The translations under genes and the position numbers were made by a program. The notes beneath the pieces are model-generated. The model had not been told where the DNA came from and made no database searches. It was given only the letters and a program-made list of their open reading frames with translations. From Actinomycetes bacterium (GTDB lineage Bacteria > Actinomycetota > Acidimicrobiia > Acidimicrobiales > Ilumatobacteraceae): DNA of 64,000 nucleotides. The stretch is taken from the NCBI GenBank assembly GCA_029782355.1, contig JAKOUY010000016.1, forward strand, positions 744,001 through 808,000, read 5' to 3'. Positions 1 to 64,000 of the stretch are shown in pieces (the first letter of the stretch is position 1; each line of letters starts with the position of its first letter).

Positions 1-226
1 CGGCCTCGCCGCTGGCGCCAAGGGCCGCGACACCCTCCTCCCGCTGCTGATGCTGCCGGTGGTCGTCCCGGTCCTGATCGGTGCGACGCGATCCACCGAG
101 GCCGCGTTCGGCACAGGAGGCATCGGCATGACGGAAGGTTGGGCGTGGGTCGCGCTGGTCGGCGCCTTCGCCGCCCTGGCCGTCGGGGGTGGCGCGCTGG
201 CGTTCGGCGCGCTGTTGGAGGAATGA
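1..226 (+). CDS. ccmB: Heme exporter protein CcmB, C-terminal end (partial)
   Basis: The reading frame is open from base 2 and ends at TGA 224-226. It gives the last 74 residues of a protein whose start lies outside the window. The segment has two hydrophobic stretches (LLPLLMLPVVVPVLIGA and WVALVGAFAALAVGGGALAFGALL), which fits the final membrane helices of CcmB, the permease subunit of the CcmAB transporter of cytochrome c maturation System I. The assignment depends mainly on context, because ccmC follows with an ATGA overlap and ccmD-E-F-G-H come next. It acts in the cytoplasmic membrane with CcmA and CcmC to load CcmE with heme. Confidence 0.8.
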   Translation, partial: GLAAGAKGRDTLLPLLMLPVVVPVLIGATRSTEAAFGTGGIGMTEGWAWVALVGAFAALAVGGGALAFGALLEE

Positions 227-981
227 TGGGTCGAGCTATGCCCGCGCCGTCGACGACCCGCAACGTGACCGGGACGCGCTTCACCCGCGGCCTGGGCATC
301 GCCACCCTGGCCTCGATCGGGCTGCTCGCCGTGCTCGGCCTGGTCGTCACCCCGGCCGACGCGGTGCAGCGCAACGGGGTGCGGATCATGTACGTCCACG
401 TGCCCTCGGTGTGGCTGGCCTACCTGGCCTTCGTGGTCACCGGGGTCGCAAGCGCGGCGTACCTGTGGCCGCGTACCCGCTCGCTGACCTGGGATCGCAT
501 CGCCGGGGCCAGCGCCGAGATCGGCGTGCTCTACGTCGCCATCACCCTGGTGACCGGCAGCCTGTGGGGCCGGCTGTCGTGGGGGCGCTATTGGGTGTGG
601 GACGCCCGGCTGACCACCACGGCGCTGCTGTTCGTCACCTACCTCGGCTACCTGGCCGTGCGCGGGTTGGGCGGGACGCACCCGCAGCGAGCCCGGCGCA
701 GCGCGCTGGTGGCGATGTTCGCCGTCGTCGAGATCCCGCTGGTGCACTTCAGTGTGCAGCGCTGGAACACCCTGCATCAGGAGGAGAGCATCGCCAAGGG
801 GGAGATCAACGGGCTGATGCTGTTCGCCATCTTCTGGGGGGTCGTCGCCTTCACCCTGCTGTACGTGTGGTTGCTGCTGCACCGCCAGCGGGTGATGGCC
901 ATGGAGGACGCCGTCGAGGATCGCGGTCTCGACCGGGCGCTGGTGGAACGCCGGGCGGAGGCGTTGGTGGGTCGGACATGA
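223..981 (+). CDS. ccmC: Heme transporter CcmC (cytochrome c maturation)
   Basis: An integral membrane protein of about 252 residues that presents heme to the chaperone CcmE. Six hydrophobic segments are visible. The WWD-type heme-handling motif appears as WGRYWVWDARLT between segments, with flanking histidines in YVHVPS and PLVHFSVQRW, as in CcmC. Length matches the family. I chose ATG 223 because it overlaps the ccmB stop (ATGA), the same coupling used throughout this operon; a second ATG follows at 226 and another at 238. The open frame continues upstream inside ccmB, but that part is not CcmC-like. Confidence 0.92.
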   Translation: MMGRAMPAPSTTRNVTGTRFTRGLGIATLASIGLLAVLGLVVTPADAVQRNGVRIMYVHVPSVWLAYLAFVVTGVASAAYLWPRTRSLTWDRIAGASAEIGVLYVAITLVTGSLWGRLSWGRYWVWDARLTTTALLFVTYLGYLAVRGLGGTHPQRARRSALVAMFAVVEIPLVHFSVQRWNTLHQEESIAKGEINGLMLFAIFWGVVAFTLLYVWLLLHRQRVMAMEDAVEDRGLDRALVERRAEALVGRT

Positions 982-1109
982 CCACGACGTTCGTCGTGCT
1001 CAGCTACCTGCTCACCTTCGGGGGCACCGCCGCGCTGGTGGCGGCGATGGTGCACCGTGGCCGGCGTCTGGCCCGCCAGGTGCCGCCGGAGGACCGCCCG
1101 TGGACCTGA
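978..1109 (+). CDS. ccmD: CcmD-like small membrane protein
   Basis: A 43-residue protein starting at ATG 978, which overlaps the ccmC stop. It has one membrane helix (VVLSYLLTFGGTAALVAAMV) followed by a basic segment (HRGRRLARQ), the typical CcmD layout. CcmD helps release holo-CcmE from the CcmABC complex. It is too short for most gene finders. Its position between ccmC and ccmE is the strongest support, since the sequence itself is too short for firm homology. Confidence 0.75.
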   Translation: MTTTFVVLSYLLTFGGTAALVAAMVHRGRRLARQVPPEDRPWT

Positions 1110-1600
1110 AGCCGCGTGCGCTCGAGCCGCTGGACCCCACCCCGCCGCGCCGGCGTCGGTGGGGAGCGATCCTTGCCCTGGTGCTGGTCCTTGCCGCCGG
1201 CGGGGTGATCGTGGCCAAGTTCCTCACCGACGCCCTCGACTACTACTGCAACGTCGAGGACGTCGGCCACAAGTCGGGCTGCGAGGCCGACCGGCCGATC
1301 CGGATCCAGGGGTTCGTCAAGGAAGGCACCAAGAAGATCGTCGACGGCATCACCACCTTCACGATCGTGTCCACCGAGAACCACCGCGACAGCTACCCGG
1401 TCGAGTACGACGGCGTCCCGGCCAGCGAGATCTTCCAGGACTGCGTGCGGGTCGTGGTCCACGGCCAGCTGCGTGACGGCCGCTTCTTCGGCGACAACGT
1501 CGACGTCAAGCACGACACCAAGTACCAGTCCGCCGACCAGGCCGAACAGAAGAGCGAGCGCAGCGCAGCATGCCTGCAGCTACAACTGCCGCAACCCTGA
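1100..1600 (+). CDS. ccmE: Cytochrome c maturation heme chaperone CcmE
   Basis: A 166-residue periplasm-facing heme chaperone. It starts at GTG 1100, overlapping ccmD by 10 bp. An N-terminal anchor helix (about residues 21-40) is followed by the OB-fold domain. The heme-binding motif HxxxY is present as KHDTKY, with His138 for covalent heme attachment and Tyr142. So it is the classical His-type CcmE, not the Cys-type found in some archaea and sulfate reducers. Two extra cysteines (C50, C61) lie just after the anchor. The C-terminal tail runs 31 bp into ccmF. Confidence 0.93.
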   Translation: MDLKPRALEPLDPTPPRRRRWGAILALVLVLAAGGVIVAKFLTDALDYYCNVEDVGHKSGCEADRPIRIQGFVKEGTKKIVDGITTFTIVSTENHRDSYPVEYDGVPASEIFQDCVRVVVHGQLRDGRFFGDNVDVKHDTKYQSADQAEQKSERSAACLQLQLPQP

Positions 1601-3594
1601 ACACCGCCCTCGGGTCGGGGGCGCTGCTGCTCGGGTTGACGGCGTCGCTGCTGGGCGCCGGCGTGCTGGTCACCGGCATCCGCCTGGGCAACGCCCGCCT
1701 GACGCGTGGGGCGGTGACCTACGGATGGATGGTGTTCGGGGCCGCGGTGCTGGCCGTGGTGATGATGGAGCGGGCGCTGATCACCCGCGACTTCTCGGTC
1801 AAGTACGTGCAGCAGGTCGGGTCGGCGGCCACCCCGCCGCTCTTCAACGTGGCCGCGCTCTGGAGCGCGCTGGAGGGCAGCATCCTGCTGTGGATCCTGG
1901 TGCTCAGCGTCTACCTGGCGGCCGTGATCCGCCGGTACCGAAGGCGGATGGACGACCCGCTCATCGCCTGGGCGATGGTGGTCATGTTCGTGGTGTCGGC
2001 CTTCTTCTTCCTGTTGGCCAGCGGGCCGGCCAACGCCTTCCAGAACGCCGGGACCCCGGACCCGTCGAGCTGCTGCCGCGGCCCCAACCCGCTGCTGCAG
2101 AACCACGTGCTGGTCGTCTTCCACCCGCCGTTGCTGTACCTCGGGTACGTGGGCGTCACCGTTCCGTTCGCCTTCGCCATCGCCGCGCTGATCACCGGGC
2201 GGGTCGGCGAGGGCTGGCTGGTGCAGACCCGCCGGTGGGCGCTGGCCGCGTGGGGCTTCCTCAGCGTCGGCATCCTGCTCGGAGGGTGGTGGAGCTATGA
2301 GGTCCTCGGGTGGGGCGGCATGTGGAACTGGGACCCGGTGGAGAATGCCAGCTTCCTGCCGTGGCTGACCCTCACCGCCTACCTCCACTCGGTCATGGTC
2401 CAGGAGCGCAAGGGCATGCTGCGGGTGTGGAACATCAGCCTGCTGGTGTCGACCTTCGCCCTCACCATCCTCGGGACGTTCCTGACCCGTAGCGGCATCG
2501 TCAACAGCGTCCACGCCTTCAGCAACGGCTCGATCGGCACCTACCTGTTGGGATTCTTCGGTCTCGTCGTGATCGTCTCGCTGGTGCTGATCGCCCGGCG
2601 CGGCGACCAGTTGCGCACGGCCGGCAGCATCCAGTCGCCGGTGTCCCGGGAGGGTGCGTTCCTGGCCAACAACATCGCCTTCGCCGTGTTCGCCGTGGTG
2701 GTGCTGGTGGGCACGGTGTTCCCGCTGGTGGTGGAGGCGCTCCAGGACCGCACGCTGGCCGTCGGTCCGCCGTTCTACAACTCGATGTCGACACCGCTCG
2801 GTCTGGCCCTGCTGTTCCTGATGGCGGTGGCCCCGGCCCTGCCGTGGCGGGAGACCGACGCGGCCACGCTGGGCGGGCGGCTGTTCTGGCCGGCGTGGAC
2901 CGGCGCCGCGGCGCTGGTGCTGGCTGTGGTCGTCGGGGTCGACACCTGGGCCTCGCTGGCGGCGTTCGCCCTCGGGGGGTTCGCCGGTGGGGCGGCCATC
3001 CGCCAGCTGTTCCTGGCGGTGCGGCGCCGCGGGTGGCACGGGCTCGTCGGACGCTCCAGCGGGGGCATGGTCGTCCACCTCGGCATCGTCCTCGTCGCTG
3101 TGGCGATGGTGGCCGGCAACGGCTTCTCGCGCAGCGCCGACCTGACCCTGGCGGTCGGCCGGCCGGTGGCGTTCGCCGGGCACACCTTCGAGCTGCGCGG
3201 CGTCGAGCAGTTCGCCACCCGCCGCGCCGTCGGCGTGCGCACACCGATCGCCATCGACGGTGGGCAGGCCTACGCCCCAGCCCTCACCAGCTACGTGGCC
3301 TTCGGGATGACCGTGCCGACCCCCAGCGTGCGCACCGGCCTGACCGGCGACCTGTACCTCGCGCTGGACAGCCAGACCCGCCCGTCGACAACCGAGACAC
3401 GGGTCAAGGTGTTCGTCAAGCCGCTGACCATGTGGATGTGGATCGGCGGGCTGCTGGTCGCGGTGGGGACGGCGCTGGCCCTGGCCGGGCGCAACCGGAC
3501 TCGGCGTGATGGCGTGGCGCAGCCGGTGGTGGATGCCGGCGTGCCCGACGTGCCCGACGTGCCCGACGTCGTGGAGGTCGGCGGTGGCGAGTGA
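1570..3594 (+). CDS. ccmF: Heme lyase subunit CcmF
   Basis: A 674-residue polytopic membrane protein, near the usual CcmF length. It forms the CcmFH heme lyase that attaches heme to the CXXCH motif of apocytochrome c. The WWD motif is at about residues 247-266 (GWGGMWNWDPVEN). Candidate heme-ligand histidines are seen at H179 and H185 (NHVLVVFHPPLLYLGYVG) and H273. The chosen ATG lies inside the end of ccmE; no other ATG occurs before the first helices. The end has an acidic DVPDVPDV repeat and overlaps ccmG by 11 bp. Confidence 0.95.
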   Translation: MPAATTAATLNTALGSGALLLGLTASLLGAGVLVTGIRLGNARLTRGAVTYGWMVFGAAVLAVVMMERALITRDFSVKYVQQVGSAATPPLFNVAALWSALEGSILLWILVLSVYLAAVIRRYRRRMDDPLIAWAMVVMFVVSAFFFLLASGPANAFQNAGTPDPSSCCRGPNPLLQNHVLVVFHPPLLYLGYVGVTVPFAFAIAALITGRVGEGWLVQTRRWALAAWGFLSVGILLGGWWSYEVLGWGGMWNWDPVENASFLPWLTLTAYLHSVMVQERKGMLRVWNISLLVSTFALTILGTFLTRSGIVNSVHAFSNGSIGTYLLGFFGLVVIVSLVLIARRGDQLRTAGSIQSPVSREGAFLANNIAFAVFAVVVLVGTVFPLVVEALQDRTLAVGPPFYNSMSTPLGLALLFLMAVAPALPWRETDAATLGGRLFWPAWTGAAALVLAVVVGVDTWASLAAFALGGFAGGAAIRQLFLAVRRRGWHGLVGRSSGGMVVHLGIVLVAVAMVAGNGFSRSADLTLAVGRPVAFAGHTFELRGVEQFATRRAVGVRTPIAIDGGQAYAPALTSYVAFGMTVPTPSVRTGLTGDLYLALDSQTRPSTTETRVKVFVKPLTMWMWIGGLLVAVGTALALAGRNRTRRDGVAQPVVDAGVPDVPDVPDVVEVGGGE

Positions 3595-4198
3595 CGGGGA
3601 GGCGCCCGATGCGACGCCCCCGGCCGACGGGACCGCTCCGCCGAGCGGCTCACGGCGGACCTCGTGGATCGCGCTCGGGGTCGCCGCCGTGGTGGCCGCC
3701 CTGTTCGTGATCCTGGCCATCGCCAAGCCCGACCGCGGGGAGGGCACCGGGGCGCGGCGGGTCGACTTCGCCGCCCCCGCGGTCGTCACCCAGACGATCG
3801 ACGCGGTGCCCTTCGACCTGGCCCAGCATCGTGGCCGGTGGGTGGTCTTCAACTTCTTCGCCAGCTGGTGCGGACCGTGCAAGCTGGAGCACCCGGAGCT
3901 GGTCACCTTCGCCTCCCAGCAGGCCCAGCTCGGTGGGGCGGGTGCCGAGCTGTACGCCGTGATCAACGACGACAGCGTCGACAACGTCCGCCGGTTCTTC
4001 GCCGACAACGGCGGCTCATGGCCGGTGCTGCGCGACGACGACGGCGCGATCGCCGTCGGCTTCGGCCAGACCAAGCCGCCAGAGACCTGGGTGGTCGATC
4101 CGGCGGGGGTGGTCCGCCTGCGGGTGATCGGGGCGGTCAATGGCACGCAGCTCTCGCAGTGGCTGCAGGAGCTGCGCGACGGGGCGGCGGTCGGCTGA
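3584..4198 (+). CDS. ccmG: Thiol:disulfide oxidoreductase, CcmG/DsbE type
   Basis: A 204-residue membrane-anchored thioredoxin-fold protein. After a Pro/Ala-rich N-terminus comes one membrane helix (about 28-48), then a TlpA/DsbE-like domain with the active-site motif WCGPC (C96, C99) and the later cis-proline region KPPETWVV. It should reduce the apocytochrome heme-binding cysteines on the outer face of the membrane. The frame is open upstream, but that part is a shadow of ccmF. GTG 3584 overlaps the ccmF stop region and gives a normal membrane anchor, so I prefer it. Confidence 0.92.
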   Translation: MASDGEAPDATPPADGTAPPSGSRRTSWIALGVAAVVAALFVILAIAKPDRGEGTGARRVDFAAPAVVTQTIDAVPFDLAQHRGRWVVFNFFASWCGPCKLEHPELVTFASQQAQLGGAGAELYAVINDDSVDNVRRFFADNGGSWPVLRDDDGAIAVGFGQTKPPETWVVDPAGVVRLRVIGAVNGTQLSQWLQELRDGAAVG

Positions 4199-5172
4199 TG
4201 GCGGGATGGCGCGGCCGGGGCGGGTGGTTGGTGCTGGCGCTGGTGGTGGTGACGGCGTTCGTCGTCGGCGTGGCCCGCGATGGCGGACCACGCTCGGCGG
4301 CGGAGCGGGCCGACGCGATCGCCCAGCGGGTGGCCTGCCCGGTCTGCAACGGCGAGTCGGTGTACGAGTCGCAGGTCGGCGCCTCGGTGCGGATCCGCAA
4401 CGAGATCCGCAAGCTGGTGGATGCCGGGCAGCTCGACGACCGCCAGATCGTGGCCACCATCGAGTCCCGCTTCCCGGGGACCGCCCTCGTGCCACGTAGC
4501 ACCGGTCTCGATGCGCTGGTGTGGGCGATCCCCACTGCGGTCGGGGTCACCGCCCTCGGCGGGGTCGCCCTGGCGATGCGTCGCTGGCGCGGCCGGCGGG
4601 TGCCCCGGCGCGCCGCGTGGATCGGTGGGCTGGTCATCGTCGCCGGGCTGGCCGGCTGGGCGGTGGCGGCCAACATCGGCGAGCGCGGCTCGGCGTCCGG
4701 CGGACCCGCCGCGCCCACGACGCCGGCGGATCCGGTGCAGGCCAAGCTGGCCGAGGCTCGGGCCCAGCTCGGCAGCAACCCCTCGGCGGCGGCTGACGCC
4801 TTCCTCGCCGTGTTGAAGATCGACCCGACGAACGCCGAGGCGAAGACCTACTCGGCCTGGCTGGTCGTGCTCCAGGGCCGCCAGACGGGCGCACCGCAAC
4901 TCGTCGAGGCGGGCCTCGCCGCCCTCCGCCGTGCGGTGCAGGCCAACCCGACCTACCCGGACGGGCACTGCTTCGTGGCCATCGCCAGCGCCCGGTTCCT
5001 GGCCACCCCCGACCCGGCCACGGCGCGCACCGAGGCCCAGGCCTGCATCGACCACGGCGTCAACCCGCAGATGCGCCCGATGATCGAGTCCCTCCTGACC
5101 CCCGACACCTCACCCCCGACGGCCCCCGCCACGCCGCCCCCACGTTCCCCCACCCCCGCCACTTCCCCCTGA
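4198..5172 (+). CDS. ccmH: CcmH-type apocytochrome reductase with C-terminal TPR (CcmI-like) region
   Basis: A 324-residue protein; ATG 4198 overlaps the ccmG stop by one base. Residues 1-25 form a membrane anchor. The CcmH motif ACPVC (C47, C50) is followed by the usual helical segment (residues 51-97), a second membrane segment, another helix near 145-160, and then a TPR-like region of about 100 residues resembling CcmI. So this is a CcmH-CcmI type fusion. The final 30 residues are almost all Pro, Thr and Ser. It ends the operon; the 48-bp repeat array follows. Confidence 0.9.
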   Translation: MAGWRGRGGWLVLALVVVTAFVVGVARDGGPRSAAERADAIAQRVACPVCNGESVYESQVGASVRIRNEIRKLVDAGQLDDRQIVATIESRFPGTALVPRSTGLDALVWAIPTAVGVTALGGVALAMRRWRGRRVPRRAAWIGGLVIVAGLAGWAVAANIGERGSASGGPAAPTTPADPVQAKLAEARAQLGSNPSAAADAFLAVLKIDPTNAEAKTYSAWLVVLQGRQTGAPQLVEAGLAALRRAVQANPTYPDGHCFVAIASARFLATPDPATARTEAQACIDHGVNPQMRPMIESLLTPDTSPPTAPATPPPRSPTPATSP

Positions 5173-5209
5173 TCCCCGCGCCGTCGGCCATCCCTCGACA
5201 CCCCACGGT

Positions 5210-5440
5210 CCCATGGGCGCGCAACCATCCGCGTGTGCACGTTTCCGCGCCCATGGGACCCGGAGTGATCACACCGGCGCCGGGTGTCCCTCGACGCCCC
5301 ACGGTCCCATGGGCGCGCAACAATCCGCCCGTGCACGGTTCCGCGCCCATGGGACCCGGATCGGTCACACCCGGCGAGTGAGCCGCCACGGGCCCATGGG
5401 CGCGCAACCATCCGCCCGTGCACGTTTCCGCGCCCATGGG
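5210..5440. repeat. Array A: three copies of a 48-bp inverted-repeat element
   Basis: Three copies at 5210-5257, 5306-5353 and 5393-5440. Each is exactly 48 bp: a 12-bp arm CCCATGGGCGCG, a 24-nt core, and the inverted arm CGCGCCCATGGG. The arms are identical in all copies and themselves contain the 8-bp palindrome CCCATGGG. Cores here begin CAACMATCCGC and end GTGCACGKTTC. The 39-48 bp between copies are also partly repeated (GGGACCCGGA after a copy, CCCCACGGT before one). The array fills the convergent spacer between ccmH and the SixA-like gene; I see no gene in 5173-5499. Two more copies lie at 62479-62778. Confidence 0.95.
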
Positions 5441-5499
5441 GGTTGGGAAGGTCGCTTGGGCCGGGTTCGGGTGGGGGCGGGTCGGGCGTGCCGCGGCGG

Positions 5500-5964
5500 T
5501 CAGTCCTCGGGGGGAGGCCAGGACGCGGCCGTGGTGATCTGGCCGTGACCGTCGCGCTCGAGGACCCACACGCTGGCCTTGCGCCAGTCGGCCACGGTGG
5601 TGAACTGGCAACCACGACGCTGCAGGGCCTGCATGGTCTCGGGGATCACATCGCCATGGCTGCACAGCACCGAGCCGTCCGGGACCGAGGCGAGCAGCTC
5701 GAGGGCCCCGTCGTAGCCGCTGTTCTCCGCCAGTCGTTCGTCGGTGTTCACCACCGTTCCGCGACGGTGGGCGAGCGGTTCGAGGGTCTGGACGCAGCGC
5801 ACGTACGGGCTGGCGATCAACTCGCCGGCGCCGAGCTTGCGCAGCCGGTGGCCGATGGCATCGGCCTGGCGCCGGCCACGTTTGGACAGCGGGCGCAGCT
5901 GGTCGTCGCCGCTCCACTCGCTGCGGCTGCCTGCTTTGGCGTGGCGGACCAGATAGATGCTCAC
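5500..5964 (-). CDS. Histidine phosphatase family protein (SixA-like)
   Basis: A 154-residue protein starting at GTG 5964 with the N-terminal histidine phosphatase motif LVRHAKAG (His8 as phospho-acceptor). It also has SPYVRCVQT (R56) and the second catalytic histidine in CSHGDV (H103). The small size matches SixA-type enzymes, which remove phosphate from phosphohistidine or small phospho-compounds. The substrate is unknown. The open frame extends upstream to 6306, but that part is not phosphatase-like and overlaps the divergent SDR gene. A possible -10 (TAGTCT on the minus strand) lies at 5988-5993. Confidence 0.85.
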   Translation of the reverse strand: MSIYLVRHAKAGSRSEWSGDDQLRPLSKRGRRQADAIGHRLRKLGAGELIASPYVRCVQTLEPLAHRRGTVVNTDERLAENSGYDGALELLASVPDGSVLCSHGDVIPETMQALQRRGCQFTTVADWRKASVWVLERDGHGQITTAASWPPPED

Positions 5965-6048
5965 GACGCGGCCCGACTCACCCGAACAGACTAGACAGAG
6001 CGACCAGCGGGTCGCCCAGGCCGCAGCGAGACACCCGAGGAGGCCCCG

Positions 6049-6822
6049 GTGGAACACGACCCGATGAGTCCGCGCCAGCGGGTCGCCGTGGTCACCGGCG
6101 GAGGCACCGGGATCGGGGCCGGGATCGCCGCGGCGCTGGCCGACGACGGCGCCCACGTCGTCCTGGTCGGGCGGCGGGCGGAAGTGCTCGACCGGACGGC
6201 GGCGGCCCTCAACGAGGTGCGACCCGGCGCGGCATCGACCTTCGCCGCCGATGTGGCCGACGTCGGAGCCGTCCGTTCGCTGGTCGACCATCTCGGCCGG
6301 TCCCACGGCACCATCGACGTGCTGGTGAACAACGCCGGTGGTGCCGACCGGCGGCCGATCGACTCGCTGGAGTCGTTGGTGGCCCAGTGGCAGAACACCT
6401 TCCAGGTCAACCTGATCAGCGCCGTGCTGACCACTGCGGCCATCTCGCCCATCCTGCGCAGCCCGGGTGGGCGGGTGATCGCCGTCTCGTCGGCGTCAGC
6501 GTTCGGCCGGGGCGGCAACGTGGCCTACGCCTCGTCCAAGGCGGCCATGAACCGGTGGATCCAGACCGTGGCCTCCGAGCTCGGCCCGAGAGGGATCACC
6601 GCCAACGTCGTGGTCCCCGGGTTCGTCCCGGACACCGAGCTGTACGGGCCGGACGGCGCCGGCGACGCCTACCGCCAGCGAGTGGTACCGGGGATCGCGG
6701 TCGGTCGCGTCGGGACGCCGGCCGACATCGGTGCCGTCGTCCGCTTCCTCGCCTCCCCGGCAGCGTCCTGGGTGTCCGGTGCCTGCTACGTCGCCGACGG
6801 CGGTCAGCGCATCCCCGGCTGA
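6049..6822 (+). CDS. Short-chain dehydrogenase/reductase (SDR)
   Basis: A classical 257-residue SDR. The nucleotide-binding motif TGGGTGIG is at residues 16-23, NNAGG at 94-98, catalytic Ser in VIAVSSAS near 147-148, and the YxxxK pair is Y160/K164 (YASSK). The C-terminal ASWVSGACYVADGGQ is also typical. It should be an NAD(P)-dependent oxidoreductase in the cytoplasm; the substrate cannot be read from sequence. Start is GTG 6049 or ATG 6064; both leave the fold intact. It is transcribed divergently from the SixA-like gene. Confidence 0.88.
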   Translation: MEHDPMSPRQRVAVVTGGGTGIGAGIAAALADDGAHVVLVGRRAEVLDRTAAALNEVRPGAASTFAADVADVGAVRSLVDHLGRSHGTIDVLVNNAGGADRRPIDSLESLVAQWQNTFQVNLISAVLTTAAISPILRSPGGRVIAVSSASAFGRGGNVAYASSKAAMNRWIQTVASELGPRGITANVVVPGFVPDTELYGPDGAGDAYRQRVVPGIAVGRVGTPADIGAVVRFLASPAASWVSGACYVADGGQRIPG

Positions 6823-6831
6823 ACGGCGGCG

Positions 6832-8262
6832 TCACCCGCCGAGCAGCGCCACGGTTTCGTCGACGGCTGGCGTGAACCGTGTCCCGCCGCCGTCGACGGT
6901 GACCGAAACCAGGCTCGGCGCAGCGAACCAAGTGCCCACGTCCGTCACCATCTCTAGCCCGGCTCCACCTTCCGAGCCACGGAGGCGGTGGTGTCCCGGC
7001 ACCCAGGCGAAGGTCCACGGCGTCCCATCGATGCGCACCGAGTAGGCCACGCCTCCGAGGTCCGATCGCTGACCTGTGAGTTCGTTGGAGCAGGCGGTCA
7101 CGTGTCGGCCGACGCACAACACGGGTCCCGACCCGGCCGCCCGGATCTCCAGAGAGGTCCCGTCGCTCAGGGTGGCACGGTCGGTCAGCGGTCGTTGGCG
7201 AGCGCCGTGCACGACGTGCTGGCGCAATGTGGCCAGGTGAGTCAGGTCGGAGACCTCGATGGTCGCGGCCACGGCGAGCACGTCCGCCTCCCGACTTGGC
7301 TGACCGAACACCGCGACCAGGTCAGGGCCCTGGATCCACCCGACTTCCCCGTCGGAGATGACGACGGTCCTGCCGTTCGCGAGTACTTGGCGTGGGTTGG
7401 CCGTGGTGGAGCGGGCCTCAAGGGACTCGAGGGTCTCGCCGTACCAGTTGGGAAGGACCTGGACGACCACTCTCGCGCCTGCCGGATCGCTGAGGATGAA
7501 CGACAGGTGCAGTGCCCCGGTCGGCGGGCGAGGCGCCGATGGGATGGCGTGGAACGACAGCCGTTCCGGCGCGGGCAGGGTGACTCCGGGTCCGGTTGTG
7601 GTGTCGATCAGTCGGGTGGCCTCCGCAACGTGCGTCAGCTCCGTGGTGGACAGCCCGTGGGCGCGTAGGCGCAGCATGACATCGCCTTCGCGCCACTCGA
7701 CCCGACGGGTCGGCCCGCCCTCGGGTTCGATCCAAGCCGGCGCCCCGTGGACCGTGGCATTCGGCGACTCGATCCGCGCCTCGGCGGGGACGACCCTCGC
7801 CACGAGCCCGATCCAGCCGGTCAGGACGCCGTCACCGGTGCGCCGGACGTACTGCACGTGCGCAGAGCGGTCTTCGCCGTCCGGACCGGTCTGCTCCGCA
7901 CTCAGACTCGTCAGCTCGAATTCGCCCACGGTTGCTGGAGGCTGAGGGACGCGGACCGCCGAGACCGGGGACGGGTCGACGTGGTTCGATCCGGGGACGG
8001 ACGCTGGTGCGGTGACCGACGCCTGCTGCCGACGGATCAGGCCGACGGCCGTCCCGGCGATCAGCATGACTGCGGCGGCGAGGCTCAACCAACCGTTGCG
8101 ACTGCGGCGGGAGGCGGCGGCGCGCCGGTGGCCAGCTTCGGACCGTCGCCGGTCGGCCGGCTGCACGGTCACGCTGTCGTCCGCGAGGACGGTGTCGAAG
8201 GCGGCGCGCAGGCGGGCCCCGAGCTCGGCTTCGAGATCGGCCAGGCGGGCAAGATCGGTCAC
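6832..8262 (-). CDS. Membrane-anchored protein paired with ECF sigma factor (putative anti-sigma/sensor)
   Basis: A 476-residue protein. A cytoplasmic N-terminus of about 55 residues ends in many arginines, followed by one membrane helix (57-76) and a large extracytoplasmic part of about 400 residues. Its GTG start overlaps the sigma gene stop (GTGA), so the two are translationally coupled. By position it is a candidate anti-sigma factor or sensor for that sigma factor. I see no HxxxCxxC zinc anti-sigma motif. The outer part matches no domain I recognise. The role is inferred from gene order only. Confidence 0.65.
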   Translation of the reverse strand: MTDLARLADLEAELGARLRAAFDTVLADDSVTVQPADRRRSEAGHRRAAASRRSRNGWLSLAAAVMLIAGTAVGLIRRQQASVTAPASVPGSNHVDPSPVSAVRVPQPPATVGEFELTSLSAEQTGPDGEDRSAHVQYVRRTGDGVLTGWIGLVARVVPAEARIESPNATVHGAPAWIEPEGGPTRRVEWREGDVMLRLRAHGLSTTELTHVAEATRLIDTTTGPGVTLPAPERLSFHAIPSAPRPPTGALHLSFILSDPAGARVVVQVLPNWYGETLESLEARSTTANPRQVLANGRTVVISDGEVGWIQGPDLVAVFGQPSREADVLAVAATIEVSDLTHLATLRQHVVHGARQRPLTDRATLSDGTSLEIRAAGSGPVLCVGRHVTACSNELTGQRSDLGGVAYSVRIDGTPWTFAWVPGHHRLRGSEGGAGLEMVTDVGTWFAAPSLVSVTVDGGGTRFTPAVDETVALLGG

Positions 8263-8777
8263 AACTGCTCCTTCAGGGTCGACAGGGCGCGGTGCAGCGT
8301 GGACTTCACGGTGCCCAACGGCAGGCCGAGCGCCTCGGCGATCTGCTCGTACGAGTAGTCCTCCCAGAACCGCAGCACCACCACGACCCGCTGGCGGGCG
8401 GGAAGGGCGGCGACCATCTGCCAGGTCTCGTCGACCTCGGGGATCGTCGACGGTTGCAGCGGTCGCTGCGGCAGCGACCTGGCCCGGTTGCGGCGTTGGA
8501 TGGTGCGCACGGCGGCGTTGACCACCGATCGGTGCAGGTAGGCCAACGGGTCGCGCACGCTGGCGACGTGGCGGGTCAAGCCGGCGAAGGCGTCGTGGAC
8601 GATGTCGTCGGCGACCGCCCGGTCGAGGGTGACGGCCGCGGCGAGGCCGCTCAGCCGGCGGCGATGGGCGCGGTAGAGGGCGTCGAGATCGATGTCGGCG
8701 GCCGGCGCGGCGGCCGACGGCGAGCGCCTGAGAAGCGGATCGAGCGGATCGAGCGGCGGTCCATCGGTGGCCAGCAT
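8259..8777 (-). CDS. RNA polymerase ECF sigma factor (sigma-70 family)
   Basis: A 172-residue ECF sigma factor. Region 2 is seen around LDALYRAHRRRLSGLAAAV and DDIVHDAFAGL, and region 4 ends the protein with a helix-turn-helix (YSYEQIAEALGLPLGTVKSTLHRALSTLKEQL). The open frame runs further upstream but that part is shadow of the nitroreductase gene. I prefer ATG 8777; GTG 8786 is an alternative. It is followed by an overlapping membrane protein that may control it. A GGAAC-type promoter sits just upstream, suggesting autoregulation. Confidence 0.9.
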   Translation of the reverse strand: MLATDGPPLDPLDPLLRRSPSAAAPAADIDLDALYRAHRRRLSGLAAAVTLDRAVADDIVHDAFAGLTRHVASVRDPLAYLHRSVVNAAVRTIQRRNRARSLPQRPLQPSTIPEVDETWQMVAALPARQRVVVVLRFWEDYSYEQIAEALGLPLGTVKSTLHRALSTLKEQL

Positions 8778-8795
8778 CCTGCGCACATCCTGACC

Positions 8796-8822
8796 TGAGT
8801 CGGCGCGCCCCGAATTGGTTCC
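8796..8822 (-). promoter_or_regulatory. Candidate ECF-type promoter of the sigma factor gene
   Basis: Read on the minus strand, GGAACC (8822-8817) is followed after 15 nt by GACTCA (8801-8796). GGAAC is the commonest ECF -35 element, and the spacing and position (about 19 nt upstream of ATG 8777) fit a promoter. This would be an autoregulatory site for the sigma factor. The -10 match is weak. Confidence 0.45.
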
Positions 8823-8826
8823 GGGC

Positions 8827-9378
8827 TCAGATCCGGTGCAGGTCGAGTGGCGGGCGCGGCGGGGCGTCGGACCGCGTCGTCGGCCAGCCGAGACCGACGA
8901 TGGCCACGATGGTGGTGCCCGGCTCGAACCCGCACAGCTCGGCCACCGCCTCGTTGGTGCCCTTCTTGCACGATCGCCAGAAGCTGGACAGGCCGGCCGC
9001 CGTGGCCCCCAGCAGCAGGTTCTGCACGCCGGCGGCCACGGCGTCGCGGTTCTCGGTGGTCCGGGTCGGCGTGTCGCCCGGCGCACTGCCGACGACCACG
9101 TTCGTCGCGGTCATCTGGTAACGGGCCCGCATCGGGGCGGCTCGTCCGGGCTCGTCGCCGGACGCCACCATCGCCTCGGCGACGCATTCGCCGAGACGTC
9201 CTCGGCCCTCGCCATCGACCAGGGCGAAGCGCCACGGCCAGGTCTGCTGGTGGTTCGGCGCCCACATCGCCAGGCGGCACAGGCGCTCGACCAGCGCCAC
9301 GGGCACCGGGCGCTCGGCATCCATCTGCGGGGAGGTCCGCCGGGCGACGATCAGCGCCTCGAGCGCGTCGAGATCCAT
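8827..9378 (-). CDS. Nitroreductase family protein
   Basis: A 183-residue protein of the FMN-dependent nitroreductase fold. Family features are the N-terminal ALIVARRTSPQMD and WAPNHQQTWPWRFALV, which bind FMN phosphate and ring, and the central AAGVQNLLLGATAAGLSSFW helix. It ends with GWPTTRSDAPPRPPLD. The family reduces nitro compounds, quinones or other electrophiles with NAD(P)H; the substrate is unknown. It lies upstream of the sigma gene on the same strand with a 49-bp gap that carries the candidate ECF promoter. Confidence 0.87.
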   Translation of the reverse strand: MDLDALEALIVARRTSPQMDAERPVPVALVERLCRLAMWAPNHQQTWPWRFALVDGEGRGRLGECVAEAMVASGDEPGRAAPMRARYQMTATNVVVGSAPGDTPTRTTENRDAVAAGVQNLLLGATAAGLSSFWRSCKKGTNEAVAELCGFEPGTTIVAIVGLGWPTTRSDAPPRPPLDLHRI

Positions 9379-9412
9379 CGGAGCAGTGTGCCGGGCCGGC
9401 CGCTCGGTCGGC

Positions 9413-9724
9413 TCAGTCCGAGCTCGGCAGGGCCTTGGTCTCCTTCACCGGCACCGACCGCTCGCCGATCGACAGGCTGCCCGGGCCGGGCTTGGAGCAC
9501 AGCAGCTCGACCCCGGACTCGACGTCCTCGTAGCGCTTGCCGATCTGCGTCCCGGCGTCGAATCCGGCGGCGGGCTCACCGACCGAATCACCCGCCGGGC
9601 CGGTGGCGGTGACCATCGGCGCCCCGCCGCAGCGCACGTCGACGTCGCCGCTGCCCGGCCGGACCACGACCACCTCGGTGGTGTCGACGGCGCTGCGCAG
9701 TCGCATCCCGGCTCTCAGTTCCAT
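9413..9724 (-). CDS. Small conserved-looking protein of unknown function, coupled to acyl-CoA synthetase
   Basis: A 103-residue protein with no domain I recognise. It begins MELRAGMRLRSAV and is rich in short beta-type stretches (TEVVVVRPGSGDVDVRCGG), with cysteines at C32 and C76. Its ATG at 9724 lies 10 bp inside the end of the acyl-CoA synthetase gene, so it is probably co-translated with it. The open frame upstream of this start is a shadow. The function is unknown; operon position suggests a role near fatty-acid activation. Confidence 0.65.
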   Translation of the reverse strand: MELRAGMRLRSAVDTTEVVVVRPGSGDVDVRCGGAPMVTATGPAGDSVGEPAAGFDAGTQIGKRYEDVESGVELLCSKPGPGSLSIGERSVPVKETKALPSSD

Positions 9725-11271
9725 GGTGTCTCCTCGGTCGGCGATCGGCGGCGGTGGTGGCGGGCACCGAGCTCGTCGCGCAGCACCCGCTTGACCAGCT
9801 TGCCAGTGTCGTTGACCGGCAACTCGGATCGGATCTCCACCAGCACGGGGCGGCGGCTGGAGCGCAGCTGCGCCACCACCCAGTCGGCCAGCTCGCCGCC
9901 GGTCACCCGGGCTCCGGAACGGAGCACGACGGCGGCGGCGACCACCTCGCCCCACTCGTCGTCACGCACGCCCACCACGGCGGCCTGGGCCACGCCCGGG
10001 TGGGCCAGCAGGGCGTCCTCGATCTCGCCGGGCGAGATGTTCTCCCCGCCACGGACGATCACCTCGTCCAGGCGGCCCTCGACGTACAGGTAGCCGCCCT
10101 CGTCGAACCAGCCCTCGTCGCGGGTCCGGAACCAACCCTCGCCGTCGTCCGGGCGGGAGCTGGTGCTGCCGGCGTACTCGCCGGAGACCTGCTCGCCGCG
10201 CACCCAGACCTCGCCGCGGTGGCCCGGGCCGAGCTCGTTCCCCGACGAGTCGCGCACCGAGATCTCCACCGTCGGCAGCGGCCGACCGACACTGCCCAGC
10301 CGGGCGCGGACCACGGGATCGTCGCTCCCCAGTGCGTGGCGATGGTCCTGCGGGGTGAGCACGGCGATCGACGAACTGGTCTCGGTCAGCCCGTAGGCGT
10401 TGACGAAGTCGACATCCGGGAGCAGTCCGAGTGCTCGCTCGATCACCGGGACCGGCATCCGCCCGCCGCCGGAGGACAGGTGGCGGACCGACGCCAAGCC
10501 GGCGCCGTCGCCGCCGACGGCCGGGTCGATGACGTCGAGGATGCGGGTCAGCATGGTGGGCACCGTCATCGCGTGGGTCACCTGCTCGGACCGGGCCAGC
10601 TCGACCCAACCGGCCGGGCTGAACGACGGCAGCTGGACCAGACGGCGACCGCCGTAGACGCCGGTGAGGATGGCCGCCACCCCGGCGATGTGGTACGGCG
10701 GCACGGAGACGAGCGCAGCCTCGTCCTCGGCGGCGCCGAGGAACTCGACGGAGCCCAGCACGTAGCTGGTCAGATGACGGTGGCGGAGCACGGCCGCCTT
10801 CGGATCCCCGCTGGTGCCGCTGGTGTGCAGCAGCACCGCGACGCCCTCCGGATCGTCGCTCCAGGGGGCGGCGGTCGGTGACCGGGTGTCGACGGCGGCC
10901 GCGAACTGCTCCACGGTCAGCACGGTGGCGGCATCGATGGGGCCGAAGCGTGCCTCGGTCCCGGCGTCACCGATCACCAGGGCGCGGCCGAGACGCCCGA
11001 TCAGCCGGACCAGCGCCGCGTCCGCCAGCCGGTAGTTGACCGGGGCGAACGGCACCCCGGCCCAGGCCGCGCCGAACAACGCCACCGGGAGATGCGGCGA
11101 GGCCTCGGCGGCGTAGACCACATGGGACGCCCCGGTCTCGACGATCAGCGCCGCGGCCCGCCCGGCGCGCTCGAGCAGGACGGCGTTGGTCAGGCCGCGG
11201 TGACGCGTGCCGACAGCCACCCGGTCGGGGGCCGCGCCGGCGGCCATGTCGGCGAGCAGGACGATGTTCAC
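9715..11271 (-). CDS. AMP-dependent acyl-CoA synthetase/ligase
   Basis: A 518-residue ANL-superfamily adenylating enzyme that activates a carboxylic acid as acyl-AMP and then acyl-CoA. The phosphate-binding loop is LLHTSGTSGDPKAAV. Further family motifs are NAYGLTETSSS, GEVWVRGEQV, and the hinge/C-terminal part with GGYLYVEGRLDEVIVRGGENISPGEIE and the catalytic lysine region VNDTGKLVKRVLRDEL. The start is GTG 11271, overlapping the amidohydrolase stop. Chain length specificity cannot be read from sequence. It is the middle gene of a three-gene operon on this strand. Confidence 0.92.
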   Translation of the reverse strand: MNIVLLADMAAGAAPDRVAVGTRHRGLTNAVLLERAGRAAALIVETGASHVVYAAEASPHLPVALFGAAWAGVPFAPVNYRLADAALVRLIGRLGRALVIGDAGTEARFGPIDAATVLTVEQFAAAVDTRSPTAAPWSDDPEGVAVLLHTSGTSGDPKAAVLRHRHLTSYVLGSVEFLGAAEDEAALVSVPPYHIAGVAAILTGVYGGRRLVQLPSFSPAGWVELARSEQVTHAMTVPTMLTRILDVIDPAVGGDGAGLASVRHLSSGGGRMPVPVIERALGLLPDVDFVNAYGLTETSSSIAVLTPQDHRHALGSDDPVVRARLGSVGRPLPTVEISVRDSSGNELGPGHRGEVWVRGEQVSGEYAGSTSSRPDDGEGWFRTRDEGWFDEGGYLYVEGRLDEVIVRGGENISPGEIEDALLAHPGVAQAAVVGVRDDEWGEVVAAAVVLRSGARVTGGELADWVVAQLRSSRRPVLVEIRSELPVNDTGKLVKRVLRDELGARHHRRRSPTEETPWN

Positions 11272-12686
11272 CGGTCCGGGAACCTAGCCAGTGGCCGGTG
11301 GCCGATCGCCGTCCAGCGGCCGCCCGCGACCACGCCCACCACGGGCGAGTCAAGGTCACCGGCCGCGAGGACCGCTCGATCGAGCAGGCAGAGGTCGCCG
11401 CGGGCGCCCGGACGGACCCGGCGCGGCCGGCCTGGCGCGTGGGCCTCGCCGAGGAACAGGGCCAGGGCGGACGCCGAATCCACTCGCTCACCGGGGCCGA
11501 GGACGGTCCCGGTCGGAGTGACCCGTGCGACCGCTGCCCGGATCGACCGCCACGGGTCGGGCGAGGCATACGGGGCATCGGTGCCGGCGCCCACGGCGAC
11601 CCCTCCAGCGATCAGCGACGCGCTCCGATACAGGTCGGCGAGGTCGCGCCGGTCCACGTCGGCCAGGTACCGATCGCCGCGATCGGCCACGAAGCCCGGC
11701 TGGGTGACGACCGTCAGGCCGAGGCCGGCCAGCTGGGGGATGACCTCCGGCGGGATCACCGAGCCGTGCTCGACGCGATCGCCGGGCACGGTCCCGGCCT
11801 CGTCCCACGCCGCCAGGGCCAGCAGCAACGCCGCCCGGGTCACCAGGTGCACGGCCACGGGGCGTCCGGCCCGGTGGGCGGCGCGGATCTGCTCGGCGAG
11901 GTCGTCCAGCCCGGGCAGGTCCCCGTCGTCGACGACGAGCTTCACCGGTCCCCGGCGCAGCGGCACCGGCGGGTGCAACGTGGCCAGCTCGATCCCACCG
12001 GTGACGGTGACCTGCTGCGGGAGGATCCCGCGCCCCACCGCGTCGGCCAGGACGTCGAAGTCCGCGGGATCCGTGGACGGCGTCAGGTCGGTCACCGACG
12101 CGACCCCCCATGCCAGCAGGTCGGCGCCGAGCTCGGCCAACCCGTCGGCGGGCGAGTCGCCGAGGCGCCGTCGTAGCCAGTCGTCACCCCGGTGCAGCCG
12201 CCCGGTGGGCTGCCCGGCGGGATCGCGCTCCAGCCCGGGGTGATCGGCCCCACCGGCGGTGAGCAGGTCGAGTCCCGCCCGGTTCAGGGTCCAGCGCGCC
12301 CCGCTGCGGTGTTGAACCCGCAGCGGGGTGCCCGCCAGGACCCGGTCGAGTGCCGCGCCGTCGAGGTCGCCGGCGACCGACTCGTGATACCCGACGGCGC
12401 GCACCCATCCGCGGTGTGGCGTGGCCGCCCGTACGGCGTGGCCGAGCTGGTCGAGGTCCGCCACCGCGGCCGGGCCGACGTCCACCGAGCGGCGCGCCGC
12501 GGCCGTGGCCAGGAGGTGGATGTGATGATCGTGCAGGCCAGGCACGGCCGCACACCCGTCGCCGTCGACGACGACCGCCCCGGCCTGGTCGACGTGGGCG
12601 CCGACCTCGACGATCCGTCCGTTGGTCAGGGCCACGGAGACCGGCCGTCCGTCGACCAGCACGTCGCGGACGACGAGATCGGGCAC
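11268..12686 (-). CDS. Amidohydrolase family 3 protein (metal-dependent hydrolase)
   Basis: A 472-residue protein of the amidohydrolase superfamily, close in layout to YtcJ-like enzymes. The N-terminal beta sandwich ends in PGLHDHHIHLL, which carries the metal-binding HxH. Later family features include the histidine in VEHGSVI and the catalytic aspartate in GAGTDAPYASPDPW. It probably hydrolyses an amide or ester bond; the substrate is unknown. The GTG start at 12686 faces the crotonase gene, with only 22 bp between start codons. It overlaps the acyl-CoA synthetase by 4 bp. Confidence 0.85.
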   Translation of the reverse strand: MPDLVVRDVLVDGRPVSVALTNGRIVEVGAHVDQAGAVVVDGDGCAAVPGLHDHHIHLLATAAARRSVDVGPAAVADLDQLGHAVRAATPHRGWVRAVGYHESVAGDLDGAALDRVLAGTPLRVQHRSGARWTLNRAGLDLLTAGGADHPGLERDPAGQPTGRLHRGDDWLRRRLGDSPADGLAELGADLLAWGVASVTDLTPSTDPADFDVLADAVGRGILPQQVTVTGGIELATLHPPVPLRRGPVKLVVDDGDLPGLDDLAEQIRAAHRAGRPVAVHLVTRAALLLALAAWDEAGTVPGDRVEHGSVIPPEVIPQLAGLGLTVVTQPGFVADRGDRYLADVDRRDLADLYRSASLIAGGVAVGAGTDAPYASPDPWRSIRAAVARVTPTGTVLGPGERVDSASALALFLGEAHAPGRPRRVRPGARGDLCLLDRAVLAAGDLDSPVVGVVAGGRWTAIGHRPLARFPDR

Positions 12687-12708
12687 GGCTCCATAGTGTC
12701 ATCGCCCG
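12687..12708. promoter_or_regulatory. 22-bp divergent promoter region
   Basis: Only 22 bp separate GTG 12686 (minus) from ATG 12709 (plus). TAGTGT at 12694-12699 is a good -10 for the plus gene, 9 nt before its start. The reverse complement of the same bases gives GACACTA, usable as a weaker -10 for the minus gene. Both transcripts would have almost no 5' leader. Confidence 0.5.
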
Positions 12709-13734
12709 ATGACGCGCATCACCGTCGGATGGGACGATCTGGTGGCGGCCAGCCGCGGCCTGGACCGCCCGGCGTGGGCCGAGCCAGGCAGTCGTGACGT
12801 GGTGGTCGTCGAGCTGGACGGGTCCGCCCCGCCGCTCGCCGCCAGGCGCCCCCCGGTGGTCGTCGCCGGCCTGACCGAGCCGGGTGGGCCGAAGCTCGGC
12901 GAGCGTCCGGGTGCCGCCTGGTGCGACGTGGTCCTCCCCGCCGGTTCCGACGAGTTGGACGCGGTGACCGAGACCGTGGGGCGCGGCCCGGTCGCCAGCG
13001 CCGCGCTGGCGGTGCTGCTGCGCGACGCGCCGAGCCGTTCCGTGGCCGCCGGGCTGGTGGCCGAGTCGGCGACCTACTCGGCGCTGCAGGCCGGCCCGGA
13101 GTTCGCCGCCTGGCGGTCTGCCCGCCCACCTCGGCGGCCGCGCCTCGAGCCGCCGTCGCCGATCCGTGTCGAGCGCAGCGCAGCCTGCATGACCGTCACC
13201 CTCCACCGCCCGCACGTGCGCAACGCCCTGAACACGGCCATGGCCGATGCCCTGATCAACGCCCTGGCCGTGCCCGTCATGGACGACTCGATCGAGCGCG
13301 TCGAGTGGCGAGGCGCCGGTCCGGACTTCTGCGCCGGGGGTGACCTCGACGAGTTCGGCACGTTCCCCGACCCGGCAGCGGCCCACCTGCTGCGCCTCGG
13401 GCGCAGTCCGGCCGCGGCTGCCGCCGCGGTCGCCGACCGGCTGACCGCCTTCGTCCACGGGTCGTGTGTCGGGTCGGGCATCGAGCTGGCGGCGTTCGCC
13501 CGGCGCGTCGTCGCCGACCCGGCGGCCCGCTTCGCCCTCCCGGAGCTGGGCCTCGGCCTGATCCCCGGGGCCGGCGGCACGGTGAGCCTGGTCCGCCGGA
13601 TCGGTCGCCACGAGACCGCCCGGCTGGCCCTGACCGCCCGGCCGATCACTGCCACGGCTGCCCTCGCCCTCGGCCTGGTCGACGAGCTGGCCGAGGTGGT
13701 CAGCGAATCCGGCCCCGGCGCCCGGAAACCCTGA
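12709..13734 (+). CDS. Enoyl-CoA hydratase/isomerase family protein with extra N-terminal region
   Basis: A 341-residue protein. The crotonase fold occupies about residues 155-330. HGSCVGSGIELAAFA carries the oxyanion-hole glycine and the first catalytic Glu, and ALPELGLGLIPGAGGT carries the second, so hydratase activity is possible. The first 145 residues are not part of the usual fold. Their end (SVAAGLVAESATYSALQAGPEFAAWR) looks like the C-terminal helices of another crotonase, suggesting a degenerate tandem copy. Divergent from the acyl-CoA synthetase operon, it probably acts in acyl-CoA degradation. Confidence 0.82.
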   Translation: MTRITVGWDDLVAASRGLDRPAWAEPGSRDVVVVELDGSAPPLAARRPPVVVAGLTEPGGPKLGERPGAAWCDVVLPAGSDELDAVTETVGRGPVASAALAVLLRDAPSRSVAAGLVAESATYSALQAGPEFAAWRSARPPRRPRLEPPSPIRVERSAACMTVTLHRPHVRNALNTAMADALINALAVPVMDDSIERVEWRGAGPDFCAGGDLDEFGTFPDPAAAHLLRLGRSPAAAAAAVADRLTAFVHGSCVGSGIELAAFARRVVADPAARFALPELGLGLIPGAGGTVSLVRRIGRHETARLALTARPITATAALALGLVDELAEVVSESGPGARKP

Positions 13735-13771
13735 CCAGTTCCGGTGGGGGCGTGGGCGGGGCGGTGCCGGG

Positions 13772-14569
13772 TCAGCCGGCCAGGGCGGCGACCTCGTGGT
13801 GCAGCAGGCCGTTGCTGCTGATGGCCGTGTCGCTCTGGTAGGTGACCACCCCGTGGCGATCGGTGAACGTCCCGCCCGCCTCCTCGACCACCACCATCAC
13901 CGCGGCGAGGTCGTAGTCGGACAGGCCGACGGCGTCGACGGCCAGGTCGACGGCACCCTCGGCCACCAGCATGTGCTGCCAGAAGTCGCCGAAGCCGCGC
14001 GCCCGGTAGGCACGTTGTTGCAAACGCACCAACTCACCGGTCAGGCCGAGGCGGTCCCAGCCCGGATCGAAGGTGACCGACACCTGGGCCTCGGCGATGT
14101 CGGACACCGTCGACACCCGGCAGCGGCGGCCATCGGCGTAGGCGCCCAGCCCACGTCCGGCCCACCAGCGCCGGCCCATGGCCGGGGCCGACACGACACC
14201 GACCAGCGCGCCGTGCTCGGCGTGGGTCAGACAGACGAGCGTGGCCCACACCGGGATGCCGCGCACGAAGTTCGAGGTCCCGTCGATCGGGTCGACGATC
14301 CAGCGCCACGGCGAGGTGTGATCCCCGACCAGTCCGTGCTCCTCGCCGAACAGGCCGTGGCCGGGGCGCTCCGTGGCCAACATGCCGGCGATGGCGGTCT
14401 CGCACTCGCGGTCGGCGTCGGTCACCTCGGTCCGGTTGGCCTTCCAGTCGACCTGGAACGACCGGTGCTGGTCGTGGGCCAGGGTGATGGCGTCCGCCAG
14501 ATCGGCCAGCCGGAGTGCCAGATCGAGCTCGCCCGCCAGGTCGGCGGGCACCGCGCCGGCGGTCGTCAT
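13772..14569 (-). CDS. Inositol monophosphatase family protein (histidinol-phosphatase-like)
   Basis: A 265-residue Mg-dependent, Li-sensitive type phosphatase. Metal-binding motifs are FGEEHG (E76/E77), IVDPIDGTSNF (D93, D96) and, near the C-terminus, SDYDLAAVMVVVEEAGG. Substrates in this family include inositol phosphate, histidinol phosphate and fructose-1,6-bisphosphate; sequence alone does not decide. The start ATG 14569 overlaps the dxs stop (ATGA), so it is translated with dxs. The frame remains open upstream, but that is a dxs shadow. Confidence 0.87.
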   Translation of the reverse strand: MTTAGAVPADLAGELDLALRLADLADAITLAHDQHRSFQVDWKANRTEVTDADRECETAIAGMLATERPGHGLFGEEHGLVGDHTSPWRWIVDPIDGTSNFVRGIPVWATLVCLTHAEHGALVGVVSAPAMGRRWWAGRGLGAYADGRRCRVSTVSDIAEAQVSVTFDPGWDRLGLTGELVRLQQRAYRARGFGDFWQHMLVAEGAVDLAVDAVGLSDYDLAAVMVVVEEAGGTFTDRHGVVTYQSDTAISSNGLLHHEVAALAG

Positions 14570-16503
14570 CGGTTGGCCAGCACGGTGGCGACGATCCCGG
14601 CGGCGTCCAGTCCCAGCCCGGCGAGGATGTGGTCGACCTTGCCCTGGGGGATGAACCGGGTCGGCAGGCCGAGAACCTCGACATGGCAGGCCGGGCGGAG
14701 GTCGACCAGCCGGTCGGCGATGGTCATGCCGATGCCGCCGTCGCGGACCCCGTCCTCGCAGGTGACCACCAGCGGATGGCGGGCGGCGTCGTCGAGCATC
14801 GCCTCGTCCAGCGGTGCGCAGCTGCGCACGTCCCACACCGTGCAGTCGACGCCGCGCTCGGCCAGCTGCTCGGCAGCCTTCAGCGCATTGCTCACCAGCC
14901 GGCCGACAGCCAGGATGCACACCGACCCGTCCCCGGTGCGCAGGGCGTGGGCGGACAGCCCGATGCCGACGTCGTGCTCGCCCACCTGGCGGGCCGCCCC
15001 GTTGGGATAGCGGATCGCCACGGGACCGTCCTCGCACAGCGTCAGCGCGTCGTGCAGCATGACCTGCAGGTCCTGGGCGCTGGACGGCGCCAGGACGCGC
15101 ATCCCGGGCACCTTGGCCAGCAGTGCCAGGTCGTAGACCCCGTGATGGCTGGGCCCGTTGTCGCCGGTGATCCCGGCTCGGTCGATGCAGAACACCACGG
15201 GCAGGCGGTGCAGGGCGACGTCGTAGACCACCTGGTCCCAGCCGCGGTTGAGGAAGGTCGAGTAGATCGCGACCACCGGGCGCAGGCCGCCGAGGGCCAT
15301 CCCGGCGGCGCCGGTGACGGCGTGCTGCTCGGCGATGCCGACGTCGAAGAAGCGCTCCGGGAACCGGGCCTGGAAGGGGATCAGACCGGTGGGCCCGGGC
15401 ATCGCCGCCGTGAGCGCCACCACCCGGGAGTCCGCCTCGGCCTCCTTGATCACCGCTTCGGCGAAGGCCTGGGTGTACCCGGTGGGGACGGCCTTCGGCG
15501 GGCCGATCGCCGGGTCGAACACCGGCGCATCGTGGAGGTGCTTCTCGTCGTCGTCCTCCGCCGGCGAGTAGCCCTTGCCCTTCTGGGTCACGGCATGGAT
15601 GATGATCGGACCTTCGGCGGAGAGCTCGATGGCGTTGGTGAAGGTCCGCTCCATCTCGGCGATGTCGTGCCCGTCGACCGGGCCGATGTAGCGCACGCCG
15701 AGTGCCTCGAAGAACGACGGTGGCTGGAGGAACTCGCGCACCGCGGCCTTGATCGCCTCGAGGCCCTTCTCGGCGTGCGGACCGACGTAGGGCAGGTCGT
15801 GCAGGAAGTGCTCGAGCTTGCGCTGGCGGCGGACGTAGACGGGGTTCTGGCGAATGCTGGTCAGGCTCTGCGACAGCCGGGTGGTGATCCGCTGGGGCAG
15901 GCTGGGGTGATCGGCCATGTCGGGATCGGCCTGCACCGGGCCGGCCACCAGGTTGGAGATCGTCGGGGCGTAGCTGCGGCCGTTGTCGTTGAGCACGATG
16001 ATCACCCGCTTGCGGGCGTGACCGATGTTGTTCAGCGCCTCGTAGGCCATCCCGCCGGTCAGCGACCCGTCGCCGATGACGGCGACGATGTGACGGTGGT
16101 GATCGGTGCCGGCGTCACGGGCCACCGCCAGGCCGTAGGCGTAGGACAGGACCGTGGAGGCGTGGCTGTTCTCGATGAAGTCGTGGGCGCTCTCCTCCCG
16201 GTTCGGGTAGCCGGACAGGCCGCCCGCCTGGCGGAGGTGCTCGAAGCCGGCCTGGCGGCCGGTGACGATCTTGTGCACGTAGGCCTGGTGCCCGGTGTCC
16301 CACAGGATGGCGTCGGTGGGAGAGTCGAACACCCGGTGCAGGGCCAGGGTCAGCTCGACGACGCCGAGGTTGCTGCCGAGGTGTCCGCCGGTCTCGGCGA
16401 CCGCCCGAACGATGAAGTCGCGGATCTCGCCAGCCAGATCGTCCAGCTCGGCCTGGTCGAGCATCCGCAGATCCTGCGGCTCCCGGATGCGCGACAGTTC
16501 CAT
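14566..16503 (-). CDS. dxs: 1-deoxy-D-xylulose-5-phosphate synthase
   Basis: A 645-residue ThDP enzyme of normal length. It condenses pyruvate and glyceraldehyde 3-phosphate, the first step of the MEP isoprenoid pathway. The N-terminal ETGGHLGSNLG, the ThDP motif beginning GDGSLTG (144-150) and ending LNDN, the MPGPTGL segment, and FDVGIAEQHAVTGAAG with the catalytic Glu are all present, as is the C-terminal transketolase domain. The 8 nt upstream plus the -10 at 16513-16518 suggest a leaderless mRNA. It is co-transcribed with the phosphatase gene downstream. Confidence 0.96.
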   Translation of the reverse strand: MELSRIREPQDLRMLDQAELDDLAGEIRDFIVRAVAETGGHLGSNLGVVELTLALHRVFDSPTDAILWDTGHQAYVHKIVTGRQAGFEHLRQAGGLSGYPNREESAHDFIENSHASTVLSYAYGLAVARDAGTDHHRHIVAVIGDGSLTGGMAYEALNNIGHARKRVIIVLNDNGRSYAPTISNLVAGPVQADPDMADHPSLPQRITTRLSQSLTSIRQNPVYVRRQRKLEHFLHDLPYVGPHAEKGLEAIKAAVREFLQPPSFFEALGVRYIGPVDGHDIAEMERTFTNAIELSAEGPIIIHAVTQKGKGYSPAEDDDEKHLHDAPVFDPAIGPPKAVPTGYTQAFAEAVIKEAEADSRVVALTAAMPGPTGLIPFQARFPERFFDVGIAEQHAVTGAAGMALGGLRPVVAIYSTFLNRGWDQVVYDVALHRLPVVFCIDRAGITGDNGPSHHGVYDLALLAKVPGMRVLAPSSAQDLQVMLHDALTLCEDGPVAIRYPNGAARQVGEHDVGIGLSAHALRTGDGSVCILAVGRLVSNALKAAEQLAERGVDCTVWDVRSCAPLDEAMLDDAARHPLVVTCEDGVRDGGIGMTIADRLVDLRPACHVEVLGLPTRFIPQGKVDHILAGLGLDAAGIVATVLANR

Positions 16504-16512
16504 GGCGACGTC

Positions 16513-16518
16513 ACGATA
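16513..16518 (-). promoter_or_regulatory. Candidate -10 element of dxs
   Basis: TATCGT on the minus strand ends 9 nt before the dxs ATG. It fits the TANNNT -10 pattern seen before many starts in this window and predicts a leaderless or near-leaderless transcript. Confidence 0.5.
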
Positions 16519-16574
16519 TCCGCACCGTCCGGCGCACTGCTGAGCGGGCCGGGCGCGTCGGCTTGACTGGTGCC

Positions 16575-18206
16575 ATGGGTGCGCCAGCCAGTGGACGTCG
16601 GATCGAGGGTCACGCCGGGGAGCAGGCCGTCGCGGCCATGCTGCAGGCCGGTACGGACACGATGTTCACGCTCAACGGTGGGCACATCTGGCCGTTGTAC
16701 GAGGCGGCCCGCAACCAGGGGATGGCCATCGTCGACACCCGTCACGAGCAGACCGCGACGTTCGCCGCCGAGGCCTACGCCAAGCTCACCCGCCGACCCG
16801 GGTTGGCCGCGCTGACCGCCGGCCCGGGGATCACCAACGGAGTCTCGGCGGTGACCAGCGCCTGGTTCAACGGGTCGCCGCTCGTCGTCCTCGGCGGCCG
16901 CGCCGGCCAGCTGCGCTGGGGGTCGGGGTCGCTGCAGGAGATGGATCACGTGCCGGTGATGGCGTCGATCACCAAGTCGGCCGCAACCGTGTTCCGCGCC
17001 GAGCACGCCGCCGCCATGGTTCACGAGGCGGTGACGCTGGCGGCGACCCCGCATCGAGGGCCGGTGTTCCTCGACTTCCCGATCGACGTGTTCGGGCCGT
17101 CGGCCGGGGTCCTGCCGGCCGCCGATCCCCCCGGGCGGCGGGGGAGCGCCCCCGATCCGTCGGCGGTCGCCGACCTGGCGGCGCGGCTGGTCGCCGCCGA
17201 GCGTCCCGCCCTGATCGTCGGGAGCGACGCCTACTGGGCCGGGGCCGAGACCGAGTTGCTGGCCGCAGCCGAGCACCTCGACGTTCCCTGCTACGTCAAC
17301 GGCTTGGGCCGCGGCCTGCTGCCGGCCCGCCATCGGCTGGCCTTCCTGCGGACCCGCGGGCTGCTCAAGCAACGGGCCGACCTGGTGGTGGTCGTGGGCA
17401 CCCCCCTGGACTTCCGCCTCGGCTTCGGCTCGTTCGGTGCCGCCGAGGTGGTCCACCTGGTCGACGCCGACTCGCAGCGCGCCGCCCACCTCACGGTGCC
17501 CACGGCAGTGGGCGACCTCGCCGCCACGCTCGCCTCGCTGGCCGACGGGCCGGGCGCCCGTCATGACTCGTGGGTGACGGAGCTGCGCGCCGCCGAGGAG
17601 CGCGCCCGGCAGGCCGACGCCGGCGCGTTGGGCGCCGACGCCTCGCCGATCCAGCCGTCGCGCATCTACGGCGAGCTGGCCCGCCGGTTGGCCGACGATG
17701 CCGTCGTCATCTGCGACGGCGGGGACTTCGCCAGCTACGCCGGGAAGTACGTCGAGGTCCAGCAGCCGGGCTGCTGGCTGGACACCGGCCCCTACGGCTG
17801 CCTGGGCAACGGGCCGGGCTACGCCATCGCCGCCCGGCGGTGCCGACCGTCCAGCCAGGTGGTGGTGCTGCTGGGCGACGGTGCCGCGGGGTTCAGCCTG
17901 ATGGACGTCGATTCGCTGGTCCGCCACCGGCTGCCGGTGGTCATGGTGGTCGGCAACAACGGCATGTGGGGGCTGGAGAAGCACCCGATGCGGGCGATCT
18001 ACGGCTGGGACGTGGCCTGCGATCTGCAGCCCGATTGCCGCTATGACCAGGTGGTGGCTGCCCTCGGCGGCGCCGGCGAGACCGTCGAGCGTGCCGACCA
18101 GATCGGCCCGGCCTTGGACCGGGCCTTCGCCAGCGGCGTGCCCTACCTGGTCAACGTGCGCACCGACCCGGCCGACGTCTACCCGCGCACGTCGAACCTC
18201 GGCTGA
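16575..18206 (+). CDS. Thiamine-diphosphate-binding enzyme, acetolactate synthase-like
   Basis: A 543-residue enzyme of the acetohydroxyacid synthase/decarboxylase family. The N-terminal ThDP pyrimidine domain has the catalytic Glu58 in DTRHEQTATFAAEAYAK. The middle domain spans roughly 190-330. The C-terminal PP domain has GDGAAGFSLMDVD and NNGMWG for Mg-diphosphate. The family also includes oxalyl-CoA decarboxylase and 2-hydroxyacyl-CoA lyase, so the reaction is uncertain; no small regulatory subunit gene is nearby, which argues against a main biosynthetic AHAS. An in-frame TTG at 16563 is an alternative start. Confidence 0.85.
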   Translation: MGAPASGRRIEGHAGEQAVAAMLQAGTDTMFTLNGGHIWPLYEAARNQGMAIVDTRHEQTATFAAEAYAKLTRRPGLAALTAGPGITNGVSAVTSAWFNGSPLVVLGGRAGQLRWGSGSLQEMDHVPVMASITKSAATVFRAEHAAAMVHEAVTLAATPHRGPVFLDFPIDVFGPSAGVLPAADPPGRRGSAPDPSAVADLAARLVAAERPALIVGSDAYWAGAETELLAAAEHLDVPCYVNGLGRGLLPARHRLAFLRTRGLLKQRADLVVVVGTPLDFRLGFGSFGAAEVVHLVDADSQRAAHLTVPTAVGDLAATLASLADGPGARHDSWVTELRAAEERARQADAGALGADASPIQPSRIYGELARRLADDAVVICDGGDFASYAGKYVEVQQPGCWLDTGPYGCLGNGPGYAIAARRCRPSSQVVVLLGDGAAGFSLMDVDSLVRHRLPVVMVVGNNGMWGLEKHPMRAIYGWDVACDLQPDCRYDQVVAALGGAGETVERADQIGPALDRAFASGVPYLVNVRTDPADVYPRTSNLG

Positions 18207-18223
18207 GCCACCCGCCTGGCTCG

Positions 18224-18229
18224 TAGCAT
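18224..18229 (+). promoter_or_regulatory. Candidate -10 element of MFS-tldD-tldE operon
   Basis: TAGCAT, 7 nt before ATG 18237. No Shine-Dalgarno sequence lies between, so transcription probably begins at or next to the start codon. Confidence 0.5.
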
Positions 18230-18236
18230 CACGGCG

Positions 18237-19574
18237 ATGCGCCCGCGCCGGCTGACCTACCACTGGGTGGTGTTCGCCGCGGCCTTCGTCGTCCTGCTCG
18301 GCGCGGCGGGCGTGCGTAGTGCGCCGAGCGTGCTGATCGACCCGCTGCGCGACGCGTTCGGCTGGAGCCGGGCCACGGTGGGCCTGGCGGTGAGCATCAA
18401 CGTGCTGCTGTTCGGGTTCATCGGGCCGTTCGCCGCAGCGTTGCAGCAGCGATTCGGGCTCCGCCGGGTCACCCTGGTGGCCCTGGTGGTCATCGGCTGC
18501 GGGGCGCTGGCGACCTCGCAGATGAGCCGGCCGTGGCATCTCTACCTGCTGTGGGGGGTGCTGGTCGGTGTCGGGTCGGGCTGCATGGCCACGGTGTTCG
18601 CCTCGACGGTGGCCAGCCGATGGTTCGTCGCCCGCCGGGGCCTGATCACCGGAGCGCTCACCGCGGCCACGGCCAGCGGTCAGCTGGTGTTCCTGCCGAT
18701 GCTGACCACCGTCGCCAAGCACCACGGTTGGCAGTGGGTGGGCATCACCGTGGCCATCGGCGTGTTCGCCGTGATCCCGGTGGTGGCCCTGTTCCTGCGC
18801 AACCAGCCGGCCGACGTCGGCCTGACCGCCTATGGCGCCACGGCCGACACCCCGGCCCCACGACCGATCGGCAACCCGGTGGGTGCCGCCTTCGGGGCGC
18901 TCGGCGCGGCGTGGTCCTCCGGAGCGTTCTGGCTGCTGTTCGGCAGCTTCGCCGTGTGCGGGCTGTCGACCACCGGGCTGGTCCAGACCCACTTCATCTC
19001 CGCCGCCCACGAGCATGGACTGTCGGAGACCCAGGCCGGCACCTACCTGGCGCTGATCGGCGGGTTCGACATCGCCGGCACGCTGCTGAGCGGATGGCTC
19101 ACCGACCGGGTCGACCCGCGCAAGCTGCTGCTCTGCTACTACCTGCTGCGCGGCCTGAGCCTGTTCGTCCTCGACCCGGCCCTCGCCCACGGTGGGGGCG
19201 GCCTGTTCGGGTTCATGGCCTTCTACGGCCTCGACTGGGTGGCCACCGTGCCGCCCACCATCGCCCTGTGCATCCACCACTTCGGCCGGGACCGCGGCCC
19301 GCTGGTCTACGGCTGGGTCTTCGCCGGGCATCAGATCGGCGGGGCCCTTGCCGCCTGGGGAGCCGGGGCACTGCACGACCGCACCGGCACCTACCGCCCG
19401 GCCTTCCTGATCGCCGGGGTGTGCTGCCTGATCGCCGCCGCCGGGGTGATGGCCATCCGCCATCCGGACGAACGCCCGCCCCTGCTGGCCCCGGTCCCGG
19501 CCTGGCCGACCCCGAACTCGCCGATCCGGCCTCGGCCGGGCGGAAATGGGCCGGGGATAGCCTCGCCGGGATGA
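18237..19574 (+). CDS. Major facilitator superfamily transporter
   Basis: A 445-residue protein with about twelve hydrophobic segments. The A-motif region is partly kept as ALQQRFGLRRV between helices 2 and 3, and the second half has GWLTDRVDPRKLL. The spacing and the SRWFVARRGLITG segment resemble the monocarboxylate/oxalate-formate antiporter branch, so an organic anion is a plausible substrate. The C-terminal 30 residues are Pro-rich and cytoplasmic. Its stop overlaps the tldD start (ATGA), linking the transporter to the TldD/TldE protease. Confidence 0.88.
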   Translation: MRPRRLTYHWVVFAAAFVVLLGAAGVRSAPSVLIDPLRDAFGWSRATVGLAVSINVLLFGFIGPFAAALQQRFGLRRVTLVALVVIGCGALATSQMSRPWHLYLLWGVLVGVGSGCMATVFASTVASRWFVARRGLITGALTAATASGQLVFLPMLTTVAKHHGWQWVGITVAIGVFAVIPVVALFLRNQPADVGLTAYGATADTPAPRPIGNPVGAAFGALGAAWSSGAFWLLFGSFAVCGLSTTGLVQTHFISAAHEHGLSETQAGTYLALIGGFDIAGTLLSGWLTDRVDPRKLLLCYYLLRGLSLFVLDPALAHGGGGLFGFMAFYGLDWVATVPPTIALCIHHFGRDRGPLVYGWVFAGHQIGGALAAWGAGALHDRTGTYRPAFLIAGVCCLIAAAGVMAIRHPDERPPLLAPVPAWPTPNSPIRPRPGGNGPGIASPG

Positions 19575-20962
19575 TCGATCAGGACGTGCTGGAGCGGGTG
19601 CTGTCCCGCGCCGTTCGGACCGGTGCCGAGTTCGCCGAGGTCTACGCCGAGGATCGGCGGGGCACCTCGGCCGGCCTCGACGACGGAACCGTCGAGCAGG
19701 TCAACTCCGGGCGCGACCGCGGCGCCGGCGTGCGCGTCGTGGCCGGGGAGACCACCGGCTTCGCCTACACGTCGGACCTCAGCGAGGCCGGCTTGCTGAC
19801 CGCGGCCGAGGCCGCGGCCGCCGCCGCTCGCCAGGGCGGCGACGTGATCCGCACCGTTGCCCTGACCGACGGGCCCCGACGGGTGGTCAGCCCGGTGGAC
19901 ACCCAGCCGGACACGGTCAGCACGGCAGCCAAGGTCGAGCTGCTCAACCGGATGAACGACGCCGCCCGCTCGTCCGGGGCGTCCATCGCCCAGGTCAGCG
20001 CCAGCTACGCCGACGGGCGCAAGCGCTTCCTGGTGGCCAACACCGACGGGGTCCTGGCCCACGACGAGCAGTGCCGGATCAACGTCCGCTGCCAGGTGGT
20101 GGCCGACGGCGACTCCGGCATGCAGACCGGGTTCCAGAGCGCTGGGTTCACCATGGGCTTCGAGATGTTCGACACCGTCGATGTCGAGGAGCTGGCCCGT
20201 GACGCCGCCCGTCAGGCGCTGACCAAGCTGCGCGCCCGCCCGGCACCCAGCGGCACGCTGCCGGTGGTGATCCACCGCGGCACCGGTGGGGTGCTGTTCC
20301 ACGAGGCCTGTGGCCACGGCTTGGAGGCCGACCTGGTGAGCAAGGGCGGCTCGGTGTACCGCGACCGCCGCGGCCAGACCGTGGCCTCCCCGCTGATCAC
20401 GCTGGTTGACGACGGGACGATGTCCGGTCAGTGGGGCGCCATCGGCTACGACGACGAGGGTCACCCCAGCCAGTACAACGTGCTGATCCAGGACGGGGTG
20501 CTCACCGACTACATGTGGGACTTCCTGCGGGCCCGCAAGGAGGGTCGGGCCCAGTCCGGCAACGGTCGGCGGCAGAGCTACCAACACCTGCCGATGGTCC
20601 GGATGACCAACACCTACGTGCTCAACGGCCCCCACGATCCCGACGACATCGTCGCCGACACCGACTACGGCGTGTTCGTCGCCGAGCTGGGCGGTGGTCA
20701 GGTGAACACGGCCTCGGGCGACTTCGTCTTCGGCATGCAGGAGGCCTACCTGATCGAGGGCGGGCGGATCACCGAACCGCTGCGCGAGGGCAACCTGATC
20801 GGCAACGGGCCGCAGGTGCTGCGCGACATCGACCTCCTGGGCAACGACTTCGCCATGGGTCGCCCGGGCACCTGCGGCAAGGACGGCCAGGGGGTGCCGG
20901 TGGGTGACGGGCAACCGACGCTGCGGGTCCGGGCGCTGACCATCGGCGGGACCGCGGCATGA
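19571..20962 (+). CDS. tldD: Metalloprotease TldD
   Basis: A 463-residue catalytic subunit of the TldD/TldE heterodimeric protease, which degrades unfolded peptides and matures some peptide natural products. The zinc-binding motif HExxxH is HEACGH at residues 244-249. The C-terminal half has the conserved GGGQVNTASGDFVFG-like stretch. Length matches the family. ATG 19571 overlaps the MFS stop; the frame open upstream is a shadow. tldE follows with an ATGA overlap, as expected for subunits made in equal amount. Confidence 0.94.
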   Translation: MIDQDVLERVLSRAVRTGAEFAEVYAEDRRGTSAGLDDGTVEQVNSGRDRGAGVRVVAGETTGFAYTSDLSEAGLLTAAEAAAAAARQGGDVIRTVALTDGPRRVVSPVDTQPDTVSTAAKVELLNRMNDAARSSGASIAQVSASYADGRKRFLVANTDGVLAHDEQCRINVRCQVVADGDSGMQTGFQSAGFTMGFEMFDTVDVEELARDAARQALTKLRARPAPSGTLPVVIHRGTGGVLFHEACGHGLEADLVSKGGSVYRDRRGQTVASPLITLVDDGTMSGQWGAIGYDDEGHPSQYNVLIQDGVLTDYMWDFLRARKEGRAQSGNGRRQSYQHLPMVRMTNTYVLNGPHDPDDIVADTDYGVFVAELGGGQVNTASGDFVFGMQEAYLIEGGRITEPLREGNLIGNGPQVLRDIDLLGNDFAMGRPGTCGKDGQGVPVGDGQPTLRVRALTIGGTAA

Positions 20963-22299
20963 GCGATCTGCTGGACATCGCCGATCGGGTCGTGGCCATG
21001 GCCAGACCCGGTGAGCAGCTCGAGGCCTTCGTCGCCCGCGGCACGGAGACCGACGTGCGCGTCTACGCCGGCGAGGTCGAGCACTTCGTCAGTGCCCAGA
21101 GCCAGGGCATCGGCATCCGGGTCGTGCGCGACGGGCGGACCGGGTTCGCCTACGCCGGCACGCTGGACGACACGGTGATCGCCGAGGTCCTCGCCGACGC
21201 CCGCCAGAACGTCGAGTTCGGCACGCCGGACCCGTACGCCGGGGTGGCCGAACCCGACGGTGTGCCGGTCACCGAGGTCGAGCTGTGGAGCGACGAGCTG
21301 GCCGAGTTCGCCGTCGACGCCAAGATCGCCCTGGCCAAGGAGCTGGAGCAGTTCGTCCTGGCTGCCGACTCGCGGGTGCGCGTCGAGGATGCCAACTACG
21401 CCGATGGGGCGGCGGAGGCGGCGGTGGCCAACACCGCCGGGATTCGCCGCTACGGGCGGGAGAACGGCTGCTACCTGGTGGTCAGCTCCCTGGCCGAGGA
21501 TCGCGGTGAGATGCAGACCGGCTACGGCTTCAGCGTCGGGCGCCGCCCTGCGGAGCTCAGCGTGGCCAAGGCCGGCGGTGATGCCGCCGAGCGGGCCACC
21601 CGCCTGCTCGGAGCCACCAAGCCGGCGTCGCGGCGCACCACCGTGGTGTTGAGCCCCTACGTAACCGCCCAGTTCCTGGCGATCATCGGCTCGACGCTCA
21701 ATGGCGAGGCGGTCAGCAAGGGCCGCAGCCTGTTCCGCGATCGGCTCGGCGACACGGTGGCCAACCCGCTGGTGACGCTGCTCGACGACCCGACCAACCC
21801 GCTGGCCTACACCGCGACCGATGTCGACGGCGAGGGCCTGGCGGCCCGGGCCAAGCCATTGATCGAAGCCGGGGTGCTGCGCCAGTTCGTGCACAACGCC
21901 TACTCCGCCCGGCGGATGGGCACGGCCAGCACCGCCAACGCCACCCGTGGCGGGTTCAAGGGCACGCCCGGTGTCGGCTGCCTGGCGCTGCAGCTGCAGC
22001 CGGGGACGGGCACCCAGGACGAGCTGATTGCCGCGGTCGACGACGGCGTGCTGATCTACGAGGTCTCCGGGCTGCACAGCGGGGTCAACCCGATCTCGGG
22101 CGACTTCTCCACCGGCGCGTCCGGGGTGTCGATCACCGGTGGGCAGCTCGGCGCGCCGGTCCGCGAGTTCACCCTCGGCTCGACCCTGCAACGGATGCTG
22201 CTCGACGTGGTCGCCGTCGGCGGCGACGTCGAGTGGCTGCCCATGTCGGCGGCCGGGGTCAGCCTGGTGATCGGCGACGTGACCCTGTCGGGCTCCTGA
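20959..22299 (+). CDS. pmbA: TldE/PmbA family protein
   Basis: A 446-residue partner of TldD (TldE, also called PmbA). It has the family fold, with GFAYAGTLDDTVI in the N-terminal domain, KGRSLFRDRLGDTVANPLVTLLDDPT in the middle, and NPISGDFSTGASGV near the end. It lacks the HExxxH zinc motif, as TldE subunits do. It starts at ATG 20959 overlapping the tldD stop. The gene ends only 4 bp from the convergent monooxygenase gene, with no room for a classical terminator. Confidence 0.93.
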   Translation: MSDLLDIADRVVAMARPGEQLEAFVARGTETDVRVYAGEVEHFVSAQSQGIGIRVVRDGRTGFAYAGTLDDTVIAEVLADARQNVEFGTPDPYAGVAEPDGVPVTEVELWSDELAEFAVDAKIALAKELEQFVLAADSRVRVEDANYADGAAEAAVANTAGIRRYGRENGCYLVVSSLAEDRGEMQTGYGFSVGRRPAELSVAKAGGDAAERATRLLGATKPASRRTTVVLSPYVTAQFLAIIGSTLNGEAVSKGRSLFRDRLGDTVANPLVTLLDDPTNPLAYTATDVDGEGLAARAKPLIEAGVLRQFVHNAYSARRMGTASTANATRGGFKGTPGVGCLALQLQPGTGTQDELIAAVDDGVLIYEVSGLHSGVNPISGDFSTGASGVSITGGQLGAPVREFTLGSTLQRMLLDVVAVGGDVEWLPMSAAGVSLVIGDVTLSGS

Positions 22300-22303
22300 C
22301 GGG

Positions 22304-24268
22304 TCAGCCGAACGTCAGGTGCGCCGGGTCGGCGGCGTGGGTCCAGCGCCAGTACTGCTGGGTCGGCCACGGCGACAGCGTGTACACCTTGCCTTGCGGG
22401 TTCTTGTAGTGCGAGTGGGTGATCGTCGGGTGTGACCAGACCATCTGGTCGATCTCCCGGCGGTAGTGGGCCACGTAGTCGTCGTAGGCCTCCTGGGTGA
22501 CCTCGACCGTGCGGTGCCCACCCTCCAGCAGCTGGCGAAGCGCGTCGAGCACGTAGCGCATCTGGCACTCGGACTGGAAGATCAGGTTGCCGCCGTGGGC
22601 CAGGTTGGTGCCCGGCCCGTACAGGCAGAACAGGTTCGGGTAGTCGGGGACGGCCATGCCCAGGTAGGCCGTCGGCTCGTCACCCCATCGCTCGCGCAGC
22701 GGCTGGCCGCTGCGGCCGACGATGTCCATCGGGTACAGGAAGTCGTTGTGCCGGAAGCCGGTGGCATAGACGATTAGGTCGGCCGGGTGGTGGCGACCGT
22801 CGGCGTCGATCACCCCGTCGGCGACGATCCGCTCGATCGGTGTGCGGACCAGTTCGACGTTCTCACGGGTCAGGCAGCGCAACCAGCTGCCGTTGTCCTG
22901 CAGGGTCCGCTTGCCCGAGGCCGGATAGTCCGGGATCACCTTGGCGAGCAGCTCCGGGTCGTCGCCCACCTGGCTGGCGATCCACGTGGTGAACACCGAT
23001 CGGGTGATCTCGTTGATCGGGTTGATCGCCGTGCCGTCGTCGTTGCCGGCGTAGGTCGGGTCGATCCGGCTGCGGTCCATGGTCAGCCCGGCGCCCGGCA
23101 GGAAGGTCATCAACCGGAACCATCGCCCGTAGAAGGGCAGGTGGCGCATGGCCCAGGTGTCGCCGGGCGGGATCGCCCGGTGGTAGTTCGGGTTGGGGAA
23201 CATCCACTGCGCCGTGCGCTGGAAGACGGTGAGGTGCTCGACCTCGGGGGCGATGGTCGGGGCGATCTGGAACCCGCTGGCGCCGGCTCCGATCTGCACG
23301 ACGCGCCGTCCCCGATGATCGACGGCGTGGTCCCAGCGGGCGGCGTGGAACCACGGACCGGCGAAGTCGTCGCGTCCGGGGAGGTCGGGGATCAACGGCC
23401 GGTTCAACGAGCCGACCGCGCTGATCACCACCCGGGCGGCGGCGGTGTCGGTGGACCCGTCGGAGGTGCGCATCTCCACCCGCCACATCGCCGCCTGGTC
23501 GTCCCAGGTCATCCGGGTCACCTCGGTGCCGAAGCGGCAGGCGCCGCCGAGATCCTGCTCGTCGAGGATGCGCTGGAAGTAGGCCTGCAGCTCGGGTTGG
23601 CGGACGAAGTACTCACTCCAGTGGTCGGCCTCGTCGTTGGCGTAGGTGTAGAAGTGGCTGCCGATGTCCACCCGGGCGCCGGGATAGTGGTTCTCGTACC
23701 ACGTCCCGCCCGGGCCGTCGTTCTTCTCGACGACCACGACGGGGATCCCGGCCTGGCGCAGTTGCACGGCGGCCAACAGTCCGGCCTCGCCGCAGCCGAC
23801 GATCAGGACCGGGCAGGCGGCGCGTTGCTCGGCCGGCAACGCGTCGGCCCACGTCGTATCGGCCCACGACGGCCCGTCGAGCTGGAGGTCCTCGACGAAC
23901 ATGGCCACCGAGTCGTCGGGGATCGGTGCCAGCAGCAGGAACTCCATCATCTCGCGGAGCACCTCGGGGGACGGGGGCGGCGGCAGCCGGCACCCGCCGT
24001 CGCGGTAGGCGGCGATGACGGGCAGCGCCCGCCGGCGGGCCTCGGCCTTGTCCGGCTCGCTCATGTAGCCCTGGTACTCGTTGAGGAACACGCCGGCGGG
24101 CCGTAGCTCGCCACGGATCCACGACGGATCACCGGTGAGGTGCACCATCGAGCACAGCAGGCACGGGATGCTGACGTCCTCGAGTGCCGCGGCGATGGCG
24201 GCATCGTCGTCGGTGAAGGGCTCACCCTGATGGACGTGACGGTCGGTGGCATCGCGGCTGGTGACCAT
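22304..24268 (-). CDS. Flavin-containing monooxygenase, Baeyer-Villiger type
   Basis: A 654-residue FAD/NADPH enzyme. The FAD-binding motif is VGCGEAG (157-163) and the NADPH motif IGAGASG (326-332). Between them lies the Baeyer-Villiger fingerprint FxGxxxHxxxWD as FAGPWFHAARWD (302-313). The extra N-terminal region of about 150 residues resembles that of 4-hydroxyacetophenone monooxygenase, so ketone oxidation to an ester is the likely reaction. The natural substrate is unknown. It is transcribed alone toward tldE. Confidence 0.9.
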   Translation of the reverse strand: MVTSRDATDRHVHQGEPFTDDDAAIAAALEDVSIPCLLCSMVHLTGDPSWIRGELRPAGVFLNEYQGYMSEPDKAEARRRALPVIAAYRDGGCRLPPPPSPEVLREMMEFLLLAPIPDDSVAMFVEDLQLDGPSWADTTWADALPAEQRAACPVLIVGCGEAGLLAAVQLRQAGIPVVVVEKNDGPGGTWYENHYPGARVDIGSHFYTYANDEADHWSEYFVRQPELQAYFQRILDEQDLGGACRFGTEVTRMTWDDQAAMWRVEMRTSDGSTDTAAARVVISAVGSLNRPLIPDLPGRDDFAGPWFHAARWDHAVDHRGRRVVQIGAGASGFQIAPTIAPEVEHLTVFQRTAQWMFPNPNYHRAIPPGDTWAMRHLPFYGRWFRLMTFLPGAGLTMDRSRIDPTYAGNDDGTAINPINEITRSVFTTWIASQVGDDPELLAKVIPDYPASGKRTLQDNGSWLRCLTRENVELVRTPIERIVADGVIDADGRHHPADLIVYATGFRHNDFLYPMDIVGRSGQPLRERWGDEPTAYLGMAVPDYPNLFCLYGPGTNLAHGGNLIFQSECQMRYVLDALRQLLEGGHRTVEVTQEAYDDYVAHYRREIDQMVWSHPTITHSHYKNPQGKVYTLSPWPTQQYWRWTHAADPAHLTFG

Positions 24269-24301
24269 CCGCCAACACTCGCAGACCGCGACGCGCCCGG
24301 A

Positions 24302-25132
24302 TCAACCGGGGTCGTCCAGCCACTCGCTCATCAGCCGGCAGCGCAACCGGCGGCGCTGCGCGGCGCTGACGTCGAGCACCACCCGCCCGCTGCGAGGCTG
24401 GCCGGCTGCGGCCATCAGCGCCACGCTCGTCGGGCGGATGGCCACCGGGTCGTGACCCATCCACACCGCCATCGTCCGGGCGAACTCGAACAGGCTCACC
24501 GCCTCGGGGGCGGCCACGTTCAGCGTCGCCGGCCGGGTCCGCCAGCCGATCAGGCGGATCACCGCCTCGGCGACGTCGGCGGCGTGCGTCGGGCAGCGGA
24601 TCTCGTCGGTGCAGAACGACGCATCCCGCCCGGTCCGGCAGGCCCGGTCGATCCGCCGCTGCAGATCGGAGAGCTCGTCGGTGCCGTACACCACCGAGGT
24701 GCGGACCACGGTGGCCTGCGGGTCGGCGGCGTGCACGGCGGCCTCGGCGCGGGCCCACCACGCTCCTGGGGGGCTGACCGCATCGGGGGCATCGGTCTCG
24801 TCGTAGGGCACGGTGCGGCCGGCGAAGACCTCGTCGGTGGACAGCTGGACCAGTCGGGTCCGTGCCCGGCGGGCGGCGGCCGCCACGTTGCGGCTGGTCT
24901 CGACCAGCCGCCGGCCGTCGGTCGTCGCCGCGGGCACGTGGATCACCGCCGTCGCCCGCCACCCCGCCACGGCGTCGATCGTCGCCGTCGTGTCGGCCAG
25001 GTCGAGCATGGTGGGCGGCGGGGCGACGATCTCCCAGCCGCCCACCTCCGACGCCACCATCAGCTGGCGAGCGATCAACCGATCGCCGCCCACCACCAGC
25101 AGCAGCTTCTGGCGATGGGGACGCATCGGCAT
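24302..25132 (-). CDS. NAD-binding, RmlD-like sugar reductase fold protein lacking the YxxxK pair
   Basis: A 276-residue protein that follows dTDP-4-dehydrorhamnose reductase in outline. It has an N-terminal Rossmann start (LLLVVGGDRLIARQLM), VIHVPAATTD, LVQLSTDEVFAG, VRTSVVYGTDELSD and the late CPTHAADVAEAVIRLI. Where the catalytic Tyr-x-x-x-Lys should lie, the sequence reads PPGAWWARAEAAV, with no Tyr or Lys. The glycine-rich loop is also atypical (GGDRLI). It may be a non-catalytic or altered member. The start is ATG 25132 or ATG 25126. Confidence 0.72.
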   Translation of the reverse strand: MPMRPHRQKLLLVVGGDRLIARQLMVASEVGGWEIVAPPPTMLDLADTTATIDAVAGWRATAVIHVPAATTDGRRLVETSRNVAAAARRARTRLVQLSTDEVFAGRTVPYDETDAPDAVSPPGAWWARAEAAVHAADPQATVVRTSVVYGTDELSDLQRRIDRACRTGRDASFCTDEIRCPTHAADVAEAVIRLIGWRTRPATLNVAAPEAVSLFEFARTMAVWMGHDPVAIRPTSVALMAAAGQPRSGRVVLDVSAAQRRRLRCRLMSEWLDDPG

Positions 25133-25174
25133 CCCCCGCAGGTTACGGCTCCGGGCCGATCGCGGCCCGCCCGC

Positions 25175-25180
25175 TAACCT
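25175..25180 (+). promoter_or_regulatory. Candidate -10 element of PHP gene
   Basis: TAACCT, 7 nt before ATG 25188, with no ribosome binding site between. It predicts a leaderless mRNA that also carries uppP. Confidence 0.5.
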
Positions 25181-25187
25181 CCCGCCG

Positions 25188-25901
25188 ATGCCCGCGGCCA
25201 GCGACGACGCTGTGGCCCGCCACCCGCATCTCGCCGAGCCCTGCCGGGCGGGTTGGGTGCGTGTCGACCTGCACTGTCACACGATGTGGAGCGGCGACTC
25301 GACGACCACGCCGGACGAGCTGGCCGAGGCGGTCGCCGCCTGCGCCCTCGACGTGGTGTGCATCACCGACCATCACGCGATCGCCGGGGCCCGCCGGCTG
25401 GCCGGCGAGCTGGCCTGCCGGGTCGTGGTCGGTGAGGAGGTCCGCACCCAGCGCGGCGAGCTGATCGGCTGGTTCCTCACCGAACGGATCGCTGCCGGGC
25501 ACAGCCCGCTGGACACCGCCGCATCGATCCGTGCCCAGGGCGGGCTGGTGTACGTGCCCCATCCGTTCGACCCGCTGCGCCACAACCTCCACGAGTCGGC
25601 GCTGGCCGACCTGCACGCCAGCGGGCTGATCGACGCGGTGGAGGCCTTCAACGCCAAGACCAGCCTTCCTGGACTCAACGCCCGGGCCGGGCAGTGGGCC
25701 GCCGAGCACGGCGTCGCCGCCGGGGCCGGCAGTGACGCCCACGTGCCGGGTGGGTTCGGGGCGGCGTTCGTCGAGATGCCCGACTTCGACGGGCCCGGCT
25801 CGTTCCTCGACAGCCTGCGGCGCGGCCGCCTGGTCGGCCACCACTGGGATCGTCCCCGCCCGTGGACCGCCCGGGTCCTGCCCGGCACCACCGGGGACTG
25901 A
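25188..25901 (+). CDS. PHP domain phosphoesterase-like protein
   Basis: A 237-residue protein of the PHP superfamily. Metal-binding motifs are visible as VDLHCHTMWSGDS (H29, H31), CITDHHAIAG, VGEEV, VYVPHPFDP and, near the end, GAGSDAHVPGGFG. This set is typical of stand-alone PHP hydrolases acting on phosphoesters such as nucleoside phosphates or pAp. The substrate cannot be decided. ATG 25188 is preferred over the long open frame upstream, which is a shadow of the divergent gene. It lies 22 bp before uppP. Confidence 0.85.
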   Translation: MPAASDDAVARHPHLAEPCRAGWVRVDLHCHTMWSGDSTTTPDELAEAVAACALDVVCITDHHAIAGARRLAGELACRVVVGEEVRTQRGELIGWFLTERIAAGHSPLDTAASIRAQGGLVYVPHPFDPLRHNLHESALADLHASGLIDAVEAFNAKTSLPGLNARAGQWAAEHGVAAGAGSDAHVPGGFGAAFVEMPDFDGPGSFLDSLRRGRLVGHHWDRPRPWTARVLPGTTGD

Positions 25902-25923
25902 TCCTCCGGTAGAACTGACGCCC

Positions 25924-26766
25924 GTGCCGATCATCCACGCCATCGTCCTCGGTCTCGTCCAAGGACTGTCCGAGTTCTTCCCGGTGTCGTCGTCCGGGCA
26001 CCTGCTGCTGGTCCCGTGGCTGTTCGGTTGGCACGACTTCGACAGCGTGTCGGTGGAGAAGGCCTTCGACGTCGCCCTGCACCTCGGGACCCTCGTGGCC
26101 GTGGTCGGCTACTTCTGGCACGACCTCGTGGTCTACGTCCGCGACGGCATCCGCATGGTCGTCAACCGGCAGCGCCCGTCCACCACGGAGGGGCGCCTGG
26201 CGTGGCTGCTGGTGCTGTCCAGCGTGCCCGGCGCGATCGCCGGCGCGGTAGGCGAGAAGTTCATCGACGAGAAGCTCGGCAAGCCGTGGATCATCGCCGA
26301 GTCGCTGATCCTCTTCGCCCTCCTGCTGGCCTGGGCCGACCGGCGCCGCGGCCGCCGCCAGGTCGAGCAGTTCGACTCGGGCGACGCCGTGGCCCTCGGT
26401 CTGGCGCAGATCCTGTCGCTCAACCCGGGTACGTCGCGCAGCGGGATCACGATGACCGCCGGACGGGTCCGCGGCTTCACCCGTGATGCCGCGGCCCGTT
26501 TGAGCTTCCTGATGGCGATCCCGGTCACCGCCGGGGCGGTGGTCTTCAAGCTCGCCAAGCTGGTCAAGGACGGCGTACCCGCCGGACTCGGCGGGCCGAT
26601 GGTGGTGGGCGTGCTCACCAGCGCCGCAGCCGGCGTGGTGGCCGTCTGGGGCACCCTGCGCCTGGTCCGCAGCCGCAGCTTCACCCCCTTCATCGTCTAC
26701 CGCGTCGCCCTCGGCATCAGCGTCCTGCTCGTCATCCTGGCGGGGTGGCGCTCAGGGCGAGGCTGA
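25924..26766 (+). CDS. uppP: Undecaprenyl-diphosphate phosphatase
   Basis: A 280-residue membrane enzyme (UppP/BacA) that dephosphorylates undecaprenyl diphosphate so the lipid carrier can return to peptidoglycan synthesis. Both signature motifs are present: SEFFPVSSSGHL (E17, S24, H26) and NPGTSRSGITM with the catalytic serine and arginine. Eight hydrophobic segments are seen. GTG 25924 starts the protein at the usual position. Its 3' end overlaps the convergent SAF-domain gene by 35 bp. Confidence 0.95.
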   Translation: MPIIHAIVLGLVQGLSEFFPVSSSGHLLLVPWLFGWHDFDSVSVEKAFDVALHLGTLVAVVGYFWHDLVVYVRDGIRMVVNRQRPSTTEGRLAWLLVLSSVPGAIAGAVGEKFIDEKLGKPWIIAESLILFALLLAWADRRRGRRQVEQFDSGDAVALGLAQILSLNPGTSRSGITMTAGRVRGFTRDAAARLSFLMAIPVTAGAVVFKLAKLVKDGVPAGLGGPMVVGVLTSAAAGVVAVWGTLRLVRSRSFTPFIVYRVALGISVLLVILAGWRSGRG

Positions 26767-27352
26767 CCCGCCCGTCGACGGCCGCCTGGGCCAGCGGCCC
26801 GGCCGCCTGGTCGGCCACGGCCACCAAGGCGGCGGTCTCGGTGAGGGCGACCACCGTGCCGCGGGCCAGCACCCGCCCGTCGGCGAGGGCGGCGACCCAG
26901 TCGCCGACGGCCAGCGTCCCGGACTGGCGGGGCACGGCCACCGCCAGCTGACCGGCGGGGATCCGCGCCGCCGGACCGGCGGCCACCAGGTCGGCGGTGG
27001 TGACGATCTCGCCCGCATCGACCCGCTGGCGGGCGCGTGCCGCGGCGGGAACCTCGCTCACCGCACCGGGCGGGACGACCGCGCCCGGGTACCGGCGAGC
27101 CACGGCCGTCAGCGGCTGGCCGGCATCGGTGTCCCGGGTGGCCACCCACACCGATCGGGTCGGTCCCCACGATGCCCGTGCGGCGTCGGCGGCTCCGACC
27201 TCACGGGCGACCAGCCAGCCGGTGGTCAGGGCCAGCGCGGCGATCGAGGCCCACAGGGTCCAGGGGGCCCGGGCGATCCACCAGCGGATCGGGGCGAGGG
27301 CTCGGGCGATCGACGCACCGGGCCGGGCAGCAGGTCGTGAGCGAGCACGCAC
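26732..27352 (-). CDS. SAF-domain membrane protein (CpaB-like)
   Basis: A 206-residue protein starting at GTG 27352. A basic N-terminus is followed by one membrane helix (about 34-51), then a SAF-type domain: the segments VWVATRDTDAGQPLTAVARRYPGAVVP and RQRVDAGEIVTTADLVA resemble those of CpaB (RcpC), the pilus assembly protein, and of flagellar FlgA. No pilus genes are nearby, so the role is open. The gene lies downstream of the FmdB-like gene on the same strand and overlaps uppP at its 3' end. Confidence 0.72.
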   Translation of the reverse strand: MRARSRPAARPGASIARALAPIRWWIARAPWTLWASIAALALTTGWLVAREVGAADAARASWGPTRSVWVATRDTDAGQPLTAVARRYPGAVVPPGAVSEVPAAARARQRVDAGEIVTTADLVAAGPAARIPAGQLAVAVPRQSGTLAVGDWVAALADGRVLARGTVVALTETAALVAVADQAAGPLAQAAVDGRVSLALSATPPG

Positions 27353-27389
27353 GGCTCACCTCCGTGGCGAGTTGGCCAGTTGAGGGGGA

Positions 27390-27443
27390 GTCGTGGCAGG
27401 CGGGCGCCTGCGGGTCGTCGTGGCAGGCGGACGCCTGCGGGTC
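27390..27443. repeat. Two tandem 27-bp repeats, each with a GC-rich hairpin
   Basis: Units at 27390-27416 and 27417-27443 differ at one base. The first contains GCAGGCG-GG-CGCCTGC, a perfect inverted repeat; the second keeps the stem with GA in the loop. They fill the gap between the FmdB-like stop and the SAF gene start, where they could stop or slow transcription on the minus strand. Confidence 0.75.
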
Positions 27444-27466
27444 ACCGTATCGGCGAGCGCGCCGGA

Positions 27467-27868
27467 TCAGCCGCCACCGGTCGACGACGAACCGGCCGAC
27501 GAGGACGAGGTCGAGGGCGACGTCGAGGTCGAGGACGACGACCCGGAGGCCGACGACCCGGAGGACGACGACCCGGCCGAGTCCGCAGTGCCGGAGGGCT
27601 TCGACGAGCTGTCCGTGGTGCTGGACGAGGTGTCGCCCGATGCAGACGCGGCCGCGCTGCTCGACGACTTCGACGAGCCGCTGCGGCTGTCGGTCTTGTA
27701 GAACCCACCGCCCTTGAAGGTCACCCCGACCGGCGTGAACACCTTCTTCACCGGCATGGTGACGCCCGTCGCCGGATGGACCGCCTCGGTCAGCGCCGCG
27801 TCGGAGAAGCTCTGCTGGACTTCGATGGTCTCGCCGGTGTCGACGAACTTGTAGACGTAGGTGGGCAT
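27467..27868 (-). CDS. FmdB-family-like protein lacking zinc-ribbon cysteines, Ser-rich tail
   Basis: A 133-residue protein. Residues 1-64 follow the FmdB pattern (MPTYVYKF, EVQQSFSDAALTE, KKVFTPVGVTFKGGGFYKTDSR). The two CxxC pairs that bind zinc in FmdB proteins are missing: there is no cysteine at all. The last 65 residues are Ser, Thr, Gly and Ala repeats, as seen in many actinobacterial FmdB proteins. Upstream lies a near-perfect CIRCE element with a TAGACT -10 inside it, so it is probably a heat-shock gene under HrcA. The acidic open frame on the opposite strand is a shadow of the Ser tail. Confidence 0.82.
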   Translation of the reverse strand: MPTYVYKFVDTGETIEVQQSFSDAALTEAVHPATGVTMPVKKVFTPVGVTFKGGGFYKTDSRSGSSKSSSSAAASASGDTSSSTTDSSSKPSGTADSAGSSSSGSSASGSSSSTSTSPSTSSSSAGSSSTGGG

Positions 27869-27915
27869 GGACACTCGCTTGCGTGACGGTGGTGGGCGGC
27901 CCGGTGGGCAACGGG

Positions 27916-27942
27916 TTAGCAGTCTAGACCGGTGAGTGCTAA
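27916..27942. promoter_or_regulatory. CIRCE element (HrcA operator)
   Basis: TTAGCAGTC (27916-27924), nine bases, then GAGTGCTAA (27934-27942). This matches the CIRCE consensus TTAGCACTC-N9-GAGTGCTAA at 17 of 18 arm positions. On the minus strand the -10 box TAGACT (27926-27921) lies within it and points to the FmdB-like gene. On the plus strand the element lies about 23 bp before the galU -10, so it may also affect galU. Confidence 0.88.
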
Positions 27943-27964
27943 CTCGCCTCGCCGGCACCGTTGC

Positions 27965-27970
27965 TACGCT
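27965..27970 (+). promoter_or_regulatory. Candidate -10 element of galU
   Basis: TACGCT, 8 nt before ATG 27979, with the CIRCE element just upstream around the -35 position. It predicts a leaderless galU transcript. Confidence 0.5.
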
Positions 27971-27978
27971 CCGCCCCG

Positions 27979-28851
27979 ATGGGCATCAGCGTGGCGGTGA
28001 TCCCGGCCGCGGGTCGGGGCACTCGATTCCTTCCGTTCACCAAGGCGGTCCCGAAGGAGCTCCTGCCGGTGGGTTCCACGCCGGCGATCCAGTGCATCGT
28101 CGACGAGTGCGTCGACGCCGGGATCGACGAGATCGTCGTGGTCACCAGCCGCACGAAACCGTCCCTCGGCGCCTACCTCACGCCGTCGCCGGACCTGGTC
28201 GAGGAGTTGCGCGCCGCCGGGCACGCCGCCGAGGCCCTGGCCGTCGAGCACCTCCTGCGCGACGTCCACGTCACCACCGTGTACCAGGACTCGCCGCGCG
28301 GCCTGGGGCATGCCGTGGCCTGTGCCCGCCAGCAGGTCGACGGACGGCCCTTCGCCGTCCTGCTGCCCGACGAGATCATGGGCGACAGCTCGCTCTTGCG
28401 CTCGATGGTCGCGGTCCACCAGCGTCTGGGCGGCGGGGTGGTCGGGCTGAAGGCGGTGCCCGCCGACCAGGTCCACCGGTACGGGATCATCGAGCCGTCC
28501 GGCGAGGTGGACGGTGCCGGGGTGGTGGCGGTCCGCTCGATGGTCGAGAAGCCGCGCGGCAACGCCCCGAGCAACCTGGCGATCATCGGCCGCTACGTCC
28601 TGTCTGCGGACATCTTCGACGTCATCGAGCACCTTCCACCCGGCGCCCAGGGGGAGATCCAGCTGACCGACGCGATGCGCGTCCAGGCCGAGCACGGGCC
28701 GTTCCACGGCGTGCTCAGCGACGTCACCCGTCACGACACCGGGACCCCGCTGGGCTGGTTCCAGGCCGTGGTCGACACGATCCTCGACGACCCCGAGATC
28801 GGTCCGCGCGCCGCGGCGTGGATGCGCCACCGGCTCGATGCCGGAAGCTGA
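27979..28851 (+). CDS. galU: UTP-glucose-1-phosphate uridylyltransferase
   Basis: A 290-residue nucleotidyltransferase making UDP-glucose from UTP and glucose 1-phosphate, for cell-surface polysaccharides and glycolipids. The UTP-binding loop is VIPAAGRGTRFLPFTKAVPKELLPV (residues 8-32), and further GalU features are QCIVDECVDAGI, SPRGLGHAVACAR, LLPDEIM and VEKP. Length is normal. ATG 27979 is chosen; a TTG at 27961 in frame lies upstream of the -10 and is unlikely. Confidence 0.93.
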   Translation: MGISVAVIPAAGRGTRFLPFTKAVPKELLPVGSTPAIQCIVDECVDAGIDEIVVVTSRTKPSLGAYLTPSPDLVEELRAAGHAAEALAVEHLLRDVHVTTVYQDSPRGLGHAVACARQQVDGRPFAVLLPDEIMGDSSLLRSMVAVHQRLGGGVVGLKAVPADQVHRYGIIEPSGEVDGAGVVAVRSMVEKPRGNAPSNLAIIGRYVLSADIFDVIEHLPPGAQGEIQLTDAMRVQAEHGPFHGVLSDVTRHDTGTPLGWFQAVVDTILDDPEIGPRAAAWMRHRLDAGS

Positions 28852-28865
28852 GCCGGCTCGACCGA

Positions 28866-28882
28866 TAGTCAATTCTTGACTA
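28866..28882. promoter_or_regulatory. Perfect palindromic operator of the mod operon
   Basis: TAGTCAA-TTC-TTGACTA is a perfect 7-bp inverted repeat with a 3-nt centre. Its right end overlaps the -10 box TAATTT (28881-28886), which lies 6 nt before the modA GTG at 28893. A protein bound here would block the promoter. The PadR-type regulator encoded at the end of the same operon is the obvious candidate. Binding is inferred. Confidence 0.75.
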
Positions 28883-28892
28883 ATTTGCCGCG

Positions 28893-29684
28893 GTGGGCCT
28901 GCGCCGAGCCGCCGTCATCAGCGTTGCCGCCGTGGCGATGCTGGCGGGCGGCTGCGCCGGCGCGGCCCGCCCGCGCACCTCGGCGACTGCGGCGAGGGGC
29001 TCGGTGGGTTCGATCACCGTGTTCGCCGCGGCCTCGCTGACCGGCGCCTTCACCGACATCGGCGCAGCCTTCGAGGCGGCCCATCCCGGCGCGTCGGTCA
29101 CCTTCGACTTCGCCGGCTCCTCGGATCTCGTCGCCCAGATCAACCAGGGTGCACCGGCCGACGTGTTCGCCTCGGCCGACGCCGCCAACATGGCCACGCT
29201 GGCCACGGCCGGCAACGCGGCCGCCGCCCCGGTCGAGTTCGCTACGAACCGGATGGAGATCATCACCGCCGCCGGCAACCCGAGACACCTCACCGGGCTC
29301 GGCGACCTGGCCGCCCACGATCTGATCGTCGTGCTGTGCGCCGCACCGGTGCCGTGTGGCTCCTACGCCGAGCGGATCCTCGCCGCGGCCTCGGTCGCCG
29401 TGACCCCGAAGTCGCGTGAAGCGAACGCCAAGGCCGTCGTCACCAAGGTCAGCAGCGGTGAGGCCGACGCCGGGATCGTCTTCGCCACCGACGTCCGGGC
29501 GGCCGGCGCGGCGGCGTCCGGGGTCGAGATCCCCCAGGCCCAGAACGTGGTCGCCGCCTATCCCATGGCCATCACCAAGCAGTCGGCCAATCCGACCGGG
29601 GCGCAGGCGTTCGTCGACTTCGTCCGCTCACCGGCCGGCCGCCGGATCCTGACCGACGCCGGGTTCGGACCCCCGCGGTCATGA
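28893..29684 (+). CDS. modA: Molybdate ABC transporter substrate-binding lipoprotein ModA
   Basis: A 263-residue lipoprotein: the signal peptide ends in a lipobox (MLAGG before C21). The mature part has the ModA pattern ITVFAAASLTGAFTDIGAAFE, FDFAGSSDLVAQINQGAPADVFASAD, and late GIVFATDV and AYPMAITKQSANP. It captures molybdate or tungstate outside the membrane. Start GTG 28893 sits 6 nt after the -10, so the mRNA is probably leaderless. modB overlaps its stop (ATGA). Confidence 0.94.
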   Translation: MGLRRAAVISVAAVAMLAGGCAGAARPRTSATAARGSVGSITVFAAASLTGAFTDIGAAFEAAHPGASVTFDFAGSSDLVAQINQGAPADVFASADAANMATLATAGNAAAAPVEFATNRMEIITAAGNPRHLTGLGDLAAHDLIVVLCAAPVPCGSYAERILAAASVAVTPKSREANAKAVVTKVSSGEADAGIVFATDVRAAGAAASGVEIPQAQNVVAAYPMAITKQSANPTGAQAFVDFVRSPAGRRILTDAGFGPPRS

Positions 29685-30499
29685 GCGCCCGCCGGACCCG
29701 TGTTCGCCCGCCGGCCGTGGTCGTCGGCTTGGCGGCCGTGGCCGTGGCGTTCTTCGCCCTGCCACTGGCCGGGCTGCTGTGGCGGGCTCCGTGGTCCTCG
29801 GCGTGGCACCACCTCAGCCGGCCCGGCGCTCGCCAGGCGTTGCGCCTGTCGGTGATCTGCTCCCTGTGGGCCACGGCACTGTCGATCGTCTTCGGGGTTC
29901 CGCTGGCGTGGATGCTGGCGCGCCGCGCCATGCCCGGGCGGCGTGCGATCCGCGCCCTGTGCCTGCTGTCGATGGTGCTCCCACCCGTCGTCGGTGGGGT
30001 CGCCTTGCTGTTCGCCTTCGGCCGGCGCGGCCTCGCCGGCCAGTTCTTGGATCGCTGGTTCGGGGTGCGCCTGCCGTTCAGCACGGCCGGTGTCGTGGTC
30101 GCCGAGACCTTCGTGGCCATGCCGTTCCTGGTGATCACGGTGGAAGCCGCGCTGCGCAATCTCGATCCGCGCCACGAGGACGCGGCGCGGACCCTCGGGG
30201 CCTCGCCGTGGTACACGCTGCGGCGGGTCACCCTGCCCGCCATCCGACCGGCCCTGCTGGCCGGAGCGGTGCTCACCTGGGCCCGGGCCCTCGGCGAGTT
30301 CGGGGCGACGATCACCTTCGCCGGCAACTTCCCGGGCACCACCCAGACCATGCCGCTGGCCGTGTACCTCGGGTTGGAGTCCGATCCGGAATCGGCCGTG
30401 GTGCTGGCACTGGCGATGGTGGCGGTGTGCTTCGCCGTGCTCGTCGCCCTGCGCGACCACTGGTACGGCAACCTCCGTCAGCCCGGGATCGACGGGTGA
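29681..30499 (+). CDS. modB: Molybdate ABC transporter permease ModB
   Basis: A 272-residue permease with about five to six membrane helices. The cytoplasmic EAA-like loop that contacts the ATPase is EDAARTLGASPWYTLRRVTLPAIRPALLAG, followed by ALGEFGATITFAGN, typical of ModB. It overlaps modA and modC by 4 bp each, so the three subunits are made together. Confidence 0.94.
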   Translation: MSARRTRVRPPAVVVGLAAVAVAFFALPLAGLLWRAPWSSAWHHLSRPGARQALRLSVICSLWATALSIVFGVPLAWMLARRAMPGRRAIRALCLLSMVLPPVVGGVALLFAFGRRGLAGQFLDRWFGVRLPFSTAGVVVAETFVAMPFLVITVEAALRNLDPRHEDAARTLGASPWYTLRRVTLPAIRPALLAGAVLTWARALGEFGATITFAGNFPGTTQTMPLAVYLGLESDPESAVVLALAMVAVCFAVLVALRDHWYGNLRQPGIDG

Positions 30500-31551
30500 G
30501 CCTCGAGGCCCGGGTGGCCCGGACCATGGGCTCGCTGCAGCTCGACGTCGACCTGTGCGTCGGCGACGGCGAGGTCCTGGCGCTGCTCGGGCCGAACGGT
30601 GCCGGCAAGACCACCCTGCTGCGCGTCCTGGCCGGGCTGGCGGGCGTCGATGTCGGGCGCATCGCCATCGACGGGACCGTCGTCGACGACCCGCTCGCCG
30701 GTCGCTTCGTCCCCGCCGAGCACCGCTCGGTGGGCATGGTCTTCCAGGACTACCTGTTGTTCGACCATCTCCGCGTGATCGACAACGTCGCCTTCGGCAT
30801 CTGTGCCCGCGGCGCCAGCCGTGCCGGCGGGCGAGCCGAGGCCAGGCGATGGTTGGAGCGCGTCGGGCTGGCCGAGCGAGCCGATGCCCGCCCGCCCCAG
30901 CTCTCCGGTGGTCAGGCCCAGCGAGTGGCCCTGGCTCGGGCGCTGGCCACCTCGCCGAGGCTGATGCTGCTCGACGAGCCGCTGGCCGCGCTCGACGCGG
31001 CAGGCCGGGCAGAGCTCCGCCACGACCTGCGAACCCACCTCGGCGAGTTCGGTGGCTCCACCGTGCTGGTGACCCACGACCCGGTCGACGCCTTCGCCAT
31101 CGCCGATCGGGTGGCCGTGCTGGAGGGCGGGCGGGTGACCCAGACCGGCTCGCTGGACGCGGTCGCCGCCCAGCCCCGGTCGCGCTACGTGGCCGAGCTG
31201 GTCGGGGTCAACCTGCTGCGCGGCGAGGGCCGCGGCGGGGTGGTCCGGACCACCGCTGACGTGGCGGTCGTCGCTGCGGACGCGCCTGACGGGGCGGTGT
31301 ACGCCGTGATCCACCCCCATGCCGTCTCGCTGACCCGCTCGGCCCCGAGCGGGTCCAGCGTGCGCAACGTGTGGCCGGTGACGGTGGCCGAGGTCGGCCG
31401 GCTGGGTGGACGGGCCCGGGTACGCGTCGCCGGTCCCGTGCCGCTGGTCGCCGAGGTGACCGCCGCGGCACTGGCCGAGCTCGACCTCCGGCCGGGTGAC
31501 GAGGTGTTCGCCGGGGTGAAGGCGACCGAGGTCCAGGTGTACCCGGCGTGA
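30496..31551 (+). CDS. modC: Molybdate ABC transporter ATP-binding protein ModC
   Basis: A 351-residue ATPase starting at GTG 30496. Walker A is GPNGAGKTT (32-40), the signature LSGGQAQR, Walker B LMLLDEPLAALD, and the switch histidine is in LVTHD. The last 100 residues form a regulatory Mop/TOBE domain (SVRNVWPVTVAEVGRLGGRARVRV), which binds molybdate in ModC. The frame open upstream is a modB shadow. The downstream padR gene overlaps by 4 bp. Confidence 0.94.
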   Translation: MSLEARVARTMGSLQLDVDLCVGDGEVLALLGPNGAGKTTLLRVLAGLAGVDVGRIAIDGTVVDDPLAGRFVPAEHRSVGMVFQDYLLFDHLRVIDNVAFGICARGASRAGGRAEARRWLERVGLAERADARPPQLSGGQAQRVALARALATSPRLMLLDEPLAALDAAGRAELRHDLRTHLGEFGGSTVLVTHDPVDAFAIADRVAVLEGGRVTQTGSLDAVAAQPRSRYVAELVGVNLLRGEGRGGVVRTTADVAVVAADAPDGAVYAVIHPHAVSLTRSAPSGSSVRNVWPVTVAEVGRLGGRARVRVAGPVPLVAEVTAAALAELDLRPGDEVFAGVKATEVQVYPA

Positions 31552-32102
31552 GCGGACGGACCCGGGCCGCGGACGAGCTGCTCCTCGGTGAGTGGGCCTG
31601 CCTCGGCATCCTGGTGTGCGGCCCGGCTCACGGGTTCGCCGTCGCCGCACGGTTGCGGCCCGACGGCGACATCGGCCGGGTGTGGTCGATGTCCCGGGCG
31701 CTGACCTACCGGGCCCTCGACCAACTGCTCGATCGGGGGTTGGTCCGCCCGGTGACCGAGGAGCCGGGCGTGGCCGGTGGGACTCGCACCGTGCTCGGAC
31801 CCACCGCCGCCGGCCGCCGGGCGCTGCGCCGCTGGGTGGCCACGCCCGTCGCCCACCTGCGCGATCTGCGCAGCGAGCTGCTGGTCAAGCTGATCGTCGC
31901 CCGCGGGTGCGCGATCGACGTCTTGCCGATGGTCCACGCCCAGCTGGCGCAGGTTCGCCGCCAGGCTGCGGCGTTGACCGCCGAGGCCGAGGCATCCGGC
32001 GGCGACGTCGTCGCCCGGTGGCGGGCCGAGGCGTCGGCGGCGGCCGTCCGATTCCTGGAGGGGTTCGCGGCAGTGCCGGCCGACCGGCCTACGCCGGGGT
32101 GA
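31548..32102 (+). CDS. PadR-family transcriptional regulator
   Basis: A 184-residue protein. The N-terminal winged helix (residues about 10-95: LLGEWACLGILVCGPAHGFAVAARL, SRALTYRALDQLLDRGLVRPV, YxxT-like LGPTAAGRRALRRWV) is that of PadR regulators, followed by a helical dimerisation region. It is the last gene of modABC-padR, joined by a GTGA overlap. It likely binds the palindrome at 28866-28882 and represses the operon. This is not ModE: there is no Mop domain, so the effector is unclear. The 3' end overlaps the convergent gene by 14 bp. Confidence 0.85.
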   Translation: MSGRTRAADELLLGEWACLGILVCGPAHGFAVAARLRPDGDIGRVWSMSRALTYRALDQLLDRGLVRPVTEEPGVAGGTRTVLGPTAAGRRALRRWVATPVAHLRDLRSELLVKLIVARGCAIDVLPMVHAQLAQVRRQAAALTAEAEASGGDVVARWRAEASAAAVRFLEGFAAVPADRPTPG

Positions 32103-32655
32103 TCCGCCGCCAGCGATCGGGGTGGTCGAGCACGACGCCGTGCTCGTCGACGTCCAGCTCGACGCTCGGGCCGCCGTCCGGGTCGGCCTGGCGCCAGCGC
32201 CGGGGAGCGAGGCGGGTGTAGCGACGGCGGACCCGGCGAACCTCGAGCGTGTCGTGGTCGACCGCCACCGCATCGACCAGGGCGTCGTCGCCGACGTGCA
32301 GGGGGAGCCGGCGGATGGGCACGGAGATCGGGAACGGCGTCCACGCCAGGTCGAGGTCCGAGCACCCGTCAAGCTCCGGGCGGTGGGCCCCGTTGATCTC
32401 CCCCCACCGACCGTGGCCATCGGTGCCCAGCCAGAGATCCGGCTCGTCGAGGTCGCGGAACAGCAGGAACTGGCGGACCTGCCAGGTGGCGTTGAGCCGC
32501 AACACGTACTGCACCCGGTCGGCCGAGACGTCACCGACCACCGTCCAGCCCTCGTTCTCCCACGTGATCGTGGTCTGCTCGCCGGCCGCGCCGTCCCACG
32601 TCGACCAGGCCACGGTGTGGCCGTCCGCAGGGAATGCCGGGTAGCCGGAGGACAT
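32089..32655 (-). CDS. Putative glycolipid-binding family protein
   Basis: A 188-residue cytoplasmic-looking protein. The family pattern is seen in RVQYVLRLNATWQVRQFLL, WLGTDGHGRWG, LDGCSDLDLAWTPFPISVPIRRLPL and RRYTRLAPRRWRQ. Proteins of this type are named for a proposed glycolipid-binding fold; the biological role is unknown. ATG 32655 is preferred; the frame is open to 32709 but that would overlap the moeA start. It is divergent from moeA. Confidence 0.82.
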   Translation of the reverse strand: MSSGYPAFPADGHTVAWSTWDGAAGEQTTITWENEGWTVVGDVSADRVQYVLRLNATWQVRQFLLFRDLDEPDLWLGTDGHGRWGEINGAHRPELDGCSDLDLAWTPFPISVPIRRLPLHVGDDALVDAVAVDHDTLEVRRVRRRYTRLAPRRWRQADPDGGPSVELDVDEHGVVLDHPDRWRRITPA

Positions 32656-32688
32656 CGAACCAGTCTCGGTCGCCGTGGCGGGCGTTGC

Positions 32689-32694
32689 TACCCT
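32689..32694 (+). promoter_or_regulatory. Candidate -10 element of moeA
   Basis: TACCCT, 7 nt before GTG 32702; no ribosome binding site fits between. Confidence 0.5.
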
Positions 32695-32701
32695 CGGCCG
32701 G

Positions 32702-33916
32702 GTGATCACCGTTGGCGAGGCGCGCTCCTACGTGCTCGCCCACTGCCCGGTGCTGCCGGCCGTGGAGGTCCCGGCGGCGGCGGCCGCGGGGCGGGTGCTG
32801 GCGGCCGAGGTGGTCGCCGCCGAGGACGTCCCGCCGTTCGCCAACACGGCCGTCGACGGGTACGCGGTGCGGGCCGCCGATGTGGCCGCGGTCCCCGTCG
32901 AGTTGGACGTGGTCGACGAGGTGGCCGCCGGGCGCGCCAGCGATCTCACCGTCGCCGCCGGTCAGGCGATCCGGGTGATGACCGGCGCACCCATGCCGGC
33001 CGGGGCGGACGCGGCGGTGATGGTCGAGGACACCGAGCGCCTGGACGGCGGACGTCGGGTGCGGATCACCCGGGTGGCCAGCCCCGGCCAGGCCGTGCGT
33101 GGCGTGGCCGATGACGTCGCCGCCGGTCAGGTGGTGCTGACGCCGGGGACGGTGGTCAACGGCCCGGTCGCCGGGCTGCTGGCCAGTGTCAATGCCCGCA
33201 CGGTGCGAGTGGTTCCGCCGGCGCGTGTCGCCGTGCTGTCCACCGGGGACGAACTGGTCGACGACGGCCGCCCGCTGGCCCCCGGGCAGATCCGCGAGAG
33301 CAACCGGACGATGCTGGTGCAGTGCGTGGCCGACGCCGGGGCCACGCCGGTCGATCTCGGCATCGTGCCCGACGACGAGGACCGGCTGGCCGAGGTCCTC
33401 GCCGAGGCCGCCGAGCAGTGCGACGCCATCGTGACCAGCGGCGGGGTCAGCATGGGCGACTACGACGTGGTCAAGGCGGTGCTCTCCCGCCTGGCGGAGA
33501 TGCGCTGGATGCAGATTGCTATCAAGCCGGCCAAGCCGTTCGCCTTCGGCGTGATCGGGCCACGGCGGGTGCCGGTGTTCGGCCTGCCCGGCAACCCGGT
33601 GTCGTCCCTCGTCAGCTTCGAGCTGTTCGCCCGGCCCGGCCTGCGCCGGATGATGGGCTTCACCGCCATCGATCGCCCGACGGCGCCCGCCGTGGCCGAC
33701 TCGGCCATCCGCCGTCGCCCCGACGGCAAGACCCACTACGCGCGCGTCGTGGTTCGCCTGGACGACGACGGCCGGCTGCACGCCGTCCCGGTGGCGGCTC
33801 AGGGCAGCCATCAGCTGGCCGCCACGGCGCAGGCCAACGGGCTGGCGGTCGTGCCCGACGGCGACGGGGTGCCCGCCGGAGGCGAGGTCGTCGTCGTGGT
33901 GCTGTCGCTAGCCTGA
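32702..33916 (+). CDS. moeA: Molybdopterin molybdenumtransferase MoeA
   Basis: A 404-residue enzyme that inserts molybdate into adenylylated molybdopterin, the last general step of molybdenum cofactor synthesis. MoeA features are VPPFANTAVDGYAVRAAD, RVMTGAPMPAGADAAVM, VAVLSTGDEL, ESNRTML, VTSGGVSMGDYDVVKAVL and VFGLPGNPVSSLVSFELF. GTG 32702 gives a standard N-terminus. moaA starts 4 bp after its stop. Together with modABC it forms a molybdenum uptake and use block. Confidence 0.94.
   Translation: MITVGEARSYVLAHCPVLPAVEVPAAAAAGRVLAAEVVAAEDVPPFANTAVDGYAVRAADVAAVPVELDVVDEVAAGRASDLTVAAGQAIRVMTGAPMPAGADAAVMVEDTERLDGGRRVRITRVASPGQAVRGVADDVAAGQVVLTPGTVVNGPVAGLLASVNARTVRVVPPARVAVLSTGDELVDDGRPLAPGQIRESNRTMLVQCVADAGATPVDLGIVPDDEDRLAEVLAEAAEQCDAIVTSGGVSMGDYDVVKAVLSRLAEMRWMQIAIKPAKPFAFGVIGPRRVPVFGLPGNPVSSLVSFELFARPGLRRMMGFTAIDRPTAPAVADSAIRRRPDGKTHYARVVVRLDDDGRLHAVPVAAQGSHQLAATAQANGLAVVPDGDGVPAGGEVVVVVLSLA
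33909..33914 (+). promoter_or_regulatory. Candidate -10 element of moaA
   Basis: TAGCCT, formed by the last codons of moeA, 6 nt before ATG 33921. It would give moaA its own leaderless transcript besides read-through from moeA. Confidence 0.4.
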
Positions 33917-33920
33917 GCCG

Positions 33921-34949
<1,029 letters not shown>

Positions 34950-34962
34950 ATGGCGGCTCGGG

Positions 34963-34968
34963 TACGGT
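34963..34968 (+). promoter_or_regulatory. Candidate -10 element of moaC
   Basis: TACGGT, 10 nt before ATG 34979. No Shine-Dalgarno sequence is evident between them. Confidence 0.4.
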
Positions 34969-34978
34969 GGTCATCCCG

Positions 34979-35521
34979 ATGAGTGAACTGACCTTCTCCC
35001 ATCTCGATCCGCTGGGCCGGGCGCGCATGGTGGACGTGACCCCGAAGGAACCGACCCACCGTCGGGCGGTCGCTCGGTGCAAGGTGTTCATGCGCCCGGA
35101 GACCACCGTCGCCATCGCCAACCGCGAGGTGACCAAGGGCGACGTCCTGGCCGTGGCCCGGGTCGCCGGGATCCAGGCCGCCAAGCGGACCAGTGACATG
35201 ATCCCGCTGTGCCACCCGCTGCTGGTCGGAGCGGTCACCGTCAACTTCGAGATCGGCGACGACCACGTGGCCATCGAGGCCCAGGTCGACACGGTCGAGC
35301 GCACCGGGGTGGAGATGGAGGCGCTCCACGCCTGTTCGGTCGCCGCCCTCACCATCTACGACATGTGCAAGTCGGCCGACCGGGCGATGGTGATCGGCGA
35401 ACTGGCGCTGTGGGAGAAGACCGGCGGTCGCTCCGGGATCTACCGCCGGGCACCCGATGGGGTGACCGACGGCCAGATCGTCGATGCGACGGATCCCGTC
35501 GCAAATGTTGTAGATTCGTAA
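34979..35521 (+). CDS. moaC: Cyclic pyranopterin monophosphate synthase MoaC
   Basis: A 180-residue enzyme acting after MoaA to form cyclic pyranopterin monophosphate. Family motifs are MVDVTPKEPTHRRAVA, KRTSDMIPLCHPLL, VERTGVEMEALHACSVAALTIYDMCKSAD and GGRSG. The frame is open far upstream, but that is a moaA shadow; ATG 34979 gives the normal length. The C-terminal 20 residues contain the -10 of the next gene. Confidence 0.95.
   Translation: MSELTFSHLDPLGRARMVDVTPKEPTHRRAVARCKVFMRPETTVAIANREVTKGDVLAVARVAGIQAAKRTSDMIPLCHPLLVGAVTVNFEIGDDHVAIEAQVDTVERTGVEMEALHACSVAALTIYDMCKSADRAMVIGELALWEKTGGRSGIYRRAPDGVTDGQIVDATDPVANVVDS
35511..35516 (+). promoter_or_regulatory. Candidate -10 element of the 35590 membrane protein gene
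   Basis: TAGATT preceded by TG one base upstream region (TTGTAGATT), within the end of moaC. It would give a 5' leader of about 65 nt. A Shine-Dalgarno AAAGGA at 35573-35578 precedes ATG 35590, so this is one of the few leadered genes here. Confidence 0.45.
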
Positions 35522-35589
35522 CGAACCGATGTGGGCGGTCACCCGGTGCAGCCGGGCCCGCCGACCTGACACAAAGGACGTAGGACCGA

Positions 35590-36198
35590 ATGAGCAAGAT
35601 CGTGTTGCTCGCCATGGCCGCGGCGTGGGCGGCCGTGTTGATCCCCCCGCTGTTCCGGTCTCGCGTCGACAACCGTCCGAACTCGTCGATCTCCGACTTC
35701 CGCCGCCATCTGACCACCTTGCAGCGCACGGTGCCCACCCGCCAGGTGGCCCCGATGCGGGCGATGGCCCGCCCGCTGACCCACTCCGCCCACCAGCGCT
35801 CGTCGGCGCACGTCCAGCCGGGCAGCCGCGGCATGGCCCAGCACGCCGTCGAGCGGCCGACCCGCACCGTCCGCCAGCACGGCCCGCGGGATGACGCCCG
35901 CTCGTTCGCCCCTCGCCAGCACAGCCGGGAGCGGATCGAGCGCCAGGCCGCCCGGCGCCGCCCAGCGCCGGTGGTCAGCCAGCGTGAGCAGCTCCGCCGC
36001 CGCCGGCTGAACGTCTTGTTGATGTTGCTGGTGACCACCGGTGTGACGCTGTTCCTGGCAGCCACCAGCAAGTCGACGGCCATGCTCTACGTCTTCGCCA
36101 TCTCCTTCGTCGTCCTCGGCGGGTACTGCTACAAGCTCGTCCAGGTGCGGGCCGCCGAGCGCAACGAGGACGCCGAGCACTGGTACCGCACCGCCTGA
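35590..36198 (+). CDS. Membrane protein of unknown function
   Basis: A 202-residue protein that I cannot assign. One hydrophobic segment lies at residues 3-22, then a long hydrophilic middle rich in Arg, Gln, His and Ser (about 23-135), then two adjacent membrane helices (about 139-180). The topology suggests both ends near the membrane with a basic cytoplasmic loop. It has its own promoter and ribosome binding site, and is followed 25 bp later by tRNA-Ala. Confidence 0.75.
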   Translation: MSKIVLLAMAAAWAAVLIPPLFRSRVDNRPNSSISDFRRHLTTLQRTVPTRQVAPMRAMARPLTHSAHQRSSAHVQPGSRGMAQHAVERPTRTVRQHGPRDDARSFAPRQHSRERIERQAARRRPAPVVSQREQLRRRRLNVLLMLLVTTGVTLFLAATSKSTAMLYVFAISFVVLGGYCYKLVQVRAAERNEDAEHWYRTA

Positions 36199-36223
36199 CC
36201 GCCGCTACACTGTCGCTCCCTGC

Positions 36224-36296
36224 GGGGGTGTAGCTCAGTTGGCAGAGCGCAACAATCGCACTGTTGAGGCCAGGGGTTCAATTCCCCTCACCTCCA
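36224..36296 (+). tRNA. tRNA-Ala (anticodon CGC)
   Basis: A 73-nt cloverleaf: acceptor GGGGGTG pairs with CACCTCC, giving the G3:U70 pair that identifies alanine tRNA. The D arm is GCTC...GAGC, the anticodon stem CAACA/TGTTG has loop ATCGCAC (anticodon CGC for codon GCG), and the T arm AGGGG-TTCAATT-CCCCT. The discriminator is A; the 3' CCA is not encoded. A -10 TACACT lies at 36206-36211. Confidence 0.95.
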
Positions 36297-36308
36297 CCGC
36301 ACCGGACC

Positions 36309-36332
36309 AAGGCCCCGCCCCGGCGGGGCCTT
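36309..36332. terminator. Bidirectional intrinsic terminator
   Basis: AAGGCCCCGCC-CC-GGCGGGGCCTT, a GC-rich stem with A and T ends on both sides. It stops tRNA-Ala transcription on the plus strand and can also serve hrpB, which ends at 36351 on the minus strand. Confidence 0.85.
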
Positions 36333-36350
36333 TGCCGTTGGCCGACCGCG

Positions 36351-38870
36351 CTACTTGAGTCGTCGGGGCGAGGCCGCCGCCGGGTCGAGCGGCCATTGGT
36401 GCTTGGGGTAGCGCCCGGCCATCTCCGTTCTCACCGCGGCCCAGCTTTCGGCCCAGAACCCGGGGAGGTCGGCGGTGACCTGGATCGGGCGATCGGCGGG
36501 TGAGAGCAGCTCGAGGGTCAACGGAACCCGCCCGCCTGCCACGGTTGGGTGCTCGGACAGCCCGAACAGGTCCTGGACCCGGACGGACGCCGTCGGCCTG
36601 GCTCGCCGATAGTCGATCGGCACGGCTCGCCCGGCGGGCGTGACCAACTCGGTGGGTGCCAGTTCGCCGAGGTGGATCGTGGTGTCCCAGTCGAGCTGGC
36701 TGGCCAGGACCATGCCGACGTCGAGGGCCGCCACGTCGATCAGCGTGGCCATCCCGGCGAGGTGCGGGACCAGCCAACCGTCCGGATCGTCGAGGTGCGC
36801 CAGCAGGGCCGCATCGCTCCAGTCCGGCCACCGGTCACCGAACGTCGCCCGCAGGAACTCGACCCGGGCGCGCAGCGTGGCCGCCCCGTCACCGCCGAGG
36901 GCAGCCAGTCGAGAGCCGCGGATCCGCTCCAGGAGGGCGGCGGTGACCGTCGGGCCCGGCGTCGGTTGGCGCACCTGCTCGTCGAGCACCATCCCGCCGA
37001 GCCGCCACGTCCGGCGTTCCACCAGATCATTGCGAGCCTTGTCGAGGATCACCTCGGCGCGGACCTCGACCTGCTCGGCGAGGACGTCGACGATCTCGGC
37101 CGCACCGAGCGCGGCCGCCATGCGGATGCGCGCCTGGCGACGATCGCCGTCGACGTCGGCGGCGACGACGAATGCTTCACCGGCCAGCGAGTCGCTGCGC
37201 TCCACCGTGGCCATGGTGCCGGTCCGCAGCTGGAAGTTGCCCGGCTGACTGCGCCGGACGGCCAGGCGGTCGGGGAAGCCGAGGAGGGTGACTCGGCCGG
37301 TGTGGTCCGGGTCGACCTCGCCGGTGTCGTAGGCGTGCCCGGAGCGCCGGGAGATGTCGGCGGCTCGCTCGCCCGCCCGTCGCAGCGCCCCTCGGTCGGC
37401 CGCGTCGTGATGGCCGCGCCCCGCCACCGCGGCCACCCGCAGGGCCAGGTCGGCGGGCAGGTCTGCCGGGCGGCCACGGAACACGTCACGGTCGTCGAGG
37501 ACCGCGGCGACGACGCACGCCAGTGACCGATCGCCCGGGTCGGCGCCCACCACCATGCGGGCCAGCCGGGGGTGCAGGGGCAGCTCGACCATCCGCCTCC
37601 CGGTGTCGGTGAGCCGTCCTGCGGAGGTGGTCGCACCGAGGGCGAGCAGCAGCTCGTGACCTTGCTGCAGCGCCCGCCGCGGCGGTGGATCGACGAAGGC
37701 CAGCTCGTCGGCCGGGGTGCCCCACGCGGCCAGCTCGAGGGCCAGGCCGCTGAGGTCGACCTGGGTGATCTCGGCGGCCAGGTGGGCCGGGCGGGCGGTG
37801 TGCTCGACCTTGCTCCACAGCCGATAGCACACGCCCGGTTCGGTTCGTCCGGCCCGCCCGGCGCGCTGGTCGGCCGAGGCCCGGCTGGTGGCCACCGTGG
37901 TCAGCCGGGTCATGCCGGTGCGCACGTCGTGTCGCGGGACCCGGGCCAGACCGGCGTCGACCACGACACGCACGCCGCGCACCGTCAGCGACGACTCGGC
38001 GATGTCCGTGCTGAGGACCACCCGCCGGGTACCGGCGGTGGACGGTGCCAGCGCGGCGTCCTGCTCGCTGGCCGGCAGAGCGCCAGCCAGCGGGCGCAGC
38101 TCCACGCCGGTGAGGTCGCCGAGCAGGGCCTCGACCCGGCGGATCTCGCCGATCCCGGGCAGGAACACCAGCACGTCGCCCAACTCCTCGGCCAGGGCTC
38201 GGCGGACGGCGTCGGCCACCGCCGCCTCGATGCGCTGGCCACGGCGTCCGGGGACCCAGCGAACCTCGACCGGGTGTTGGCGGCCGTCGCTGACCACCAC
38301 CGGGACGTCACCCAGCACCCGTCGCAGGGCGTCGACGTCTGGGGTCGCCGACATGGCCACGATGCGCAGGTCCGGGCAGAGCAGCCCGCGGGCGTCGAGC
38401 GCCAGAGCCAGTCCGAGGTCGGTCGGCAGGTTGCGTTCGTGGACCTCGTCGAACAGCACCGCCGCCGTCCCGGCCAGGCTGGGATCGTGCTGCAACCGCC
38501 GGGTGAGCACCCCCTCGGTGACCACCTCGATGCGCGTCCGCGCCCCGATGTGGCGCTCGTCTCGGGTCTGGTAGCCGACGGTCTCGCCGACGCGTTCACC
38601 GAGCACGTCGGCCATCCGGTGGGCTGCGGCACGAGTCGCCAGGCGGCGCGGCTCGAGCATGACGATCCGCCCGTCGCCGGCCCAGGACTGCTGGAGCAGC
38701 GCGACGGGGATCGCCGTGGTCTTGCCGGCGCCGGGTGGGGCGACGACGATGGCCGAGCGGCTCTGGTCCAGCGCCGCCCCGAGGTCGTCGAGGACCTCGA
38801 CGATCGGCAGGTCGGCCAGCGCGGCCGGCAGGCTCACGGCTCGGCCGTGGGCGTCACCCCGGGGCGTCAC
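36351..38870 (-). CDS. hrpB: ATP-dependent helicase HrpB
   Basis: An 839-residue DEAH/RHA-type helicase. Motif I is APPGAGKTT (44-52), motif II DEVH, motif III SAT, and motifs V-VI are STDIAESSLTVRGVRVVVDAG and QRAGRAGRTEPGVCYRLW. The HrpB-specific C-terminal region (VPIDYRRARPTASVRVQDLFGL, LTLELLSPADRPIQVTADLPGFW) identifies the family. The cellular role in bacteria is poorly defined. The start overlaps the upstream gene (ATGA at 38867-38870); GTG 38834 is an alternative. Confidence 0.93.
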   Translation of the reverse strand: MTPRGDAHGRAVSLPAALADLPIVEVLDDLGAALDQSRSAIVVAPPGAGKTTAIPVALLQQSWAGDGRIVMLEPRRLATRAAAHRMADVLGERVGETVGYQTRDERHIGARTRIEVVTEGVLTRRLQHDPSLAGTAAVLFDEVHERNLPTDLGLALALDARGLLCPDLRIVAMSATPDVDALRRVLGDVPVVVSDGRQHPVEVRWVPGRRGQRIEAAVADAVRRALAEELGDVLVFLPGIGEIRRVEALLGDLTGVELRPLAGALPASEQDAALAPSTAGTRRVVLSTDIAESSLTVRGVRVVVDAGLARVPRHDVRTGMTRLTTVATSRASADQRAGRAGRTEPGVCYRLWSKVEHTARPAHLAAEITQVDLSGLALELAAWGTPADELAFVDPPPRRALQQGHELLLALGATTSAGRLTDTGRRMVELPLHPRLARMVVGADPGDRSLACVVAAVLDDRDVFRGRPADLPADLALRVAAVAGRGHHDAADRGALRRAGERAADISRRSGHAYDTGEVDPDHTGRVTLLGFPDRLAVRRSQPGNFQLRTGTMATVERSDSLAGEAFVVAADVDGDRRQARIRMAAALGAAEIVDVLAEQVEVRAEVILDKARNDLVERRTWRLGGMVLDEQVRQPTPGPTVTAALLERIRGSRLAALGGDGAATLRARVEFLRATFGDRWPDWSDAALLAHLDDPDGWLVPHLAGMATLIDVAALDVGMVLASQLDWDTTIHLGELAPTELVTPAGRAVPIDYRRARPTASVRVQDLFGLSEHPTVAGGRVPLTLELLSPADRPIQVTADLPGFWAESWAAVRTEMAGRYPKHQWPLDPAAASPRRLK

Positions 38871-39355
38871 CCCAGGGCGGGCGTGCCCTGGAACGGGTTG
38901 GGGTCACCGGGCATCGGGATCTCCGGCGCCTGCCAGGCGGTGGCCTCGGCGATCGCCTCGGCCACGGCGCGCCACGCCGGTGGGTTCCAGCCCTCGGCGG
39001 TGGCCTGCACGGTCCCGTCGATGCGCAGGAACACGAAGGCCGGCAGGTGGGTCAGCCCGAGCGCTCGGACGAAGTCGCGGCGCGGGTCGGTGAACGCCAG
39101 ATACTGCTGGGCGATCGGGCCGAGGTAGCGGCGGGCCTCGTCCTCGGTGCCGGTGACGACCACGTTGACCCGGGCCGACGAGCCGCGCAACGCGTCGAGG
39201 ATCCGCAGCGCCGGCTTGAGCACCCACGAGCTCTCGTTGGTGAACGGGTCGAGGACCACGCTGGCCAGGTGGAACGTGGTCAGCCACTCCTCCAGGGGGC
39301 GACGCTCGCCGCCGAGTGCCGCCAGTTGGACGTCCGGGGAAACCGTGGTGACCAC
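38867..39355 (-). CDS. Thioredoxin-fold-like protein without CxxC
   Basis: A 162-residue protein. Its order of segments suggests a thioredoxin fold: ASVVLDPF, ARVNVVVTGTEDEARRYL, FTDPRRDFVRALGLTHLPAFVFLRIDGTVQ, the last with the cis-proline and a following strand. It has no cysteines, so it cannot act as a thiol oxidoreductase. It overlaps hrpB by 4 bp and is probably its co-transcribed upstream gene. The function is unknown. Confidence 0.7.
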   Translation of the reverse strand: MVTTVSPDVQLAALGGERRPLEEWLTTFHLASVVLDPFTNESSWVLKPALRILDALRGSSARVNVVVTGTEDEARRYLGPIAQQYLAFTDPRRDFVRALGLTHLPAFVFLRIDGTVQATAEGWNPPAWRAVAEAIAEATAWQAPEIPMPGDPNPFQGTPALG

Positions 39356-39404
39356 GGTGGTCGATGGTATCCGGCGGACACGGCCGCCACGAAGTGACCC
39401 CGGC

Positions 39405-39410
39405 TACGGT
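39405..39410 (+). promoter_or_regulatory. Candidate -10 element of the PPOX gene
   Basis: TACGGT, 6 nt before ATG 39417, predicting a leaderless transcript. Confidence 0.5.
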
Positions 39411-39416
39411 GAGCCG

Positions 39417-39884
39417 ATGGCCAACCAGCGCAGCCGCATCGCGATGACCGACGACGAGGTGACCGCGTACCTCGACACCCAGCGGATCCTCAACGTCGCC
39501 ACGATCGGCCCGAGCGGCCATCCTCACGTGGTGGCCATGTGGTACGCGGTCATGGACGGTCAGGTGGCGTTCTGGACCTTCGCCAAGAGCCAGAAGGTGT
39601 TGAACCTGCGCCGTGATCCCAAGCTCAGCGCGCTGGTCGAGAGCGGGGAGACCTACAACGAGCTGCGCGGGGTGGAGCTGGTGGGGACCGGACGGCTGGT
39701 GGAGGACTACGAGCAGACACTGGCCATCGGCAAGGCCGTCGGGGTCCGCTACAACGGCGAGGGCGTGCTGAGCGAGGCCGCGCTGCCCTTCCTCGAGGCT
39801 CAGGCCCGCAAGCGGATCGGGGTGCTCGTCGACGTCGAGCGGGTTGTCAGCTGGGATCACACCAAGCTCGGCGGGGCGTACTGA
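39417..39884 (+). CDS. Pyridoxamine 5'-phosphate oxidase family (PPOX/FDOR-type) protein
   Basis: A 155-residue split beta-barrel flavin- or F420-binding protein. The N-terminal helix MTDDEVTAYLDTQRILNVATIGPSGHPHVVAMWYAV and the following KSQKVLNLRRDPKLSALVE are typical of the actinobacterial PPOX class, which includes F420-dependent biliverdin and menaquinone reductases. Which cofactor it binds cannot be decided. ATG 39417 fits the -10; the frame open upstream is a shadow. Confidence 0.85.
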   Translation: MANQRSRIAMTDDEVTAYLDTQRILNVATIGPSGHPHVVAMWYAVMDGQVAFWTFAKSQKVLNLRRDPKLSALVESGETYNELRGVELVGTGRLVEDYEQTLAIGKAVGVRYNGEGVLSEAALPFLEAQARKRIGVLVDVERVVSWDHTKLGGAY

Positions 39885-39905
39885 CCAGGGACGATGACGG
39901 CGCGC

Positions 39906-40019
39906 TCACGCCGCCCGGCGGGGCATTCCGAACACCTGACCGCCGTCGCGCCGCACGATCGTGCCCGGTGCGAACCACCGGCAGATGCGGTCGATATCGG
40001 CGACGGCATCGTCGATCAT
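39906..40019 (-). pseudogene. Detached C-terminal part of the 40303 gene (frame-shifted)
   Basis: A 37-codon frame (ATG 40019 to TGA 39906) encoding MIDDAVADIDRICRWF, APGTIVRRDG and a short basic end. Its ATG overlaps the stop of the upstream frame (ATGA). Read one frame over without the break, the join would be SP-EEDDD-MIDDAVADIDRIC, a natural acidic helix leading to a PGTIVRR strand. It is probably the true C-terminus of the gene at 40303, lost by a one-base indel. Confidence 0.55.
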
Positions 40020-40303
40020 GTCGTCGTCCTCCTCGGTGACAGCAGGCCCAGCCACCCGCCTCGCTCCAGCCAGTCACGCACCGCGCCGCGCAGATCTCCT
40101 GGGGTGAGCATCGGCCGGTCGACCACCATGGCCGTGGTGGTCGGCCGAGAACTGCCGAGGCCCGGGAACCCTCGCCCACACCGGCAGCGACGCGGGTCGT
40201 GGCATGCCGGCGAGCTGACCGCGACCAGCTCGCCCTCCACCGTGCCGTGATCGTCGCCGGGGAGGTCGCCCTGGGTCTGTCGAGTCGCAATGAGCACCTT
40301 CAT
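40016..40303 (-). CDS. Small actinobacterial DUF protein, C-terminus displaced by frameshift
   Basis: A 95-residue product beginning MKVLIATRQTQGDLPGDDHGTVEGELV. It resembles short actinobacterial proteins of unknown function that start MKVLVATRxTQG and contain a CxCGRxFxGL segment (here CRCGRGFPGLGS). The frame ends in SPRRTTT, which looks like out-of-frame reading; the next frame downstream holds a plausible C-terminus at 39906-40019. So this copy is either broken, mis-sequenced, or split into two overlapping genes. Confidence 0.65.
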   Translation of the reverse strand: MKVLIATRQTQGDLPGDDHGTVEGELVAVSSPACHDPRRCRCGRGFPGLGSSRPTTTAMVVDRPMLTPGDLRGAVRDWLERGGWLGLLSPRRTTT

Positions 40304-40429
40304 GCCGCCGATGATGAACCAGGGGTGCCACGCGGTTGCCCCGAGCCCCGACGCGATGCCCGCGCCCGCGTCCCCGCCGTCCGGGCCCGCCCCGCCGGCC
40401 GGCGAGATCGAACGACGGACTGGACGCGG

Positions 40430-40861
40430 CTACTCGCAGCCGATCCCGTCATGGTCGCGATCCAGGCCGTACACGTCTGTCCCGATCACCCGGACTGGAC
40501 CGCGCACGTACGCCGGGCCGTTGCCAGAGCCGCCAGCGCAGTCGACGTCCGATGCGATTGGCACGCATCCGGAGTAGTTCGGGTCGCAGCGCGGAGCGGT
40601 TGGCTGGGGAGTCCGGCGGCGGGGTCGAGTCGAGGGTGTGGTCGCAGGTCGGCTCGCGGGCTGGGGCCGGGTTCGGGCTGTGGTTCGGGAGCTGGCCAGG
40701 GGCCGGGGAGCGCTTGCCGGCCGGGTGACCGCAGGACGAGCGGCCGTCCGTGCCGTGTCGGGCGGACGCGTGATCGTCGCCGGACGGCAACCAGCGACGG
40801 CCACGACGAGCACGACGACAGCAGCGGCTCGAGCGTTCGCCGAGATCCCCGTCATCGTCAC
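40430..40861 (-). CDS. Lipoprotein with C-terminal Excalibur calcium-binding domain
   Basis: About 140 residues. The signal peptide ARAAAVVVLVVAVAGC ends in a lipobox, so the protein is a membrane-anchored lipoprotein. A Thr/Pro/Arg-rich linker of about 60 residues follows. The C-terminal Excalibur domain is clear: CDPNYSGCVP, SDVDCAGG and the calcium loop LDRDHDGIGCE. Start is GTG 40861 or ATG 40855; the longer open frame upstream overlaps repeats and is not used. A -10 TACCCT (minus) lies at 40876-40871. Confidence 0.8.
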   Translation of the reverse strand: MTMTGISANARAAAVVVLVVAVAGCRPATITRPPDTARTAARPAVTRPASAPRPLASSRTTARTRPQPASRPATTPSTRPRRRTPQPTAPRCDPNYSGCVPIASDVDCAGGSGNGPAYVRGPVRVIGTDVYGLDRDHDGIGCE

Positions 40862-40909
40862 TCTTGGGCAAGGGTAGTGCGGCCCCTGATGCCCCCCGGT
40901 CCGGCAACC

Positions 40910-40949
40910 TGTCGTGACATGTTCAGCACGTTCGGAACATGTCACGACA
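40910..40949. repeat. Perfect 15-bp inverted repeat (hairpin)
   Basis: TGTCGTGACATGTTC (40910-40924), a 10-nt loop, then GAACATGTCACGACA (40935-40949). The stem is perfect. It lies between the end of the MocR gene and the promoter of the Excalibur gene, so it may end mocR transcription or bind a regulator. There is no T-run after it on either strand. Confidence 0.85.
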
Positions 40950-41008
40950 AGAACGGGCGAACGGGCGACAAGAACGGGCGAACGGGCGACAAGAGCGGGC
41001 GGACGGGG
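40946..41008. repeat. Three tandem 21-bp repeats
   Basis: GACAAGAACGGGCGAACGGGC repeats at 40946-40966, 40967-40987 (identical) and 40988-41008 (about four differences). The first unit starts inside the right arm of the 15-bp hairpin. The rest of the gap to the MocR stop at 41025 is GC-rich without further structure. Confidence 0.85.
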
Positions 41009-41024
41009 GGTCGGGCGGGCGGGA

Positions 41025-42374
41025 TCAGCGCCAGGTGGGGGCGGTGGTGGCCGCATCGGCGAGCAGGCCGGCGACGTCGTCGAGCTGGGTGTCGGGGATC
41101 TGGGCGACGGTGACCCGGACGAAGTCGTCCGCGGACTCGCCGACCAGGAACGGCTCACCCGGGGCGACACCGATCCCCTGGGCGGCCAGGGTCAGCATGG
41201 CGGCGCGCTCGTCGTCGACCCGGATCCACAGGTTGATGCCGTCGTCACCGGTGACGGCCACCCCGCGACGGTGCAGCACGGCGCACACCCGCCGGCGACG
41301 CTCGGCGTAGACGTCCCGGGCGTGGGCCACCGCGGTCACCGCCGCCGGGTCGGCCAGCATCGTCAGCAGCACCGCCTGCAGGATCCGGCTGGTCCACCCG
41401 GCGCCCAGCATCCGCCGGTTGGCCACCGCCTGGACGGTGGCGGCCGCGCCCCCGATGGCCGCCAGGCGCAAGTCGGGCCCGTGGCTCTTCGAGTAGCTGC
41501 GCACGTGCAACGTCCGTTCGGGCAGCCAGCGACCGAGGCTGACCAGCGCGCCGGTGGCGATGTCGCCGGAGTGATCGTCCTCGATCACCAACGTCCCGTG
41601 GTCGCGCAGCGCACCGGCCAGCCGCCGGGCGCGTCCCGCCGTGGTGGTGATGCCCGTCGGGTTGTGGGCCCGCAGCTGGCAGAACACGGCCACCGGCTGG
41701 CGCCGCAGCGCCGCGGCGAAGGCATCCGGTTCCATGCCCTGGCCGTCCATCGGCACCCCGATGATCTCGGCACCGAGGTGGTCGAGCAGGTCGAGCAGCG
41801 GAGGAAAGGTCGGCTGCTCGACGACCACCCGGTCCCCGAGATGGACGACCTGTTGGGCGATCCGATCCAGGGCGTCCATCGCCCCGTCGACCACGGTCAG
41901 CGCGGCGGGGTCGAACGGCCAGGTCGAGCGGAGCTCGGTCTCCAGGGCAGGCAACACCGCTGGGTCGAGGTAGCTGCTGGTGAGCGAGCGTTCGCCGAGG
42001 CGGCCGACGGCGAGGCCGAGATCGGGCAGCAACGCCGGGTCGGGGGTGCCGGTCGAGAGGTCGAGGGCGAAGTGGCCGGGACCCTCGGTCACGCGGCGGT
42101 AGCGGGTCGGCGCGCCCGGCCCGGTGGGTTGGGCGACGAAGGTGCCGAGGCGGCCGCGTCCCTCCACCGCGCCCACGGCCGCCAGGGTCTGCCACGCCTC
42201 GCTGACCGTGGTGGGGGATACGCCGAGTGCCCGGGCCAGCTCGCGGACCGTGGGAAGTCGTTGCCCGACGGCGAGCGCGCCGGAGGTGACGGCCCGGTTG
42301 ACCGCGGCGGCGATGCCCCGGGCGCTGCGATCGTCGATGCTCGCGACGAGCTCGTCGGCCACACTGCGGCTCAT
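41025..42374 (-). CDS. MocR/GabR-type regulator (GntR HTH plus aminotransferase domain)
   Basis: A 449-residue protein. An N-terminal GntR winged helix (residues 12-80: LPTVRELARALGVSPTTVSEAW) is fused to a fold-type I aminotransferase domain with the PLP lysine at K296 (SYSKSHGPDLRL), HNPTG and IEDDHSGD. In GabR such domains sense an amino acid through PLP. It faces the pyrimidine operon across 57 bp and a palindrome, so it likely controls that operon, perhaps sensing beta-alanine or beta-aminoisobutyrate (inference). ATG 42374 is chosen; the upstream open frame is shadow. Confidence 0.9.
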   Translation of the reverse strand: MSRSVADELVASIDDRSARGIAAAVNRAVTSGALAVGQRLPTVRELARALGVSPTTVSEAWQTLAAVGAVEGRGRLGTFVAQPTGPGAPTRYRRVTEGPGHFALDLSTGTPDPALLPDLGLAVGRLGERSLTSSYLDPAVLPALETELRSTWPFDPAALTVVDGAMDALDRIAQQVVHLGDRVVVEQPTFPPLLDLLDHLGAEIIGVPMDGQGMEPDAFAAALRRQPVAVFCQLRAHNPTGITTTAGRARRLAGALRDHGTLVIEDDHSGDIATGALVSLGRWLPERTLHVRSYSKSHGPDLRLAAIGGAAATVQAVANRRMLGAGWTSRILQAVLLTMLADPAAVTAVAHARDVYAERRRRVCAVLHRRGVAVTGDDGINLWIRVDDERAAMLTLAAQGIGVAPGEPFLVGESADDFVRVTVAQIPDTQLDDVAGLLADAATTAPTWR

Positions 42375-42383
42375 TGTCCAGTA

Positions 42384-42399
42384 ACAATAGCAATATTGT
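42384..42399. promoter_or_regulatory. Palindromic operator candidate between mocR and the pyrimidine operon
   Basis: ACAATA-GCAA-TATTGT, a 6-bp inverted repeat with a 4-bp centre, AT-rich in a GC-rich background. On the minus strand the left arm reads TATTGT and is placed as the mocR -10, 9 nt before its ATG. On the plus strand the palindrome ends 19 bp before the operon -10, so a bound regulator could act on both genes. Confidence 0.6.
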
Positions 42400-42418
42400 G
42401 CAGGGCGAGCTGTCACAT

Positions 42419-42424
42419 TAGAGT
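42419..42424 (+). promoter_or_regulatory. Candidate -10 element of the pyrimidine catabolic operon
   Basis: TAGAGT, 7 nt before ATG 42432, with no ribosome binding site between. Downstream genes of the same operon do carry Shine-Dalgarno sequences. Confidence 0.5.
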
Positions 42425-42431
42425 CGACGCG

Positions 42432-43274
42432 ATGGGGAACACCGTACGCGCCGCACTGCTGCAGACCGACTGGCCGGGGACCAAGGAGGCGATGCTCGAC
42501 AAGCACGAGCAGGCCGTCCACGACGCCGCCAAGCAGGGAGCCCAGGTGATGTGCTTCCAGGAGCTGTTCTACGGCCCGTACTTCTGCCAGGTCCAGGAGC
42601 CGGAGTACTACGCCTACACCGAGCAGATCCCCGACGGGCCCACCACCCAGCGCTTCCAGGCCATCGCCAAGGAGACCGGCATGGTGCTGGTGCTGCCGAT
42701 GTACGAGCAGGTCCAGGCCGGGCTGTACTACAACACCGCGGCGGTGATCGACGCCGACGGGCGCTACCTGGGCAAGTACCGCAAGCAGCACATCCCCCAG
42801 ACCAAGGGGTTCTGGGAGAAGTACTACTTCACGCCGGGCACCGGAGGGTACCCGGTGTTCCAGACCGCGGTCGGCAAGGTCGGGGTGTACATCTGCTACG
42901 ACCGCCACTTCCCCGAGGGCTGGCGGGCGCTCGGGTTGAACGGGGCCGAGCTGGTGTTCAACCCGTCGGCCACGAGCCGCGGCCTCTCCGAGTACCTGTG
43001 GCGGCTCGAGCAGCCGGCCGCCGCCGTTGCCAACATCTACTACGTCGGGGCCATCAACCGGGTGGGCATCGAGGAGCTCGGTGACAACGACTTCTACGGG
43101 CAGAGCTACTTCGTCGACCCGGAGGGCAAGTTCGTCGGCGAGGTCGGCGACCCGCATCAGCCGGAGCTGATCGTGCGCGATCTGGACATGGACAAGATCA
43201 AGCTGGTGCGCGACCGTTGGGCGTTCTACCGCGATCGCCGCCCGGACGCCTACGCCGAGCTCGTCGCCCGCTGA
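42432..43274 (+). CDS. Nitrilase-superfamily amidase, beta-ureidopropionase / N-carbamoylputrescine amidase type
   Basis: A 280-residue carbon-nitrogen hydrolase with the full catalytic triad: E44 (FQELFYG), K118 (YRKQHIP) and C155 (YICYDRHFPEGWR). The family hydrolyses N-carbamoyl compounds to amine, CO2 and ammonia. Lying directly before dihydropyrimidinase, it most likely acts on N-carbamoyl-beta-alanine or N-carbamoyl-beta-aminoisobutyrate, the third step of reductive pyrimidine breakdown. ATG 42432 follows the -10 by 7 nt; the frame open to 40914 is a shadow of mocR. Confidence 0.9.
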   Translation: MGNTVRAALLQTDWPGTKEAMLDKHEQAVHDAAKQGAQVMCFQELFYGPYFCQVQEPEYYAYTEQIPDGPTTQRFQAIAKETGMVLVLPMYEQVQAGLYYNTAAVIDADGRYLGKYRKQHIPQTKGFWEKYYFTPGTGGYPVFQTAVGKVGVYICYDRHFPEGWRALGLNGAELVFNPSATSRGLSEYLWRLEQPAAAVANIYYVGAINRVGIEELGDNDFYGQSYFVDPEGKFVGEVGDPHQPELIVRDLDMDKIKLVRDRWAFYRDRRPDAYAELVAR

Positions 43275-43302
43275 GCCCGTCACCCGACAAGGAGCCAACG
43301 CC

Positions 43303-44739
43303 ATGAGCACACTGATCACCAACGGCAAGGTCGTCTCCACCACGGGAGTCATCGCCCAGGACGTGCTGATCGACGGCGAGACCATCACCGCCCTCGGCGC
43401 CCCCGGATACTTCTCCGAGGAGGGCCACCAGGTCATCGACGCAACCGGCAAGTACGTCATCCCCGGCGGGATCGACGTGCACACCCACATGGAGATGCCC
43501 TTCGGTGGCACCGTGGCCAGCGACACCTTCGAGACCGGCACCCGCGCCGCGGCCTGGGGCGGGGTCACCACCATCGTCGACATGGCCGTGCAGAACACGG
43601 GCGGCAACGTCCAGGACCAGCTCGCCGCGTGGCACGACAAGGCCCGCGGCAAGTGCGCCATCGACTACGGCTTCCACCAGATCATCGGCGGGGTCGACGA
43701 GCAGTCGCTGAAGGACATGCAGTACCTGGTGCAGAACGAGGGGGTCACCAGTTTCAAGCTGTTCATGGCCTACCCGGGCGTGCTGTACAGCGACGACGGG
43801 CAGATCCTGCGGGCCATGCAGACCGCCGCCGAGTGCGGGGCGATGATCATGATGCACGCCGAGAACGGCATCGCCATCGACGTGCTGATCCAGCAGGCCG
43901 TGGCCCGCGGCGACACCGACCCGAAGTTCCACAGCTACACCCGTCCGTCGCCGCTGGAGGCCGAAGCCACCCACCGGGCCATCGTGCTCAGCCACGTGGC
44001 CGGCAACGTCCCGCTGTACATCGTGCACATGTCGGCCGGTGACGCGCTGAACGAGGTGGCTGCCGCCCGCCACCACGGCCGCAACGTGTTCGCCGAGACC
44101 TGCCCGCAGTACCTGTGGCTGACCTTGGAGGAGACGCTCGGCAAGCCCGGCTTCGAGGGGGCCAAATGGGTGTGCTCGACACCGGTGCGCAGCAAGGACC
44201 ACGACCCGGACTACATCGGCCAGATGGGCCACGGCCATCAGGCCGACCTGTGGAAGGGCCTGCGGATGAACGAGCTCGCGGTGGTGTCCACCGACCACTG
44301 CCCGTTCTGCTTCAAGGACCAAAAGGAGATGGGCCTCGGCAACTTCGCCAAGATTCCCAACGGCATCGGTGGCGTCGAGCACCGCATGGAGCTGATCTAC
44401 CAAGGGGTCGTGGCCGGCGAGCTGAGCCTGGAGCGCTGGGTCGAGACCTGCTCCACGACCCCGGCGCGGATGTTCGGCATGTACCCGAAGAAGGGCGTCA
44501 TCGCCCCGGGGAGCGACGCCGACGTCGTCGTCTGGGACCCGAACACGACGACGACGATCGGGATCCACGGCAAGCACCACATGAACATGGATCACTCGGC
44601 GTGGGAGGGGTGGGTCATCGACGGAAAGGTCGACACCGTCCTGTCCCGCGGCACGGTGCTGATCCGCAACGACCAGTACCTCGGGACCACGGGCCACGGG
44701 CAGTTCGTCCGTCGCGGCCTGTCCCAATACCTCGTCTAG
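43303..44739 (+). CDS. hydA: Dihydropyrimidinase (D-hydantoinase)
   Basis: A 478-residue cyclic amidohydrolase of normal length. Zinc ligands are H60 and H62 (DVHTH), the carbamylated lysine is K152 (TSFKLFMAYPG), and later ligands are in MMHAENG, IVHMSAGD and VVSTDHCPF. It opens the ring of dihydrouracil or dihydrothymine, or of hydantoins. Shine-Dalgarno AAGGAG at 43289-43294. It sits between the carbamoyl amidase and the semialdehyde dehydrogenase, so a pyrimidine role is favoured. Confidence 0.94.
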   Translation: MSTLITNGKVVSTTGVIAQDVLIDGETITALGAPGYFSEEGHQVIDATGKYVIPGGIDVHTHMEMPFGGTVASDTFETGTRAAAWGGVTTIVDMAVQNTGGNVQDQLAAWHDKARGKCAIDYGFHQIIGGVDEQSLKDMQYLVQNEGVTSFKLFMAYPGVLYSDDGQILRAMQTAAECGAMIMMHAENGIAIDVLIQQAVARGDTDPKFHSYTRPSPLEAEATHRAIVLSHVAGNVPLYIVHMSAGDALNEVAAARHHGRNVFAETCPQYLWLTLEETLGKPGFEGAKWVCSTPVRSKDHDPDYIGQMGHGHQADLWKGLRMNELAVVSTDHCPFCFKDQKEMGLGNFAKIPNGIGGVEHRMELIYQGVVAGELSLERWVETCSTTPARMFGMYPKKGVIAPGSDADVVVWDPNTTTTIGIHGKHHMNMDHSAWEGWVIDGKVDTVLSRGTVLIRNDQYLGTTGHGQFVRRGLSQYLV

Positions 44740-44752
44740 GAGCCCAGATCTC

Positions 44753-46237
44753 ATGAACCGCATCTCCCACTGGATCGACGGCCAGGTCGTCGCCGGCAGC
44801 GCCGGGCGCGCCGGCCGGGTGTGGAACCCGGCCACCGGGGAGCACGCCGCCGACGTCGACTTCGCCAGCGTCGAGGAGGTCGACCACGCCGTGGCGGTTG
44901 CCAAGGCGGCGTTCCCGGCGTGGCGAGCCACCAACCTGTCGCGCCGTGCCGAGGTGATGTTCCAGATGCGCGAGCTGGTGGCCGCCAACCGCAAGGAGAT
45001 CGCCTCCCTGCTGTCCGCCGAGCACGGCAAGGTGCTGGGCGACGCCCTCGGTGAGGTGGCCCGTGGCCTGGAGAACATCGAGTTCGCCTGCGGGATCCCC
45101 AACCTGCTGAAGGGCGGCTACAGCGAGCAGGCCTCGACGGGCATCGACGTCTACTCGATCAAGCAGCCGCTCGGCGTCGTGGCCGGCATCACCCCGTTCA
45201 ACTTCCCGGCGATGGTGCCGATGTGGATGTTCGCCAACGCCCTGGCCTGCGGCAACACGTTCGTGCTGAAGCCCAGCGAGAAGGACCCCTCGGCCAGCAT
45301 GTTCATCGCCGAGCTGCTCAAGCAGGCCGGCCTGCCGGACGGGTGCTTCAACGTCGTCCACGGCGACAAGGTGGCCGTCGACCGGCTGCTGGAGCACCCC
45401 GACGTGCAGGCCATCAGCTTCGTCGGGTCGACGCCGATCGCCAGGTACATCTACGAGACCGGCACGAAGAACGGCAAGCGGGTCCAGGCACTGGGCGGGG
45501 CCAAGAACCACATGCTGGTGCTCCCCGACGCCGACTTGGACATGGCCGCCGACGCCGCCGTCAGCGCGGCGTACGGTTCGGCTGGTGAGCGGTGCATGGC
45601 CATCAGCGTCGTCCTGGCCAGCGAGGGGATCGCCGACGCGCTGGTCGACAAGATCCGTGAGCGGATTCCGTCCATCAAGGTCGGCCCGGCCAGCGAGGAC
45701 GGCAACGAGATGGGTCCGCTGATCACCGGCGAGCACCGCGACAAGGTCGCCGGCTACCTGGCGGGAGCCGCCGGCGAGGGCGCCACCCTGGTGGTCGACG
45801 GGCGCGACGGCGCTCCCGCCGACGGCTTCTTCCTGAAGCCCAGCCTGATCGACCACGCCGCGCCCGGGATGCGTTGCTACGACGAGGAGATCTTCGGTCC
45901 GGTGCTCACCGTCACCCGGATCAGCGGCTACCAGGAGGGCGTCGACCTGATCAACGCCAACCAGTTCGGCAACGGCACGGCGATCTTCACCCGCGACGGG
46001 GGCGCCGCCCGCCAGTTCGAGTACGACATCCAGGTGGGCATGGTGGGCATCAACGTCCCCGTGCCGGTGCCGGTGAGCTACTACAGCTTCGGTGGCTGGA
46101 AGGCCAGCCTGTTCGGCGACACGCACATGTACGGTCCGGAGGGCGTCAACTTCTACACCCGGACCAAGGTGGTCACCCGGCGCTGGCCGGACCCGCGCAC
46201 CAGCACGATCGACCTCGGCTTCCCGCAGAACCGGTAA
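44753..46237 (+). CDS. mmsA: CoA-acylating methylmalonate-semialdehyde dehydrogenase
   Basis: A 494-residue aldehyde dehydrogenase of the MmsA/IolA type. The catalytic cysteine is C281 in GERCMAIS. The usual general-base glutamate is replaced in ALGGAKNHMLVLPDA, the hallmark of the CoA-dependent subgroup. It converts malonate or methylmalonate semialdehyde to acetyl- or propionyl-CoA, the end of beta-alanine and beta-aminoisobutyrate breakdown. AGGAG at 44738-44742 overlaps the hydA stop codon and serves as ribosome binding site. Confidence 0.94.
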   Translation: MNRISHWIDGQVVAGSAGRAGRVWNPATGEHAADVDFASVEEVDHAVAVAKAAFPAWRATNLSRRAEVMFQMRELVAANRKEIASLLSAEHGKVLGDALGEVARGLENIEFACGIPNLLKGGYSEQASTGIDVYSIKQPLGVVAGITPFNFPAMVPMWMFANALACGNTFVLKPSEKDPSASMFIAELLKQAGLPDGCFNVVHGDKVAVDRLLEHPDVQAISFVGSTPIARYIYETGTKNGKRVQALGGAKNHMLVLPDADLDMAADAAVSAAYGSAGERCMAISVVLASEGIADALVDKIRERIPSIKVGPASEDGNEMGPLITGEHRDKVAGYLAGAAGEGATLVVDGRDGAPADGFFLKPSLIDHAAPGMRCYDEEIFGPVLTVTRISGYQEGVDLINANQFGNGTAIFTRDGGAARQFEYDIQVGMVGINVPVPVPVSYYSFGGWKASLFGDTHMYGPEGVNFYTRTKVVTRRWPDPRTSTIDLGFPQNR

Positions 46238-46268
46238 GCAGCTCACGACACAGTTGGGGGGACACAAC

Positions 46269-47300
46269 ATGGACTTCGGAGTCGTCCTGCAGACCACGCC
46301 GCCCTCGCGGCGGGTCGTCGATCTGGCCAGGCGCGCCGAGAGCTACGGGTTCGGCTACGTGTGGACCTTCGACAGCCACATCCTGTGGCAGGAGCCCTAC
46401 GTCATCTACAGCCAGATCCTGGCCGAGACGCGCAACGTGATCGTCGGACCGATGGTGACCAACCCGGCCACCCGCGACTGGACGGTGACCGCCAGCGTCT
46501 ACGCCACGCTGAACGAGATGTACGGCAACCGCACGGTCTGCGGGATCGGCCGGGGTGACAGCGCGGTGCGGGTCACCAACGGGGCACCCACCACGCTGGC
46601 CACGCTGCGCGAGTCGATCCACGTGATCCGCGAGCTGGCCAACGGCCGCAGCGTCGACTACAAGGGCAGCGAGCTGCGGTTCCCGTGGGCGGCCAAGAGC
46701 AGCCTGGAGGTCTGGGTCGCCGCCTACGGCCCGAAAGCCCTGGCGCTCACCGGCCAGGTGGGCGACGGGTTCATCCTGCAGTTGGCCGACCTGTCGATCG
46801 CCGAGTGGACGATCGGGGCGGTGCGTGCCGCGGCCCAGGAGGCCGGGCGCAACCCCGACGACGTCACCATCTGCGTGGCCGCCCCGGCGTACGTCACCGA
46901 CGGCACCGAGGCCGGGCTGGCCCACGGGCGCGAGCAGTGCCGGTGGTTCGGTGGCATGGTCGGCAACCACGTGGCCGACATCGTCCAGCGCTACGGGTCG
47001 GACTCCGGCATGGTGCCCAAGGCTCTCACCGACTACATCACGGGCCGCACCGGCTACGACTACAACGAGCACGGCCAGGCCGGCAACACCCACACCGAGT
47101 TCGTCCCCGACGAGATCGTCGACCGCTTCTGCCTGGTCGGGCCGGCGGAGGTGCACGTCGAGCGGATCCAGGCGCTGAAGGCACTCGGTGTCGACCAGTT
47201 CAGCGTGTACCTCCAGCACGACGACAAGGACCACACCCTGGCCGTGTACGGCGAGAAGATCATCCCGGCAGTCGCCGAACACGTCCGAGCCAAGTCGTGA
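46269..47300 (+). CDS. LLM-class (F420-type) flavin-dependent oxidoreductase
   Basis: A 343-residue luciferase-like protein resembling F420-dependent reductases related to methylenetetrahydromethanopterin reductase. Features are MDFGVVLQTTPPSRRVVDLARRAE, GFGYVWTFDSHILW, VIVGPMVTNPATRDWTVTAS and TVCGIGRGDSAVRV. It has GGGGGG as ribosome binding site at 46257-46262. Its place inside a pyrimidine operon that lacks a dihydropyrimidine dehydrogenase makes it a candidate for a redox step on the pyrimidine ring or its product. Cofactor and substrate are inferred. The next gene overlaps by 4 bp. Confidence 0.88.
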   Translation: MDFGVVLQTTPPSRRVVDLARRAESYGFGYVWTFDSHILWQEPYVIYSQILAETRNVIVGPMVTNPATRDWTVTASVYATLNEMYGNRTVCGIGRGDSAVRVTNGAPTTLATLRESIHVIRELANGRSVDYKGSELRFPWAAKSSLEVWVAAYGPKALALTGQVGDGFILQLADLSIAEWTIGAVRAAAQEAGRNPDDVTICVAAPAYVTDGTEAGLAHGREQCRWFGGMVGNHVADIVQRYGSDSGMVPKALTDYITGRTGYDYNEHGQAGNTHTEFVPDEIVDRFCLVGPAEVHVERIQALKALGVDQFSVYLQHDDKDHTLAVYGEKIIPAVAEHVRAKS

Positions 47301-48184
47301 CCGAAGCGGTGACGGTGAAGCGCAGCGTCCGGCTGCGCCGGGCACTGATGTACCCGCTGAGCTTCGTCCTCGTCGCCTGCGCCTGGGAGCTGTACAAGTG
47401 GCTCGGCCCGCCCGCGGGCGGCAAGGTCCTGGGCATGCGCCTGCTGGCCCGGACCAACGATCGTGCCATGCCACACACGTGGAAGATGATCGAGCGCCTG
47501 GCTCACCCAGAGGTCCGCGGTCGGAGTGACGCCATCTGGCTGGTCGTCAGTCGGGCCACCTGGTACTCGTTCCGTGTTGCCCTCGCCGCGTTCGTCATCG
47601 GCGTGTTGCTCGGACTGGTGCTGGCGGTGGTGATGGTTCGCTTCAAGACGGCCGAACGGGCCTTGATGCCGTACCTGGCGATCTCCCAAACGGTCCCGAT
47701 CATCGTGCTGGCTCCGCTGTTGGCCACGCTGATCATCAACATCAACAAGGGCTTGGTCGACACCAAGTGGCTGCCGGTGATGGTGCTCGGGGTGTTCCTG
47801 GCGTTCTTCCCCGTCGCCGTCAGCGCGCTGAAGGGACTGCAGTCCACCAACGCCGCCTCGCTGGAGCTGATGGACAGCTACGCCGCCGGCTGGTGGAAGA
47901 CGCTGTTCAAGCTCCGTTTCCCGGCAGCGGTTCCGTACCTCACCCCGGCGCTGCGCCTGGCCGGAGCGTCGGCGGTGGTCGGCGTGGTCGTCGGCGAGAT
48001 CTCCACCGGGCTACGCACCGGTGTCGGCCGGCTGGTGCTGTCCTACGGGCAGGACGCCACCTCCGATCCGCCCAAGCTGTACACCGCCGTGTTCGGCGCC
48101 GCGGCCCTCGGCCTGGTCATGTCGGCGCTCGTCGTCGCGCTGGACAAGCTGTTGCGGCGCAACCTGCCCCCGGAGCCCGTCTGA
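47297..48184 (+). CDS. ABC transporter permease (NMT1/SsuC-like), first subunit
   Basis: A 295-residue permease starting at GTG 47297 (overlap GTGA). About six membrane helices are visible, with the EAA-type loop ELMDSYAAGWWKTLFKLRFPAAVPYLTPALRLAG. It resembles SsuC/ThiX-type permeases. With the second permease, the ATPase and the THI5-type binding protein it forms an importer, probably for a pyrimidine or ureide feeding the enzymes upstream. The frame open before 47297 is a shadow. Confidence 0.9.
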   Translation: MTEAVTVKRSVRLRRALMYPLSFVLVACAWELYKWLGPPAGGKVLGMRLLARTNDRAMPHTWKMIERLAHPEVRGRSDAIWLVVSRATWYSFRVALAAFVIGVLLGLVLAVVMVRFKTAERALMPYLAISQTVPIIVLAPLLATLIININKGLVDTKWLPVMVLGVFLAFFPVAVSALKGLQSTNAASLELMDSYAAGWWKTLFKLRFPAAVPYLTPALRLAGASAVVGVVVGEISTGLRTGVGRLVLSYGQDATSDPPKLYTAVFGAAALGLVMSALVVALDKLLRRNLPPEPV

Positions 48185-49014
48185 TGACCAAGAAGCCCGC
48201 CAGCCCGCCGGCCGACGACGCCGTCGTCGTCCGCGATCTGCTCAAGGTGTTCAACCGCGGCAAGCCGAACCAGGTCGACGCCCTGGTCGACGTGCAGCTC
48301 ACCGTGCGGCGTGGCGAGTTCGTCTCGCTGATCGGTCCGTCCGGGTGTGGCAAGAGCACCCTGCTGCGCCTGATCGCCGACCTGATCCAACCCACGCAGG
48401 GCTCCGTGATCGTCAACGGCAAGCCGGCGCATCAGGCCCGGCTCGACCAGGACTACGGGATGGCCTTCCAGCAGAGCGGCCTGTTCGAGTGGCGCACGGT
48501 GGCCCGCAACATCGAGCTGCCGTTGGAGTTGAAGGGCTGGGACAAGACCCGCCGCCGGGCGCGCAGCCGGGAGATGCTGGAGCTGGTGAAGTTGCCCGAC
48601 TTCGCCGGGCACATGCCCTGGCAGCTCTCGGGCGGCATGCAGCAGCGCGTCGCCATCGCCCGGGCCCTCGCCGCCCATCCGCCGCTGCTGTTGATGGACG
48701 AGCCGTTCGGCGCGCTGGACGAGATGACCCGTGAGCACATGCAGGCCGAGCTGCTGCGGATCTGCAGCGAGACCGGTACCACCGTGGTCTTCGTCACCCA
48801 CTCGATCCCCGAGGCGGTGTACCTCGCCGATCGGGTGGTCGTGATGTCCCCTCGGCCGGGCCGGATCACCCGGATCGTCGAGGTCGGGATGGGTCGCGAC
48901 CGCACCGAGCTGACCCGCGAGGCGACCGACTTCTTCGACCGGGTCACCGACGTCCGCGAGGCACTGCGCGGCGCCGAGCTCGGCGCTCAGGCGCGGGGGA
49001 TCGAGGACCGGTGA
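48184..49014 (+). CDS. ABC transporter ATP-binding protein (SsuB/ThiZ-like)
   Basis: A 276-residue ATPase. Walker A GPSGCGKST, Q-loop FQQSGLFEWRTV, signature LSGGMQQR, Walker B LLLMDEPFGALD and switch FVTHS are all intact. The FGALDEMTRE pattern belongs to the nitrate/sulfonate/thiamine-pyrimidine group of importers. ATG 48184 shares its first base with the last base of the preceding stop; the second permease follows with a GTGA overlap. Confidence 0.92.
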   Translation: MTKKPASPPADDAVVVRDLLKVFNRGKPNQVDALVDVQLTVRRGEFVSLIGPSGCGKSTLLRLIADLIQPTQGSVIVNGKPAHQARLDQDYGMAFQQSGLFEWRTVARNIELPLELKGWDKTRRRARSREMLELVKLPDFAGHMPWQLSGGMQQRVAIARALAAHPPLLLMDEPFGALDEMTREHMQAELLRICSETGTTVVFVTHSIPEAVYLADRVVVMSPRPGRITRIVEVGMGRDRTELTREATDFFDRVTDVREALRGAELGAQARGIEDR

Positions 49015-49820
49015 GCACCCCGGACGCCGCGCCGGGTGGCGTGGCTCGCGTCCGCCGCCAGGTGGGTCTGGCGTTGCCGCCGGTGGCGCTGGGCGTGGCA
49101 TTCGTGGCCGCCTGGCAGGCCTGGGTCACGGTCCGAGACATCCAGCCCTTCGTCATCCCCGCGCCGAGCAAGATCTGGCAGTCGTTCACCAGCGACTTCG
49201 GTCTGGTGCGGGCCGCCTCGGTGGTCACCGGCACGAATGCGTTGATCGGCCTGCTGATCGGCTCGCTGCTCGGATTCGCCGTCGCCGTCGTCACCAACCG
49301 CTTCGCCCTGGTCAGCGAGGTGGTCAATCCGCTCGCCGTCACGGTGGCAGCCATCCCGGCGGTGGTCATCGTCGGGGTCCTGAACAACATGTATGCGCTG
49401 GACAGCCAGGTGGCCCGGCGGATCATGACCACCATCGCCGTGTTCTTCGTGGTCTTCGTCCAGGTCTCCAAGGGTCTCCGGCAGAACAATCCGACGCACC
49501 TCGAGCTGATGCGCAGCTACGCCGCGTCGCCCCGCCAGGTGCTCACCAAGGTCCGCCTGCCGAATGCGCTCTCGTACTTCTTCACCGGTGTTCGCACGGC
49601 GGCCCCGCTGGCGCTGATCATCTCGCTGGTTTCGGAGTACTTCGGCGGCCCGCAGAACGGGCTCGGGACCAAGATCGCCAGCACCCTCTCCGGGTCGAAC
49701 AAGGCCCTCGGCTTCGCCTACGTGTTGGGCGGGTCGATCGTCGGGCTGCTGTTCTATCTCGGGTCTAGTCTCCTGGAGTACGTCGCCGTGCCGTGGCAAC
49801 GGCGCCGTGAGTCCAGGTGA
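49011..49820 (+). CDS. ABC transporter permease, second subunit
   Basis: A 269-residue permease with about six helices and the coupling loop ELMRSYAASPRQVLTKVRLPNALSYFFTGVRTAAPLA. It is similar to, but clearly different from, the first permease, so the transmembrane part is probably a heterodimer. It starts at GTG 49011 inside the ATPase stop. Confidence 0.9.
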   Translation: MSTPDAAPGGVARVRRQVGLALPPVALGVAFVAAWQAWVTVRDIQPFVIPAPSKIWQSFTSDFGLVRAASVVTGTNALIGLLIGSLLGFAVAVVTNRFALVSEVVNPLAVTVAAIPAVVIVGVLNNMYALDSQVARRIMTTIAVFFVVFVQVSKGLRQNNPTHLELMRSYAASPRQVLTKVRLPNALSYFFTGVRTAAPLALIISLVSEYFGGPQNGLGTKIASTLSGSNKALGFAYVLGGSIVGLLFYLGSSLLEYVAVPWQRRRESR

Positions 49821-49852
49821 ACCACACCACCACCATCAAAGGGGAGCAACAC

Positions 49853-51070
49853 ATGCGTACACGAGCGGTCAAGACGCTCAGCGTCGCGGGACTGAGCGGG
49901 CTGCTTGCAGTCGCCGCATTCGGGACCGCCTCGGCCACCACACCGCCGACCACGCCGGCGGCGGGCACCATGGGTGCCATGGGGACGCCGGCCGCGGGCG
50001 GGCTGAAGGTCGACGTCAGCAAGTGCACCGCGCCCAGCGGCGCCAAGGTCAAGCTGCAGCTGCAGTGGAAGGCACAGTCGCAGTTCGCCGGCTACTACGC
50101 CGCGGTCGACCAGGGCTTCTACAAGGACGCCGGGCTCGACGTGCAGATCATCGAGGCCGGCGCCGACACCAAGCCCCAGCAAGTCCTCGCCAGCGGAGCC
50201 GTCGACTTCGCCATCAGCTGGGTGCCCAAGGCCCTCGCCGAGCGCGAGGCCGGGGCCAAGGTGACCGACATCGCCCAGATCTTCCGGCGCTCCGGCACGC
50301 TGCAGGTCAGCTTCAAGGACAAGAACATCACCTCCTCGAAGGACTTCAAGGGCAAGAAGATCGGCAACTGGGGCTTCGGCAACGAGTACGAGATCTTCGC
50401 CGCCCTGTCGAAGGACGGGCTCGATCCCGCCAAGGACGTCCAGCTGATCGGCCAGCAGTTCGACATGAACGGCTTGCTCAGCGGTGAGATCGATGCCGCC
50501 GAGGCGATGACCTACAACGAGTACGCCCAGGTGCTGGAGGCCAAGAACCCGGCCACCGGCAAGCTCTACACCCCGGACGAGCTCAACGTCGTGTCCTACG
50601 AGTCCGAGGGCGTCGGCATGTTGCAGGACGCCATCTGGGCCGACCAGGCCAAGCTGTCCGACCCGGCGTACTGCGGCGAGGCCATCGCCTTCGTCAAGGC
50701 CAGCATCCAGGGGTGGGCGTTCTGCCGGGACAACCCGGAGAAGTGCCGCGACATCGTGTCGGCCGCGGGCTCGACCTGGGGCAAGGGTCATGAGCTGTGG
50801 ATGATGAACGAGATCAACAAGCTGATCTGGCCGGCCGCCACCGGCGGCGTCGGCACCATCGAGCAGGAGGCCTGGGACCGCACTGTGGCCACCGCCACGG
50901 GGACCAAGAACCTCGACGGCAAGACCGTGCTGACCAAGGCTCCGGACGCCGAGTCGTACACCAACGACATCGTCACCGAGGCGCTCAAGCAGGCCAAGGC
51001 CGCGGGCGTCGACGTCGACGGCGCCGGGTTCACGCCGGCCACCGTCGAGCTGCAGGAGGGCGGCGCCTGA
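49853..51070 (+). CDS. THI5/NMT1-type substrate-binding protein of ABC importer
   Basis: A 405-residue exported protein. The signal peptide (residues 1-29, cut after ASA) is followed by a Thr/Pro/Gly-rich linker. The binding domain has KLQLQWKAQSQFAGYYAAVDQGFYKDAGLDVQIIEAG, the pattern of THI5/NMT1 proteins such as ThiY that bind pyrimidine compounds. This supports pyrimidine-type ligands. ATG 49853 follows the ribosome binding site GGGGAG by 8 nt; the upstream ATG 49817 would spoil the signal peptide. Confidence 0.92.
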   Translation: MRTRAVKTLSVAGLSGLLAVAAFGTASATTPPTTPAAGTMGAMGTPAAGGLKVDVSKCTAPSGAKVKLQLQWKAQSQFAGYYAAVDQGFYKDAGLDVQIIEAGADTKPQQVLASGAVDFAISWVPKALAEREAGAKVTDIAQIFRRSGTLQVSFKDKNITSSKDFKGKKIGNWGFGNEYEIFAALSKDGLDPAKDVQLIGQQFDMNGLLSGEIDAAEAMTYNEYAQVLEAKNPATGKLYTPDELNVVSYESEGVGMLQDAIWADQAKLSDPAYCGEAIAFVKASIQGWAFCRDNPEKCRDIVSAAGSTWGKGHELWMMNEINKLIWPAATGGVGTIEQEAWDRTVATATGTKNLDGKTVLTKAPDAESYTNDIVTEALKQAKAAGVDVDGAGFTPATVELQEGGA

Positions 51071-51100
51071 CCGACGGCTGATCCCAGCCGATCACTGCCG

Positions 51101-51136
51101 CCAGGGGCGGGGCCGCACGAGCGGCCCCGCCCCTGG
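51101..51136 (+). terminator. Strong hairpin ending the pyrimidine operon
   Basis: A perfect 16-bp stem: CCAGGGGCGGGGCCGC, loop ACGA, GCGGCCCCGCCCCTGG. It starts 31 bp after the binding-protein stop. No T-run follows, which is common for terminators in high-GC genomes. Confidence 0.8.
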
Positions 51137-51158
51137 TGCGTCATGCCAGACTTCGGCG

Positions 51159-52331
51159 ATGGGGCAGACCGATGCCGCCGCGGCATGGCCCGAGCTCTGC
51201 GCCCGGTTCGCTCGGCTCGGTGCCGAACTCGGTGACGACTCGTTCCCGAACGCCCCCGGCCAGCGATCGGCCGGGGTCACGCATCTCGCCGAGCAGGTGG
51301 TCTGCTGGTTGGGCTGGTCGGTGCTGCACGGCGATGCGCGGCGTCCGGCCTTCCACCGCCAGAACGACCTGGTGACCCCGTGGGGCGGCCCCAACGCCGA
51401 CAACGTCTACCGCCATGCCCGGGTCGACCCGGCCCGGCGCTACCGCGTCCACGGACGGATGCACCGGTGCGAGGAGTTCGTGCTGGCGCTGCGCGCCGGG
51501 TTCATGCACCAGCCGGTGTGGGGCACACTGCACCAGGTGACCGCCTCCGACCTGGGCATCGGTCCCGGAGACGAGATCGACCTGGTGCTCGGCGGTCCGC
51601 CCGCCGGCCGGCGGTGGGTGCCGTTGCCCGGCGGCGCGGTGATGGCCAGCATCCGCGAGTACTACGCCGACTGGCAGGCCGCCGAGCCGGCAGTCCTGAC
51701 CATCGAGTGCCTCGACGACGACGTGGCCGGGCCACTGCCGCCACCCGACGACGCCGAGGTCGCCGCCCGGCTGGATGACGCGACCAGCGCGGTGGAGCAC
51801 TCGCTGCGCAACTGGAATCGGTACCTGCTCGACCACCGTGCCGCTGGCACCGACAACACCATCGCCCCACCGATGCGCGTGACCAAGGGCCTGGCCGAGG
51901 CCCGCTACGCCTTCTGCTTCTGGGACCTCGCCGAGGACCAGGCCCTGGTGGTGGAGAGCACCGTGCCCGACGCCCGCTACTGGAGCCTCCAGCTCTACGA
52001 GCTGGGCTGGTACCACCTGATCGACCCCACCGAGCGGCAGTCGTCGCTCAACCATCGCCAGACGGCGGTCGATGCCGACGGCACGGTCCGCTGGGTGATC
52101 GCCCACCGTGATCCGGGGGTGGCCAACTGGCTGGACGCCGGCGGGCGGCGCACCGGGTTGGCGACGCTGCGCTGGTTCTGGGCGGCAGCCGATCCGCAGT
52201 ACTCGAGCCGGGTCGTCGCCGTGGACGACCTCGCCGCCGAGCTGCCTGGGTCCCCCAGGGTCACTGCCGAGCAGCGCCGGGCCACCCTGGCGGCACGGCG
52301 CTCCCACCTCGCCTGGCGGTTCCGCACGTGA
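51159..52331 (+). CDS. DUF1214-type protein of unknown function
   Basis: A 390-residue protein. The C-terminal third resembles DUF1214 regions (RYAFCFWDLAEDQALVVESTVPDARYWSLQLYELGWY, WVIAHRDPGVANWLDAGG). The middle part (DNVYRHARVDPARRYRVHGRMHRCEEFVLALRAGF) has the pattern of the same group. No catalytic residues are known to me. Such proteins often lie beside sulfotransferases and lipid genes in actinobacteria, as here: the sulfotransferase gene overlaps it by 4 bp. Confidence 0.8.
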   Translation: MGQTDAAAAWPELCARFARLGAELGDDSFPNAPGQRSAGVTHLAEQVVCWLGWSVLHGDARRPAFHRQNDLVTPWGGPNADNVYRHARVDPARRYRVHGRMHRCEEFVLALRAGFMHQPVWGTLHQVTASDLGIGPGDEIDLVLGGPPAGRRWVPLPGGAVMASIREYYADWQAAEPAVLTIECLDDDVAGPLPPPDDAEVAARLDDATSAVEHSLRNWNRYLLDHRAAGTDNTIAPPMRVTKGLAEARYAFCFWDLAEDQALVVESTVPDARYWSLQLYELGWYHLIDPTERQSSLNHRQTAVDADGTVRWVIAHRDPGVANWLDAGGRRTGLATLRWFWAAADPQYSSRVVAVDDLAAELPGSPRVTAEQRRATLAARRSHLAWRFRT

Positions 52332-53590
52332 CGGACCGCCCGGCGTGGGTCGAGCGGGTCAACCGTGGCGAGATCTGGCCGATCAGCGAAGCTGCCGCCG
52401 CGCCCTTCACCGTCGACGGCCTCGCCGGGCAGGTGGCCGCGTCGATGGGGGTCGAGCCGGCAGCGGTGCTCGGCTGGGTGGGGGAGGAGAGCATCGAGCC
52501 GCTGGCGGTGCTGGTCGGTGCCCTGGAGGGCGAGGCCCGCCTGACCGTCCTCGGGCGGTGGATCACCCATCGGTTCCTCGGCCGGCTGATCGCCCAGCGG
52601 GTCGCCGTGGAGCGGTACGTGGCCGGCGATCCGGGTGTGGGCGACGAGCCGATCGACGCCCCGTGGTTCGTCACGGGTGCGCCGCGCTCGGGCACCACGG
52701 TCCTCCACGCCGTGCTGGCCGCCGACCCGCGCAACCGGGTGCCGCGTGGCTGGGAGCTGCTCCACCCGGCCCCGCCGCCCGACCCCGCCGATCCCGACCA
52801 GATCGCCACCCGCATCCGCCTCGCCGACGTCGAGTTGCGCACCCCGCAGGTGGTGGCACCCGGCCTCGGCGACATCCACGACTACTCGGGGGAGATGCCG
52901 AAGGAGTGCCTCTCGGCCATGTCGCTGGCCTTCCGCTCCGAGGAGTTCATCGCCCGGTACGACGTGCCCAGCTACGTGTCCTGGTTGCAGCGGTGCGACA
53001 TGCGCCCGGCGTACGAGATGCACCGCCGGGTGCTGCAGGTCCTGCAACGGCGTCGCCCGACCGCCCGGTGGGTGTTGAAGTCCCCGGTCCACCTGCACTC
53101 GTTGGCCACGCTGCTCGACGTCTATCCCGATGCCCGGGTCTCGTTCACCCACCGCGATCCGCTGGCGGTGCTCGGGTCGGTCTCCAGCCTGGTGGCCACG
53201 ATGCGCTCGGTGCACAGCGACCACGTCGACGCCGAGGGCATCGGTCGATATCACGCCGAGCTGTACGGCGTCTCGCTCGACGGCCTGGTCGACTCGGTCG
53301 ACGGGACCGCGGGCCGTCCGGCGCTGCTCGACCCGGCTCGCACCACGCACACCCGTCACGACGACTTCCTCGCCGACCCGTTGACCGCGCTCGGCGCGAT
53401 CTACGACCGACTCGGGTGGGACCTGCCACCAGGGGTGGCCGGCGCGCAGGCCGCGGCCATCCGTTCGCAGACGCAGGCCGCGCCCGGGACGCACCGCTAT
53501 GCGCTGGCCGACTACGGCATCGCCCCCGACCAGGAGCGCCGCCGCCTGGGTCGCTATCTGGACCGCTTCGTCGGCGGCGGAGCGCCATGA
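52328..53590 (+). CDS. Sulfotransferase family protein
   Basis: A 420-residue protein. The PAPS-binding 5'-phosphosulfate loop is WFVTGAPRSGTTVLH (residues 113-127), and the 3'-phosphate region is LDVYPDARVSFTHRDPLAVLGSV. An N-terminal helical domain of about 110 residues precedes the transferase part. It should transfer sulfate from PAPS to a hydroxyl group of an unknown, probably lipid or steroid-like, acceptor. It is joined by 4-bp overlaps to the genes on both sides. Confidence 0.88.
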   Translation: MTDRPAWVERVNRGEIWPISEAAAAPFTVDGLAGQVAASMGVEPAAVLGWVGEESIEPLAVLVGALEGEARLTVLGRWITHRFLGRLIAQRVAVERYVAGDPGVGDEPIDAPWFVTGAPRSGTTVLHAVLAADPRNRVPRGWELLHPAPPPDPADPDQIATRIRLADVELRTPQVVAPGLGDIHDYSGEMPKECLSAMSLAFRSEEFIARYDVPSYVSWLQRCDMRPAYEMHRRVLQVLQRRRPTARWVLKSPVHLHSLATLLDVYPDARVSFTHRDPLAVLGSVSSLVATMRSVHSDHVDAEGIGRYHAELYGVSLDGLVDSVDGTAGRPALLDPARTTHTRHDDFLADPLTALGAIYDRLGWDLPPGVAGAQAAAIRSQTQAAPGTHRYALADYGIAPDQERRRLGRYLDRFVGGGAP

Positions 53591-54288
53591 GCACGGATCG
53601 GGGCGGCCCACCCAGCGCGGTCGAGCTTGCCGCACTGCTGGGCGAGGCGCTGCCGCCGGCGGCGTCGGTGCGGGACCCGCAGACCGATCTGGTGGCGGCC
53701 GTGCGCCGCCTGGTGGACGCCACGGTGGCGACGGCCGCCGACGACGAGGCCTGCGCCGAGGTGGCCGGCGCCGTGCGCGCCCTGGCCGAGCGGCTCGAGG
53801 CCGAGGTCCTCGATCTGCCACGCCTGGTCCGCCACCCGGGTGGACGGCTGGAGAACCTCTCCCAGGCCGGGTCCGGGCGGCTGAACCCGCGCGCCGCGCC
53901 CATCGAGTTCGCCCCGTACGACCCACCTCCGGGCGGGGCCGTCACGCCGGTCGAGGTCACCGCCACCTGCGTGCTCGGCGCGTCGGCCGGTGGGAGCCCC
54001 GGCCGGGCCCACGGTGGCGTCGTCGCCGCCCTGCTCGACGAGGTCCTCGGGGTGGCGGTGACCGCTGCCGGAGCCAGCGGCCTGACCGTGGCGCTCGACG
54101 TCCGGTTTCGAGCCGCCGTGCCGCTGGGCGCACCGCTCGATCTGCGCGCCCGCTGCACCACGGCGGCGGGGCGCACCTCCACGGCGACCGGCGAGCTCCT
54201 GGTGGGCGGTGCGGTGGCCGCCGAGGCCACGGCGGTGTTCGTCCGCAGCCGGCCGGGGCGGATCGACCGCGACCCGCCGGTGTCGTAG
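53587..54288 (+). CDS. Hotdog-fold thioesterase (PaaI family)
   Basis: A 233-residue protein. The C-terminal 120 residues form a hotdog domain with GSPGRAHGGVVAALLDEVLGVAVTAAG and TVALDVRFRAAVPLGAPLDLRARC. The N-terminal 110 residues are helical and may help dimerise. It probably hydrolyses an acyl-CoA. It is the last gene of the DUF1214-sulfotransferase operon and ends 22 bp before the MoxR gene. The long frame open before 53587 is shadow. Confidence 0.83.
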   Translation: MSTDRGGPPSAVELAALLGEALPPAASVRDPQTDLVAAVRRLVDATVATAADDEACAEVAGAVRALAERLEAEVLDLPRLVRHPGGRLENLSQAGSGRLNPRAAPIEFAPYDPPPGGAVTPVEVTATCVLGASAGGSPGRAHGGVVAALLDEVLGVAVTAAGASGLTVALDVRFRAAVPLGAPLDLRARCTTAAGRTSTATGELLVGGAVAAEATAVFVRSRPGRIDRDPPVS

Positions 54289-54291
54289 CGT
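54286..54291 (+). promoter_or_regulatory. Candidate -10 element of the MoxR operon
   Basis: TAGCGT overlapping the end of the thioesterase gene. It is followed by GGAGGAG (54299-54305), a strong ribosome binding site 5 nt before ATG 54311. So this operon start is leadered, though the leader is short. Confidence 0.4.
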
Positions 54292-54310
54292 TGCCACCGG
54301 AGGAGTCGCG

Positions 54311-55342
54311 ATGGGACACGCACCACACTCGGTTGGGCCGACCGCGGTCCACCGGCCGATCGGCGACGACGAGCTGGCCGAGGCCGGCGCGCAGATCGGG
54401 GACCTGCTCGACGGGTTCGCCGAGGTCGTCGTCGGGCAACCGGCCATGCGCACCGCCTTGGTGGCCGCGCTCCTGGCCGGCGGTCACGTGCTCCTGGAGA
54501 GCGTGCCGGGCTTGGCCAAGACGACCGCCGCCTCGACCCTCGCCCATCTGGTCGACGGCTCCTTCGCCCGCATCCAGTGCACACCCGACCTGCTGCCGAG
54601 CGACATCGTCGGGACGCAGGTCTACGACCCGGTGACGACCACGTTCTCCACCCGGCTGGGCCCGGTGCACGCCAACTTCGTGCTGCTCGACGAGATCAAC
54701 CGGTCCAGTGCCAAGACCCAGAGCGCCATGTTGGAAGCGATGCAGGAGCGGCAGACCTCGATCGCCGGCGAGATCCATCTGCTTCCCGAGCCGTTCATGG
54801 TCATGGCCACCCAGAACCCGATCGAGGAGGAAGGCACCTACCCGCTGGCCCAGTCGCAGATGGATCGCTTCCTGGTCCAGGAGATCGTCGCCTACCCCAG
54901 CGCGGTGGAGGAGGTGGCCATCCTGCAACGGATCGACACCGGTGTGATCGGCGCCCGTCCGAGCCTGCCCCGACCGCGTCTCGACCTGCACCAGCTCGGC
55001 GGGCTGATCGACCTCTGTGCCCGGATCCATGTCGACGACTCGATCCGCCGGTACGCCGTCGACCTGGCCCAGGCAACCCGCCCGTCCACCGGGGCCCTGC
55101 CGGCCGGCCTGGCCGGCCTGGTCGAGGTGGGTGTCAGCCCCCGGGGCGCCATCGCCCTCCAGCAGGTCGCCCGAGCCCACGCGCTGATGTCCGGTCGTGG
55201 TCACGTCACGCCGGACGACGTGCGCGCCCTGGCCACGTCGGTCATGCGCCATCGGATCCGTCTCGGCTTCCACGCCCTGGCCGACGACGTCCGCCCCGAG
55301 GCGGTGATCGAGGCCGTCGTCGCCCGGGTGCCCACGCCATGA
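54311..55342 (+). CDS. MoxR-family AAA+ ATPase
   Basis: A 343-residue AAA+ protein of the MoxR group. The P-loop is VPGLAKTT (65-72), Walker B LLDEINRSSAKTQSAMLEAMQE, and sensor 1 MATQNPIEEEGTYPL. MoxR ATPases act as chaperones that insert metals or fold partner complexes containing VWA domains. The four genes downstream supply such partners. A strong GGAGGAG site sets the start. Confidence 0.93.
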   Translation: MGHAPHSVGPTAVHRPIGDDELAEAGAQIGDLLDGFAEVVVGQPAMRTALVAALLAGGHVLLESVPGLAKTTAASTLAHLVDGSFARIQCTPDLLPSDIVGTQVYDPVTTTFSTRLGPVHANFVLLDEINRSSAKTQSAMLEAMQERQTSIAGEIHLLPEPFMVMATQNPIEEEGTYPLAQSQMDRFLVQEIVAYPSAVEEVAILQRIDTGVIGARPSLPRPRLDLHQLGGLIDLCARIHVDDSIRRYAVDLAQATRPSTGALPAGLAGLVEVGVSPRGAIALQQVARAHALMSGRGHVTPDDVRALATSVMRHRIRLGFHALADDVRPEAVIEAVVARVPTP

Positions 55343-56274
55343 GCCGTGCACCTGGCGGTCCCGCTCCGGTGGCGCTGCTGACCCGAGTGCGTGTCCGCCG
55401 GGCACTGCACGTCCACCGCCGGGTCACCGGGCTGATCGAGGGGCACTACCGGTCGATCCATCGGGCGCGCAGCGTGGAGATCGACGACCTGCGCGAGTAC
55501 GTGCCGGGTGACGACGTGCGTGACATCGACTGGAAGGCTTCGGCGCGCGGCCAGCACGTCCTGGTCCGCCGCCACGAGGCCACTCGTCAGCACGACGTCG
55601 TCCTGGTGATCGACACGGGGCGGGCGATGGCCGGGTTGTCCGACGCCGAGTCGTCGAAGGCCGAGGTGGCCGTGCACGTCGCCGGGGAGATCGGTCAGCT
55701 GGCCACCGGCCACGGCGACCGGGTCGGTCTGATCGCCGGTCCGGTTGCCGGCGGGCCGCGGCATGGCGCCGGGCGGTTCCAGCACCTGCCCCCGGGCACC
55801 GGCGACGCCCACCTCGAACGGGTGCTGCGCACCGTCCACCGGGCCATCGAGCGCGGCGGGCCGCCGGCCGATCTGCCCGGGTTGCTGACCGCCGCGGCCA
55901 GGCGCCTGCGCCGCCGGGCGACGGTCGTGGTGGTCACCGACGAAGCTCCGCTGACCACCACCACGGTGGCCCTGCTGCGCTCCCTGCGGATCCGCCACGA
56001 GGTCCTGGTGTGCACCATCGGTGACGTTGTGATCACCGATCTGGCCGGTGGCACGCAGGTCGGTTCGGTGCGTCCCGCCGGCGAGCTGCCCGCCTACCTC
56101 CGCCACCGCGCCGATCTCGCCGACCAGCTCCGCCACCTGGCCGTCGATCGCCATCGGGCGCGGCGCGCCGAGCTGGCCCCGCTGCGGGTCGCCAGCACCA
56201 CGGTGCGCGGCGTCGACGGCGTAGCCGCCGGCCTCGCCGAACTGCTGGCGGCACACCGGCATGTGGGCAGCTGA
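55339..56274 (+). CDS. DUF58 domain protein
   Basis: A 311-residue protein. The DUF58 core motif is seen as SVEIDDLREYVPGDDVRDIDWKASAR (about 48-72), followed by a VWA-like stretch with DVVLVIDTGRAMAG, a degenerate MIDAS. It is the usual second gene of MoxR operons and overlaps moxR by ATGA. The role is probably as a substrate or adaptor of the ATPase. Confidence 0.9.
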   Translation: MSRAPGGPAPVALLTRVRVRRALHVHRRVTGLIEGHYRSIHRARSVEIDDLREYVPGDDVRDIDWKASARGQHVLVRRHEATRQHDVVLVIDTGRAMAGLSDAESSKAEVAVHVAGEIGQLATGHGDRVGLIAGPVAGGPRHGAGRFQHLPPGTGDAHLERVLRTVHRAIERGGPPADLPGLLTAAARRLRRRATVVVVTDEAPLTTTTVALLRSLRIRHEVLVCTIGDVVITDLAGGTQVGSVRPAGELPAYLRHRADLADQLRHLAVDRHRARRAELAPLRVASTTVRGVDGVAAGLAELLAAHRHVGS

Positions 56275-56725
56275 ACAGCCCTACCCGCCGGTCGGCTACC
56301 CCGGGTGGTGGTGGCTGGTCGGCGTCCTCGCCATGGGGGGCGCGGTGGTCGCCGCCCTCGCCGCCTGGAGACGCCCGCGCCCGGTCGACGCCGCGGGGCG
56401 CGGCCGCGCCGAGGTCGAGGCCGCCCGGCGGACCTGCCTCGCCGCCCTCGACGAACTGGACGAGGAGTGCCGGGTGCGCCGGGTGAGCGAGCACGATCTG
56501 CACCACCGGCTCAGCGCGGTGGTGCGGGCGTTCGTCGCCGAGAGCACCGGCATCGACGCCCTGGCGATGACGCCCGGCGACCTGCGCGGGCACGGGCAGG
56601 ACCGCGCCGCCGAGATCGTCGCCCGCTGCTGGGACCCGCAGTTCGCCGAGCGCACCGATCATCGCCCCGGAGGTGCCGATGCCGTCGCCGCGGCCCGGAC
56701 CCTGGTCGCCGGATGGCAGGCATGA
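56261..56725 (+). CDS. Small membrane protein of MoxR operon (DUF4381-like)
   Basis: A 154-residue protein with one N-terminal membrane helix (about 16-36, WWWLVGVLAMGGAVVAALAAW) and a helical cytoplasmic part (ARRTCLAALDELDEECRVRRVSEHDLHHRLSAVVRAFV). Layout and position between DUF58 and the first VWA gene match the DUF4381 type protein of these operons. It overlaps DUF58 by 14 bp and the VWA gene by 4 bp. Confidence 0.75.
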   Translation: MWAAEQPYPPVGYPGWWWLVGVLAMGGAVVAALAAWRRPRPVDAAGRGRAEVEAARRTCLAALDELDEECRVRRVSEHDLHHRLSAVVRAFVAESTGIDALAMTPGDLRGHGQDRAAEIVARCWDPQFAERTDHRPGGADAVAAARTLVAGWQA

Positions 56726-57723
56726 TCGTCGCCCTCGACGCGCTCGTGGCCGTCGAGGTCCGCTGGCCGGCGGCCGGCATGCTGGCCATCGCGGTGGTTG
56801 CCGGGGTGGTGGTGGCGGCGCTGCGTCACCACCGCTGGCGCAGCGCCGCGGCCGGGCGGGTGGTCGCCAACCTCGACCTGGCCTGGCAGAGCACCGCGCT
56901 GCGGCGGGCGCACCGGCGGTACACGAGCTGGGTGGTGGTCGAGCTGGTGGCGGTGCTGGTCGGGTTGGCGGGCGCCACGCTGCTCGCCATGCGCCCGGTG
57001 TCGGCCCGCGTCGTGGTCGGCTCGACCGCGGCGCGCGATGTCGTCCTGTGCCTCGACGTGTCCGGGTCGATGACCCGCCTCGACGGCCAGCTGCTCGAGC
57101 AGTTCGCCGAGCTCGCCGGTCAGCTCGACGGCACCCGGATCGCCCTGACCATCTGGGACAACTCGGCGATCACGGTGTTCCCACTGACCGACGACGCCGG
57201 CTTCGTCGCCGATCAGCTGCGGGCAACCGCCGACGCCTTCCGCCGCCGCGACCTGGCGCTGTTCAAGGGCACCTACAGCGGGGCCGACGGGACCTCGCTG
57301 GTGGGCGACGGGCTGGTCTCGTGCCTCGAACGGTTCGATCGGCGCGATGCCCGCCGTGCCCGCTCGATCGTGCTGGCCACCGACAACCAGGTGGCCGGCA
57401 AACCGCAGTTCAGCCTGGCGGCCGCCACCGCGCAGCTGACCGCCCTGCACGTCCGCCTGTTCGCCGTGGCACCCGACACCGGAACCACGACGGCGCCACT
57501 CGCCCAACTGCGCGCCGCGGCCGGCAACGCAGGCGGGTCCTACTACCCGGTCGGCCAAGCCGGAGCCTCGCCCGGCCTGGCCCGCCAGATCCTGGCCGAC
57601 CACGGCACGCCCACCCGCCAGCCGGCCCAGCTGGCCCGGCACGACGCGCCGCGACCATGGCTGATCCTCGCCGGGGTCGCCTGGCTGCTGGCCGGACTGG
57701 CCGCCCTGGTGGTCCGGCGATGA
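56722..57723 (+). CDS. VWA domain membrane protein (BatA-like), first
   Basis: A 333-residue protein with membrane helices near residues 18-34 and 70-90 and at the C-terminus (about 312-330), framing an extracytoplasmic VWA domain. The metal-ion adhesion site is intact: DVSGS (D112, S114, S116). Later GADGTSLVGDGL supplies the third MIDAS segment. BatA-type proteins work with MoxR ATPases and a partner VWA protein. Confidence 0.88.
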   Translation: MIVALDALVAVEVRWPAAGMLAIAVVAGVVVAALRHHRWRSAAAGRVVANLDLAWQSTALRRAHRRYTSWVVVELVAVLVGLAGATLLAMRPVSARVVVGSTAARDVVLCLDVSGSMTRLDGQLLEQFAELAGQLDGTRIALTIWDNSAITVFPLTDDAGFVADQLRATADAFRRRDLALFKGTYSGADGTSLVGDGLVSCLERFDRRDARRARSIVLATDNQVAGKPQFSLAAATAQLTALHVRLFAVAPDTGTTTAPLAQLRAAAGNAGGSYYPVGQAGASPGLARQILADHGTPTRQPAQLARHDAPRPWLILAGVAWLLAGLAALVVRR

Positions 57724-58715
57724 GCCTCCACCCGGTGATCGGCTGGTGGGTGCTCGGCGCGTTCGTCGTGGCCCTCGCCGCCCTGGCCGTCGGATGGCAG
57801 CGCCGCGGCTCGTCGGCGCCCGCCCGCCGGTGGTGGATCGCCGGCGGCCTGGCACTCGCCGCCGCGGCGGCGGATCCGCAGGTCGGTCACACGACCGTGG
57901 CTCGGCTGACCACCGACACCGACGTGCTGTTCGTGGTCGACACCACGGGCAGCATGGGGGCGCTCGACTACGCCGGCGGCCGACCGCGCCTCGATGGCGT
58001 GCGTGCCGACATCGCCGACCTCGTCGGCCGGTACGCCGGGGCCCGCTTCGGGGTGATCACCTTCGATTCGGTGGCCACCCAGGCCGTTCCGTTCACCCGC
58101 GACGCCGGCGCGGTCGCAGCCCTGCTCGATGTGCTCGAGCAAGAGCCGACCCGCTTCGCTCGCGGCAGCCGCCTGGACCTGCCGGTGCTCGCGATCCGCA
58201 ACGCCACCGCCCGAGCCGGTGCCGCGCCCGGTCACCGCCGACTCGTGCTGTTCGTGTTCACCGACGGCGAGCAGACCGCCGCTGCAGTGGGCACGCCGTA
58301 CCGCTCGCTGCGCGGGCTGACCGACGGCGGCGCGGTCCTGGGATATGGCACCGCCGCCGGCGCGCCGATGCACGACAACCCGTCCGGCGATCTGACCCCC
58401 AGCACCGCGCTGATCATCGATCCGGCCACCGCCCGCCCGGCCGTGTCCCACGCCGACCAGACGGCCGTGCAGCGCATGGCCACGGATGCCGGACTGGTCG
58501 CCGTCTGGCGCACCGCGCCGGGCTCGCTCGACGCCGTCGCCGGCCAGGTCGACCGGCAGGTCCGTGCCGGGCGGGGGACCAGCACCACCGGCCGACCCGT
58601 CGGCTGGATGCTGATGGCCGTGGTCCTCGTCGCCGGCGCGGTGCTGGCCGGCGGCACCGTGGGCGGCTTGATCGACGCAGCCCGGTTGGCGCGCGCCGGG
58701 CGGCGCAGCCGATGA
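57720..58715 (+). CDS. VWA domain membrane protein (BatB-like), second
   Basis: A 331-residue protein with two N-terminal helices, a VWA domain whose MIDAS reads DTTGS (D74, T76, S78), FVFTDGEQ as a later MIDAS aspartate, and a C-terminal helix (GWMLMAVVLVAGAVLAGG). It overlaps the first VWA gene by 4 bp; the two probably form a pair in the membrane. Confidence 0.88.
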   Translation: MSLHPVIGWWVLGAFVVALAALAVGWQRRGSSAPARRWWIAGGLALAAAAADPQVGHTTVARLTTDTDVLFVVDTTGSMGALDYAGGRPRLDGVRADIADLVGRYAGARFGVITFDSVATQAVPFTRDAGAVAALLDVLEQEPTRFARGSRLDLPVLAIRNATARAGAAPGHRRLVLFVFTDGEQTAAAVGTPYRSLRGLTDGGAVLGYGTAAGAPMHDNPSGDLTPSTALIIDPATARPAVSHADQTAVQRMATDAGLVAVWRTAPGSLDAVAGQVDRQVRAGRGTSTTGRPVGWMLMAVVLVAGAVLAGGTVGGLIDAARLARAGRRSR

Positions 58716-59395
58716 ACGGGCCCACGTCAGCGACTCGCCAACGCCGGCGGGCCCGTCCCGTGCCCTTGGTGGTCGCCGTGGTCCTCGCCGCCGTCGCTGT
58801 CAAGGTGTTGACGATGATGTGGTGGTCGGCCTCGGCCGGGCGCGACTACCGAGCCGGCAACGCCGCCGCCGCCGTATCCGGCTACGGCCGGCTGCTCCCG
58901 GTCAACGTCGTCGATCGGTGGATCGCGTTCAACGACCGCGGGGTCGCCCGCTTCGCCACCGGCGACGTGCGCGGTGCGGCCAGCGACTTCGCCGACGCCC
59001 TTGCACTGGCGCCGGAGCGGTGCGATGTGCGCGTCAACCTCGTGATCACCCTCGAGGCCGAGGGCGACGCGGCCACGGCGGCGGCCAATCCGGCCGAGGC
59101 CACCCGGTTGTACCAAGCCGCCCGGGCAGCCAGTGCCGGCGGCTCCTGCACCGGCGGCTCGCCCGCCGCCCGCCTCGGTGCGGCCGCGGCGCGCCTCGCC
59201 GCCAAGCTCGACCAGCTGGCCGCGGGTGCCGGCGCGGCGCCCACCACGACCACGATCCCCGGCCGCCCGCCGCCCCCGCCGCCCGACGTCGCCCAGCACA
59301 ACGTCGACGCCAAGAACCGGCGCGGTGAGCAACGCCGGCGCGACCTCTCCGGCACGGAGGTTCCCCCCGGCGCGACCACGCCTCCCCGGTGGTGA
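58712..59395 (+). CDS. Membrane-anchored TPR-like protein (BatC-like)
   Basis: A 227-residue protein. A basic N-terminus and one membrane helix (about 17-35) are followed by a TPR-like helical region (YRAGNAAAAVSGYGRLLPVN, WIAFNDRGVARFATGDVRGAASDFADALALAP). The C-terminal 60 residues are Thr/Pro-rich then charged. It takes the place of the TPR protein BatC/BatE in MoxR-VWA operons. Start ATG 58712 overlaps the preceding stop. Confidence 0.78.
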   Translation: MNGPTSATRQRRRARPVPLVVAVVLAAVAVKVLTMMWWSASAGRDYRAGNAAAAVSGYGRLLPVNVVDRWIAFNDRGVARFATGDVRGAASDFADALALAPERCDVRVNLVITLEAEGDAATAAANPAEATRLYQAARAASAGGSCTGGSPAARLGAAAARLAAKLDQLAAGAGAAPTTTTIPGRPPPPPPDVAQHNVDAKNRRGEQRRRDLSGTEVPPGATTPPRW

Positions 59396-59428
59396 GCGGC
59401 GGGCCGGGATTTGCCGGGGGCTCGGGGA

Positions 59429-59434
59429 TAGGTT
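59429..59434 (+). promoter_or_regulatory. Candidate -10 element of korAB
   Basis: TAGGTT about 55 nt before ATG 59489. The leader carries AAAGGGG (59474-59480), a good ribosome binding site, so korA is a leadered gene. Confidence 0.4.
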
Positions 59435-59488
59435 GGAGCGCAGGACTGTCAGCGTGGACGGTTCACATCGACAAAGGGGATAGCAACG

Positions 59489-61360
59489 ATGACCGACACG
59501 GTCACCCAGCGCACCAGGCGGGAAGCGGAGACCATCTCCCGGGTCGTGGTGCGCTTCGCCGGTGACTCCGGCGACGGGATGCAGCTCACCGGCGACCGGT
59601 TCACCTCGGCCAGCGCCATCTTCGGCAACGACCTGATGACCTTCCCAGACTACCCGGCCGAGATCCGCGCCCCAGCGGGCACGGTCAACGGCGTGTCCAG
59701 CTTCCAGGTGCACATCAGCGACCACGACATCACCACGCCGGGCGACGCCCCCAGCGTGCTGGTGGCGATGAATGCCGCGGCGCTCAAGGCCGACCTGAAC
59801 CGGCTGGAGCCGCACGGCCTGCTCATCGTCAACAGCGACAGCTTCGAGGCCCGCGACCTGGAGAAGGCCGGGTACACCAGCAACCCCCTGGAGGACGGCT
59901 CGCTGGACGGGTACCGGCTGGTGCAGATCCCGATGACCTCGCTGACCCAGGGCGCCGCCGAACCCCTCGGCGTCAAGCCGCGCGACGCCGAACGGTCGAA
60001 GAACTTCTTCGCCCTCGGGCTGATCTCGTGGCTGTACTCGCGGCCCACCGACCCGACCCTCGAGTGGATCGACAAGCGGTTCAAGGATCTGGTCAAGGAG
60101 TCCAACCGGGCGGCGTTCCTCGCCGGCTACAACTTCGCCGAGACCACCGAGCTGTTCGAGCACCCCTACCAGGTGGCGCCGGCGCACATGCCGCCCGGCG
60201 AGTACACCAACATCAGCGGCAACGTCGCCCTGGCGTGGGGCATCGTCGCTGCCGGTCAGCTGGCCAAGCTGCCGGTGTTCCTCGGGTCGTATCCGATCAC
60301 CCCGGCCAGCGACATCCTCCACGAGCTGTCCAAGCACAAGCACTTCGGTGTGCGCACCCTGCAGGCCGAGGACGAGATCGCCGCCGCGGGCATGGCGCTC
60401 GGCGCGGCGTTCGCCGGGCACCTCGGCGTCACCACCACCAGCGGCCCCGGCGTGGCGCTGAAGAGCGAGACCATCAGCCTGGCCGTGTCGCTGGAGCTGC
60501 CGCTGCTGGTGGTCGACATCCAGCGCGGCGGCCCGTCCACCGGTCTGCCCACCAAGACCGAGGCCGCCGACCTGAACATCGCCATGTTCGGCCGCCACGG
60601 CGAAGCGCCGTTGCCCATCGTGGCCGCGTCCAGCCCCGCCGACTGCTTCCAGGCGGTCATCGAGGCCGCCCGCATCGCCCTCAAGTACCGCACCCCGGTG
60701 ATCTTCCTCTCCGACGGCTACATCGCCAACGGAGCCGAGCCGTGGAAGCTGCCCGACCTCGACTCGCTGCCGGACATCTCCGTCCCCTTCCAGACCGAGT
60801 TCAACCACCAGGCCGCCGACGGGACGATGGAGTACTGGCCGTACCTGCGCGATCCGGAGACGCTGGCCCGCCCGTGGGCCATTCCGGGCACCCCGGGCCT
60901 GATGCACCGCATCGGCGGGATCGAGAAACAGGACGGCACCGGCAACATCAGCTACGCGCCCGACAACCACGAGAAGATGGTCCACCTGCGTGCCGACAAG
61001 GTGCGGGCCATCCAGGCCGACATCCCGCCCGTCGAGGTGCGTGGCGATCAGGACGCCGACCTCTGCATCCTCGGCTGGGGCTCCACCTGGGCGGCCATCG
61101 ACGCCGCCGTCCAGCAGGCCGGCCGGGAGGGTCGCCCGGTCGCCTGGGTCCATCTGACGCACCTCAACCCGCTGCCCGCCGACCTGGGCGACGTCCTCCG
61201 CCGCTTCCGGACCGTGCTGGTGCCCGAGCTGAACATGGGCCAGCTGTGCCGCATCGTTCGGGCCGAGTACCTGATCGACGCCGTGTCGATCAGCAAGGTC
61301 CAGGGCCTGCCGTTCAGCGCCAACGAACTCCTCGCCAAGATCCGGGAGCACCACTCATGA
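59489..61360 (+). CDS. korA: 2-oxoacid:ferredoxin oxidoreductase, alpha subunit (fused gamma-alpha)
   Basis: A 623-residue subunit. Residues 1-190 form the gamma domain (VVVRFAGDSGDGMQLTGDRF), and the rest is the alpha part with SYPITPASDILHELSKHKHFGVRTLQAEDEIAAAGMALGAAFAG and TTTSGPGVALKSE. The YPITP motif binds ThDP and the second substrate. With korB it oxidises 2-oxoglutarate (or another 2-oxoacid) to acyl-CoA, reducing ferredoxin, as in the TCA cycle of many actinobacteria. korB overlaps by ATGA. Confidence 0.94.
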   Translation: MTDTVTQRTRREAETISRVVVRFAGDSGDGMQLTGDRFTSASAIFGNDLMTFPDYPAEIRAPAGTVNGVSSFQVHISDHDITTPGDAPSVLVAMNAAALKADLNRLEPHGLLIVNSDSFEARDLEKAGYTSNPLEDGSLDGYRLVQIPMTSLTQGAAEPLGVKPRDAERSKNFFALGLISWLYSRPTDPTLEWIDKRFKDLVKESNRAAFLAGYNFAETTELFEHPYQVAPAHMPPGEYTNISGNVALAWGIVAAGQLAKLPVFLGSYPITPASDILHELSKHKHFGVRTLQAEDEIAAAGMALGAAFAGHLGVTTTSGPGVALKSETISLAVSLELPLLVVDIQRGGPSTGLPTKTEAADLNIAMFGRHGEAPLPIVAASSPADCFQAVIEAARIALKYRTPVIFLSDGYIANGAEPWKLPDLDSLPDISVPFQTEFNHQAADGTMEYWPYLRDPETLARPWAIPGTPGLMHRIGGIEKQDGTGNISYAPDNHEKMVHLRADKVRAIQADIPPVEVRGDQDADLCILGWGSTWAAIDAAVQQAGREGRPVAWVHLTHLNPLPADLGDVLRRFRTVLVPELNMGQLCRIVRAEYLIDAVSISKVQGLPFSANELLAKIREHHS

Positions 61361-62382
61361 ACACGCCCGTCGCCCTCACCACCAAGAAGGACTGGATGAG
61401 CGACCAGGAGGTGCGCTGGTGCCCCGGTTGCGGGGACTACGGCATCCTCCAGGCCGTCCAGCAACTGATGCCGGACGTGGGCGTCTCCCCGGAGAACACG
61501 GTGTTCATCTCCGGCATCGGCTGCTCCAGCCGGTTCCCGTACTACATGAACACCTACGGCATGCACTCGATCCACGGCCGGGCGCCGGCCATCGCCACCG
61601 GGGTCGCCGTGGCCCGCCCGGACCTCGACGTGTGGGTGGTCACCGGCGACGGTGACGCCCTGTCGATCGGCGGCAACCACTTCATCCACGCCCTGCGCCG
61701 CAACGTCAACCTCACCATCCTGCTGTTCAACAACCGGATCTACGGCTTGACCAAGGGCCAGTACTCGCCCACGTCGGAGGCCGGCAAGGTGACCAAGTCG
61801 ACGCCGTTCGGCTCGCTCGATCACCCGTTCAACCCGCTGTCGGTGGCCCTCGGCGCCGAGGCCAGCTTCGTCGCCCGCACCCACGACCTCGACCGCAAGC
61901 ACATGATGGAGATCTTCCGCGCCGCCCACGACCATCGCGGCGCCTCGTTCGTCGAGATCTACCAGAACTGCAACGTGTTCAACGACGCGGCCTTCGAGGA
62001 GGTCACCGGGCGCAAGGTGCGCGAGGAGATGATGATCGACCTCAAGCACGGCCAACCGATCCGCTTCGGCGCCGACGGCCACAAGGGTGTGGTCATGGGG
62101 ACCGACGGGCAGTTGCGGATCGTCAACGTGGCCGACGTCGGCGAGGACGCCATCCTCGTCCATGACGCCCACCGCGAGGACCCCGGTCTGGCCATGGCCC
62201 TGGCCCGCCTGTCGCACAGCGACCACGAGTCGACGCCGTTCGGGATCTTCCGCTCGATCGAGCGTCCCGACTACGGCACGATGGTCGGCGCCCAGCTGGC
62301 CCAGGTCTTCCAGCAGAAGGGACCGGGCGACCTCGGCGCCCTGCTGCGCAGCAACGGCACCTGGACCGTCGCGGCCAACTGA
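61357..62382 (+). CDS. korB: 2-oxoacid:ferredoxin oxidoreductase, beta subunit
   Basis: A 341-residue subunit carrying ThDP and one iron-sulfur cluster. Cluster cysteines are in WCPGCGDYG and SGIGCSSRFPYYM, with another in YQNCNVFND. The ThDP motif is GDGDALSIGGNHFIHALRRNVNLTILLFNN. This two-subunit layout matches KorAB of mycobacteria. The gene ends at the second 48-bp repeat array. Confidence 0.94.
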   Translation: MNTPVALTTKKDWMSDQEVRWCPGCGDYGILQAVQQLMPDVGVSPENTVFISGIGCSSRFPYYMNTYGMHSIHGRAPAIATGVAVARPDLDVWVVTGDGDALSIGGNHFIHALRRNVNLTILLFNNRIYGLTKGQYSPTSEAGKVTKSTPFGSLDHPFNPLSVALGAEASFVARTHDLDRKHMMEIFRAAHDHRGASFVEIYQNCNVFNDAAFEEVTGRKVREEMMIDLKHGQPIRFGADGHKGVVMGTDGQLRIVNVADVGEDAILVHDAHREDPGLAMALARLSHSDHESTPFGIFRSIERPDYGTMVGAQLAQVFQQKGPGDLGALLRSNGTWTVAAN

Positions 62383-62478
62383 CCCCCGGGCCAGGGCGAG
62401 TCCCGGCCCACCCGACCGGCTGGCGACCACACCCGCCCCGACCGCCCGCCCCCGCCCCCCTTCTTGACCCCCCACGAG

Positions 62479-62778
62479 CCCATGGGCGCGGGAAGTTGCA
62501 GATGTGGGCGTTTCCGCGCCCATGGGGCCGGGGTGGGTCAAGTCCGCAGCCGGCGAGTCCTCGGCGCCTGCGACTCCACCCGCACCCCGCCATCCCGCAC
62601 CCCCCAGCCGCACCCCCCAGCCGCATCCCGCCACCCGCACCCGGCCACCCGCACCCGGCCACCCGCACCCGGCCACACGCACCCGGCGGCCCGCACCCCG
62701 CCACCTGACCCCTACTTGACGCCCCGCGAGCCCATGGGCGCGGGAAGTTGCAGATGTGCACGTTTCCGCGCCCATGGG
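62479..62778. repeat. Array B: two copies of the 48-bp inverted-repeat element with a tandem 14-bp repeat between them
   Basis: Copies at 62479-62526 and 62731-62778 have the same 12-bp arms CCCATGGGCGCG/CGCGCCCATGGG and the same 24-nt core length as array A. Their cores start GGAAGTTGCAGAT, unlike array A, and end GTGCACGTTTC (GTGGGCGTTTC in the first). Between the copies lies C-rich DNA with four near-perfect 14-bp units CCACCCGCACCCGG (about 62630-62685) and shorter CCGCACCCCCCAG repeats. The whole 62383-62792 gap between korB and plsC holds no gene. A weak GGGCC/GGCCC hairpin lies at 62388-62409. Confidence 0.93.
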
Positions 62779-62792
62779 AGGGGGATTGGTCG

Positions 62793-63572
62793 TCAGGGGG
62801 AGGGGAGCGGGGTGGCTGGCTCGGCCGTCGGGCGAGGGGCGGGTTCGCCGCGCAACTCCGAGACGAGCGCCGTCAGCCGGGCCATGACCTCGTCGGTGGC
62901 CAGGCGGATCTCGTCGTTGGTCGGCGTGGTCTGCTGGCCGACGTGCATCAGCCGGCGGACGTCGATCGCCTCGCCGACGCGCACGCTGACCTTCGGCCGG
63001 CGGACCACGTTGGCCAGCAGGGCGATGAGGATCAGGCGCCGGCGGACCACCCGCTGGCTGCCCTCCATGGCCACCGGCACGATGGGTGCCCCGCTGGCCA
63101 GGGCCAGGCGGACGACGCCGGTCTTGCCCCGCTCCGGCCACATGGCCGCATCGCGGGTCAACCGACCTTCGGGGAACATGCCGACGGCCTCGCCGGCGCG
63201 CAGGGCCTCGATGGCCGGGGCGAGCGCGTCGGCCGCCTCGGCCGTGCCGCGCTTGACCGGGATGAACCCCAGCCGGCGGACCAGCCGCCCGAGCAGCGGC
63301 GCTCGGAAGACCCCACTGGTGGCCAGCATCCGCAGGGAGCGGCCCATCCGCCGGCACGCCAGGGCCAGCAGCACGCCGTCGGCGTAGCTGGTGTGGTTGG
63401 AGATGACGATGATGCCACCGGCGGGCAGTTGCCGGGCGATGCGCCGCCGGCCGCGCTGGCGGGCGACCTGCAACCGGCTGACGAAGCCGATGACCGTCCC
63501 GAACAGCGCCGCGGCCACGGCGTACAAGATCGCGCCAAGCCGTCCCGGATGTCGCCAACTCACGCCGCCCAT
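62793..63572 (-). CDS. 1-acyl-sn-glycerol-3-phosphate acyltransferase (PlsC-like)
   Basis: A 259-residue membrane-associated acyltransferase. The catalytic HX4D motif is NHTSYAD (H60, D65), followed by GFIPVKRG and FPEGRLTRD, which bind the glycerol phosphate. One hydrophobic segment lies at residues 12-30. It acylates lysophosphatidate in phospholipid synthesis or a related acceptor. The C-terminal 20 residues are Pro-rich. It runs toward array B. Confidence 0.9.
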   Translation of the reverse strand: MGGVSWRHPGRLGAILYAVAAALFGTVIGFVSRLQVARQRGRRRIARQLPAGGIIVISNHTSYADGVLLALACRRMGRSLRMLATSGVFRAPLLGRLVRRLGFIPVKRGTAEAADALAPAIEALRAGEAVGMFPEGRLTRDAAMWPERGKTGVVRLALASGAPIVPVAMEGSQRVVRRRLILIALLANVVRRPKVSVRVGEAIDVRRLMHVGQQTTPTNDEIRLATDEVMARLTALVSELRGEPAPRPTAEPATPLPSP

Positions 63573-63611
63573 TGTGCTCGCTCCGACTGGCGGCGGTGAG
63601 CGCGATGCCGG

Positions 63612-64000
63612 TCAACCGGTCACGTAGGCGTCGGCGACGGTGAGGGCCTCGTCGAGGATCGCCAGGCCGGTCTCGACCTCGTCGACGCTGGCGGTGCACG
63701 GCGGCACGACGTGGGTCCGGTTGAAGTGGGTGAACGGCCACAGGCCCTTGGACTTGCACGCCGCGGCGAACTCGTTCATCGGTGCGGCGTCGGCGCCGGT
63801 GGCGTTGTACGGCACCAACGGTTCACGGGTCGCCCGGTTGCGGACCAGCTCGATCGCCCAGAACACGCCGAGGCCACGCACGTCGCCCACCGACGGGTGA
63901 TTGGCCATCAGCTTCTCCAGGCCGGGGGCGATGACGTCGGTGCCCAGCGTGCGGGCGTGCTCGACGATGCCCTCCTCACGGAAGATGTTGATGCTGGCCA
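63612..64000 (-). CDS. Class III aminotransferase, C-terminal part (partial)
   Basis: An open frame entering from beyond the window end and stopping at TGA 63612, about 129 residues. It contains INIFREEGIVEHARTLG, VGDVRGLGVFWAIELVRN and FNRTHVVPPCTASVDEVETGLAILDEAL, the C-terminal domain of PLP-dependent class III aminotransferases (omega-amino acid or taurine-pyruvate type). The active-site lysine lies outside the window. It could use beta-alanine or beta-aminoisobutyrate, the product of the 42432 operon, but that is only a suggestion. Confidence 0.85.
   Translation of the reverse strand, partial: ASINIFREEGIVEHARTLGTDVIAPGLEKLMANHPSVGDVRGLGVFWAIELVRNRATREPLVPYNATGADAAPMNEFAAACKSKGLWPFTHFNRTHVVPPCTASVDEVETGLAILDEALTVADAYVTG

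Follow-up and report, generated by a model that had tools for sequence, protein, structure and literature searches.

To our knowledge, the Y1 transposase RAYT is the only kind of companion known for REP-like palindromes. As set out in two descriptions (PMC2817692, PMC3116915), the palindromes of REP/REPIN-RAYT systems are dispersed between genes, occur as spaced inverted pairs and in tandem clusters, enclose a companion gene between repeats and are of a type that goes with that companion. A second point of comparison is the AbiE type IV toxin-antitoxin system, whose antitoxin AbiEi binds a pair of 23-bp inverted repeats with a 3-bp spacing (PMC7319586).

The REP/REPIN-RAYT features just listed recur in the system described here. 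The array in question lies in a window of 64,000 nucleotides, the whole stretch of DNA that was analysed, from a genome (G000) of 3.79 Mb in 40 contigs; C numbers denote contigs of this genome and L numbers extracted loci. Judging from sequence comparison, we regard the array as a set of non-autonomous members of a REPIN-like system, with a nuclease other than a RAYT as its putative partner. The three units are probably non-autonomous copies of the palindromic element of a two-component repeat/nuclease system, with a partner encoded at C1:115971-116900 that would bind the element, cut it and spread it by cutting.

The repeat family and its architecture

The array and its surroundings comprise the following features:

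4231..5172, + strand: CcmH-domain protein, 3' end 37 bp before the array
5210..5257, no strand (.): repeat unit 1, arms CCCATGGGCGCG / CGCGCCCATGGG, 24-nt core
5306..5353, no strand (.): repeat unit 2, perfect copy, 24-nt core
5393..5440, no strand (.): repeat unit 3, perfect copy, 24-nt core
5500..5964, - strand: SixA-like histidine phosphatase, 3' end 59 bp after the array
62479..62526, no strand (.): repeat unit of a second window cluster between convergent genes, perfect, 24-nt core
62731..62778, no strand (.): repeat unit of the same second cluster between convergent genes, perfect, 24-nt core

The original prediction, a three-copy array of a 48-bp inverted-repeat element, was borne out by three perfect copies at 5210-5440, each with a 24-nt core. 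The motif CCCATGGGCGCG-N24-CGCGCCCATGGG occurs three times there and twice at 62479-62778, for a chance expectation in the window of 0 copies on average (100 dinucleotide shuffles). A general structural role had been held to be doubtful if the motif proved confined to these two places or were as frequent inside genes and in every context; the clusters examined all lie between genes (below), and the genome-wide search returned 46 perfect copies in 26 clusters (gaps of 20-28 allowed), with a spacer of 24 nt in 43 copies and 25 nt in 3. At gap 24 with at most 3 mismatches there are 76 copies, and CCCATGGG-N32-CCCATGGG occurs 64 times. The ends, thought to be invariant, are so within the window; elsewhere the arms show occasional changes.

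The core is not random: its consensus is SAANNNKSCR-NNNN-YGSMNNNTTS (the aligned units may also be read as SAA, N3, YSCR, N4 and the mirror image) and both halves of the unit fit one consensus. Core positions C9 and G16 are the same in 30/30 cluster representatives, and TGAC/GTCA recur as weaker outer positions about 10 bp outside the arms. Adjacent tandem copies differ at 14 of 648 arm positions, 69 of 648 core positions and 96 of 378 positions of the 5' flank, a comparison that favours the arms because units with more than 3 arm mismatches and pairs with more than 8 core differences were excluded from it.

In 35 units of G000 and 13 of a second genome, G409, paired cells amount to 77.8%, shuffles giving 78.2%; among 576 arm cells 38 are unpaired, and double changes in the arms number 0. 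Given no compensatory changes in the arms and no co-variation in the core, the unit looks like a sequence-specific dyad DNA site rather than a selected RNA hairpin; an RNA hairpin under selection was ruled out on the absence of covariation in both parts. A single strand is still predicted to fold well (three strands from the window and a relative's copy have z between -3.6 and -5.7), because the arms are complementary. At the gathering threshold, Rfam models matched nothing in the window except a tRNA.

The position of the array between convergent ccmH and SixA-like genes was confirmed by matches to the CcmH domain and to the histidine phosphatase family. All 33 clusters examined (those with CCCATGGG arms and a unit in the window or in the 5-17 kb stretches around the matches listed; C27:137139-137372, for example, is left out by the arm requirement) are intergenic, with 13 in convergent, 15 in codirectional and 5 in divergent gaps according to the third version of our own Markov gene caller, orientations having varied over three versions (7 divergent in the second, 5 in the third). 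Element-free gaps of at least 80 bp in the same loci are convergent in 8 cases, codirectional in 21 and divergent in 21, so that the element is present in 13/21 convergent gaps vs 5/26 divergent ones (Fisher p = 0.006). For two of the divergent-gap clusters, Pfam matches support the genes on either side (luciferase-like/DnaE and TerC/ribosomal protein L3), and one solitary arm falls within a gene (L067). Genes for three tRNAs (Gly, Leu and Pro) each have an array 70-155 bp upstream (L065 4674, L068 4367 and L079 4580).

The preference for convergent over divergent gaps and the strong predicted hairpins are what would be expected if the repeats acted at gene 3' ends, as bidirectional terminators or as hairpins that stabilise RNA. 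We nevertheless consider this very improbable: pairing equals that of shuffles with the arms devoid of double changes, 5 clusters lie between divergent genes, the gap is fixed at 24-25, and a scan for a GC hairpin followed by a T-tract, allowing loops of 3-8 only, found no terminator-like site at 5050-5600 of the window. The bidirectional transcription block once proposed for the array is weakly supported: it keeps the bias towards convergent gaps in its favour and loses on the 15/33 codirectional and 5/33 divergent clusters, on the lack of a T-tract at the array and on core pairing that is not conserved.

Taken in its exact form, the repeat was not found in any other genome among 397 of the order; CCCATGGG-N32-CCCATGGG likewise counts 0 in the other 396. 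The absence of the same arms in relatives at first suggested a one-species repeat, a reading abandoned when a structure-free model of the repeat, R1, reached the genomes G250 and G009. With at most 19 candidates scored per genome, R1 matched 7 of 296 genomes at E <= 0.001, some of the matches being apparently unrelated (L143 lies seemingly inside a gene, and L141 is a palindrome behind an apparent tRNA). In an actinomycetote MAG (L039, G409) the repeat keeps the 40-bp period and has a different core. The pattern with NAA/TTN beside the arms is nearly private: 14 occurrences in G000, 1 in G021, 1 in G705 and 0 in the other 147 of 150 genomes. Copies with TGGGCGCG...CGCGCCCA arms, counted in 40 family genomes, number 105 in G014, 55 in G000, 18 in G660, 10 each in G020 and G007 and 9 in G637, with fewer than 9 or none in the other 34; all but 5 among the matches listed span 40 or 41 bp (36-46 allowed), and the reversed control pattern gives 0 or 1 per genome. 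The expansion in G014 is the largest among the 40. G007, which is without a close nuclease ortholog and has 14 diverged matches, carries a repeat variant with cores like GTGACGCTSAGCGTCAC. The core pattern had 0 matches in viral contigs.

The arm pattern also matches Luteimonas mephitis and other genomes (L016-L063 except L039). In the 9 xanthomonad copies inspected, these prove to be pairs of REPs, headed by GTAG or GCAG, with the same CCCATGGGCGCG arms in their stems, likewise as inverted pairs; they differ from our units in that GTAGGAG or GCAGGAG precedes the arm and in a spacer of 21-24. GTAG directly outside the arm is found in 0/72 of our units and CGTC in 1/72, and the palindrome-preserving complementary changes of REPs are not seen in the 35 units of G000 and 13 of G409. 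We take the likeness of the arms to be convergent.

A companion gene of the AbiEi_4/MTES_1575 type

The R1 matches in G250 and G009 led to a nuclease-like gene. In G000 this gene, C1:115971-116900 (L064), is bracketed by the same repeat, with a copy at C1:115814 (2 arm mismatches) upstream and the cluster C1:116912-117141 on the other side; the homologous genes of G250 and G009 likewise have repeats on both sides. The protein, of about 309 aa, is 51% identical to its G250 and G009 counterparts, and in all three the N-terminal AbiEi_4 winged helix scores at or above the Pfam cut-off while the C-terminal match to REase MTES_1575 stays below it. Among 11 proteins, AbiEi_4 reaches the cut-off in L064, L139, L144, L206, L222, L204 and L262 and not in L187, L250, L251 and L235; MTES_1575 matches 8 of them, at 21-27 bits where the cut-off is 38.2, the other 3 being unmatched; and DUF559 is at cut-off only in L251 and L235. 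PADLOC AbiEi models match 3/3 proteins tested. NCBIfam holds no matching model, and among solved structures no PDB sequence matches convincingly.

Across 94 sequences, two of them duplicates, the predicted active-site residues are conserved: D239 in 93, E250 in 91, D252 in 85, H257 in 89 and D266 in 89; the G000 paralogs L250 and L251 are without the aspartate at position 252. These acidic and histidine residues are those expected of a PD-(D/E)XK-like nuclease of the Vsr/DUF559 type, so that the protein is a predicted nuclease on the strength of sub-threshold domain matches together with conserved residues. Its D...ExD...H...D pattern resembles the one of Vsr/EDxHD enzymes. The comparison with Vsr-like/EDxHD homing endonucleases is one of analogy, in that both may spread selfishly by cutting; here the gene has palindromic flanks and the putative site exists in many genomic copies.

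The companion also sets the system apart from REP/REPIN-RAYT, being a winged helix joined to a PD-(D/E)XK-like domain and not a Y1 (HUH) protein. A REP-associated transposase had been proposed as partner; the Y1_Tnp model (PF01797, RAYT) gave 0 matches in G000, the same search being positive in 5/14 control genomes, and a RAYT companion was rejected on that result, the AbiEi_4/MTES_1575 gene having been found in its place. With AbiEi systems the companion shares the winged helix and the inverted repeats beside the gene, and it departs from them in its nuclease-like C-terminal domain and in repeats that lie on both sides and are dispersed.

A profile search of 150 family genomes recovered 22 close orthologs, spread over 20 of them and separated from the rest by an E-value gap from 1.1e-99 to 2.0e-65; within the phylum, 28 of 119 genomes have class members; up to 14 matches of the gene family were counted in one genome. 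In G000, 4 nuclease genes were found, with four repeat types, one per gene. Three of the genes carry their repeat in both flanks, and at the fourth, L206, the more distant copies are found past the adjacent gene. Within 336 kb of G000 the other three types are also represented by isolated copies that have 0-2 mismatches per half: behind a tRNA in L079, in L074, and in the window itself:

13693..13741, no strand (.): degenerate copy of the GAACTGGTCAGCG-type repeat, 2 and 1 mismatches in its two 13-bp halves; the nuclease gene of this type is C13:163411-164196

Exact TGGGCGCG-N20-30-CGCGCCCA is missing in 7/20 genomes with a close nuclease ortholog and present in 5/20 without one.

Both-sided repeats that follow the nuclease lineage

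In many lineages, nuclease genes of this class, orthologs as well as diverged paralogs, mostly have gene-specific repeats on both sides. When the 220 bp before each gene were locally aligned with the 220 bp after it, a score of at least 20 was reached at 43/50 loci of the class, against 4/91 same-locus pseudo-genes and 1/103 ordinary G000 genes, close relatives being counted as separate, non-independent loci, the controls being G000 genes and pseudo-genes, and four loci with flanks shorter than 150 bp (L189, L202, L234 and L259) being excluded. Scores fall below 13 at 6/50 class loci, and 20/103 controls reach 13. A cruder measure than local alignment, a longest shared substring of at least 14 nt, separates 33/50 loci from 3/103 genes. 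Many of the shared sequences are palindromes of about 40-60 bp that differ between gene types; palindromes scoring at least 11 on both sides occur at 24/50 class loci vs 0/103 genes. The flanking repeats are inverted at 26 of the 50 loci and direct at 11, with 7 ties and 6 loci without any. Other nuclease classes reach a flank score of 20 at 12/38 loci vs 0/39 controls and have two-sided palindromes at 4/38. Three other-class genes (L245, L246 and L243) score 102, 55 and 44.5, with shared stretches longer than the palindromes found elsewhere.

The repeat type tracks the nuclease lineage. In a comparison of 49 loci, matches of 14 nt or more between opposite sides join 18/69 cross-genome pairs at 55% protein identity or more, 6/131 at 45-55%, 1/113 at 35-45% and 4/836 below 35%, and 0/27 same-genome pairs. 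Since the frequency of matches rises with protein identity and is nil within a genome, the repeat type follows the nuclease and not the host. At one conserved locus, the half-sites have changed jointly: between L204 and L222, whose proteins are 81% identical, the inner 10 bases show 5 changes that are alike in all four half-sites, the outer bases being kept. A joint change of both sides is also clear by score for L183/L184; for L194/L195 and L220/L221 the score is swamped by conserved neighbouring sequence.

Contigs C35 (520 kb), C29 (315 kb) and C14 (130 kb), about a quarter of the genome, carry 0/46 perfect units, which could be a chromosome-region bias or an effect of binning. An uneven map of this kind (0.97 Mb together without a perfect unit; post hoc estimate of 3e-5 for 26 clusters missing 1.26 Mb) would also suit chromosome-organisation sites for a nucleoid protein, the nuclease link being secondary. 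That the repeat was found in its exact form in one genome of 397 and that its sequence follows the nuclease lineage make such sites, in our judgement, a highly implausible explanation.

The most serious competitor that we weighed takes the repeats as operators of an AbiEi-type autoregulator with an acquired regulon, the copies tuning transcription of their neighbours and the nuclease domain acting elsewhere, e.g. in phage defence. AbiEi proteins are autorepressors that act on their promoters through inverted repeats of comparable length (PMC7319586), the PADLOC matches point the same way, and palindromes upstream of the nuclease gene are common. Repeats are however also found 3' of that gene, 13/33 clusters occupy convergent gaps, in which a promoter would not be expected, and tandem arrays with a lineage-specific expansion (0 to 105 copies) are unlike a regulon; we think it unlikely that the repeats are such operators.

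Several loci are rearranged. Between G009 and G655 (96% identical proteins) a stretch of array is missing, with a breakpoint inside a palindrome. Nuclease genes of one type stand in unrelated neighbourhoods, be it within one genome (L177 vs L207) or between loci (L201 vs L203, L204 and L222). In L215 the nuclease gene is inverted relative to neighbours common to L217 and L210, as recombination between flanking inverted palindromes would give. The changed neighbourhoods suggest that the nuclease gene is mobile; comparison of the loci revealed no empty site.

A proposed mechanism and its meaning

Returning to the two-component repeat/nuclease system, we infer that the protein binds and cleaves the palindrome, that the elements are mobilised and that cutting spreads the repeats. 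Two protein molecules would bind the two 24-bp inverted halves of the 48-bp unit through their winged helices, one per half, each half consisting of a conserved arm and the AA...YSCR motif. The two 23-bp AbiEi repeats are close to 2 x 24 bp, so by analogy the two halves would accommodate one winged helix each; from the nuclease-like domain joined to it, cutting in or beside the site seems likely. Once the DNA is broken, repair or recombination there would copy, delete, invert or tandemly duplicate repeats, and the same process may move the nuclease gene with its flanking palindromes. The interpretation first given to the array is partly supported: among the roles imagined, a recombination-protein site or non-autonomous mobile element came closest.

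It is tempting to extend the scheme to AbiEi_4/MTES_1575 genes across Actinomycetota, although on this we are almost evenly divided and lean slightly against it. They may form a new class of selfish DNA, each gene having a private palindrome pair and each nuclease driving the spread, inversion and loss of its palindromes within the genome by a double-strand-break route unrelated to HUH/DDE transposition, with the dispersed palindromes as non-autonomous offspring. In the open-access literature, subscription papers and preprints being mostly outside the scope of the search, we found no description linking AbiEi-domain, MTES_1575 or DUF559 proteins with dispersed palindromes, an absence that is not proof of novelty.

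Elsewhere in the genome, the palindrome of the window stands on either side of a gene for a predicted DNA-binding nuclease; this is one of many such pairs, for which the literature covered gave no published description. If REP-like palindromes do have another companion, unrelated to the first and with a double-strand-type nuclease fold, pairs of repeat and nuclease would have arisen more than once in evolution. Such a companion would also point to a likely role for a multicopy and unassigned gene family of Actinomycetota, and the many natural pairs of protein and target may serve for reading out a recognition code.
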